A program made the position numbers and the translations under genes. 32,669 nt of DNA from Trueperaceae bacterium. Its GTDB lineage: Bacteria > Deinococcota > Deinococci > Deinococcales > Trueperaceae. Under the pieces are notes generated by a model. It saw nothing but the letters and a program-made list of their open reading frames with translations, had not been told where the DNA came from and did not search any database. Shown here piece after piece: positions 1 through 32,669 of this stretch; position 1 is the stretch's first letter, and each line of letters starts with the position of its first letter. The stretch covers positions 1 through 32,669 of the forward strand of contig JASBUK010000108.1 in NCBI GenBank assembly GCA_030147925.1, written 5' to 3'.

Positions 1-242
1 GTCTACCTTCGAAAATAAGGCTGCGCGTTTGTCTGAGAGTGATGACTCCCCCTCTACAGGTCTACATGCGTAAGCCCTGGACCCACTAAAATCGGCCTTG
101 AGCAGAGTCCGGCATAAGGCTCGAGCACCTTGAACTTACTCAGGGTTGTTAACAAAATTTGGATTTTGTCTACATCGATGAAAGCTGATAAAGACTTATA
201 GCATTATCGAGGTGCTAGAATTGGGGAGCTTGGAGGTTAATT
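1..242. other. Window edge and tatA upstream region
   Basis: No complete gene is visible here. Two rightward frames are open from the window edge, one stopping at 71-73 and the other shortly after, so the 3' end of an upstream gene is possible but cannot be identified. A 10-bp perfect palindrome (TTGTTAACAA, 146-155) overlaps a small AT-rich hairpin (ACAAAAT 152-158, ATTTTGT 163-169). A -10-like TAGAAT lies at 216-221 before tatA. One GCTCGAGC octamer is at 119-126. I tested this stretch against the tmRNA, SRP and RNase P consensus elements I know and found no match. Confidence 0.4.
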
Positions 243-464
243 ATGCGTATTGGTCCATTAGGGATTTGGGAATTGTTGATAATTCTGGTTGTGGTCTTGC
301 TCATTTTCGGCCCACGCCGCTTACCGGAGATGGCTAAAGGTATCGGTCAGTCGGTGCGCGAGTTTCGCAAAGGAATTCGTGACATAAAGGGTGACATTGA
401 AACCGAGATCAATAAAGAAGACAAAGACAAAGCGGAATCAGAATCCGAAAGCAAGCCCGCCTGA
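243..464 (+). CDS. tatA: Sec-independent translocase subunit TatA
   Basis: Pore-forming subunit of the twin-arginine translocase, which moves folded proteins across the cytoplasmic membrane. The 73-residue protein has the family layout. A single N-terminal membrane helix (about residues 5-22) ends at the diagnostic FGP hinge. An amphipathic helix follows (LPEMAKGIGQSVREFRKG), then a highly charged Glu/Lys/Asp-rich tail. The start is supported by GGAGG at 232-236, 6 nt before the ATG. TatC follows 73 nt downstream on the same strand, so the two probably form a minimal TatAC system. No TatB-like gene is seen. TatA and TatB/E are hard to separate on sequence, but the short length and hinge fit TatA. 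Confidence 0.95.
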   Translation: MRIGPLGIWELLIILVVVLLIFGPRRLPEMAKGIGQSVREFRKGIRDIKGDIETEINKEDKDKAESESESKPA

Positions 465-537
465 GCGATACCAAAAACTTAATTACTCTTGACCTTTTAT
501 CTCATGCTTTACTCTCGAGAAATCTGTCGGTGTCTAA

Positions 538-1272
538 GTGACACTCATTGAGCATTTTGAAGAGCTGCGCACCCGTCTGTTCATTACCTTGGGGGCCTGG
601 GTGGTGGCTTCCGGCGCGGCTTTTATCTTTCGTTTTCGCATTCTGGAGTGGCTCAAAGCGCCTTTGCCGGAAAGCATACCGCTGAGTTATTTTTCTATAC
701 TCGAGCCCTTTGTAGCCAGCATGCAAATCGCCAGTTTTTTTGGCTTCATCTTGGCCAGCCCGATTATCGTGGGGCAGGTCTGGGGTTTTATTGCCCCCGG
801 GCTTTACCCCGAAGAGCGTCGCTGGTCGGTGCCTTTTATCTTTTTTACCGCCATTGCCTTTGCCTCGGGTGCGGCTTTTGCGTATTTTGTAGTTTTACCC
901 TTTACCATACCCATTCTTTTGTCTTTTTTAGGTACTGAAGCGGTCGGCCTGCTATCCATTGGCCGTTATATCGCCAGTTTGCTTTTGCTCATGGGGGTCT
1001 TTGGCGCCATGTTTGAAATGCCGGTACTGGCATTCTTATTGGCGCGTCTTGGCTTTATCAGAGCGCCAATGCTAGCTCGCTACCGCCGTTATGCCATCAT
1101 CATCGGCTTGGCCCTAGCGGCCATCATTACCCCAACAGCTGACCCCTTTAACTTTGCGCTTGTTGCCGTGCCGCTTGTTGTACTCTATGAGGTCAGTATT
1201 CTTGTGGTGAGGTTATCACAGCGAAAGGTGAACCATGGAGCAGAAGATCCAGAGCTTACGCGAGCAAATTGA
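538..1272 (+). CDS. tatC: Sec-independent translocase subunit TatC
   Basis: Polytopic receptor subunit that recognises twin-arginine signal peptides. The 244-residue protein begins with the typical cytoplasmic motif (HFEELRTRL, residues 6-14) and has about six hydrophobic segments. It also has the conserved region around FIAPGLYPEER and the late TPTADPFN motif before the last helices. The start must be the GTG at 538, because an in-frame TAA lies immediately upstream. No clear ribosome binding site precedes it. The 3' end overlaps the next gene by 38 nt in a different frame, so the two are probably translationally linked although their functions are unrelated. Confidence 0.95.
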   Translation: MTLIEHFEELRTRLFITLGAWVVASGAAFIFRFRILEWLKAPLPESIPLSYFSILEPFVASMQIASFFGFILASPIIVGQVWGFIAPGLYPEERRWSVPFIFFTAIAFASGAAFAYFVVLPFTIPILLSFLGTEAVGLLSIGRYIASLLLLMGVFGAMFEMPVLAFLLARLGFIRAPMLARYRRYAIIIGLALAAIITPTADPFNFALVAVPLVVLYEVSILVVRLSQRKVNHGAEDPELTRAN

Positions 1273-2335
1273 CCAACTTAATTTAGAACTTCTCGACCTG
1301 CTCTCTAAGCGGGCGCATGTTGCCGAAGAGATCGGGGAAATTCAAACCTCTCTCGGTCTCTCCCACTATGACCCTGTACGCGAACAGGAAATGCTCGAGG
1401 CCATCACGATGGCCAACCTTGGGCCGTTTGATAGCGGCACTCTCAAAAGCCTCTTTAAGGCCATCTTTCAGGCCAGCATGCAGCTCGAGCACGAGGCGGA
1501 TAAGGTCAAATATCTCACCTCACGCAAAACACACCAGGAAGATACCGTCGTCTACGTGGGCGACATTCCTATTGGCAGCAATCATTCGCCGGTGCTTATT
1601 GCCGGTCCCTGTGCCATCGAATCTCAAGAACAGGTCGAGGCCACCGCTGCATTTGTGGCCTCCAGAGGCGTTAGCCTCTTTCGTGGGGGGGCCTTTAAGC
1701 CCCGTACTGATCCCTATTCTTTTCAGGGTTTGGGCGTAGCCGGCCTAAAGCTGGGCCGTGAGGCCTGCGACAAGCACGACCTTAAATTCGTGGCTGAGAT
1801 CATGGACGCCCGTGACATTGACGCTTTTGTCGAATACGCCGATGTTTTACAGGTGGGCGCACGCAATATGCAAAACTTTAGCCTCTTAAGGGCCATTGGC
1901 ACAACCACTAAACCCGTGCTCTTAAAACGAGGTTTAAGCGCCACTATTGAAGAATGGGTCATGGCTGCCGAGTATCTGCTAAGCGCCGGCAACCATAACG
2001 TGATTCTTTGTGAGCGCGGCATCCGCACCTATGAAAAATACACCCGCAATACCCTCGATGTCTCGGCTGTGGCTTTAGCCAAGCTTGAGACACATCTGCC
2101 GGTTCTGGTCGATGTCACCCATTCGGGTGGACGCCGTGATCTGCTGGTTCCCTTAACCAAGGCCGGGCTGGCCAGTGGCGCTGACGGCATCATGATCGAA
2201 GTTCACCCCAACCCGGCGGTTGCCCTATCAGACAACAAACAGCAAATTGACTTTGAGGCGTTTGACCTTTACCTGGAAGAAACAGGCTATCACAAAAAGC
2301 TTTCACAAAAACGCCATGAAGTCTATGGGTTCTAA
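1235..2335 (+). CDS. aroF: Chorismate mutase-DAHP synthase fusion
   Basis: Bifunctional enzyme at both ends of the shikimate route. The DAHP synthase part condenses phosphoenolpyruvate with erythrose 4-phosphate, and the mutase part converts chorismate to prephenate. Residues 1-90 form an AroQ-type helical chorismate mutase (LREQIDQLN, SKRAHVAEEIGEIQ). Residues about 105-366 are a type I-beta DAHP synthase with AGPCAIES (123-130), FRGGAFKPRTDPYSFQG (149-165) and a late EVHPNP motif. In this architecture the mutase domain usually gives feedback control by chorismate or prephenate. AAAGGTGA just before the ATG serves as ribosome binding site inside the tatC end. The only other pathway gene in the window, aroA, is far away on the other strand. 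Confidence 0.93.
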   Translation: MEQKIQSLREQIDQLNLELLDLLSKRAHVAEEIGEIQTSLGLSHYDPVREQEMLEAITMANLGPFDSGTLKSLFKAIFQASMQLEHEADKVKYLTSRKTHQEDTVVYVGDIPIGSNHSPVLIAGPCAIESQEQVEATAAFVASRGVSLFRGGAFKPRTDPYSFQGLGVAGLKLGREACDKHDLKFVAEIMDARDIDAFVEYADVLQVGARNMQNFSLLRAIGTTTKPVLLKRGLSATIEEWVMAAEYLLSAGNHNVILCERGIRTYEKYTRNTLDVSAVALAKLETHLPVLVDVTHSGGRRDLLVPLTKAGLASGADGIMIEVHPNPAVALSDNKQQIDFEAFDLYLEETGYHKKLSQKRHEVYGF

Positions 2336-2372
2336 GCATCTTCAAGGTAAGTTTGCAAGATGCAAACTTACC
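2336..2372. repeat. Overlapping hairpins after the aroF stop
   Basis: Immediately after the stop codon there is a perfect 11-bp inverted repeat, GGTAAGTTTGC (2346-2356) and GCAAACTTACC (2362-2372), with a 5-nt loop. A second inverted repeat, GCATCTT (2336-2342) and AAGATGC (2357-2363), shares bases with the first, so both stems cannot form at once. No U-run follows, so a classical intrinsic terminator is not supported. It could be an mRNA 3'-end stabiliser or a leader structure for the next gene. The remaining gap to 2475 holds CAAAC/GTTTG repeats and no ORF that I can support. Confidence 0.5.
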
Positions 2373-2475
2373 CGAGCAGAGCGAGTACGGATAAATACAT
2401 TAAGCCCTCTCTCAAACTTACTGTGGTTTGGCTTTAAGACGGCTGAGGATATTAAGACCTTAAGTTTTCACTCCG

Positions 2476-3465
2476 ATGTGGGATAACCTTCTCAATCTCA
2501 TCGCCAAGGCTAGTAGTCTGCAACCGAGTTATAGCGCCGAGCACTGTATTGCCGTAAAAAAATCGGTGGGGGCTTGTAGCGCCTGTCGCGATGTCTGCCC
2601 TCATGAGGCCATCACCATTCACCGCAAGGTGGAGATCGATGATATTGACTGCACCGGCTGTGGACTTTGTATTCAGGTCTGCCCTTCGCAGGCTTTGGAG
2701 AGTCGGCCTAACTATCAGCCGGGTGCACCGCTGCGCTGTTCGCAAGTAAAGGGCAACACACAAAGCGTGCAGTGCTTAGCTCGGCTACAGGCCAGTGACC
2801 TCTTGCGTTTGGCCGGCAATCGCCGCAAAGTGACGCTGGCTCGTGGCGATTGCGCTGCCTGCCCTATTGGCGCGGCAACCGTCAGCGAGGCGCTTAGTAA
2901 GCTTATTGAAGAAGCCAGGCTGTTAGCAGATTTTACTAAGCTCGAGCTTGAGTTTCAGGTTTTGGTGGTCGAAAAACTAGGTAGCAGTGACAACCCTGAT
3001 CCAGTCAGTCGCCGTGAACTGCTGCGTGGAGGTTGGCGAGGTGTGCAACACGGCTTGGCAGATGCCCTGGCCCCGCTCGATCCGGGTGACGACAATGACG
3101 CTGGCTTACCCACTGAAATGCAGCGGCGCTATCGGCTCATTGCACTAAGCAAGCCCGCAGCACAAACACCGGTTCCCTGGGTCTTGCCGCGTGTAGCCGA
3201 AGGCTGCATCATGTGTCCGGTCTGTACCAATGTCTGTCCAACCGGAGCGTTTAGCCGCGAGTTCGATCCGGTAGATGAGGGTAATGGGGCAAGGCTTAAG
3301 CTCGAGCCCGAACGTTGCATGGCTTGTAACGCCTGTGTGGTTTCCTGTCCGGTAAAAGTCATTTCTTTAGACGAAAACGTAAGTTGGGCTGAGCTAGCCG
3401 GAGGCAGCCAGGAAGTCTATCGCAAAGATTCCAGACAGGGCTTAGGAGACTCGATCTCACGTTAG
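2476..3465 (+). CDS. Multi-cluster 4Fe-4S ferredoxin-type protein
   Basis: Predicted electron-transfer protein with several iron-sulfur clusters; the partner is unknown. The N-terminal part has C34xxC37xxxC41P and C59xxCxxCxxxC69P. The middle has extra cysteines (C88, C100, C126, C129). The C-terminal part has two more motifs, CIMCPVCTNVCP and CMACNACVVSCP. The 329 residues look like two dicluster ferredoxin modules joined by a non-cluster segment. An SRRELLRG sequence near residue 187 resembles a twin-arginine motif but is internal, so the role of Tat is uncertain despite tatAC upstream. The ATG at 2476 has no obvious ribosome binding site; a promoter in the 140-nt gap is possible. The family resembles NapF/HdrA-type ferredoxins only generally. 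Confidence 0.8.
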   Translation: MWDNLLNLIAKASSLQPSYSAEHCIAVKKSVGACSACRDVCPHEAITIHRKVEIDDIDCTGCGLCIQVCPSQALESRPNYQPGAPLRCSQVKGNTQSVQCLARLQASDLLRLAGNRRKVTLARGDCAACPIGAATVSEALSKLIEEARLLADFTKLELEFQVLVVEKLGSSDNPDPVSRRELLRGGWRGVQHGLADALAPLDPGDDNDAGLPTEMQRRYRLIALSKPAAQTPVPWVLPRVAEGCIMCPVCTNVCPTGAFSREFDPVDEGNGARLKLEPERCMACNACVVSCPVKVISLDENVSWAELAGGSQEVYRKDSRQGLGDSISR

Positions 3466-3524
3466 CATTTCAAGCAAAAAGTGAAGTTGCATTGAAAACA
3501 CTGCACCGGATGCTCAAGAAGACG

Positions 3525-3530
3525 TAAAAT
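3525..3530 (+). promoter_or_regulatory. -10 element, leaderless start
   Basis: TAAAAT lies 6 nt before the ATG at 3537 and there is no Shine-Dalgarno sequence between them. A weak -35 candidate (CTGCAC, 3501-3506) sits 18 nt upstream. Transcription would start at or next to the start codon. Confidence 0.6.
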
Positions 3531-3536
3531 ACCCCC

Positions 3537-3782
3537 ATGACAGTGGACGACTGGGTTTACGAAGCCGTGCAAAATCTAAGTCATGGCCATCAGGGGGTAA
3601 GCCTGCGGGAAATTCAGCGCTATATTGATGAGCGCCATTTCGAAGAGCTGGCCGTTGATACTCTCGAAATATCCCTGAGTCGCTTGGTGCAAGAGGGAAA
3701 ACTAGAAGAGAAAAACGGTCGCTGGCTTATGGCCAAGAAAACCAGCAAAGAGGAGGCGCTGAAAAAACTCTTTGGCGAATAA
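3537..3782 (+). CDS. Small winged-helix-like protein
   Basis: Unrecognised 81-residue cytoplasmic protein. Its pattern of helices followed by a basic wing (SLREIQRYID, then LEISLSRLVQEGKLEEKNGRWLM) is what a winged-helix DNA-binding domain looks like. In such domains, small hydrophobic helices precede a two-stranded wing with a terminal Trp. The C-terminus is Lys/Glu rich. It has its own probable leaderless promoter and is convergent with the next gene, 7 nt away. A role in transcription or chromosome organisation is only inferred from the fold. It lacks any effector domain. Confidence 0.65.
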   Translation: MTVDDWVYEAVQNLSHGHQGVSLREIQRYIDERHFEELAVDTLEISLSRLVQEGKLEEKNGRWLMAKKTSKEEALKKLFGE

Positions 3783-3789
3783 TTAAACC

Positions 3790-4383
3790 CTATTCCGCCC
3801 TAATCAGACGAACTTCTACAAAACCTCCTTCATCATCGCCATAACGGCTGTAGCAGGGGAAGGGTAGGTCTTCTGCTAAGGCAAACTCAACGGGGTCATC
3901 GGGGCTTTCATCAAGCTCGAGCCTTATCACTACGCATTCACGCCCGGCCACTTCGATTGCCTCGTCCATATACACCCGCCCCATGCCCATTACCCGCATG
4001 GGCTCAGAGCGTACGCTGATGTCTTCGTTACCTAACATCATGGGCAAGAACATAAAGGAAGGTCCATACATCATCATCGGACCAAAGGCGAACATGCCAA
4101 ACATGGAGCCGCCCAAAACTGCCTCGCCCAAGTCGTCAAAACTAACTCCCGTCTGGTTGAAATTATAGCGGGTATCAATATTGTAAAGCCCGTTCTGCTC
4201 TGTTACGTCTACATCGATGGTGATAACCTGATCGCTTTCCCCCGCCGAGCTTGTACGCACTTCAAGCGTATAGCTCTGATCACCGGCAGGGAATTCAAAG
4301 GGTGTCCACTGAAACGCAAAAGCACTAAAAACCAAAGTGAATGCCGACACAACCCAAAAAGACTTCCACCAACTGACCACCAT
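3790..4383 (-). CDS. Uncharacterised secreted protein
   Basis: No known family recognised. Starting at the ATG at 4383, the protein has 197 residues. It begins with a signal peptide (MVVSWWKS followed by a hydrophobic core ending near FSAFA), so it is probably exported. This start is chosen because GGAGGAG (4389-4395) lies 5 nt upstream; the longer frame beginning at 4419 has no binding site and would bury the signal peptide. The mature part alternates beta-rich stretches with a Met/Gly/Phe-rich segment (SMFGMFAFGPMMMYGPSFMF), which could be a surface loop or a membrane-associated hairpin. It shares its strand with the next two genes, but the spacing does not prove an operon. Confidence 0.7.
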   Translation of the reverse strand: MVVSWWKSFWVVSAFTLVFSAFAFQWTPFEFPAGDQSYTLEVRTSSAGESDQVITIDVDVTEQNGLYNIDTRYNFNQTGVSFDDLGEAVLGGSMFGMFAFGPMMMYGPSFMFLPMMLGNEDISVRSEPMRVMGMGRVYMDEAIEVAGRECVVIRLELDESPDDPVEFALAEDLPFPCYSRYGDDEGGFVEVRLIRAE

Positions 4384-4456
4384 GATTCTCCTCCTTAACA
4401 AAACAGTTAAAAAACACATCTTGCAAAAAGCGAGTTAAAAAAGGCCTGATTTTAGT

Positions 4457-4774
4457 TTAGCGCAACGCCGCTAAGGCAATCAGGTAAATCATCACCGCGA
4501 CCAAGGCGCGAATAAAATGATTGCGCCAAAACACTTTGCCAATCACGATCCGAGCGTTGACATAAGAGGCCAGCGAAGCCAGTAGCAGACCCATCGCCAG
4601 CAAGACGCGGGTAAAGGGTATAGCGGAGATAAGCGCTGCCGCAGCCACCACCAGGACAACAGCCGCCAACATAAATAGAGCGGCCACATAAGACTTGCGA
4701 CGAATCACGGCCCAGGCACCAAAGACGTTGGTAAAGGCGTAAATTGCTGTCAAGAGAAAGGTGAGTACCAGCAC
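4457..4774 (-). CDS. Small integral membrane protein
   Basis: Unrecognised 105-residue protein made almost entirely of four hydrophobic segments (near residues 3-23, 30-50, 52-70 and 86-104), separated by short basic turns (IRRKS, RNHFIR). The start is a GTG with a TAATAT -10 element 7 nt upstream, so the gene probably makes a leaderless mRNA. No catalytic motif is visible. Its neighbours on the same strand are also uncharacterised. Confidence 0.65.
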   Translation of the reverse strand: MLVLTFLLTAIYAFTNVFGAWAVIRRKSYVAALFMLAAVVLVVAAAALISAIPFTRVLLAMGLLLASLASYVNARIVIGKVFWRNHFIRALVAVMIYLIALAALR

Positions 4775-4781
4775 GATACTT

Positions 4782-4787
4782 ATATTA
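4782..4787 (-). promoter_or_regulatory. -10 element, leaderless start
   Basis: Read on the minus strand this is TAATAT, 7 nt upstream of the GTG at 4774. No ribosome binding site fits in the gap. Confidence 0.5.
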
Positions 4788-4809
4788 GGGCATGAAGCAC
4801 ATCAGGCCG

Positions 4810-5667
4810 CTAGGTTCTGCGCTCAAGAAACATGGACACAAACTCAGCAGGGCTAAGCAGGTCTTGAACATAGACTAGTTCAAGCGGTTTATGCACCAGA
4901 CGCTGAATACGGCTAAGCAACCAGGCGTCCGCACCCGAGGTCTTATCAGCCAACATAATCAGACGTGAAATACTGCCTTTGCGCCCTAAAAAACGCGCCG
5001 CACCAAGCACTTCGCTATCGGTGGCGACCAAGCGTTCATCCACCTGCTTACCTTCTCGCCTGAGCATGTCGGGCTTAAGCTGATGCTGAGAAACAATATG
5101 TCTATCATCATTCTTTAGCTTTTGCACCACCTGGTCACTGAGGAGCCAGGGTTGCCCTAACAGACCAGGCATGCCCCCCTGAGCAGGACGAAGCTGCCAG
5201 CGAGGCTCGTAGCGAGGCGGTCTGGCACTGGCACGGTTACGCTCCCACACGCGGCGCACCAAACCTGGATCATGTGTAAGCGATTGCAGGGTACTGATTA
5301 CTAGGGTTTCCAGATTATCCTCTAGCGAAGCTGGTACAGAAATAATCGGTGGTAAGCCGGCAAAACTTTTAGCTAAAGCCTCAGGAAAGCTAGCAATCCA
5401 GGGATCCTGACCGCTACCTCTGGCACTGTCTTCACCAGGATTCAAATCAGGTGCAATGATGACATCGCTCTCTTCTAGGGCAAGTGCCTCAGCGACGGCT
5501 AAACGGAAAATGACACCGGGAATATCTTGTAATTTCTTGTCCTGGAGAACTGCTTGTACAGCTTGCGGTTCTGCGAAGATAGGTTCTGCAGCCACACCGA
5601 CCAGCAGTTTTTCCCAAAAAGCACCGTAGCGGGGCCAAAGAAGTTGAGTGATGAAACCCACACGCAT
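4810..5667 (-). CDS. Uncharacterised 285-residue protein
   Basis: No confident family assignment. The N-terminus (MRVGFITQLLWPRYGAFWEK) faintly resembles the first strand and helix of DUF2229-type proteins related to 2-hydroxyacyl-CoA dehydratase activators. The rest has alternating strands and helices like a Rossmann-type nucleotide or ligand-binding fold (ESDVIIAPDLN, ISRLIMLADK, LELVYVQDLL). None of the cysteines expected for an iron-sulfur dehydratase component is present, so that enzyme role is unlikely. The ATG at 5667 is preceded by a TAGACT -10 element at 8 nt and no binding site. It sits downstream of a repeat-rich gap, so it is probably transcribed on its own. Confidence 0.65.
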   Translation of the reverse strand: MRVGFITQLLWPRYGAFWEKLLVGVAAEPIFAEPQAVQAVLQDKKLQDIPGVIFRLAVAEALALEESDVIIAPDLNPGEDSARGSGQDPWIASFPEALAKSFAGLPPIISVPASLEDNLETLVISTLQSLTHDPGLVRRVWERNRASARPPRYEPRWQLRPAQGGMPGLLGQPWLLSDQVVQKLKNDDRHIVSQHQLKPDMLRREGKQVDERLVATDSEVLGAARFLGRKGSISRLIMLADKTSGADAWLLSRIQRLVHKPLELVYVQDLLSPAEFVSMFLERRT

Positions 5668-5675
5668 AGCGCGTT

Positions 5676-5681
5676 AGTCTA
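5676..5681 (-). promoter_or_regulatory. -10 element, leaderless start
   Basis: TAGACT on the minus strand, 8 nt upstream of the ATG at 5667, with no Shine-Dalgarno sequence between them. Confidence 0.5.
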
Positions 5682-5735
5682 GCACATGAGTCAGGGGATA
5701 AAAGAATGGCAGGCTCAAGAACTGAGGCGAGAGGA

Positions 5736-5957
5736 GTGAGGGGAAAGTAAGAGGGCAGTAAAAAGTAGAAAGTAAAAAGAGGAAAGTGGTTAGTGGAAGC
5801 TGGAAAGGGGAGCGAGGAGCCAGCTTATCCCCTCCTGGCTCCTCGCTCCTGAGTGTTTGAGGGAAATTTTAGGGAAAGAGGCGAGTAGAATGACCTTACT
5901 CCTTAGGTGTGCTTTCTAATAATACCACTCCTAACCACCACTTACTACAAACTACTT
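5736..5957. repeat. Dispersed GT/CT-rich inverted repeat, copy A
   Basis: A purine-rich arm (5736-5799, built from AGTAAAAAGT-like words and GTGGTTAGTGG) faces a pyrimidine-rich arm (5924-5957, CCACTCCTAACCACCACTTA), giving an imperfect inverted repeat of about 220 bp. On the minus strand its left end reads AGTAGTTTGTAGTAAGTGGT, which matches the left end of copy B near 26259 at 18 of 20 positions. The interior differs between copies. There is no transposase, so this is a non-coding repeat family or a slippage-prone sequence. It accounts for most of the gap between 5668 and 5945. Confidence 0.55.
5809..5849. repeat. Perfect 15-bp hairpin
   Basis: GGAGCGAGGAGCCAG (5809-5823) and CTGGCTCCTCGCTCC (5835-5849) are exact reverse complements separated by 11 nt, nested inside repeat copy A. 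It lies downstream of the helicase gene in its direction of transcription, but no run of T follows on either strand. A stabiliser or part of the repeat is more likely than an intrinsic terminator. Confidence 0.65.
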
Positions 5958-6133
5958 ATATCCCCTTCAAAGACATTGATAGCCGCTAAGTTTGGGGCCA
6001 GGTGTTGGGCCTTGATGAGGTCGCTCTGTACTCCAAAAGGCTCTCATCTTCTTAAAAAGAGTATACGGTGTGCGGCAAGAAGAACGTGGCGGTCAATGTT
6101 GGCAAAAGGGCTTGGATTGAGGGCCAGGAAGAG
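5945..6133 (-). pseudogene. Possible decayed VapC/PIN-like fragment
   Basis: Directly after the helicase stop codon, the same reading frame continues for 63 codons with only one internal TGA before a TAG. The peptide is protein-like. After the internal stop it reads EPFGVQSDLIKAQHLA followed by a hydrophobic strand and an FEGDISSL end. This order resembles the C-terminal half of VapC PIN-domain toxins (PIG..D..IAA, hydrophobic strand, F..I..L). Its codon use matches neighbouring genes. The last codons run into repeat copy A. No start codon, N-terminal half or antitoxin is visible. This is a hypothesis only; a chance open stretch remains possible. Confidence 0.3.
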
Positions 6134-8419
6134 TCAAAGCTGGAAAGTTGAGGCTTGCAGTCTTTGCTGCTCGAGCCTTTTAAGCAGCGCTTCGGCTAAG
6201 TTAAGGGCTCCCTCCTTGCTAAGGTGCTGGTTGCCGTTGCCACATTTTGGCGAGAGCACACAGCGCGGACAACCGCTTTTACAGGGGCAGTCTTGGAGCA
6301 GCTCTTTTGCCGCCTCAAGCCAATCGGCAAAGACCGACGCCCCGGCCCGGGTATAGCCGACGCCGCCGGGATAACCGTCATAGATAAAAATCAAGGGCGT
6401 AGCGGTTGCCGGATAGTTAGGGTAAGACACGCCTCCTACATCGGCCCGTTCGCACAGAACAAAAACCGGCAACAGACCAATAAGACTGTGCTCGAGCGCA
6501 TGCATGGCCGCAGGCAATTCGCTGGGATGAACTACAGAGGCAACTTCACTTACGTCAAACCAGAGCGCCTGTGTTGGATAGGAAAGTTCGGGCAAATCAA
6601 GTGGCCGTTCATCTAAGACGGCTTCACTGATGTAACGCTTGCGTACATAAGAGGACACCTGGCTACTGACCCGCACCCGTCCTATGTTCACACCGTAAAG
6701 CGTCGCTTCCTGACTCAGAATCTCAATATCCGTTTCTGACCTGGCCTGGGTGTAAAAGTCTTCGATATGCGGCAAAAGCACCGCCACACCGTTGTCTAAA
6801 TCCAGATTTCTGACCAGATACATCTCGCCCTGGTGCAGATAAACCGCTCCGGGATGCAGTTCACGCAAGGCCGATTCAAAATCGCTTAGGCCAATGCGCT
6901 TGCCAAAACCGTCCTTAAGCACGATGCGCTGCCCCCCCAAGCCACGCACGCTGAGCTTACTGTGTGGATAACTGCCACAATAAAGCCAGCGCTTACGCCG
7001 TTTTTCAAACAATGCCGACTCCTCTAAAAAAGCAGCCATCTCGCCTAAAATAACTTCGTCTTCCGCTAGCGGCTTCTCATAGGCGGCGCAAGCTAAATGC
7101 AAGGGGTGAAGCTCGGTGTTATAGGCGTCTGCTACGGCATTTTCGACTTTGGCATCGGCAATTAGTTCCGGATGGTTAAGATAGTATTCATCCAGTGGAT
7201 CATTGCCAGGAATCAGCAATGTGAGCGAACGCCTATCACCGCGACCCGCGCGGCCTGCTCGCTGCCACAAAGCCGTCATTGAGCCGGGATAACCCAGTAA
7301 AACTACGGCATCTACCCCACCTACATCTACTCCGAGTTCCAGGGCGCTGGTCGCGGCCAGCACGCGAATATCTCCGCGCTTAAAACCCGCTTCGATATCC
7401 TGCCGATCCTCGGGGGTATAGCCGGCGCGGTAGCTTTGCATTAACGCCGCTTCGTCATCCGCAAGTTGGCCCACGGCATAACGTTTGACCAGTTCAGCGG
7501 ATTTGCGGGAATTACAAAAGAAAATGCTTTTAAGACCCACCCGCACAAAACGCACGGCCAGGTCGGCTGCCTCCAAATTAATACTGCGCCGCCGCAAATC
7601 ATCGCTTTCCGAACTTGGCAAATCCGGTGGCCGCCAGAAAATCAATTCGCGGGCCGCTCTGAACCCGCTGTCTTGGCAAACAGCGACAAAATCTAAACCG
7701 CTTAGGTTTTTGGCGTGCTCGGCAGGGTTGCCAATGGTAGCACTGGCGGCAATAATTTGCGGGCTCGAGCCATAATGCTGGGCCAGACGCAATAATCGTT
7801 GCAAGATGTTAGCTACATGGCTGCCCATCACTCCACGATAGCTGTGCAATTCGTCCACTACGATAAATTTGAGCCGACCCAGAAACCTTGACCACAGGCC
7901 ATGATGCGGCAAAATGCCGTAATGAAGCATATCCGGGTTGGTCAGTAAACAAGCCGCCGACTCGCGCAGCAAACGCCGCTTATTGGCAGGAGTATCACCG
8001 TCGTAACTGGCAATCAGGCCGTCTAAAGAAAAACCTGCGGCCAAGCCCTGCAGTTTTTCCAATTGATCGTGTGCTAAGGCCTTGGTGGGAAAGAGATAAA
8101 GCGCCGTAGCGCCATGGTCCAGCGCGTCTAGCGTAGGTATCTGATAGCTCAGTGACTTGCCAGAGGCTGTTGGCGTTGCTACTACAACATGCTGTCCGGC
8201 TTCAAGAGCCGTTAGCGCTTCAACCTGATGATGATAAGGTCTTAGCGCCAGTTTAGTTAAAATCTCGCTGTAGCGACCCTGATACAGCGGTCTTTGACCC
8301 TCTTTTTGCTCTGGGAAAAAGGAGAAAAAGCTAATTTGGTCTTTATAGGCCTTGGAATCAGCCAGCCACTGGTGGTAGCTGCTGTAATTTTTCAGGCAAT
8401 CAGGTAAATCTTTGGCCAC
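6134..8419 (-). CDS. DEAD/DEAH-box helicase with DUF1998, MrfA-like
   Basis: Superfamily 2 DNA helicase of the MrfA/YprA/Hrq1 type. Bacillus MrfA acts with the nuclease MrfB in repair of mitomycin C damage. The 761 residues contain ATPTASGKS (81-89), DELH (189-192), SATIGN and a second RecA domain with QRAGRAGR. The C-terminal DUF1998 region ends in a four-cysteine cluster (CPCKSGCPRCVLSPKCG), the probable metal site of the family. The GTG start at 8419 has no binding site but has a TAGGCT -10 element at 6 nt. No MrfB-like gene is nearby, so the helicase stands alone here. Confidence 0.88.
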   Translation of the reverse strand: MAKDLPDCLKNYSSYHQWLADSKAYKDQISFFSFFPEQKEGQRPLYQGRYSEILTKLALRPYHHQVEALTALEAGQHVVVATPTASGKSLSYQIPTLDALDHGATALYLFPTKALAHDQLEKLQGLAAGFSLDGLIASYDGDTPANKRRLLRESAACLLTNPDMLHYGILPHHGLWSRFLGRLKFIVVDELHSYRGVMGSHVANILQRLLRLAQHYGSSPQIIAASATIGNPAEHAKNLSGLDFVAVCQDSGFRAARELIFWRPPDLPSSESDDLRRRSINLEAADLAVRFVRVGLKSIFFCNSRKSAELVKRYAVGQLADDEAALMQSYRAGYTPEDRQDIEAGFKRGDIRVLAATSALELGVDVGGVDAVVLLGYPGSMTALWQRAGRAGRGDRRSLTLLIPGNDPLDEYYLNHPELIADAKVENAVADAYNTELHPLHLACAAYEKPLAEDEVILGEMAAFLEESALFEKRRKRWLYCGSYPHSKLSVRGLGGQRIVLKDGFGKRIGLSDFESALRELHPGAVYLHQGEMYLVRNLDLDNGVAVLLPHIEDFYTQARSETDIEILSQEATLYGVNIGRVRVSSQVSSYVRKRYISEAVLDERPLDLPELSYPTQALWFDVSEVASVVHPSELPAAMHALEHSLIGLLPVFVLCERADVGGVSYPNYPATATPLIFIYDGYPGGVGYTRAGASVFADWLEAAKELLQDCPCKSGCPRCVLSPKCGNGNQHLSKEGALNLAEALLKRLEQQRLQASTFQL

Positions 8420-8425
8420 GGTCTA

Positions 8426-8431
8426 AGCCTA
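8426..8431 (-). promoter_or_regulatory. -10 element, leaderless start
   Basis: TAGGCT on the minus strand, 6 nt upstream of the helicase GTG. The identical element with the same 6-nt spacing precedes zapE. Confidence 0.55.
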
Positions 8432-8561
8432 CCGCACACGACACCCCGACTAAGGATGCATCCCGCTATCTAAAGAGCACTGCAGATTGCCAAAAATCGC
8501 TTATCAGCCATGCTAAACTTCAGTTAATGCGACATTTAATGAGTAAAGGGGCAATGGCCTT

Positions 8562-9785
8562 ATGGGCTTTATGAGCTGGTTTCTAATCCTGTTATACGCT
8601 CTGGTGCTGCCCTATTTAGGTTTGATGCTCATGGTTCTAAGCGGGCTGCTAATTTCCGATAAGCGCCCCTACAGCAAGGCTAAGCCTTCGGTAAGCGTGA
8701 TTATTCCGGCACACAACGAAGAAGATAAAATTGCTGCCACACTTAAATCGTTATCCCAGCAGCGCTATAGCGGCCCGCTGGAGTTTGTCATCGTCAATGA
8801 CCGCTCGAGCGACACTACCGCTGAGATCATCCAGCGTTTTGTAAAACAAGACCACCGTTTCAAATTGGTCGAAGTTAATGAGCCTAGCAAACGCCTCGCA
8901 CCCAAGGTCAATGCAGTTAACACCGGTATCGACGAATCCAGCGGCGAAATCATCTTAACCAGTGACGCTGATTGCCGCTATCTCAGCAGTTGGGTAGAGG
9001 GCATGGCGTCTTATTTTGAAGCCGACGTCGCCATGGTAGTTGGCTATGTCGAGAGCACCCGACCCGGGCAAAGCTCGAGCCTGTTAGAACGCTTTGAATC
9101 GATAGACTGGTTGTCGCTGATGTTCAGTTCGCGCTCACTGATGCTCTTTGGCTGGAAGTTTGCCAGCAGTGCCAATAATCAGGCTTACCGGCGCAGCGCT
9201 TTTGAGGCCATAGGGGGCTTTGGCGCCGGGGGCCGCGCTCCTAGTGGCGATGAGGATTTGCTGACCCAGCGCATGGGTAAACGGCAAAAAGGGCGTATCG
9301 TCTTTGCTCTTGGTCATGACACCCGCGTTTACACCCAGGCTATGCCCAATCTGGCCGCACTTTTGGCACAACGCCGCCGCTGGGTGTCACGCTATCGCCA
9401 CATGCTTCACTATCATCCGGCCTTCTTATCCGGCATTGTAATCCTTGGTTTTCAAAGCATCTTTCTCTCAATTGCTATTTTATTGTCGTTTTTCATCCCC
9501 ACGTTGATCCCTTATGTCTTTGGCCTCTGGGCTATTAAGTTAAGTATTGAGCTAGTCGGCATGTACGTGGGTACAAAGCGTTTTGGACGCCGCGATCTCT
9601 GGGGTAAAGACGTCTTGCTCTGGGCTGTCGCCCATCCCTTTTTTATTGCGACTATCAGCATTTGGGCGCTGCTGCGCTCGGGCGAGTGGCGTTCCGGAGC
9701 GCAAAGCTATCGCCGCCGCCTGATAAAACGACAATGGCGCGAATGGCACCGCAGGGTCAAAAATACAATCAGCGACATGCCCTAA
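8562..9785 (+). CDS. Family 2 glycosyltransferase, membrane-bound
   Basis: Processive-type GT2 enzyme expected to transfer a sugar from a nucleotide sugar at the membrane. It has one N-terminal membrane helix (about 5-31), then a GT-A domain opening with VSVIIPAHNEE (44-54). The metal-binding DAD is at 135-137, the acceptor-site SGDEDLL at 228-234 and QRRRW at 270-274. Two to three C-terminal membrane segments follow. The product is unknown. Its position 90 nt before sqdB-sqdX suggests a glycolipid or exopolysaccharide role. A -10-like TAAACT lies at about 8514, and a weak AGGGG binding site precedes the ATG. Another in-frame ATG at 8571 is a possible start. Confidence 0.85.
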   Translation: MGFMSWFLILLYALVLPYLGLMLMVLSGLLISDKRPYSKAKPSVSVIIPAHNEEDKIAATLKSLSQQRYSGPLEFVIVNDRSSDTTAEIIQRFVKQDHRFKLVEVNEPSKRLAPKVNAVNTGIDESSGEIILTSDADCRYLSSWVEGMASYFEADVAMVVGYVESTRPGQSSSLLERFESIDWLSLMFSSRSLMLFGWKFASSANNQAYRRSAFEAIGGFGAGGRAPSGDEDLLTQRMGKRQKGRIVFALGHDTRVYTQAMPNLAALLAQRRRWVSRYRHMLHYHPAFLSGIVILGFQSIFLSIAILLSFFIPTLIPYVFGLWAIKLSIELVGMYVGTKRFGRRDLWGKDVLLWAVAHPFFIATISIWALLRSGEWRSGAQSYRRRLIKRQWREWHRRVKNTISDMP

Positions 9786-9875
9786 ACAAGTCAGCTATCT
9801 TTAAAGAGTAACTATCAGTGTTAAACTGACGCGAAAATGAGGATCGAGCCGTGCTCGAGCCCTGGAGGTTAAAAC

Positions 9876-11072
9876 ATGAAAGTAATAATTCTTGGTGGTG
9901 ACGGCTTCTGCGGCTGGCCTACCTCGCTACACTTATCCAACTTAGGTCACGACGTTCTAATCGTAGACAATCTCTCCCGCCGCAATATCGACAACGAGTT
10001 AGAGGCCCATTCGCTAACCCCCATAGCACCCATGGGCAGCCGCCTTAAAGCCTGGAAAGAGGTCTCGGGTAAAGACATTCGCTTCTTTAACTTCAACGTC
10101 GCCAAAGACTACGACCGGCTGCTTAAGCTCATTGAAACCGAAAGACCCGATGCGGTAGTGCATTTCGCCGAGCAGCGGGCTGCGCCCTATTCTATGAAAT
10201 CGCCCAAGCACAAGCGCTACACCGTTGACAACAACCTAAACGCCACCCACAATCTGCTTTGTGCGGTAGTGGAGTCCGGTTTAGACATTCACATTGTCCA
10301 TTTAGGCACCATGGGTGTTTATGGTTACGGTACTGCCGGTATGAAGATTCCTGAGGGTTATCTCGATGTCGAGGTAGTCACCGACACCGGCGAGCGCTTA
10401 ATGCAGCAAATCCTCTACCCCACCAATCCCGGCAGTGTCTATCACATGACCAAGACCCAAGACCAGCTATTCTTTGCCTATTACAACAAGAACGACGGGG
10501 TACGGGTAACTGATTTGCACCAGGGCATTGTCTGGGGCACCAACACCAGTGAGACCATGGCAGACGAGCGGCTAATCAACCGTTTTGACTATGACGGCGA
10601 CTATGGCACGGTCTTAAACCGTTTTCTGATGCAAGCTGCGGTAGGTTATCCGCTAACGGTACACGGCACCGGCGGGCAAACCCGGGCTTTTATCCACATT
10701 CAGGACACGGTGCGTTGCATTCAGCTAGCTTTGGAAAATCCACCGCAGCCAGGCGAACGAGTCAAGATTCTCAACCAGATGACCGAGACGCATCGAGTGC
10801 GCGACTTAGCCAAGATGATTGCCGAGCTTACTGGTGCCGAGATTGCCCGGGTCAGCAACCCACGCAAGGAAGCTCCGGAAAACGATCTTCATGTCAGAAA
10901 CGACCTATTCTTAGACTTAGGTCTCAACCCCACCACCTTAAGTGAAGGGCTTCTTGCCGAGGTTAGCGACATCGCCAGAAAATATGCCCATCGGGCTGAT
11001 CTAGACAAGGTTCCTTGCACCAGCACCTGGACCAGTGAGCAAAAGGCCGGGGTGCCACAGAAGGTAAGATAG
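9876..11072 (+). CDS. sqdB: UDP-sulfoquinovose synthase SqdB/SQD1
   Basis: Makes UDP-sulfoquinovose from UDP-glucose and sulfite, the head-group donor for the sulfolipid SQDG. This is an extended short-chain dehydrogenase of 398 residues. It has the unusual nucleotide motif GGDGFCGW (7-14), TMGVYG (145-150), the catalytic YHMTK (189-193), and the insertion with NTSETMADERLINRFDYDGD that distinguishes SQD1 from ordinary UDP-glucose epimerases. The start is well supported by GGAGG followed by TTAAAAC before the ATG. sqdX lies 62 nt downstream, so the two-step pathway is complete. SqdB uses sulfite carried by glutamate synthase in plants; no such gene is present here. Confidence 0.95.
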   Translation: MKVIILGGDGFCGWPTSLHLSNLGHDVLIVDNLSRRNIDNELEAHSLTPIAPMGSRLKAWKEVSGKDIRFFNFNVAKDYDRLLKLIETERPDAVVHFAEQRAAPYSMKSPKHKRYTVDNNLNATHNLLCAVVESGLDIHIVHLGTMGVYGYGTAGMKIPEGYLDVEVVTDTGERLMQQILYPTNPGSVYHMTKTQDQLFFAYYNKNDGVRVTDLHQGIVWGTNTSETMADERLINRFDYDGDYGTVLNRFLMQAAVGYPLTVHGTGGQTRAFIHIQDTVRCIQLALENPPQPGERVKILNQMTETHRVRDLAKMIAELTGAEIARVSNPRKEAPENDLHVRNDLFLDLGLNPTTLSEGLLAEVSDIARKYAHRADLDKVPCTSTWTSEQKAGVPQKVR

Positions 11073-11134
11073 TAAACTGCAAGATAGAACCGGAAAACAG
11101 CTTGTTACCGTAAAATCCCAGCTTTACTTTTACT

Positions 11135-12280
11135 ATGCACATCGCCTACTTTACCGAAACCTTTTTGCCCAAAATTGACGGAGTAGTTACCCGGGTGGTT
11201 CGCACGCTCGAGCAACTGAGCGAGCTTGGGCATGAGGCTATCGTCTTCGCCCCGCAAAAACCACCCGAATCCTACGCGGGCCACCGCATTATCAACGTTC
11301 CGGCCATTCCCTTTAGGCCCTGGTACCCAGAGCTGTTCCTGGGCTTACCCCGACCCAGGCTTGGCCGCGAAATTGATCGCTTTAAACCAGACATCGTCCA
11401 TGTTGTCAATCCGGTTGTTCTGGGTCTTTGGGGTACGGCTATTGCTAAGCAGCGCAATCTTCCGCTTCTGGCCAGCTTTCATACCGATTTGCCGCAATAC
11501 GTCGCGCATCTTAAGCTCGGTTTTTTAAAACCCCTTTCACAAACCGTGATTCGTGACGTTCACAACCAGGCCCACATCAACCTATGTACCAGTCAGCCTA
11601 TGGTCAATTCAGCCCAGGGGCTGGGTATTAAACGTGTAAGATTATGGCCAAAAGCCGTCGACACCGAACGTTACCACCCTGCTAACAGATCAGCGGCCAT
11701 GCGCGAACGTCTCTCGGACGGCCATCCTGAAATGCCGCTGATGGTCTACATAGGGCGACTCTCGCATGAAAAGCGGCTCGACTGGCTTTATGCTCCAATC
11801 ACGCAAATCTCTGGAGTGCGCTTAGCACTGGTAGGCTCCGGGCCTGCCGAAGGCTATCTCAAAGAACGTTTTAAGGGCACAGCCACTGTCTTTACAGGAT
11901 ATATGAGTGGCAAGGAACTGGCTGAAGCTTATGCCAGCGCCGATGTTTTTGTTTTCCCCTCGGACACCGAGACACTGGGTTTTGTGGCCATGGAAGCGAT
12001 GGCTTCGGGTATTCCGGTGGTGGGGGCTCGAGCCGGTGGTATTCCCGATGTTATCAAGCATGGACAAAACGGCTTTATGTTTACCCCCGGGAATTTAGGG
12101 GACTTAAGCGAAAAAGCGCAAACTCTACTCTTTAACGCAGAACTCAGAAAGCGTCTGGGCCGACAGGCTCGCAAAGACATGGAAAAGTGGAGTTGGCGCG
12201 CCAGCACCGAAAAGCTGATCGACTATTACCAACTGGCCCGCACCATTCACCGGCGTTACGACCCGCCGAGTGTTTATTAG
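11135..12280 (+). CDS. sqdX: Sulfoquinovosyltransferase SqdX-like (GT4)
   Basis: Predicted to transfer sulfoquinovose from UDP-sulfoquinovose to diacylglycerol, the last step of SQDG synthesis. The 381 residues form a GT-B family 4 glycosyltransferase. The N-terminal domain opens with MHIAYFTETFLPKIDGVVTR and includes HVVNPVVLGLWG (89-100) and FHTDLPQY (115-122), closely resembling cyanobacterial SqdX. The C-terminal donor domain has GRLSHEKR (207-214) and the E279-x7-E287 motif. Linkage to sqdB supports this function over the related mannosyltransferases. TAAAAT at 11111-11116 may be its own -10 element. No strong ribosome binding site precedes the ATG. Confidence 0.9.
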   Translation: MHIAYFTETFLPKIDGVVTRVVRTLEQLSELGHEAIVFAPQKPPESYAGHRIINVPAIPFRPWYPELFLGLPRPRLGREIDRFKPDIVHVVNPVVLGLWGTAIAKQRNLPLLASFHTDLPQYVAHLKLGFLKPLSQTVIRDVHNQAHINLCTSQPMVNSAQGLGIKRVRLWPKAVDTERYHPANRSAAMRERLSDGHPEMPLMVYIGRLSHEKRLDWLYAPITQISGVRLALVGSGPAEGYLKERFKGTATVFTGYMSGKELAEAYASADVFVFPSDTETLGFVAMEAMASGIPVVGARAGGIPDVIKHGQNGFMFTPGNLGDLSEKAQTLLFNAELRKRLGRQARKDMEKWSWRASTEKLIDYYQLARTIHRRYDPPSVY

Positions 12281-12489
12281 GAGTTTGGGCAAGCAGCCCC
12301 TTTGTGAGAACGCTCTATTATCCAGGGCGCCAGTTTCACCAAGAACATATCCATACCGCCCTTATTGCGGTCCCCTATTTCATTATCCGTCTTGCCAGTT
12401 CCCTGGCACTGGACACATTTTTTCTTAACGTCACTCAGACAAGCAAGTCGGGCCTTGCTAAGACACTGCAATTGTTCTATAAGCCCCAA
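12277..12489 (-). CDS. Possible small CxxCxGxG protein
   Basis: A 70-codon frame starts with TTG at 12489, behind a G-rich stretch (GGGGGA) about 7 nt upstream. Its product has a CVQCQGTGK motif like one DnaJ-type zinc-binding CxxCxGxG repeat, a further Cys near each end, and a basic character. It would be convergent with sqdX, the stop codons overlapping, and divergent from the acetyltransferase gene. The otherwise empty 253-nt gap makes a real gene plausible. Against it are the TTG start, the short length and the lack of a recognised family. Function unknown. Confidence 0.4.
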   Translation of the reverse strand: MGLIEQLQCLSKARLACLSDVKKKCVQCQGTGKTDNEIGDRNKGGMDMFLVKLAPWIIERSHKGAACPNS

Positions 12490-12533
12490 TTAACATCCCC
12501 CTATATGGAAAATTGGAGTACCATAAAACCACT

Positions 12534-13427
12534 ATGGTCGTAAGAACGCTGCAAAGCCAAGACATTCCCGGGCTGCTAAAGCTCCTTAAGTTACAGGATG
12601 AACATCCCGAGTACCGGACAATGTCACCAGAAAGTCGCACGGAAACCGAGCTCGAGCTCGAACTCGGTGATGAATCCCCCTATAGCGCAGTCTTTCCCTC
12701 GGTCCTTGACCACGAAGGTCAAATTGTCGCCTATGCCAGCCTGTGTAACTACCATGGCGAAGCCTTTTTAGAAGGCCCGCTTATCGACCCGGAGACAAAG
12801 GCTGTCGTCACCCCACTGCTGGCAAACATTGTCAGCGAAGCGCGCAAGCAGGGTTATGCCTTTGTCGAGGCCTTTGTCGATGAGGAAAACCGCCGCGCTC
12901 AGCAAGTGCTTGAGCAAGCCGGTTTTGACGCCTTTCGCACCACTTATATTTACGAGCTTGAGAACCCCCACAACCCTCCAAAGCTAAAACCCTCTCCCTT
13001 TAAAGTTGAGCAGGTAGATAACGTTGAGCTTAGCGTCTATCGCGATCTTTACCGCAACACCAGTGACAACTGGGCCACCCGCTTGGCCTGGAGTGACGAA
13101 GAACTCAGCGAACGCTTTGAAGACCCGGATGTGCTGCTTTTTCTTGCCTATAAAGATGCTAAACCAGTGGGTCACTTAGAACTTGAGTTCTTGGGCGAAG
13201 AAGGCTTTGCCGAAATAGCCTATTTCGGCGTCTTACCAGAATATCGGGGGCAGGGCCTGGGCTGTGAACTTATCAGCCAGGGTGTTAAAGAGGCCTTTAA
13301 GGATGACCGCGTTCACATGATTCTGGCCAGGGCCCATGACGACGAACGCGCCGCCTGTCACACGCTCGAGCAAATCGGTTTTCGTTTGTCACACGGCGTA
13401 GTAGCTTTTACACTCGAGCTGGACTAA
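12534..13427 (+). CDS. Tandem GNAT-family acetyltransferase
   Basis: Two GCN5-type N-acetyltransferase domains in one 297-residue chain, an arrangement seen for example in mycothiol synthase and many Deinococcus proteins. The N-terminal domain covers residues about 2-145. The C-terminal domain covers about 155-297 and carries the acetyl-CoA loop (FGVLPEYRGQGLG). The N-terminal copy has no equally clear pyrophosphate loop and may be degenerate. The ATG at 12534 (MVVRTLQSQD) is preferred to an in-frame TTG at 12513, because the domain begins right after it and TACCAT lies 9 nt upstream as a possible -10 element. Substrate unknown. Confidence 0.8.
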   Translation: MVVRTLQSQDIPGLLKLLKLQDEHPEYRTMSPESRTETELELELGDESPYSAVFPSVLDHEGQIVAYASLCNYHGEAFLEGPLIDPETKAVVTPLLANIVSEARKQGYAFVEAFVDEENRRAQQVLEQAGFDAFRTTYIYELENPHNPPKLKPSPFKVEQVDNVELSVYRDLYRNTSDNWATRLAWSDEELSERFEDPDVLLFLAYKDAKPVGHLELEFLGEEGFAEIAYFGVLPEYRGQGLGCELISQGVKEAFKDDRVHMILARAHDDERAACHTLEQIGFRLSHGVVAFTLELD

Positions 13428-13492
13428 TTAGCCAACAACAAGGTTCTAAACAACCGTCAATTGTCGAGTTACACTATGGAGGTGCTTAGATC

Positions 13493-13870
13493 ATGGCTAA
13501 AACCGTTCTGGTCGTAGATGATGACCCCGCTAACTTACAACACATAAAAACTATCCTGCAAAGCAGTTACAGCGTGTGGACATTTCGCCAGCCACAAGCG
13601 GCGCTTGCCACCGTAGCCGAGGGCATCAAGCCACAACTGCTGCTTTGTAACATTCGCTTGCCCGGTATTGCCGGAATGGAGTTTCGTGAGCAAGTTAGGA
13701 CCAAACTGGGCCTTGAGCACTTGCCCACCATCTTTTTTATTTCCTTTAGGGAACGCAAGCTCTTTGAAAAGGTCATGAATTCAGCGAATAAGTACCTCAT
13801 CAAACCCTTTGGCGATCTGGAGCTAAAGGACGTAGTAAACAGCTTTTTGCACACTCCCTCGCGTATCTAA
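13493..13870 (+). CDS. Stand-alone receiver protein lacking phospho-Asp
   Basis: A 125-residue CheY-like receiver with no output domain. The acidic pocket (DD at 10-11), the switch Ser84 in FFISF and the conserved Lys104 in IKPFG are all present. The position of the phospho-acceptor Asp, just before IRLPG, is Asn53 (LLLCNIRLPG). Conventional phosphorylation is therefore not expected; such pseudo-receivers act through protein contacts or bind other ligands. GGAGGTG upstream of the ATG gives a strong start, and TACACT about 10 nt before it may be the -10 element. It follows the acetyltransferase by 65 nt. No histidine kinase is adjacent, so any partner is unknown. Confidence 0.85.
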   Translation: MAKTVLVVDDDPANLQHIKTILQSSYSVWTFRQPQAALATVAEGIKPQLLLCNIRLPGIAGMEFREQVRTKLGLEHLPTIFFISFRERKLFEKVMNSANKYLIKPFGDLELKDVVNSFLHTPSRI

Positions 13871-13914
13871 GCAGACAGGCACTCACGGTTTTGCAACGTC
13901 AACGTAAGGGTTAG

Positions 13915-14679
13915 TTATATTTCAGGCAATATCACCGGAGTATCGTCTTGCTTAAAAACCTGCACCTTTGTCTGATAAACATCCCGAACTAATGCCTCGG
14001 TGATTATTTCAGCGGGTAGGCCGCCTGCCACCACTCGTCCCTGCTGCATCAGCAGCAAGTGGTCACAGGCTCTAACCGCCAGATTCAGATCATGCAAAAT
14101 CACCAACACCGCCAGGCCACGCCGCGCTTCTTGCCGGACAAAGCTGAGAACCTCTAACTGATACTTCAGGTCAAGATGGTTGGTAGTCTCGTCAAGCAAG
14201 AGATATTCAGGCTCCTGGGCTAAGGCCCTGGCCAGCAATACCCGCTGACGTTCCCCGCCCGATAGCGTGTCCACGGGTCGGCTACGAAATACCCAGGTGT
14301 CGGTGCGTCGCATGGCCTGTTCGGTAATATCGTGATCGGTCTTTGTCTCGGCGGTCAAAAAACCCAAATGCGGAGTGCGGCCCATCATGACAATCTCCTG
14401 AACGCTAAAAGCAGCGGGCAAATCACCGCCTTGCGGTACTACCGCCAGCTGACGAGCCAGCTTAAGCCGGGAGATACGGTGCAGCGGCTTATCGTCTAGA
14501 TAGAGTTCACCAGATAAAGGCGCAAGCACTCGGCTAAGGAGTTTGATAATGGTGGACTTACCCGCGCCATTTGGCCCGACTATGCCTGAAATCCTGCCGG
14601 GTGTAAGTTCGAGGTTAAAATCCCGGACAACTACCTTTTTACCGTAAGCAAAGTTTAAATTTTTAGCAATAAAGCTCAT
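13915..14679 (-). CDS. btuD: Vitamin B12 ABC importer ATPase BtuD
   Basis: ATP-hydrolysing subunit of the B12 importer, inferred from the cobalamin riboswitch upstream of the operon. The 254-residue protein has Walker A GPNGAGKST (35-43), the signature LSGGERQR (139-146) and Walker B EYLLLDE (158-164). The next residue is Thr rather than the usual Pro (DETTNHLD), but the catalytic Glu164 and the D-loop are kept. Its ATG overlaps the btuC stop by 4 nt, so the two are coupled. Sequence alone would also fit an iron-siderophore or heme importer. Confidence 0.88.
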   Translation of the reverse strand: MSFIAKNLNFAYGKKVVVRDFNLELTPGRISGIVGPNGAGKSTIIKLLSRVLAPLSGELYLDDKPLHRISRLKLARQLAVVPQGGDLPAAFSVQEIVMMGRTPHLGFLTAETKTDHDITEQAMRRTDTWVFRSRPVDTLSGGERQRVLLARALAQEPEYLLLDETTNHLDLKYQLEVLSFVRQEARRGLAVLVILHDLNLAVRACDHLLLMQQGRVVAGGLPAEIITEALVRDVYQTKVQVFKQDDTPVILPEI

Positions 14680-15722
14680 GATCTGACTTGCGGCTGACGG
14701 CGCAAGAGATAGAGAAAAAACGGGCCGCCAACTAGTGCTGTAATAATGCCAATGGGTAATTCTGCTGGGGAAATGATCGAACGGGCGAACAAGTCGGCTA
14801 AGACCATAAAAACAGCTCCGATAACGGCAGACATGGGGCTTAAGATGCGATGATCCGGGCCTATGGCCAAACGAACTGCATGTGGAACCATCAAGCCCAC
14901 AAAACCAATAATGCCTGAGACGCTTACAGCAGCAGCCGTCGCTAAGGTTGCCACGCTAATAAGCCCGAGCTTAAAACTTTCCACCGGCAGACCCAGTTGC
15001 AGGGCCTGTTCCTCACCGAGTTGGATAAGGTTAAGGGCACGGCTCGAGAGCATAATAAGTACCCCGGCAATCAGTACAAAGGGCAGCACCGAGGCGATTT
15101 TTGCCCAGCTTGCCAAGGCGAAACTCCCTAGCAGCCAGGCCAGCACTCCGGCGGCCTGTTCCCGCGCGGCCAGCAATATAAAGGAGGTGGCGGCGGTAAA
15201 GCTCGAGCCTACCACCACACCCGCTAATATCAGTGAGACCATTGGTACTTTATGCCCCTGTCGTGCCAGTATCATGACTAAAGTAACGGTCAGCAGAGCA
15301 AAAACAAAGGTGACCAGAGGCAAACCCACTATCGTCAGCAGGGGTATGGCCGCAGCAAAAGCCATTACCAAGCTAGCCCCAAAGCCAGCTCCACTTGCTA
15401 CCCCTAAAAGATAAGGATCAGCCAAAGGGTTGCGAAACAGACCCTGAAAAGCCACCCCGGCTAGAGCTAGCGAGGCTCCCACCAGGGCAGCTAGTAATAT
15501 CCTTGGTAAGCGAATTTCCCAGATAATCGTGTCACTCACTCCGCTAAGCTCGCCGCTTAAACCGTGCCAGACAGCTCGCAGCACTTCAGGGGGGGTAATG
15601 CTCACCGAACCAATGCCGCTGGCTATCACCATGACAGCTACAAGCAAAAACACCGACAAGAGCAGAGGTGTCCAGCGCCACCGGGTCAGGCGTTTTCTTG
15701 GCAAGGTAGCAGTAGTTTGCAT
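14676..15722 (-). CDS. btuC: Vitamin B12 ABC importer permease BtuC
   Basis: FecCD/BtuC-type permease forming the B12 channel. The 348-residue chain has about ten hydrophobic helices. Family motifs include RLPRILLAALVGASLALAG near residue 73 and FRNPLADPYLLGVASGAGFG near 112. A GFVGLMVPHAVR segment near 268 contacts the ATPase, and a late PAELPIG follows. It begins 3 nt after the btuF stop and ends inside the btuD start, so btuF-btuC-btuD is one tightly packed unit. No outer-membrane receptor gene is present in the window. Confidence 0.9.
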   Translation of the reverse strand: MQTTATLPRKRLTRWRWTPLLLSVFLLVAVMVIASGIGSVSITPPEVLRAVWHGLSGELSGVSDTIIWEIRLPRILLAALVGASLALAGVAFQGLFRNPLADPYLLGVASGAGFGASLVMAFAAAIPLLTIVGLPLVTFVFALLTVTLVMILARQGHKVPMVSLILAGVVVGSSFTAATSFILLAAREQAAGVLAWLLGSFALASWAKIASVLPFVLIAGVLIMLSSRALNLIQLGEEQALQLGLPVESFKLGLISVATLATAAAVSVSGIIGFVGLMVPHAVRLAIGPDHRILSPMSAVIGAVFMVLADLFARSIISPAELPIGIITALVGGPFFLYLLRRQPQVRS

Positions 15723-15725
15723 AGT

Positions 15726-16631
15726 TCAGAAAAGCTGAGGGTGCAAAGACTTTAGCAAGAGTCGTACGGCTTCAGCCATGCGCGGCCCCGGACGATTGAG
15801 AACATCAACCTGTTCTTGACTAAGTTCAATAATTTTGCCTGTCTGAACAGCCCTGATATTAGCCCAACCCGGCCTGGCCTTAACCGATGCCGCTGTTTCG
15901 CCGTAGGGCGCGTCCGCTAAGAAGATAAGTTCCGGATTGGCCGCCACAATAAATTCCGGGTCAAGTTGTGGGAAGTCTCCCATGTTTTCAGTAACAATAT
16001 TTTCACCACCTGCTTTGGCTATCAGCACTCCGATAAAAGAGTTAGGACCAACGCTGTAAGGGGTGGCGTCCAGTTCGTAGAAGACCTTGGGGGGGGGTAA
16101 CTCCTGGGCCAAGGCCGCCAGCGTCTCAATCTCGCCACGAATGCGTCCCGTTAAAACAGCAGCTTCGGTTTGGCGGTGCAATAGTCGGCCAAATAAATCA
16201 AACTGTGCGAAGACATCTTCATAGCTCTGTGGACTGCCCGCATAAACGGTTAGACCTAAGTTTGCTAAAGTTTCGGCTAAATTGCCGTACTCAGAAACCA
16301 GGACTAAATCGGGCTCGAGCGCCACAATTACCTCGATATTAGCGTCACCAAAATTCCCGCCTACGTTAGGCAAAGCCAAAACTTCTTCCGGGTAGTTGCT
16401 AAAGCTGTCCACAGCCACCAGCTTTTCGCAAGCATTTAGCGCACACAGCGTCTCGGTGTGACTAGGAACCATAGAAACTATGCGCTGCGGTTCGCTAGTA
16501 AGAGTAATCTCGCGACCCAGTTCGTCGGTGACGGTCAGGGGATAGTTGGCCGCCAGAGTCAAGCTAATTAGCAAGGCTAGGAGCAAGATCACTAAACTAC
16601 GAATTGGTTTGGGGATAAAAAACAGCTTCAC
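15726..16631 (-). CDS. btuF: Vitamin B12-binding protein BtuF
   Basis: Extracytoplasmic ligand-binding protein of the helical-backbone type that delivers B12 to BtuC. The chosen start is the GTG at 16631. It follows a perfect GGAGGAGG (16637-16644) by 5 nt and places a clean signal peptide (MKLFFIPKPIRSLVILLLAL, cleaved near LTLA) at the N-terminus. A longer frame from the ATG at 16679 would put 16 extra residues before the signal peptide and has no binding site. The mature domain has RIVSMVPSHTETLCAL, EPDLVLVSEYGN and NIRAVQTGKIIEL, typical of BtuF/FecB domains. Expression is under the riboswitch described separately. Confidence 0.88.
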   Translation of the reverse strand: MKLFFIPKPIRSLVILLLALLISLTLAANYPLTVTDELGREITLTSEPQRIVSMVPSHTETLCALNACEKLVAVDSFSNYPEEVLALPNVGGNFGDANIEVIVALEPDLVLVSEYGNLAETLANLGLTVYAGSPQSYEDVFAQFDLFGRLLHRQTEAAVLTGRIRGEIETLAALAQELPPPKVFYELDATPYSVGPNSFIGVLIAKAGGENIVTENMGDFPQLDPEFIVAANPELIFLADAPYGETAASVKARPGWANIRAVQTGKIIELSQEQVDVLNRPGPRMAEAVRLLLKSLHPQLF

Positions 16632-16636
16632 AAGGG

Positions 16637-16665
16637 CCTCCTCCGGGCCGCTTGCGAGAACGGAG
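16637..16665 (-). promoter_or_regulatory. RBS-sequestering hairpin before btuF
   Basis: On the minus strand CTCCG (16665-16661) can pair with CGGAG (16645-16641), which overlaps the GGAGGAGG ribosome binding site (16644-16637). A short inner CGC/GCG pairing is possible in the loop. This is the expected expression platform for a riboswitch that blocks translation when ligand is bound. Confidence 0.5.
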
Positions 16666-16687
16666 AATAAAAAATCCATCTTAAGAT

Positions 16688-16858
16688 GGCCGGAAACTCG
16701 TAGTTTTTGCCTTTACTCCGAGTGCCGCCCTCATCCTCGCAAGGGGTGCTGCATGCGTTAGATCTGGTACTCGGACTTTGACCGTTGCGGGACAGCGCTG
16801 GAATTTCACCAGACTTCCCCAGATAAAACGCCAAAAATTCGCCAGCAACCTGGCGTGT
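16688..16858 (-). ncRNA. Cobalamin riboswitch
   Basis: The minus-strand leader contains the conserved cobalamin core in order. GGGGAAGTCTGGTGAAATTC (16821-16802) is followed by CGCTGTCCCGCAACGGT (16798-16782) and AGTCCGAGTACCAG (16776-16763). Further on come GCGAGGATGAGGGCGGCACTCGG and a small AAACT-ACG-AGTTT stem that fits the P13 element. The B12-box order and spacing match the known class I riboswitch. The 5' boundary is set by the promoter at 16863-16891, and the 3' boundary is approximate. No intrinsic terminator follows, so control of translation is more likely. Confidence 0.93.
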
Positions 16859-16862
16859 GTTT

Positions 16863-16891
16863 AGCTTAAGTGCAATAAGGCTCACTGTCAA
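16863..16891 (-). promoter_or_regulatory. Promoter of the btu riboswitch operon
   Basis: On the minus strand, a perfect -35 TTGACA (16891-16886) is separated by exactly 17 nt from TAAGCT (16868-16863), a TANNNT -10. Transcription would start near 16856, just before the riboswitch. Confidence 0.8.
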
Positions 16892-16922
16892 ACAGAAATC
16901 GAGGGCTAACCCACAGTAGTGT

Positions 16923-16928
16923 TAGGCT
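16923..16928 (+). promoter_or_regulatory. -10 element, leaderless start of zapE
   Basis: TAGGCT lies 6 nt before the zapE GTG, with no Shine-Dalgarno sequence between. The element and spacing are the same as before the helicase gene. Confidence 0.55.
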
Positions 16929-16934
16929 AAGCCC

Positions 16935-17978
16935 GTGTCCAGCATACTCACTGTTGCGCAACTGGCAATACCCCAACAATCGAGTCTGCCCAAGTTTGTC
17001 CCACCGCCACGCTTTGGACTGACCAGCTTTGAGAACTATCAACCACAACACCTCAGCCAGTCAGAAGCCCGCAATACCGTCCGGGAGTTTGCTCTCAGCA
17101 GCAGAAAACGCCCACCGGTTTTTAGCTGGCCCTGGCAAAGAACTCGAGCAAATGTTAGCAGTAGAGGTCTTTATCTCGACGGTGGCTTTGGCGTCGGCAA
17201 AACGCATCTACTGGCAGCCGCCTATCACGCTTGTGACCAAGATCAAAAAGTCTATTTGAGCTTTCAGGAACTGGTTCATGTCATCGGGGTTTTGGGCATG
17301 AGCAAAGCCAAGGAAGAACTGGCCGGTTTTGAATTGCTGTGCATAGATGAGTTTGAGCTTGATGACCCCGGCAACACTCTGATAGTTAAGACCTTTTTAA
17401 ACCATGTCTTTGCACAAGGCGGCACCGTCATCACCACTTCCAACACCCTGCCCGAAGCTCAGGGACAGGGGCGCTTTAATGCCGAGGATTTTAAGCGCGA
17501 AATCCAGAGTCTGGCCGCGAACTTTACTACGCTCAGCATCAAAGGTCCCGATTATCGTCACCGGGATCATCTGGCAAAGTTTTTCGGTGAGCTCGAGCTT
17601 AAGCAACTCGAAAAAACGGAAGTCGCTAGTGGCCGAAAATTAAGGTTGACGTGGGCGGAATTGCTAAAACTATTAAACTCCTACCATCCAATTCGCTATG
17701 GCGACATCCTAAGACAGCTTGACAAAGTTTATCTTTACGACGTGCAGACTATTCTCGATCAGGGCAATGCCCTGCGCTTTGTGCATTTTATCGACAAGCT
17801 TTATGACCTTAAAGTGGGTTTGAGAGCTTCGGGGGATATTACGCTTGAGGACATCTTTGACCCCAGTTATCGACAATCAGCATATACAAAAAAGCATTAC
17901 CGCTGTCTGTCACGCCTTTCGGAGCTGTTTGAGGAAAACTTGCCCACAGGTTTTTACAGCGTGGTTAGTAGGAGGTAA
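16935..17978 (+). CDS. zapE: ZapE/AFG1-family cell division ATPase
   Basis: P-loop ATPase of the AFG1 family. In E. coli, ZapE associates with the Z-ring and is needed under envelope or oxygen stress; the mitochondrial homologue works in protein quality control. The 347 residues contain Walker A GGFGVGKTH (83-91), Walker B LLCIDEFEL (134-142) and a sensor motif TTSNTLPE (167-174). A C-terminal region with YDLKVGLRASGDITLEDIF is also typical. It is transcribed divergently from the B12 importer. The GTG start rests on the -10 element just upstream. Confidence 0.88.
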   Translation: MSSILTVAQLAIPQQSSLPKFVPPPRFGLTSFENYQPQHLSQSEARNTVREFALSSRKRPPVFSWPWQRTRANVSSRGLYLDGGFGVGKTHLLAAAYHACDQDQKVYLSFQELVHVIGVLGMSKAKEELAGFELLCIDEFELDDPGNTLIVKTFLNHVFAQGGTVITTSNTLPEAQGQGRFNAEDFKREIQSLAANFTTLSIKGPDYRHRDHLAKFFGELELKQLEKTEVASGRKLRLTWAELLKLLNSYHPIRYGDILRQLDKVYLYDVQTILDQGNALRFVHFIDKLYDLKVGLRASGDITLEDIFDPSYRQSAYTKKHYRCLSRLSELFEENLPTGFYSVVSRR

Positions 17979-18296
17979 AAAGTGGGGATATTCCAGTGCT
18001 GGCAAACCTCCACAATTGGAGTTTGTTGTTTTTAACGCTCAAGATCAGCATAAGAGTGCCTTTAAGAGCCTTTTTAGCAAGCATAGCTTTCAGAATCGGC
18101 CTCACGCCTAACACTTCACCCCTTGCTTTGTTGAGATGCTTTCCAGAAATGCTTTTCCCACCAATCACCAACTTGCAATGCAAACAATCCAGTGGCCAAG
18201 CAGAGTTTGTCAAGCTTAGAGGCTATGAATGTCACGGAAAGGGTATCGCCTCACCCCTCTCGCCTCACTTCGTAAGACTGCTTTTTGGAATGTTAT
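17979..18296. other. 318-nt gap between convergent genes
   Basis: Between the stops of zapE and the histidine kinase there is no gene I can support. A minus-strand frame of 82 codons and a plus-strand frame of 106 codons cross it. Both start weakly, have atypical codon choice and lack recognised motifs; they may be relics. A short direct repeat (GCCTCAC, about 18249-18266) is present. No clear bidirectional terminator hairpin was found. Confidence 0.5.
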
Positions 18297-19598
18297 TTAA
18301 GTCATTTCCTCGCTAGGGCTTAGCTGCGTATCGAGGCTGGGCAAGCTCACGACAAAGCGACTTCCTCGCCCCAGGCTGGAAGCCACCGTCACGGTGCCGC
18401 CGTGCTGTCTAACAATTTCCCGAACCACACTAAGCCCCACGCCCACGCCGCCCTTAGTCTTGCGCGTGTAAAAGCGTTCAAAGACGTGCGGCAGGTCTTC
18501 GGCGGTAATCCCCGGCCCTTTATCACTAACCTCAAGCAGAAGTTGCTCGCCTTGGCGTTGTAAATGCAGGGTCACTCCGGCAGTAGACCCACCAGCTTGA
18601 ACCGCATTGCGCACCAGATTTCTGGCAACCTGCGCCATCCTTTGCGGATTACCCGCCATCTCAGCTGTTCCGCTTAGAACAAGATTAACGCCAGGGTATT
18701 CCCGAGCGATGCGCTTTACCACCTCGGCAAGATCAAAAATTTCCAGCTCGAGCGGTCGCTCGAGCTCCCCGCGTGACAGGGTCAGCAAATCCTGTGAAGT
18801 ATAAAGTAGTTCTCTGGCGGCTTCTTTGGCCGCTTGTAGGCGGCTGTCATAATTTTGTTGGGCAGCCAGCGAATCGAGATGCCCGGCTACTAAAGTAAGC
18901 GGCCCCGCCAGCTCATGAGCAATTTCGGCCAGTGCCGAGCGCTCGGCTTCCTGCCGCTTGCGAATGTCAGCGAGGGCGTTACTCAGCGCCTGTGCTACCT
19001 CAGCTACTTCATCTTCAGGTCCTTGATAGGCTATGGCCTGCGGCTTTGCCGGGTCGAGCCGCTTCGCCTGTGCCGCCAGTGAACCCAGAGGCTTAAGGGC
19101 ACGTTGCAAAAAGAGTAAGCCTAGCAGCAAGGTCAAAAACGCCATGGCAAGACCTGTGAGCAGCAAAATGCGCTGCAAGCTTCGCCGCGCAAGCAATGTT
19201 TTGCTGACGTCTAAGCCTATGCGGATCGTGCCGGGTACGGCCCCGCTCGCCAAAGTCCAGGGAACGGCGGCAATAAACAGCGTCTTGCCTTCAAAACTAT
19301 CCAGGGTGGGTTGTTCATACAACGGCAGAACCGCTTGGGCATTCGGCGGCAAAACAGGCTGTCCCGCCGAAGAAACTACTTGCACCACAAAGTCCGTACT
19401 GCTTTCAGAAATAAAGCGTGCCCCTATCTGTTGATTCTGGAACAAAGTCTGCACCCGGCTAAGGTCAAGCAGCAATAAATCTTCCAGTTGACGCCATTGC
19501 TGACGCATAAAAAGAAGATCGGCCAAGACGCCGAAAAGACCCAAGCCCAGCAGCACTATAATTGCCGTTAATAAACTTAGCCGCAGGCGCAGTGTCAT
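18297..19598 (-). CDS. Histidine kinase, PmrB/QseC-like
   Basis: Membrane sensor kinase that should phosphorylate the regulator encoded just upstream. The 433 residues comprise a first membrane helix (6-30), an extracytoplasmic loop of about 110 residues, a second helix (142-165) and a HAMP-like linker. The dimerisation helix carries His228 (EIAHELAGPLTLV, with AG in place of the usual RT). The ATPase domain has N331 (NLVRNAV), DKGPGI (359-364), FERFYT and GGVGVGLSVV. The start overlaps the regulator stop as ATGA. The signal is unknown; acidic secreted proteins in the same unit suggest a cation or envelope cue. The sensor loop has no obvious ExxE iron motif like PmrB. Confidence 0.88.
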   Translation of the reverse strand: MTLRLRLSLLTAIIVLLGLGLFGVLADLLFMRQQWRQLEDLLLLDLSRVQTLFQNQQIGARFISESSTDFVVQVVSSAGQPVLPPNAQAVLPLYEQPTLDSFEGKTLFIAAVPWTLASGAVPGTIRIGLDVSKTLLARRSLQRILLLTGLAMAFLTLLLGLLFLQRALKPLGSLAAQAKRLDPAKPQAIAYQGPEDEVAEVAQALSNALADIRKRQEAERSALAEIAHELAGPLTLVAGHLDSLAAQQNYDSRLQAAKEAARELLYTSQDLLTLSRGELERPLELEIFDLAEVVKRIAREYPGVNLVLSGTAEMAGNPQRMAQVARNLVRNAVQAGGSTAGVTLHLQRQGEQLLLEVSDKGPGITAEDLPHVFERFYTRKTKGGVGVGLSVVREIVRQHGGTVTVASSLGRGSRFVVSLPSLDTQLSPSEEMT

Positions 19599-20266
19599 CG
19601 CAACACGTAGCCCATACCGCGCACGGTGCCAATGACACCCACCAATTTGGCATCGGTGAGTTTCTTGCGCAAATTGGAGATAAAGACCTCAATGGTGTTT
19701 GAGCTGGGCAAGGCCTCGCCGCTATAAAGCCTGTTTTCCAAATCCTCTTTAGAGAAGATGCGGCCCGGATTGCCGAGCAAAAGCTCGAGCAGTTTAAACT
19801 CCCGGGCTGTAAGCGACAGCGCTTTGCCATTTACCGTGCAGCGGCTAGCTTTAAGGTCAAGCTCGAGCCCTCCATGGCGGAGAATCTCCTGGGGGACTGT
19901 TTCACGCAAACGCACATGCACGCGGGCTAAAAACTCCTGAATACTAAAAGGCTTAGTCAGATAATCGCTGGCCCCGGCATAAAGCCCGGTAACGCGGCTG
20001 GCCACATCACCACGTGCGGTCAACATCATGATGCTGCTATCGCTGCGACCACGCAAGCGCTCGGCTACTTCTAAGCCATCCATATCGGGTAGATTAAGAT
20101 CGAGGACAATGAGCTGAAACTTAGCACTATCAGCCTCTAGCAGAGCCTCGGTGCCGCTGTGAACCACCATAACTCGATAACCCTCATGGCTCAGTTCCTG
20201 CTCAAGCAATTTAGCCAGACGCTGATCATCTTCCACCACCAGAATATGCGCACCTGCTAGGCTCAT
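19595..20266 (-). CDS. OmpR-family response regulator, PmrA/QseB-like
   Basis: DNA-binding regulator of 223 residues. The receiver domain has the acidic pair D13-D14, phospho-acceptor Asp56 (VLDLNLPDMDG), Thr83 and Lys105. The winged-helix effector (about 125-223) has LTAREFKLLELLL, then NTIEVFISNLRKKL and VRGMGYVL, closest in style to PmrA/QseB. Those regulators bind tandem CTTAA-type half-sites, and a phased CTTAAG array lies upstream of this unit. GAGGT 9 nt before the ATG is the binding site. The gene follows the acidic protein gene by 42 nt and overlaps the kinase by 4 nt. Confidence 0.92.
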   Translation of the reverse strand: MSLAGAHILVVEDDQRLAKLLEQELSHEGYRVMVVHSGTEALLEADSAKFQLIVLDLNLPDMDGLEVAERLRGRSDSSIMMLTARGDVASRVTGLYAGASDYLTKPFSIQEFLARVHVRLRETVPQEILRHGGLELDLKASRCTVNGKALSLTAREFKLLELLLGNPGRIFSKEDLENRLYSGEALPSSNTIEVFISNLRKKLTDAKLVGVIGTVRGMGYVLR

Positions 20267-20308
20267 TACAAATTTACCTCAGCCCCAAAATGCCTAAAAA
20301 GCCTCGGC

Positions 20309-20851
20309 TCAGTCATCCTCGCTATCATCTTCCCCACCACCGCTCGAGCCCTCATCATCGCCAGAATCGCCACCGTCTTCGTCGTCATCAGCACCACTAT
20401 CGTCTTCGTTACCACCGCCGTCCCCATCGCCTTTGTCGTCACTGTTATCGCCGCTGTCCTCACCCGGCCCATGATTGTCGTCTTCAGCTTCGTCTTGGGA
20501 GTCATCTTCACCAGCAAAAGACAGGTCTAAGCTGATATTGGCTTTTAAGAGCAGGTCCTGAAAATCCACTAATTCACCAGACGGCAAAGAAATTTGCAGG
20601 CGACCAGCGGCGGTGATTTCGCCGCTAAAGGACTCAATTTCACCACTGGCCTGAATAAAAAGCATCACAAAGCGCCTGACCTCTTCGCTTATGAGCAGCT
20701 TAAGCTGCCCTTGCTCCACCACGCCATAGCCTAAAAAGACATCGCTGCGGGAATTGGTCAGAAGCAGTTCGGTTCCTTCATTGATAGTTTGTGCCGCCGC
20801 TAGATTAGCAGACCCCAAGATTAAAATGAGCGCAAAAAGCCAGGTCTTCAT
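20309..20851 (-). CDS. Secreted protein with acidic tail (copy 2)
   Basis: Unrecognised 180-residue exported protein. A signal peptide (MKTWLFALILILGSANLAAA) is followed by a beta-rich domain of about 90 residues. The tail from about residue 115 to the end is half Asp/Glu (33 of 66), with Gly and Ser and just one Lys. The folded part aligns by eye with the neighbouring 20982-21527 product: a G-[TS]-x-L-x-x-T strand, a G-x-G-x-V turn, hydrophobic strands, and a closing SLDLS or SVDIK strand. They are therefore tandem paralogues. The tail could bind Ca2+ or other cations in the envelope, but this is inferred from composition. No sorting or lipoprotein signal is present. Confidence 0.75.
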   Translation of the reverse strand: MKTWLFALILILGSANLAAAQTINEGTELLLTNSRSDVFLGYGVVEQGQLKLLISEEVRRFVMLFIQASGEIESFSGEITAAGRLQISLPSGELVDFQDLLLKANISLDLSFAGEDDSQDEAEDDNHGPGEDSGDNSDDKGDGDGGGNEDDSGADDDEDGGDSGDDEGSSGGGEDDSEDD

Positions 20852-20930
20852 AATTCACTTTTCTTTCTATGACTTTGCTGCCAATATGTCACCTTTGCCG
20901 GGTCTCCTAAACTATCTCCAGACAGCTTTG

Positions 20931-20957
20931 CCGGTGGCCACATGATGTGGCCACCGG
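20931..20957. repeat. Near-perfect palindromic hairpin between acidic genes
   Basis: CCGGTGGCCACAT and ATGTGGCCACCGG flank a single G, giving a 27-nt inverted repeat that folds as an 11-bp stem with a 5-nt loop. It lies between the two acidic-protein genes. No T-run follows in the direction of transcription. It may mark RNA processing, stabilise the first cistron or lower read-through to the regulator genes. Confidence 0.65.
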
Positions 20958-20981
20958 AAGCCATTTATGCTCTAGCTTAGT

Positions 20982-21527
20982 TTAGCTGTTATCTTCCGAA
21001 TCGTCGTCATCTTCGTTATCATCGTCATTCTGGTCATCGCTGCTATCATTATGGTTCTGCTCGTCAGCATCATCACTATCATCATTCATGTCCTGGTCAT
21101 GATCGCCTTCGTCGTTATCCTCAGCGTCATCACGATCACTGTCGTTATCTTCTGTATCATTTTCGTCTTGATAGTCATTGTCAGACACGTCGTCATCCGT
21201 CTTGATATCTACGCTAAGTCCCGAACCACTCAGCGCCTCTTCTAAAGTCGTTATGTCGTTCCCTACGATTAATCTTACGCCATCATCACTGCCGATCATC
21301 AGCTCATAATTCGTGATATTGCCTGCACTATCGGTCACCGCCAACTGGGCAAAGCCTTCGAAACCGCTTAAGAGCTCGAGCTCAAACTCCGAGCTGTCTA
21401 CATAACCTGTGCCCACTACGTTACCGTTTTCATCAGTAACGGTAAGCTGACTACCAGTCGGAACTTCCAGGGCGAACGCCATACTCAGAGCAAACAATGT
21501 CACAGCAAACCAGACAACCTTTTTCAT
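20982..21527 (-). CDS. Secreted protein with acidic tail (copy 1)
   Basis: First gene of the two-component unit, 181 residues. A signal peptide (MKKVVWFAVTLFALSMAFA) precedes a beta-rich domain (TGSQLTVTDENGNVVGTGYV and onward to about residue 108). The tail from about 111 to 181 has 40 Asp/Glu of 71 residues, interspersed with Asn, Ser and His but few Gly, unlike its paralogue. Stretches such as DNDSDRDDAEDNDEGD recall calcium-loop composition, though no canonical EF-hand or RTX repeat is present. GGAGGT (21533-21538) gives a firm start. The CTTAAG array lies just upstream. Function unknown; an envelope cation-binding or signal-modulating role is an inference. Confidence 0.75.
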   Translation of the reverse strand: MKKVVWFAVTLFALSMAFALEVPTGSQLTVTDENGNVVGTGYVDSSEFELELLSGFEGFAQLAVTDSAGNITNYELMIGSDDGVRLIVGNDITTLEEALSGSGLSVDIKTDDDVSDNDYQDENDTEDNDSDRDDAEDNDEGDHDQDMNDDSDDADEQNHNDSSDDQNDDDNEDDDDSEDNS

Positions 21528-21545
21528 CTTCTACCTCCAGCTAGC

Positions 21546-21611
21546 AGTATGCCCGGAGCAACTTAAGCGAAGCTTAAGACAGCTTAAGTAGGCTTAAGCA
21601 GACAACTTAAT
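21546..21611. promoter_or_regulatory. CTTAAG half-site array, likely regulator operator
   Basis: Four exact CTTAAG hexamers start at 21562, 21573, 21583 and 21593, and a CTTAAT follows at 21606. The spacing of 11, 10 and 10 nt is one helical turn, as in PmrA boxes (YTTAAK-N5-YTTAAK) and QseB sites (CTTAA-N6-CTTAA). On the minus strand a -10-like CATACT (21551-21546) lies 10 nt beyond the last hexamer, so the array covers the -35 region of the acidic-protein/two-component unit. Because CTTAAG is itself palindromic, the array could also control the divergent gene at 21636. Confidence 0.7.
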
Positions 21612-21635
21612 AGCTCTCAGCAGTAGGATAGGAGC

Positions 21636-21869
21636 ATGATCTACCCTGCATTTGAGGCTGGAGAGCTAACCGGCAACATTCTGCTCAAAGACCGTAACCT
21701 TATGGAGTTATGGAAGTGGGCGGCAGACGAAGGACAGATACAAGCGATAAAAGTCCGGGGAAAAAACTACGCCGTGGTCAAAGACCCGGACCTGGCCGCC
21801 AAGATCAGCGCTGCCTCTTTAGCTATAAAGCAATACCGTTACGATGACGAGAAGGAGCAATTGCTATGA
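21636..21869 (+). CDS. Uncharacterised 77-residue protein
   Basis: Small soluble protein without a recognised family. It looks like one compact mixed domain (GNILLKDRNLMELWKWAADE, then GQIQAIKVRGKNYAVVKDP) followed by a helical C-terminus. The first part resembles a short helix-turn-helix or excisionase-like layout (helix, Trp, then a basic KVRGKNY turn), but this is weak. AGGA lies 7 nt before the ATG. The stop overlaps the hydrolase start as ATGA, so the two are co-translated. The CTTAAG array begins 38 nt upstream, so regulation by the adjacent response regulator is possible. Confidence 0.65.
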   Translation: MIYPAFEAGELTGNILLKDRNLMELWKWAADEGQIQAIKVRGKNYAVVKDPDLAAKISAASLAIKQYRYDDEKEQLL

Positions 21870-22642
21870 AGTTCCCTTTGGGCCACACAGAGTTTTATGC
21901 TCAGCTCGAGCTAACTAATCCCGTTATCCTGCTACACGCCTTTCCACTACACTCGGGCATGTGGTCGGCACAATTGCCGGTAATCCGTAAAGCCGGTTTC
22001 ACCCCCATTGCTATTGACGCCCCTGGTTTTGGCCGCTCCGAATTAAGCGGCCAGGTGAGCGATATGGACTTGCTGGCGGATAACGCCTTTACGCTGTGGC
22101 AAAGGCTCGAGCTGCCCCCGGCTGTGGTAATGGGTCTGTCTATGGGCGGCTATGCCGCGCTACGTTTAAGCGAGCGCCACCCGGAAATGCTGCGTGCCCT
22201 GGTACTGGCCGATACCCGCACCGAAGCAGATACACCCGAAGCACTAAGTAACCGTTATCAAACTGCCAAAAGCGTGCTGACACAGGGCAGTTCACTGCTC
22301 TTAGAGACGCTTGTCCCCAAATTGCTGGCAAACTCCAATGCCGAACTGAAAAAACAAGTTGCCGACATGATTAGTGAGGCTTCGCCCGAGGCGATTGCCG
22401 CTGCCTTACGCGGCATGGCCATACGTCCTGATAGCAGCCGACAGTTGCCCGCCATCAACGTGCCTACTTTGGTTGTGGTGGGCGCAGAAGATCAGCTCAC
22501 CCCGCCCAGTAACGCCAAAGCGCTTGTCCAGGCCATAAAACAGGCCAAACTCGGGCTTATTCCAAATGCTGGCCATCTAAGCAATATGGAAAATCCCCAG
22601 GCCTTTAATAAAGAACTCAGTAATTTTTTAGATTCCTTGTAA
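21866..22642 (+). CDS. Alpha/beta-fold hydrolase
   Basis: Serine hydrolase of 258 residues with a complete catalytic triad. The nucleophile is Ser92 in the elbow GLSMGG (90-95), the acid is Asp209 (GAEDQLTPP) and the base is His237 (NAGHLSN). The oxyanion segment LLHAFPLHSGMW (22-33) is also typical. A helical lid lies between residues about 115 and 190. The family includes esterases, lactonases and MenH-like enzymes; the substrate cannot be read from sequence. It overlaps the upstream small gene by 4 nt and is followed 9 nt later by another small gene, suggesting a three-gene operon. Confidence 0.88.
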   Translation: MKFPLGHTEFYAQLELTNPVILLHAFPLHSGMWSAQLPVIRKAGFTPIAIDAPGFGRSELSGQVSDMDLLADNAFTLWQRLELPPAVVMGLSMGGYAALRLSERHPEMLRALVLADTRTEADTPEALSNRYQTAKSVLTQGSSLLLETLVPKLLANSNAELKKQVADMISEASPEAIAAALRGMAIRPDSSRQLPAINVPTLVVVGAEDQLTPPSNAKALVQAIKQAKLGLIPNAGHLSNMENPQAFNKELSNFLDSL

Positions 22643-22651
22643 GGAGAAATG

Positions 22652-22906
22652 ATGGATAATTCGCGTGACGCCTTTGAGCTCTTGCAACTCTTTCACGGCA
22701 TGCTGGCCAGAGCCACCGAAGGCGTCTGGCATCGTGAGGCCGAGGAAGCAGAGCTTACACTCGAGCAGGCCGGTATCCTTTTAGACGAGCTAAAACCCCA
22801 GGTGGATGACGAGCTATATCAGCGCTTGCTCAATCAGTGGATCAATGCCGCTCAGCTTATTGAACACCGTGAAGATTACGGCCCTGACCAGGAAAGACCC
22901 CGCTAA
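22652..22906 (+). CDS. Uncharacterised helical protein, 84 residues
   Basis: Small acidic helical protein of unknown function (DAFELLQLFHGMLARATEG, then long helices with heptad-like leucines). There is no signal peptide or metal motif. Two ATG codons are adjacent (22649 and 22652). The second is preferred because GGAG (22643-22646) is 5 nt before it and only 2 nt before the first. It directly follows the hydrolase gene and is convergent with the TspO-like gene 7 nt away. Confidence 0.6.
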   Translation: MDNSRDAFELLQLFHGMLARATEGVWHREAEEAELTLEQAGILLDELKPQVDDELYQRLLNQWINAAQLIEHREDYGPDQERPR

Positions 22907-22913
22907 CTACTTT

Positions 22914-23738
22914 TCACTTGCCTGTTGACATACTATTGGGGGCACCTTGAACTAAACGGTTCCGTCTTAACAAACTCGTTAACAACGCCAGCGCCACCAG
23001 CAATACCGCAAAAATAGCACTTAGCGCGACAAGCCGTAGCTGAGCGTTGGCGACATAGATACCAAAAAAGGCCCATATGGCCACAAGCCCAAAAACGGCA
23101 TCGCGGCGGCGCAGGATCATGAGTAGTGTGATTAGAGTCGCGGCGCCAATAGCAATAGCCGTCCACAACGCATCACTAAGCCCCCAACCGCTCCAATTCA
23201 AGTTGTAAAGCGCCGCGCTGGTATTTGCCACCGTCGCTACGGTAATCCAGGCCAGGTAAAGACTAAAGGGTAGTCTGACCAACCAGCTTTCCAGCGGACT
23301 TACAGCTGTGCGCCCCGTACCCAAACGTTCATAAATGACTATCAGGGTGAGCAGAATTCCCAGCATCAGGAAGATAGAGAAGTTGGTAAAGAGGTATTGC
23401 CAGGCAAAAATCCACAGGCTGTTAAAGACACAGTTAAGAATAAAAGGCCCCCGAATTTGCCTAAGCCGCTCATTGTCTTGCTGAGCAGGTAACACCTGGT
23501 AAACGGTAAAAGCAATAAGTCCTAGATAAATCACACTCCAAATGCTGAAGACATAGTTCGCCGGCGTAAAAAGAACCGGATACAGCGCCGAAACCTCCCC
23601 GGTGTCAAGGCCGCCCAAGGGCACAAGTGTAGCCAGGGCATTTATGACCAGCGTGGCCAACAGCGCTACAATCACCAGCCATGACATGCCCTTAATGCGT
23701 GGGCCTGTTTGTGTTTGGGCCAAACCTGTTTGCGACAT
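22914..23738 (-). CDS. TspO/MBR-like membrane protein
   Basis: Polytopic membrane protein of 274 residues with about eight hydrophobic segments. The stretch PANYVFSIWSVIYLGLIAF and the later CVFNSLWIFAWQYLF and LYLAWITVATVANTSA recall the tryptophan-rich sensory protein (TspO) family. Members of that family bind porphyrins and modulate stress responses. The protein is longer than classic five-helix TspO (about 160 residues), with extra C-terminal helices, so it belongs to an extended branch at best. AGGAGGAG immediately upstream gives a strong start. No tetrapyrrole genes are adjacent, although the B12 importer lies 6 kb away. Confidence 0.6.
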   Translation of the reverse strand: MSQTGLAQTQTGPRIKGMSWLVIVALLATLVINALATLVPLGGLDTGEVSALYPVLFTPANYVFSIWSVIYLGLIAFTVYQVLPAQQDNERLRQIRGPFILNCVFNSLWIFAWQYLFTNFSIFLMLGILLTLIVIYERLGTGRTAVSPLESWLVRLPFSLYLAWITVATVANTSAALYNLNWSGWGLSDALWTAIAIGAATLITLLMILRRRDAVFGLVAIWAFFGIYVANAQLRLVALSAIFAVLLVALALLTSLLRRNRLVQGAPNSMSTGK

Positions 23739-23817
23739 AATCTCCTCCTGAGCAAGACAAACTACTCAGTTAAGCTTAGTGCTCGAGCGGGATAAAAAAA
23801 GTAAGGCCAAACGAAAT

Positions 23818-24930
23818 TTAAGTGCTGCTGCCCTCAAGCGGCACGGCCAGGCCCTGGCTTGAGAGCGTGGTAACGTCGCCGACTTGCACCGGACAATTCG
23901 GCCCGGTCTGCACGATAAAACGCTGGCCTAACTGCTCGGGGTCGGTAAGCAGTTGACAGGTATAGGTGAGGTCATGGCCTTTAAATTCACGACTGATTAT
24001 GCTCACCGGCACTCCTTGCGGACCCGCAAACAAGAGTTCTTCAGGACGCAGCGAAAGCAAAACGCTGCCTTCTATCTGCTGCGTCATTGGCAGCCTGCCA
24101 AGCACGGTTTCCGCTACTTCACCCCGGCCAATGCCGCGAATCAAGTTGGTGCTACCCAGAAAATTAGCTACAAACGCCGTCCTTGGACGCAGATAAACCG
24201 CCTCGGGTGGGCCTGTTTGCTCGAGCTTACCGCTGCGCATCACAACCAAACGATCAGCGAAGGTCATGGCCTCCTCCTGATCGTGGGTGACTAAAATCGT
24301 GGTGGTATTGGTGCGCTCTAAAATGCGCCGCACCTCGGCGCGGGTTGCCCCCCGCAAAGCCGCATCCAAATTGCTAAACGGCTCGTCAAGCAAAATCACA
24401 TCCGGCTGGGGCGCCAAAGCCCTGGCTAGTGCTACACGCTGCTGCTGTCCGCCGGAAAGCTGGTGAGGATAGCGACGGCTAAAAATCTTTAAGCCGACTA
24501 AGTCAAGTACCTCTTTAGCACGTTCTAAACGCAGTTTTTTGGGCATATTGGTCAGGCCAAAAGCAACATTTTGCAAGACATTTAAGTGTGGAAACAAGGC
24601 ATAGTCCTGAAAGACAAAGCCTATCTTGCGTTTCTCCGGTTGCCGCCAGGTTTTTGGCCCGGCCACTTCCCGACCGCTAATAACAATCTGCCCCTGATCT
24701 GGCACTTCAAAACCAGCAATCAAGCGCAGCAAGGTGGTTTTGCCGCAACCGCTCGGGCCTAAAAGGGCCAGTATTTCACCACGTTTAACGCTGAGGCTAA
24801 AGTCGTCCACTGCCGGGTGCTTGGGGTCTTGATAGCTTTTGGTAAGAGATTTGAGCGACACTACTGCCTCTGCACTGACAATCATGTCGGAAGCAGCTTG
24901 GCGGTGGGGCTGAGTCAGAGGAGCTTCCAT
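23818..24930 (-). CDS. ABC importer ATPase, FbpC/PotA type
   Basis: ATPase subunit of a ferric iron, spermidine/putrescine or similar importer. The 370 residues have Walker A GPSGCGKTT (58-66), a Q-loop in FVFQDYALFPHLNV, the signature LSGGQQQR and Walker B VILLDEPFSNLD. A C-terminal TOBE-like domain (about 280-370) contains SLRPEELLFAG, as in FbpC and PotA. No permease or binding-protein gene is nearby, so its transporter must be encoded elsewhere. The start is uncertain: TAGACT ends 1 nt before the first ATG, which would place the transcript start inside the frame and favour the second Met at 24885. Confidence 0.85.
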   Translation of the reverse strand: MEAPLTQPHRQAASDMIVSAEAVVSLKSLTKSYQDPKHPAVDDFSLSVKRGEILALLGPSGCGKTTLLRLIAGFEVPDQGQIVISGREVAGPKTWRQPEKRKIGFVFQDYALFPHLNVLQNVAFGLTNMPKKLRLERAKEVLDLVGLKIFSRRYPHQLSGGQQQRVALARALAPQPDVILLDEPFSNLDAALRGATRAEVRRILERTNTTTILVTHDQEEAMTFADRLVVMRSGKLEQTGPPEAVYLRPRTAFVANFLGSTNLIRGIGRGEVAETVLGRLPMTQQIEGSVLLSLRPEELLFAGPQGVPVSIISREFKGHDLTYTCQLLTDPEQLGQRFIVQTGPNCPVQVGDVTTLSSQGLAVPLEGSST

Positions 24931-25020
24931 AAGTCTAAAAACGAGCTACCAAAGAGCCCTGATACCCGTCATCTTAACAGAAATCTTGACTAGCTTAGTA
25001 GGGTATAAGGCAAGCACATA

Positions 25021-26205
25021 TCAAAACACTGAGAGACGCAAGATATCGGCTGCTATAGCGGCTGCTCCGCCACTTGGCCCCATGCGCTCTTTACCAGCTA
25101 AAGCCGCCTCGGCATAGCGCGCCTTGTCCGTCCACAGTTGTCGCAGAGCGGTAGCGATAGCTAAAGGTTCCGCCCTAGCAATCGTGACCGCTTCGGCCAA
25201 GAGCTGTTTTTGATTCTGCAAAAATGCCGTCGTATAAAGAGGTGGTACTGCAAAGGCTACCACCGGCAAGCCGAGCGCCGCCGCCTGCTCGTTGGCAGTT
25301 CCCGCTGTGCCCAGCGCCAAATCGGAGCTGTGCAACACCTCAGCAAAACGTCTTTCAAAAAGATAAACCGTCTGATCTTGCCGTCTAAAAATGGCTTTTA
25401 GTCCCGCTATGGCTGCCTCCGGCGGCTGCTGTTGCCAGCCAGGGAAGTTACTGGTAACCAGTTCACCACCGGCCCAGGCCACCAAGCCCGTGGCTTCGGG
25501 CCAGTGGCTGAGCGCTGCCAGCATTAGAGTAAGCGAGTCCACGGCATACCTACGCGTGCCCGGCAGCAGGGCAATTTTGGGCTGCTTGGGCAATGCTTGG
25601 GCAATATCGCCATCTTTAGCTGTCAGGGCATCTAACATGGGATTACCCAGAGCTTTAGCACCCACAATGCCCAGCTCTTGCAAATAAGCCACCGTAGGAG
25701 CGTCCCGCACGTAAGTCTGCCTGACACTGCGGTTAATAAAACGCCGCTCGAGCCCGCTGAAACGTTCCATAAAATAGCGGTTCCAGGGTCGTTTGTTTAG
25801 CTCCTGCTGGTGATAAACCGAAACCAGCGGCTGCATGTAATAACGCTCTTTGGTGTTTATAAACTGTGACAAAAGCAGCGCGTAAACATCACCAACGACA
25901 AGCAAAATGTCTGTGTCCAGGCGGCGCAAGTCACGTAGTTGTTTTAGGGTCATGGGCAAAAATCCAGCGCGAAGATCACTTAGGAAGTATGGCAGGCTAT
26001 GCAGCAAAAAGCCCCCGCTGGGCATAAGCTGCCTTGGCCCCAAAATAGGAATGTCCAGACGTTCGTAGGCAGTTCCGCGATCAACGGTGGGATAGGCCTG
26101 CATTTGCAAATCCGGGCGTTGTCTTAATAGTTCTTCGGCGATAAGAACCCCAATGGCATCTTCGCCGTGACCGTTGGAAAGCAAGATGATACGGGGTGCC
26201 GACAC
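25021..26205 (-). CDS. LpxB-like conserved protein
   Basis: GT-B fold protein of 394 residues related to lipid-A-disaccharide synthase. It matches the cyanobacteria/Deinococcus-type family (TIGR03492-like) that opens with SNGHGEDAIGVLIAEEL and contains LLVVGDVYALLLSQ, KALGNPMLDAL, ALLPGTRR and a late ALGTAGTANEQAAALGLP donor-site motif. True LpxB needs lipid A precursors, and no lpx genes are seen, so another glycolipid substrate is likely but unknown. The GTG start has TAAACT 6 nt upstream and no ribosome binding site, suggesting a leaderless mRNA. Confidence 0.75.
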   Translation of the reverse strand: MSAPRIILLSNGHGEDAIGVLIAEELLRQRPDLQMQAYPTVDRGTAYERLDIPILGPRQLMPSGGFLLHSLPYFLSDLRAGFLPMTLKQLRDLRRLDTDILLVVGDVYALLLSQFINTKERYYMQPLVSVYHQQELNKRPWNRYFMERFSGLERRFINRSVRQTYVRDAPTVAYLQELGIVGAKALGNPMLDALTAKDGDIAQALPKQPKIALLPGTRRYAVDSLTLMLAALSHWPEATGLVAWAGGELVTSNFPGWQQQPPEAAIAGLKAIFRRQDQTVYLFERRFAEVLHSSDLALGTAGTANEQAAALGLPVVAFAVPPLYTTAFLQNQKQLLAEAVTIARAEPLAIATALRQLWTDKARYAEAALAGKERMGPSGGAAAIAADILRLSVF

Positions 26206-26211
26206 CTGCTC

Positions 26212-26217
26212 AGTTTA
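26212..26217 (-). promoter_or_regulatory. -10 element, leaderless start
   Basis: TAAACT on the minus strand, 6 nt upstream of the GTG at 26205, with no Shine-Dalgarno sequence. Confidence 0.5.
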
Positions 26218-26256
26218 AGCAATTTTCAGGATGGTGTACCACAAATCGTGTAAAGA

Positions 26257-26460
26257 AGTGAGTAGTTTGTGGTGAGTGGTAGGTGGTAGGTAGTTTGTGG
26301 TCGGTAGGAAAAGCATTGCTAAAAAGTCCCTCGCCGAGTTCATTTTGGATGTTTGCGGGCAACTGACAAATTCCAGTTGTCTGATTTTGTCCTTGCCAGA
26401 AAATCCCTGGTTTCTACCTCCTACCTACTACTTTCCACTTACTTTTTACTTTTCACTCTT
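26257..26460. repeat. Dispersed GT/CT-rich inverted repeat, copy B
   Basis: A GT-rich arm (26257-26308, reiterating GTAGTTTGTGG and GGTGGTAGGTAG) faces a CT-rich arm (26411-26460, CTACCTCCTACCTACTACTT and onward). The interior of about 100 nt contains a smaller inverted repeat (CAACTG/CCAGTTG). The left 20 nt match repeat copy A at 18 positions. It fills the gap between nadK and the LpxB-like gene and ends at the nadK stop. A short related stretch (CTTTCCACTTACTCACTACT) occurs near 30526-30545. Confidence 0.55.
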
Positions 26461-27336
26461 TTACGAATCATGCAGCTTGGGTGCTTCGCCCCAGCCCAAC
26501 TTATGGCGCAAGATGTCATAATAGCTGCGCTTACCCGAGGAGACCAGCATAAAATCCGTTGGCGCCGCACAAACCGTAAAACTATCCCCGGCCTGCAAAT
26601 CCAGACGCTCCTGGCCATCGACTACCAGTGCCAGTTCGGCGACCGGGCCGTGCACCTTAAAGCTGACATTAGAAGAGCCCTCAATCACAATGGGGCGGTT
26701 GGTCAGCATGTGCGGCGCAATCGGGGTAATAACAAAATTGCGCAATCCCTGACTGAGAATCGGCCCTCCTAAAGAGAGCGAATAAGCGGTCGAGCCCACC
26801 GGAGTCGAAATGACAAAGCCATCGGCGCGATACTGCGTGGCATGCTGCCCATCTACCGCCATATCGATGCTGATAAGCCGAGTCATCACGCCTTGCGAGA
26901 GCATCACGTCGTTTAGAGCGTAATAAACGCTGCTGCCATCATGGTGCAACCTTAGCTGCAACATCATCTTGGGGCTCAAGCGCCAGTCATTCACGGCTTT
27001 ACCCGCCAGATAATCCCACACGTCTTCCGGGCTGTGTTCGGCCAAAAAGCCCAGTTTGCCCAAATTCACACCAAGTGTTGGAACATGTGTCCCTACCAAC
27101 CGGCGGGCCGTTGCAAGCAACGTGCCGTCACCGCCCACAGAAATTACCAAATCGGCATTTTTAGCCTGCTGGGCCAGCGGTAACTTTCCCGGCAGGTCAA
27201 GAATGACATTGACCCCCAGGTCACCTAGTTTTGTGGCAATGGCTCGAGCCAGTGGGTGTGCCGTGGGCTTGTACTGCGTGCTGGTAACTACCACAGAGCC
27301 TAGCGCCGCCGCTGGTGTCGTAAAGACCTGGTTCAT
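26461..27336 (-). CDS. nadK: NAD kinase
   Basis: Phosphorylates NAD to NADP, the only route to NADP in most bacteria. The 291 residues contain the catalytic GGDGT (68-72, in LVISVGGDGTLLATARR), NLGKLGFLAE (91-100), the NAD-binding PVGSTAYSLSLGGPI region and the conserved ITPIAPHMLTNRPIV strand. It begins 3 nt after the cmk stop, with AAGGT adjoining the start. Translation is therefore probably coupled in the aroA-cmk-nadK run. Confidence 0.95.
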   Translation of the reverse strand: MNQVFTTPAAALGSVVVTSTQYKPTAHPLARAIATKLGDLGVNVILDLPGKLPLAQQAKNADLVISVGGDGTLLATARRLVGTHVPTLGVNLGKLGFLAEHSPEDVWDYLAGKAVNDWRLSPKMMLQLRLHHDGSSVYYALNDVMLSQGVMTRLISIDMAVDGQHATQYRADGFVISTPVGSTAYSLSLGGPILSQGLRNFVITPIAPHMLTNRPIVIEGSSNVSFKVHGPVAELALVVDGQERLDLQAGDSFTVCAAPTDFMLVSSGKRSYYDILRHKLGWGEAPKLHDS

Positions 27337-27339
27337 ACC

Positions 27340-28062
27340 TTAGTTAACAGCCGTGCGAATCTGTTTGAGCACTTTAGCAACGACTTGCTCCGCTGTGAGT
27401 TCAGTGGTGTCAATCTTTAGCGCATCACTAGCTGGAGCAAGCTGTTTGGCGTCGAGCTGGTCACGACGCTTTAGGGCCTCAGTAATTTGCCTAAGACCCG
27501 CCGCCCGCTCACCTACACGCCGCTTAGCCCGCACCTCGGCAGAAGCCGTTAGATAAAACTTGTGCCTTGCCTCCGGGAAAACCACCGTACCCATGTCACG
27601 CCCTTCGATCACAAACGAGCCTTTGATCTCACGTAACCGCTTATAAACCCAGTCGCGGACCGCGTCGTGGCGAGACACCACAGAAACATTGGCGTCGACA
27701 TCATCGGTGTGGAGCTGTGCGGATACATCCTGACCATCAACCAGGATACGGTTGCTGCCTGTGGTTCTGGCGATGAGTTCGACCCGGTGTTTTCCTAGCA
27801 GGGCTAAAACAGCAGCTTCATCTTCCGGCAGCAAGCGGTGTTTAAGCACCAGCAAGGTTGCCGCGCGATAAAGCAAACCGCTTGAGACAAAGGGTAAATT
27901 AAGCGCCTCGGCTACTTGCTGCGCTACACTTGATTTGCCCGAGGCAGCCGGGCCGTCTAAGGTCACGACAAAGCATTTATCGTTATCATTCATAAGCCTA
28001 TCTTCCTCGATAAGCTCACTGGCGGTCTCGCGTTCCATGGCAAAGGTCATGGACATAATCAT
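27340..28062 (-). CDS. cmk: Cytidylate kinase
   Basis: Phosphorylates CMP and dCMP for nucleotide and lipid precursor supply. The P-loop GPAASGKSS is at 37-45 when counted from the first ATG, followed by LPFVSSGLLYRAAT, EGRDMGTVVFPEA and the KRRVGERAAG lid typical of bacterial Cmk. The start is uncertain. The ATG at 28062 overlaps the aroA stop as ATGA and gives 240 residues with an unusual 23-residue N-terminal extension. The ATG at 27993 gives 217 residues, closer to the family length. I list the longer form because similar ATGA overlaps occur repeatedly here. Confidence 0.9.
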   Translation of the reverse strand: MIMSMTFAMERETASELIEEDRLMNDNDKCFVVTLDGPAASGKSSVAQQVAEALNLPFVSSGLLYRAATLLVLKHRLLPEDEAAVLALLGKHRVELIARTTGSNRILVDGQDVSAQLHTDDVDANVSVVSRHDAVRDWVYKRLREIKGSFVIEGRDMGTVVFPEARHKFYLTASAEVRAKRRVGERAAGLRQITEALKRRDQLDAKQLAPASDALKIDTTELTAEQVVAKVLKQIRTAVN

Positions 28063-29345
28063 AACGCGGCCAGACGCTCAAAAAATTCCGGGAAGGTCTT
28101 TGCCACGCAGGCTGGGTCTTTAATAATCACGTTGGGCAGACGCAGGCCCGCCAGTGCGAAGGCCATAGCCATGCGGTGGTCGCCATAGGTATCCACCAGC
28201 ACAGGAGCCGTCGGTGGCTGTTTTAGGGGATGAATAAGTAGATAGTCATGGCCTTCTTCTACTTTAGCACCAAACTTCCGCAGTTCTGTAGCCACTGCCG
28301 TTAGACGGTCAGTTTCTTTAATCCGCATATTCCAGACATTCTCAATGCGTACCGGCGAAGCGGCAAAAAGAGCGACCACCGCCAAGGTCTGAGCCTGATC
28401 AGGCATGTCGTTTAAGTCAAAACTGCCCCCGCGCAGCACAGCATCAGCCGGGGCGGAAAGTTCGCAACTCTTAGCCGTCCAACGCACCGAACAGCCCATT
28501 TGCACTAAAACATCAGCCAGACGCTTATCGCCCTGGAAAGAAGCCGAGCCGACATTCTCAACCAGGATAGTTCCGCCGCTAATAGCCGCCGCCGCCCAGA
28601 AATAGCCCGCCGCCATTGCGTCCCCTTCAATTTGATAATCACGGGCTTGATAACTGGCTGGTTCTACGCTAAAGCTGTGATAGCCATCCCGCTCTACTAA
28701 AACCCCAAAATCCTGCATGAGTGTTAAGGTCATATCGATAAATGGTTTTGATTGCAGTTCGCCTTTAACTGCAATAGTTACCGGTGTCTGGGCATAAGGA
28801 GCCGCTAAGAGCAGCGCCGAGAGATACTGCGAAGAGCGATCTCCGGCAATCTCTGTGCTGCCGCCTTTTATTCCCTGCGCTTCGACTAAAACCGGGGGGC
28901 AGCCTGTTTCTTGCAGCGTGCCGGTCTTAACGCCTAAAGGAGCCAAAGCACTCAGCAAGTCCCGAATGGGCCTTTGGCGCATGCGGGCATTGCCATCTAA
29001 ACGATAGCGACCCTGCCCCAGCGCCACCATGGCCGTCAAAAAGCGAATTGAGGTGCCAGATAGATGCAAATCCAGCGCCGCCTCAGTCACGGGAATGCGT
29101 CCACCTTGACCCAAAACGGTAAACGTCGTGCCTGTGACGCTAACGGGTATACCAAGCCGCTTTAGGGCGCCAACCATCACCTCTGAATCCTCGGCTATCA
29201 AAGCGCCTCTTAGCACAGACTCACCCTTGGCTAAAGCAGCTATTACAAGCGCACGGTTGGTCAGGCTTTTTGAGCCCGGCACCCTGAGTTTGGCAGTAAT
29301 TTTTTGTTTGGGAATTAGCTCGAGCTGTTCAGGATAGTGGCGCAT
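28059..29345 (-). CDS. aroA: EPSP synthase AroA
   Basis: Transfers the enolpyruvyl group to shikimate 3-phosphate, the sixth step of the shikimate pathway. The 428-residue protein has the family motifs in order: VPGSKSLTNRAL (21-32), LSGTSIRFLTA near 94, DGNARMRQRPI near 117, GDRSSQYLSALLLAAP near 168, and late RIKETDRL and YGDHRMAMAFALAG. The length is normal. A TATTTT -10 element lies 8 nt before the ATG. Its 3' end overlaps cmk, so it heads the aroA-cmk-nadK run. Confidence 0.95.
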   Translation of the reverse strand: MRHYPEQLELIPKQKITAKLRVPGSKSLTNRALVIAALAKGESVLRGALIAEDSEVMVGALKRLGIPVSVTGTTFTVLGQGGRIPVTEAALDLHLSGTSIRFLTAMVALGQGRYRLDGNARMRQRPIRDLLSALAPLGVKTGTLQETGCPPVLVEAQGIKGGSTEIAGDRSSQYLSALLLAAPYAQTPVTIAVKGELQSKPFIDMTLTLMQDFGVLVERDGYHSFSVEPASYQARDYQIEGDAMAAGYFWAAAAISGGTILVENVGSASFQGDKRLADVLVQMGCSVRWTAKSCELSAPADAVLRGGSFDLNDMPDQAQTLAVVALFAASPVRIENVWNMRIKETDRLTAVATELRKFGAKVEEGHDYLLIHPLKQPPTAPVLVDTYGDHRMAMAFALAGLRLPNVIIKDPACVAKTFPEFFERLAAL

Positions 29346-29353
29346 ACACAGCT

Positions 29354-29359
29354 AAAATA
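29354..29359 (-). promoter_or_regulatory. -10 element, leaderless start of aroA
   Basis: TATTTT on the minus strand, 8 nt upstream of the aroA ATG, in a short divergent region of 60 nt shared with the gene at 29406. Confidence 0.45.
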
Positions 29360-29376
29360 CCACCAAAGCCTCGTGC

Positions 29377-29382
29377 TATAGT
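29377..29382 (+). promoter_or_regulatory. -10 element of the 29406 gene
   Basis: TATAGT on the plus strand, 23 nt before the ATG. A GAGGTGA ribosome binding site lies between, so this is an ordinary leadered promoter. No strong -35 element was found. Confidence 0.5.
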
Positions 29383-29405
29383 TGGCCTACCAAACGAGGT
29401 GAGCA

Positions 29406-29675
29406 ATGAATTACGAGGCCAGCCTAAGACGTGAGTGCAGTGGTGATGATAGCGCGGCGGTGGCCACTGACTTAACCTTAGAAAGACCGCTAAAATCCAC
29501 AGAGCTAGAGGCCTTGGCCCAAACGATCGGCGCGGAATACCGCATTTTTGGCGTCAAAATCTTTATCCATGGTGACTGCGGGCGTATTGTTGGCGCCGTG
29601 GGAGAAAATACGCTTTCTTGCAACGTCAATGATTTAAACCAGATAACCGACTATCTAAAATCGCTTGAGGTTTAA
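29406..29675 (+). CDS. Uncharacterised 89-residue protein
   Basis: No family recognised. The product looks like one small alpha/beta domain (ELEALAQTIGAEYRIFGVKI, then GDCGRIVGAVGENTLSCNV and a C-terminal helix), possibly a ligand-binding or regulatory module. Two cysteines (in DCG and SCN) are spaced about 15 residues apart. GAGGTGA supports the start. The SufE-like gene starts at the very next base after its stop, so the two are co-transcribed and probably co-translated. Confidence 0.65.
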   Translation: MNYEASLRRECSGDDSAAVATDLTLERPLKSTELEALAQTIGAEYRIFGVKIFIHGDCGRIVGAVGENTLSCNVNDLNQITDYLKSLEV

Positions 29676-30110
29676 GTGGCTCTACCAGAAAAACTACAGG
29701 CCATTGTCGATTCCTTTAAGCTGGCGCCCAAATCACTTCGTTTACAACTGCTGCTGGAATACGCCAATAAATTGCCGCCTCTACCCGCAGAACTGCAAGG
29801 GCAACTAGAGAAAATGGAGCGCGTCCCTGAATGCCAGACACCCTTTTTTCTGGCTAGCGAGTACTTGGATGACGAGCATGTCATATTTCACTTTGAAGCG
29901 CCCCCAGAGGCTCCCACCACCCGTGGTTTTGCCGGCATTCTCGCCGCCGGACTAAGCGGGCTTAGCAGCACGGAAATCTTTGATGTCCCTGATGATTTTT
30001 ATACCGACATGGGTTTAAGCGAATTAATCTCGCCGCTCAGGCTCCGGGGCATGTCGGCCATCATGCACCGTTTAAAGCGTCAAGTGCTCGAGCACAAAGG
30101 GTCTGTTTGA
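29676..30110 (+). CDS. sufE: SufE-like cysteine desulfuration protein
   Basis: SufE accepts persulfide sulfur from the desulfurase SufS for iron-sulfur cluster assembly. The 144-residue protein has the family layout: an N-terminal SFKLAPKSLRLQLLLEYANK, the active-site loop with Cys53 (RVPECQTP, equivalent to the GCQS loop), and a late C-terminal region GLSELISPLRLRGMSAI. It starts with GTG directly after the preceding stop. No other suf gene is present, so it functions with partners encoded elsewhere. Iron-sulfur proteins in the window, such as the 2476-3465 product, would depend on such a system. Confidence 0.85.
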   Translation: MALPEKLQAIVDSFKLAPKSLRLQLLLEYANKLPPLPAELQGQLEKMERVPECQTPFFLASEYLDDEHVIFHFEAPPEAPTTRGFAGILAAGLSGLSSTEIFDVPDDFYTDMGLSELISPLRLRGMSAIMHRLKRQVLEHKGSV

Positions 30111-30180
30111 GAACAGGTAAAAAGGGCTACACAAACTCCCCTTGTTTTTGCTAAACTAGCCTTTGCTGTTTCGCTGCGCA

Positions 30181-30186
30181 TATAGT
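30181..30186 (+). promoter_or_regulatory. -10 element of rpmE
   Basis: TATAGT lies 48 nt before the rpmE ATG. A start about 7 nt downstream would place the leader hairpin at the very 5' end of the mRNA. No good -35 element is seen at 17 nt. Confidence 0.45.
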
Positions 30187-30191
30187 ACATA

Positions 30192-30226
30192 GCGCACGAC
30201 CAAGCCCGTGCGCAATTTTTAAGGAG
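30192..30226 (+). promoter_or_regulatory. rpmE leader hairpin
   Basis: GCGCACG (30192-30198) and CGTGCGC (30207-30213) form a 7-bp stem with an 8-nt loop. AATTTTT follows, and then the AAGGAG ribosome binding site (30221-30226), 8 nt before the ATG. It looks like a small terminator or a 5'-end structure. L31 genes of several phyla have leader RNAs for autoregulation; whether this one is related is unknown. Confidence 0.5.
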
Positions 30227-30234
30227 AAAAAACC

Positions 30235-30453
30235 ATGCAAGCTAAGATTCATCCTAAAGCCGAACCCGCAAAAATCTATTGTGGCTGCGGCAATGTTATT
30301 GATACCCTGAGCACCAAAAAAGAAATCCATGTCGATGTCTGCAGCGCCTGCCATCCCTTCTATACCGGTCAACAGCGCTTTATCGATACCGAAGGCCGCG
30401 TAGAGAAGTTCCAGAAGCGCTTTGGTGACAGCTACCGCAACAACAAAAAATAA
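30235..30453 (+). CDS. rpmE: Ribosomal protein L31
   Basis: Large-subunit ribosomal protein of 72 residues that bridges the two subunits. It is the zinc-binding (C+) form, with CGC at 16-18 and CSAC near 35-38. The C-terminal part [20 protein letters not shown] is very close to Thermus L31, which is one basis for placing the organism in the Deinococcota. A strong AAGGAG supports the start, and an intrinsic terminator follows. C+ L31 paralogues without cysteines are usually induced by zinc limitation; only this one is present here. Confidence 0.97.
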
Positions 30454-30469
30454 CCCTGCTTTTCAGCAA

Positions 30470-30504
30470 AAATCCCGCAAGCTTAGTGCCTGCGAGATTT
30501 TTTT
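30470..30504 (+). terminator. Intrinsic terminator after rpmE
   Basis: AAATCCCGCA (30470-30479) pairs with TGCGAGATTT (30491-30500) with one mismatch. The inner GC/GC pairs surround a TTAGT loop, and the stem leads into a run of seven T ending at 30504. This is a canonical rho-independent terminator. Confidence 0.85.
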
Positions 30505-30540
30505 ACTATTTGCTGGAACGGGACACTTTCCACTTACTCA

Positions 30541-32364
30541 CTACTCTGGCACCGAAGCGTAGACATGCGTCCCCCGCCCGGGCGTAGAAAGCAATTCAAA
30601 TTGCCCACCACGGCTTTCTAAACGCTCGCGCATTTGTTTAAGACCCAGCCCACCGGCACTGGTAACACGGTCCGAAACCGTAACCGGGTCAAAGCCCCGC
30701 CCGTCATCTTTAATTTTTACAAAGGCATGTCCCTGGGGGGTTTTGCCAACCGTAACATACACCTGACGCGCCTTGGCGTGTTTGGCCACGTTGTTCATGG
30801 CTTCCTGAAAAATTCTAAACAGCACCGCTTCGGATTTTAACGTTAGCTGGGGCGCATCCTGAATGTCCAGCTCAATGTTGATGTCATTTTGTTGACCGTA
30901 ATCGCTGCTGTAGCGGCGAATAGTCTCAATAAAACCGTGACGCTCCAAATCGATGGGCCGCAAAGCGAAGATGCTGCGTCTAACTTCTTTTATGGTCTCG
31001 CGGATAGTCTTTTTGGCCCTGTCCAGTTCCACCCTGGCCTTTTGAGGCTGACTGTCTAACAGGCGCATTACCAGGTCAAGTTTAAGGGCAGTAAAAGCCA
31101 GCGACTGCGCCACTCCGTCATGAATCTCTCGGGCAATCCGCTCCCGTTCTCCGGCAATGGCTAACTCTTCGGACTGCAGATAGGCTCGAGCATTCCTGAG
31201 TGCCAAACTGACTTGCCCAGCCAATAAGCTGAGAAAAGGCAGGCTGGCTTCATCGAAATGATCGGGCTGTTCATGGGCTAAAATAACTGTCCCTAAGCGC
31301 TCTTTCTCTGCTAGTAAGGGTAAGCTGATGGCACTTTGGGCTCTAGATAGAATTGGCCCGCTATCAGCACGTTCTTGTGCTGATAATTGCTGGGCAATGC
31401 AAGGCTCGGTTCGCTTGGCGGCCTTACCCAAAAAGCCCTCTCCGGCATGCAAAGACAGGCTGGCAGGCTTGTCTATACCGTGCCAGGCTTTTAGCTGGAG
31501 CAAACGTTCCCCATCCGCTAAATAAACGCCGCCCATGCTGGCATCGGCGCGAACGATAGCCTGATTTAGCAGTGCCTCAAGCAAGCGTTCCAGGTTGCCT
31601 TCTGCGCGGATGCTGCGATCCACATTAAAAAGCGTTAGCAGATCGCGGGTTCGGCTGTGTGTGGCCTCAGCAGCAGCTAAAAACTCCGAACTTAGAATAC
31701 TGAAACTCTCGCGCTGCTCGGGGTTTAGCTGCATTTCATAGTAGGCATGCACGCTGCCCTCAAAGCGTCCTCCCCACACGAGTGGTGCTGATAAAACCCA
31801 GTAATTCTTTCCCTGTAAAACTAGCTGTTCGGCAGGTGTTTGGCCTGCTGCCATTTGCCGATCACGGTTATTAGCATCCTCCGCCATTACTTCATTAAGA
31901 CCGTGACTGCGCGTTACACCAACACCATTAATAGCTAACAGCACCGCCGTTCCCTTAGCACCAGTCACTTCGGCAATACCCTGACTGGCCGCCGAGAGCA
32001 CTCCCTCTAAGTCGGTGGCGGCGGCAAATTGCTCGGTAACCTTCTGAATAGCGCCCAAAAGAGCGTGGCTGTCCTTTAGTTCGGTATAGAGCCGCCGCAA
32101 CTCATCTTGGGCATCTTCTCGCCCTCGCACCTCCGAAGCAATCCAATTTAGGGTCAAAAAGGTAACGGCAGGGCCTAAGATGCTGTAAAACAAAAGCTGC
32201 GTCCAGAATTGCCAACGTGCATCACCCAGCGGCACAATAAGGAGTTGGTGCAGCAAGACTACGCCCACAATAGCCACCGGCAGCCAAAAACGCGCCAGCT
32301 TGACCTGCTGGTGCAAACTACCCGGTTTGGTCAGTTGCTCGAGCTCGCGTGGCAAAGGTCTCAC
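30541..32364 (-). CDS. Histidine kinase with GAF domains, NarX/DegS type
   Basis: Sensor kinase of 607 residues. Two membrane helices (about 27-46 and 52-74) are followed by a coiled-coil linker, a first GAF-like domain (about 115-235), a second GAF domain (about 255-395) and a HisKA_3 dimerisation domain. The phospho-acceptor is His415 in REIHDGVAQS. The ATPase domain has NNVAKHA (524-530), DDGRGF (553-558) and GGLGLKQM (571-578). Kinases of this type usually pair with NarL/LuxR-family regulators; none is visible, so the partner lies outside the window. The GTG start overlaps the upstream gene by 4 nt. The GAF ligand cannot be predicted. Confidence 0.9.
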   Translation of the reverse strand: MRPLPRELEQLTKPGSLHQQVKLARFWLPVAIVGVVLLHQLLIVPLGDARWQFWTQLLFYSILGPAVTFLTLNWIASEVRGREDAQDELRRLYTELKDSHALLGAIQKVTEQFAAATDLEGVLSAASQGIAEVTGAKGTAVLLAINGVGVTRSHGLNEVMAEDANNRDRQMAAGQTPAEQLVLQGKNYWVLSAPLVWGGRFEGSVHAYYEMQLNPEQRESFSILSSEFLAAAEATHSRTRDLLTLFNVDRSIRAEGNLERLLEALLNQAIVRADASMGGVYLADGERLLQLKAWHGIDKPASLSLHAGEGFLGKAAKRTEPCIAQQLSAQERADSGPILSRAQSAISLPLLAEKERLGTVILAHEQPDHFDEASLPFLSLLAGQVSLALRNARAYLQSEELAIAGERERIAREIHDGVAQSLAFTALKLDLVMRLLDSQPQKARVELDRAKKTIRETIKEVRRSIFALRPIDLERHGFIETIRRYSSDYGQQNDINIELDIQDAPQLTLKSEAVLFRIFQEAMNNVAKHAKARQVYVTVGKTPQGHAFVKIKDDGRGFDPVTVSDRVTSAGGLGLKQMRERLESRGGQFELLSTPGRGTHVYASVPE

Positions 32365-32636
32365 TTCCCCTTAGGTCGTTTGGCGGCCTTGGGTCTGAAT
32401 TCGCTCATCATGAATGGATAGGCCAGTAAATATACGCCAAAAATAAGCACCAGTTGTACCCAGAAATTATCTATAAGCGGCAAATTAAACAGGCTTGCCA
32501 GCGTAAACAATACACCCACTAAAAAGGCAAAAACTATCGATTTCAGAAATAGCCGCAGCAGCTTTCCCGGCGTTATCTTACGCGCCTGAGCCACAGTACG
32601 CTGCCACTCTTTGCGTTCTTTGTTCTTTTTCGACAT
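32361..32636 (-). CDS. Small membrane protein upstream of the kinase
   Basis: A 91-residue protein with a basic N-terminus (MSKKNKERKEWQRTVAQARK), two hydrophobic segments (about 29-49 and 58-77) and a Lys/Arg/Pro-rich tail. No family recognised. Its stop overlaps the kinase start (GTGA), so it is produced together with the kinase and may be an accessory or sensing subunit. Only weak binding-site bases (AAAG) precede the ATG. Confidence 0.65.
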   Translation of the reverse strand: MSKKNKERKEWQRTVAQARKITPGKLLRLFLKSIVFAFLVGVLFTLASLFNLPLIDNFWVQLVLIFGVYLLAYPFMMSEFRPKAAKRPKGK

Positions 32637-32639
32637 ATC

Positions 32640-32668
32640 TTTATAGTCCGTTTCATTCTGGTTGACAG
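32640..32668 (-). promoter_or_regulatory. Possible promoter of the 32636 gene
   Basis: On the minus strand, CTGTCA (32668-32663) and TATAAA (32645-32640) are 17 nt apart. The -10 is only 3 nt from the ATG, so the true start of transcription or translation is uncertain. The plus strand carries a perfect TTGACA at 32662-32667, which could be a -35 for a gene beyond the window. Confidence 0.4.
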
Positions 32669-32669
32669 T

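Follow-up and report, generated by a model that had tools for sequence, protein, structure and literature searches.

A conserved direct-repeat array as the predicted operator-promoter of a secreted acidic-protein/two-component operon in Trueperaceae

Streptococcal CiaR promoters carry the direct repeat TTTAAG-N5-TTTAAG, with ten nucleotides to the -10 element and an essential G (PMC3091779). In S. mutans, the regulator–kinase pair is encoded together with the calcium-binding protein CiaX in an autoregulated ciaXRH operon, and calcium reportedly represses this operon through CiaX (PMC8317062). The box recognized by PmrA (BasR) is CTTAAG-N5-NTTAAT (PMC3973317).

The locus considered here lies in a Trueperaceae contig stretch of 32,669 nt, which was analysed as a whole and is referred to as the window. 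A 108-nt gap (21528–21635) separates two divergently transcribed sets of genes, and the leftward operon has the order A1-A2-regulator-kinase. The preliminary description had placed four CTTAAG hexamers, spaced 11, 10 and 10 nt apart, and a CTTAAT in this gap, on one face of the helix and with the last site 10 nt from CATACT; the coordinates are exact (CTTAAG starts at 21562, 21573, 21583 and 21593) and the arrangement is borne out by the sequence. Read toward A1, it runs ATTAAG-N7-CTTAAG-N4-CTTAAG-N4-CTTAAG-N5-CTTAAG-N10-CATACT, followed by GCTAGCTGGAGGTAGAAGATG. The features of the gap are as follows.

21606–21611, minus strand: fifth copy lying outside the 10–11 bp register, N7 from unit 1; it reads ATTAAG on this strand and CTTAAT on the opposite one
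21593–21598, minus strand: putative operator unit 1, CTTAAG, N4 from unit 2
21583–21588, minus strand: putative operator unit 2, CTTAAG, N4 from unit 3
21573–21578, minus strand: putative operator unit 3, CTTAAG, N5 from unit 4, at about -34 to -39; the N5 spacing is conserved
21562–21567, minus strand: putative operator unit 4, CTTAAG, 10 nt from the -10-like box, at about -23 to -28; position kept in 30 loci
21551–21546, minus strand: CATACT, the -10-like box of the acidic-protein operon, separated by 10 nt from unit 4
21534–21538, minus strand: Shine-Dalgarno sequence GGAGG, abutted by the predicted transcription start (about 21539)

The array exceeds what chance would give. The pattern CTTAA-N4..6-CTTAA has 6 matches in the window, compared with 0.28 ± 0.49 in shuffled sequences. 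The lone hexamer is itself enriched (22 copies versus 10.9 ± 3.1), and because of this over-representation a single CTTAAG carries little meaning. Arrays of at least three NTTMAG units at 10–11 bp occur in the 2.98-Mb draft genome at this position alone, and the reversed control pattern gave 0 matches in the same genome. A genome scan for CTTAAG-N4/5-CTTAAG, which had been proposed as a check, returned one further place, C14:20838, which reads as coding sequence. An Rfam search found nothing at the array. Elsewhere in the window, an AdoCbl-II (cobalamin) riboswitch lies at 16757–16836 on the minus strand (57.4 bits, gathering score 36.5).

To examine conservation, 61 genomes and then the whole family were searched for relatives of the regulator, and 40 surrounding stretches were taken. 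The counts cover 41 loci (410 kb, 52 secreted-protein domains). The general unit in these loci is NKTMAG (K = G/T, M = A/C) with an 11-bp period. N5 pairs of KTMAG within 260 nt upstream of a secreted-protein gene and on the same strand were found in 30 of 41 loci (39 sites), against 0.27 expected from the pair density elsewhere, with the qualification that the loci counted are also those from which the motif was generalized and that they are related. Control periods of 8–9 and 12–13 gave 0 and 1 pairs, respectively. The 260-nt limit misses arrays lying farther upstream in L038 and in L033, where the array precedes a fasciclin lipoprotein gene. A pair combined with a YANNNT box occurs in 24 loci at N10 and in none at N9 or N11. 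When loci were selected on the two units alone, the sixth place of the -10 box was T in 30/30 and the second was A in 26/30, while the spacer holds little information in the alignment. Family-wide, the TTMAG form of the layout gave 21 hits versus 1 for the reversed control.

The relatives also define the unit. Besides GTTAAG-N5-CTTAAG (G009) and ATTAAG-N5-ATTAAG (G012), four units are present as CTTCAG-N5-CTTAAG-N5-CTTCAG-N5-CTTAAG in G001 and likewise number four in G017, G014 and G035; arrays of three to four units occur in the related loci L039, L040, L041 and L087, and CTTCAG pairs in the g8 genomes. The layout in L032 is ATTAAG-N5-ATTAAG-N10-CAGACT. In a sister clade with the gene order regulator-kinase-secreted protein, CGTAAG or CGTCAG pairs stand immediately upstream of the secreted-protein gene, so that the operator precedes this gene in both orders, A1-A2-RR-HK and RR-HK-A1. 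The palindrome CTTAAG, initially taken as the unit, is ruled out as the recognition unit by GTTAAG, CTTCAG and CGTCAG in relatives; the comparison instead shows an asymmetric direct repeat, NKTMAG, and the CTTAAG palindrome is incidental. Conservation of this non-palindromic form at fixed spacing in 30 loci also leaves almost no credence for a chance or purely structural repeat, such as a hairpin or palindrome cluster without regulatory function, despite the moderate over-representation of CTTAAG in the window.

Beyond the core family the conservation weakens: of 11 additional held-out loci, mostly from more distant genera and families, 4 have an upstream pair (roughly 0.2 expected, as estimated from the density in those 11 loci) and 1 has the full N10/-10 layout. 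The operons L086, L101 and L102 show no array, and L044 and L045 have one clear unit each. Loss of the array from relatives that keep the operon, the outcome named beforehand as speaking against an operator, is nevertheless the exception, the array being mostly kept. One point counts against the best explanation: of the three spacings between units in the window, two measure 10 rather than 11.

The layout is kept at fixed spacing, before the same genes, in dozens of relatives, which makes a self-switching landing pad very likely. Taken together with the geometry, the array is most probably the operator-promoter of the A1-A2-regulator-kinase operon, bound by dimers of the phosphorylated co-encoded regulator that help polymerase at CATACT. 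The original prediction of an operator for the acidic-protein/two-component unit thus gains support from the 30 of 41 related loci. The genes of this operon are as follows.

20982–21527, minus strand: A1, secreted protein, first gene of the operon, with a beta domain of about 80 aa and an acidic tail (48% D+E after the domain)
20309–20851, minus strand: A2, paralogue of A1, with an acidic tail
19595–20266, minus strand: OmpR-family response regulator, predicted ligand of the array (Pfam Response_reg and Trans_reg_C; recognition helix TIEVFISNLRKKL)
18297–19598, minus strand: sensor histidine kinase (Pfam HATPase_c; HisKA below the cut-off)

The regulator has the domains expected of the OmpR/PhoB family, a receiver (PF00072, 98.4 bits) and a Trans_reg_C winged helix (PF00486, 77.2 bits), both above cut-off, and its predicted half-sites lie head-to-tail at about 11 bp and adjoin the -10 box. 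It had been described as being of PmrA/QseB type. Membership of the OmpR family holds, whereas scores against the NCBIfam equivalog models fall far below the cut-offs for PmrA (NF007928, 166.5 bits, cut-off 330) and QseB (NF007663, 141.5 bits, cut-off 345), as does the kinase against PmrB (NF008025, 86.6 bits, cut-off 314). The box with its N10 spacing matches CiaR promoters instead, although in overall sequence the regulator is closer to BasR and QseB (38% identity to each) than to CiaR (31–33%). An orthologous CiaR would be expected to carry the helix VVEVYVSKVRKKL, in place of which the window regulator has TIEVFISNLRKKL. Because the model scores are far under the cut-offs and identity to CiaR is 31–33%, the regulator is neither CiaR nor PmrA by membership; judged from its sequence, it is a member of the OmpR/PhoB family belonging to no named subfamily, and by analogy it is predicted to act on DNA in a CiaR/PmrA-like manner.

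The likeness to CiaR promoters comprises an NTTAAG direct repeat with an 11-bp period and terminal G, and a distance of exactly 10 nt to the -10 box. CTTAAG-N5-CTTAAG-N10-CATACT corresponds to the CiaR operator NTTAAG-N5-WTTAAG plus N10, with C in the place of W. As in ciaXRH, the operator lies before the regulator's own operon, the regulator is of the OmpR family, and an extra component is encoded with the pair. The systems differ in phylum and in recognition helix, in the number of units (two in CiaR promoters, two to four in Trueperaceae), in the fourth base, which is A or C here, and in the extra components, which are here beta-domain proteins with acidic tails. With PmrA, the locus shares a near-identical half-site, the N5 spacing and a similar SNT-x-EV helix; in contrast, the second Salmonella half-site ends in T, whereas G ends both units here (in the relatives the G was fixed by the search pattern), and the window operon has no eptA-type gene. 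E. coli QseB has a comparable helix, SNAVEV.

Whether the adjacent regulator or a different one reads the array was considered from the half-sites. The operators fall into TT and GT types, which lie on two sides of a single branch of the regulator tree (a quick tree, support 83–91), requiring one change, compared with a shuffled mean of 12.3 changes for the TT group. The TT-clade recognition helix is SNT[IV]EV[FY], with one exception having Leu (L096), and the GT-clade helix is mostly [SG][PH]?NA or SNA followed by [VIL]E[VA][LVI]. The second operator base therefore goes from T to G alongside helix changes of Thr to Ala and Phe/Tyr to Leu/Val. We take the Thr of this helix to correspond to Thr194 of PhoB. 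In PhoB, Thr194 touches half-site thymines (as cited in PMC3973317), so a Thr in this helix would fit T at the second operator base. Half-site and helix switched only once on the tree, so the switch counts as one independent observation, suggestive and short of statistical proof.

The half-site class thus tracks the clade of the adjacent regulator, pointing to the cognate one. In two genomes, G015 and G035, both regulator clades occur, and each is paired with its respective operator type. This pairing favours an adjacent over a shared regulator and shows that the class follows the clade rather than the species. A different OmpR/PhoB-family regulator acting in trans could also be envisaged, given that OmpR/PhoB operators are generally 11-bp direct repeats, that the genome has seven further OmpR/PhoB regulators above E 1e-15, and that the family has a second promoter class, TGTAAG-N5-YGTMAG-N10-TANNCT, before pilin genes among others. 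The helices of the seven others found in the genome differ, however, and none is of the SNTIEVF type. Together with the clade pairing, this makes a regulator in trans unlikely and autoregulation by the co-encoded OmpR-family regulator, as first proposed, the best prediction.

The following mechanism is proposed. Phosphorylated dimers of the co-encoded regulator would bind head-to-tail on the direct repeats, which read CTTAAG on the operon strand. The promoter-proximal dimer would cover about -39 to -23, replacing a -35 element, and a second dimer would sit on the two upstream units; the bound proximal dimer would then help RNA polymerase to open the -10 element, CATACT, at its constant distance of 10 nt. 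Placing the last -10 base at -7 puts the predicted transcription start near 21539, at the Shine-Dalgarno sequence, and L037, L103 and L039 have an equally tight leader. The co-encoded regulator would thereby autoregulate the operon positively, and the acidic secreted proteins may feed back on the kinase, perhaps as cation-binding third components like S. mutans CiaX.

Activation with positive autoregulation is the best prediction because the geometry is that of CiaR-activated promoters. The opposite effect, in which the co-encoded regulator binds the array and represses its own operon, may be argued from the overlap of the units with the -35 region, where bound protein could block polymerase, and from the reported calcium repression of ciaXRH through CiaX (PMC8317062). 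The calcium effect of CiaX is a signal effect, though, and does not make CiaR a repressor, and units in the -35 place at a fixed N10 to the -10 are the arrangement of CiaR-activated promoters. We therefore regard repression as improbable and retain activation.

On the other side of the gap lie two genes on the plus strand.

21636–21869, plus strand: divergent small protein, 77 aa, with a possible leaderless -10 TAGGAT at 21624–21629
21866–22642, plus strand: alpha/beta hydrolase (Pfam Abhydrolase_1), downstream of the small gene

It had been suggested that these genes share the regulon, and, CTTAAG being self-complementary, the array might mainly serve them or both directions equally. The divergent arrangement is kept in G009 (L037), and in both genomes, as judged by eye, 12 nt separate the last TTAA unit from a -10-like box (TAGGAT in the window, TATAGT in G009), which itself lies 6 nt before the ATG of the small gene. 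The pair occurs in just two of the loci examined, however; in the rest, the operator stands before the secreted-protein gene and the divergent pair is absent. The non-palindromic GTTAAG, CTTCAG and CGTCAG of relatives point toward the secreted-protein gene, and the N10/-10 geometry is found on the acidic-gene side only. It is thus very unlikely that the array serves mainly the divergent genes or both directions equally, and the suggestion of a shared regulon is not supported as stated. Two divergent cases are too few for a conclusion, and the small gene and hydrolase may be co-regulated. A scan of the own genome for a TTMAG pair with N10 and YANNNT gave only doubtful further sites: C64 and C70 lie within coding sequence, C78 precedes a gcvH-like gene, and a plus-strand match lies inside the array.

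An N-terminal domain of about 80 aa is common to A1, A2 and their relatives, and A1 and A2 are acidic with a predicted signal helix. The A1 domain is predicted to be all-beta (pLDDT 93–97), with no significant match of the fold in the PDB (best E 0.084) and no Pfam family above cut-off; a search with A1 among genome contigs found no relative. Nearly all family members have tails with a net negative charge, which is strongest in the TT clade (up to 66% D+E). The family is distributed throughout Trueperaceae and is also present in a few genomes from other families within the order. The proposed parallel between A1/A2 and CiaX would be a functional one.

We tentatively put forward that Trueperaceae have two ancient paralogous secreted-protein/two-component sets, kept apart by T or G at the second base of NKTMAG and matched by a helix change from Thr and Phe/Tyr to Ala and Leu/Val, that the secreted proteins are a CiaX-like extracellular third component, and that the same layout arose in two phyla; the proposal may well fail. 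Interest centres on the operator switch between the paralogues and on the orphan secreted family. The locus offers a concrete predicted operator and regulator for an undescribed secreted acidic-protein family, in a family of bacteria that has received little study. It also offers a natural pair of paralogues whose change in DNA specificity may trace to two helix positions and one operator base. The correspondence with CiaR promoters suggests that this regulator superfamily repeatedly uses 11-bp repeats placed N10 from the -10 for activation.

Several further observations were made in the window and its relatives. The window (1–32669) contains 34 copies of the palindromic octamer GCTCGAGC, where base composition predicts 0.57. 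This HIP1-like hyper-abundant octamer is also enriched in relatives (16 copies in 12 kb of L037, 13 in L040 and 11 in L032). The GTMAG form of the family-wide scan gave 43 hits versus 0 for reversed controls, in a set that mixes in another promoter class, making another OmpR-type regulator of the same geometry likely; TGTAAG-N5-YGTMAG-N10-TANNCT stands before type IV pilin-like and other genes across the family (L224, L225, L226, L227 and further hits). A second two-component system, in G012 and G021 (L115 and L121), carries CTTAAG/GTTAAG repeats with N10-CAGACT in the gap that separates its regulator gene from its kinase gene. TTMAG arrays with the N10/-10 layout are also found in L109, L123, L118 and L106, before genes for DUF5666, Chlam_PMP-repeat and fasciclin lipoproteins, all apparently at the cell surface and candidate further targets; the DUF5666 lipoprotein arrays, in two genomes of genus g2, have four units.
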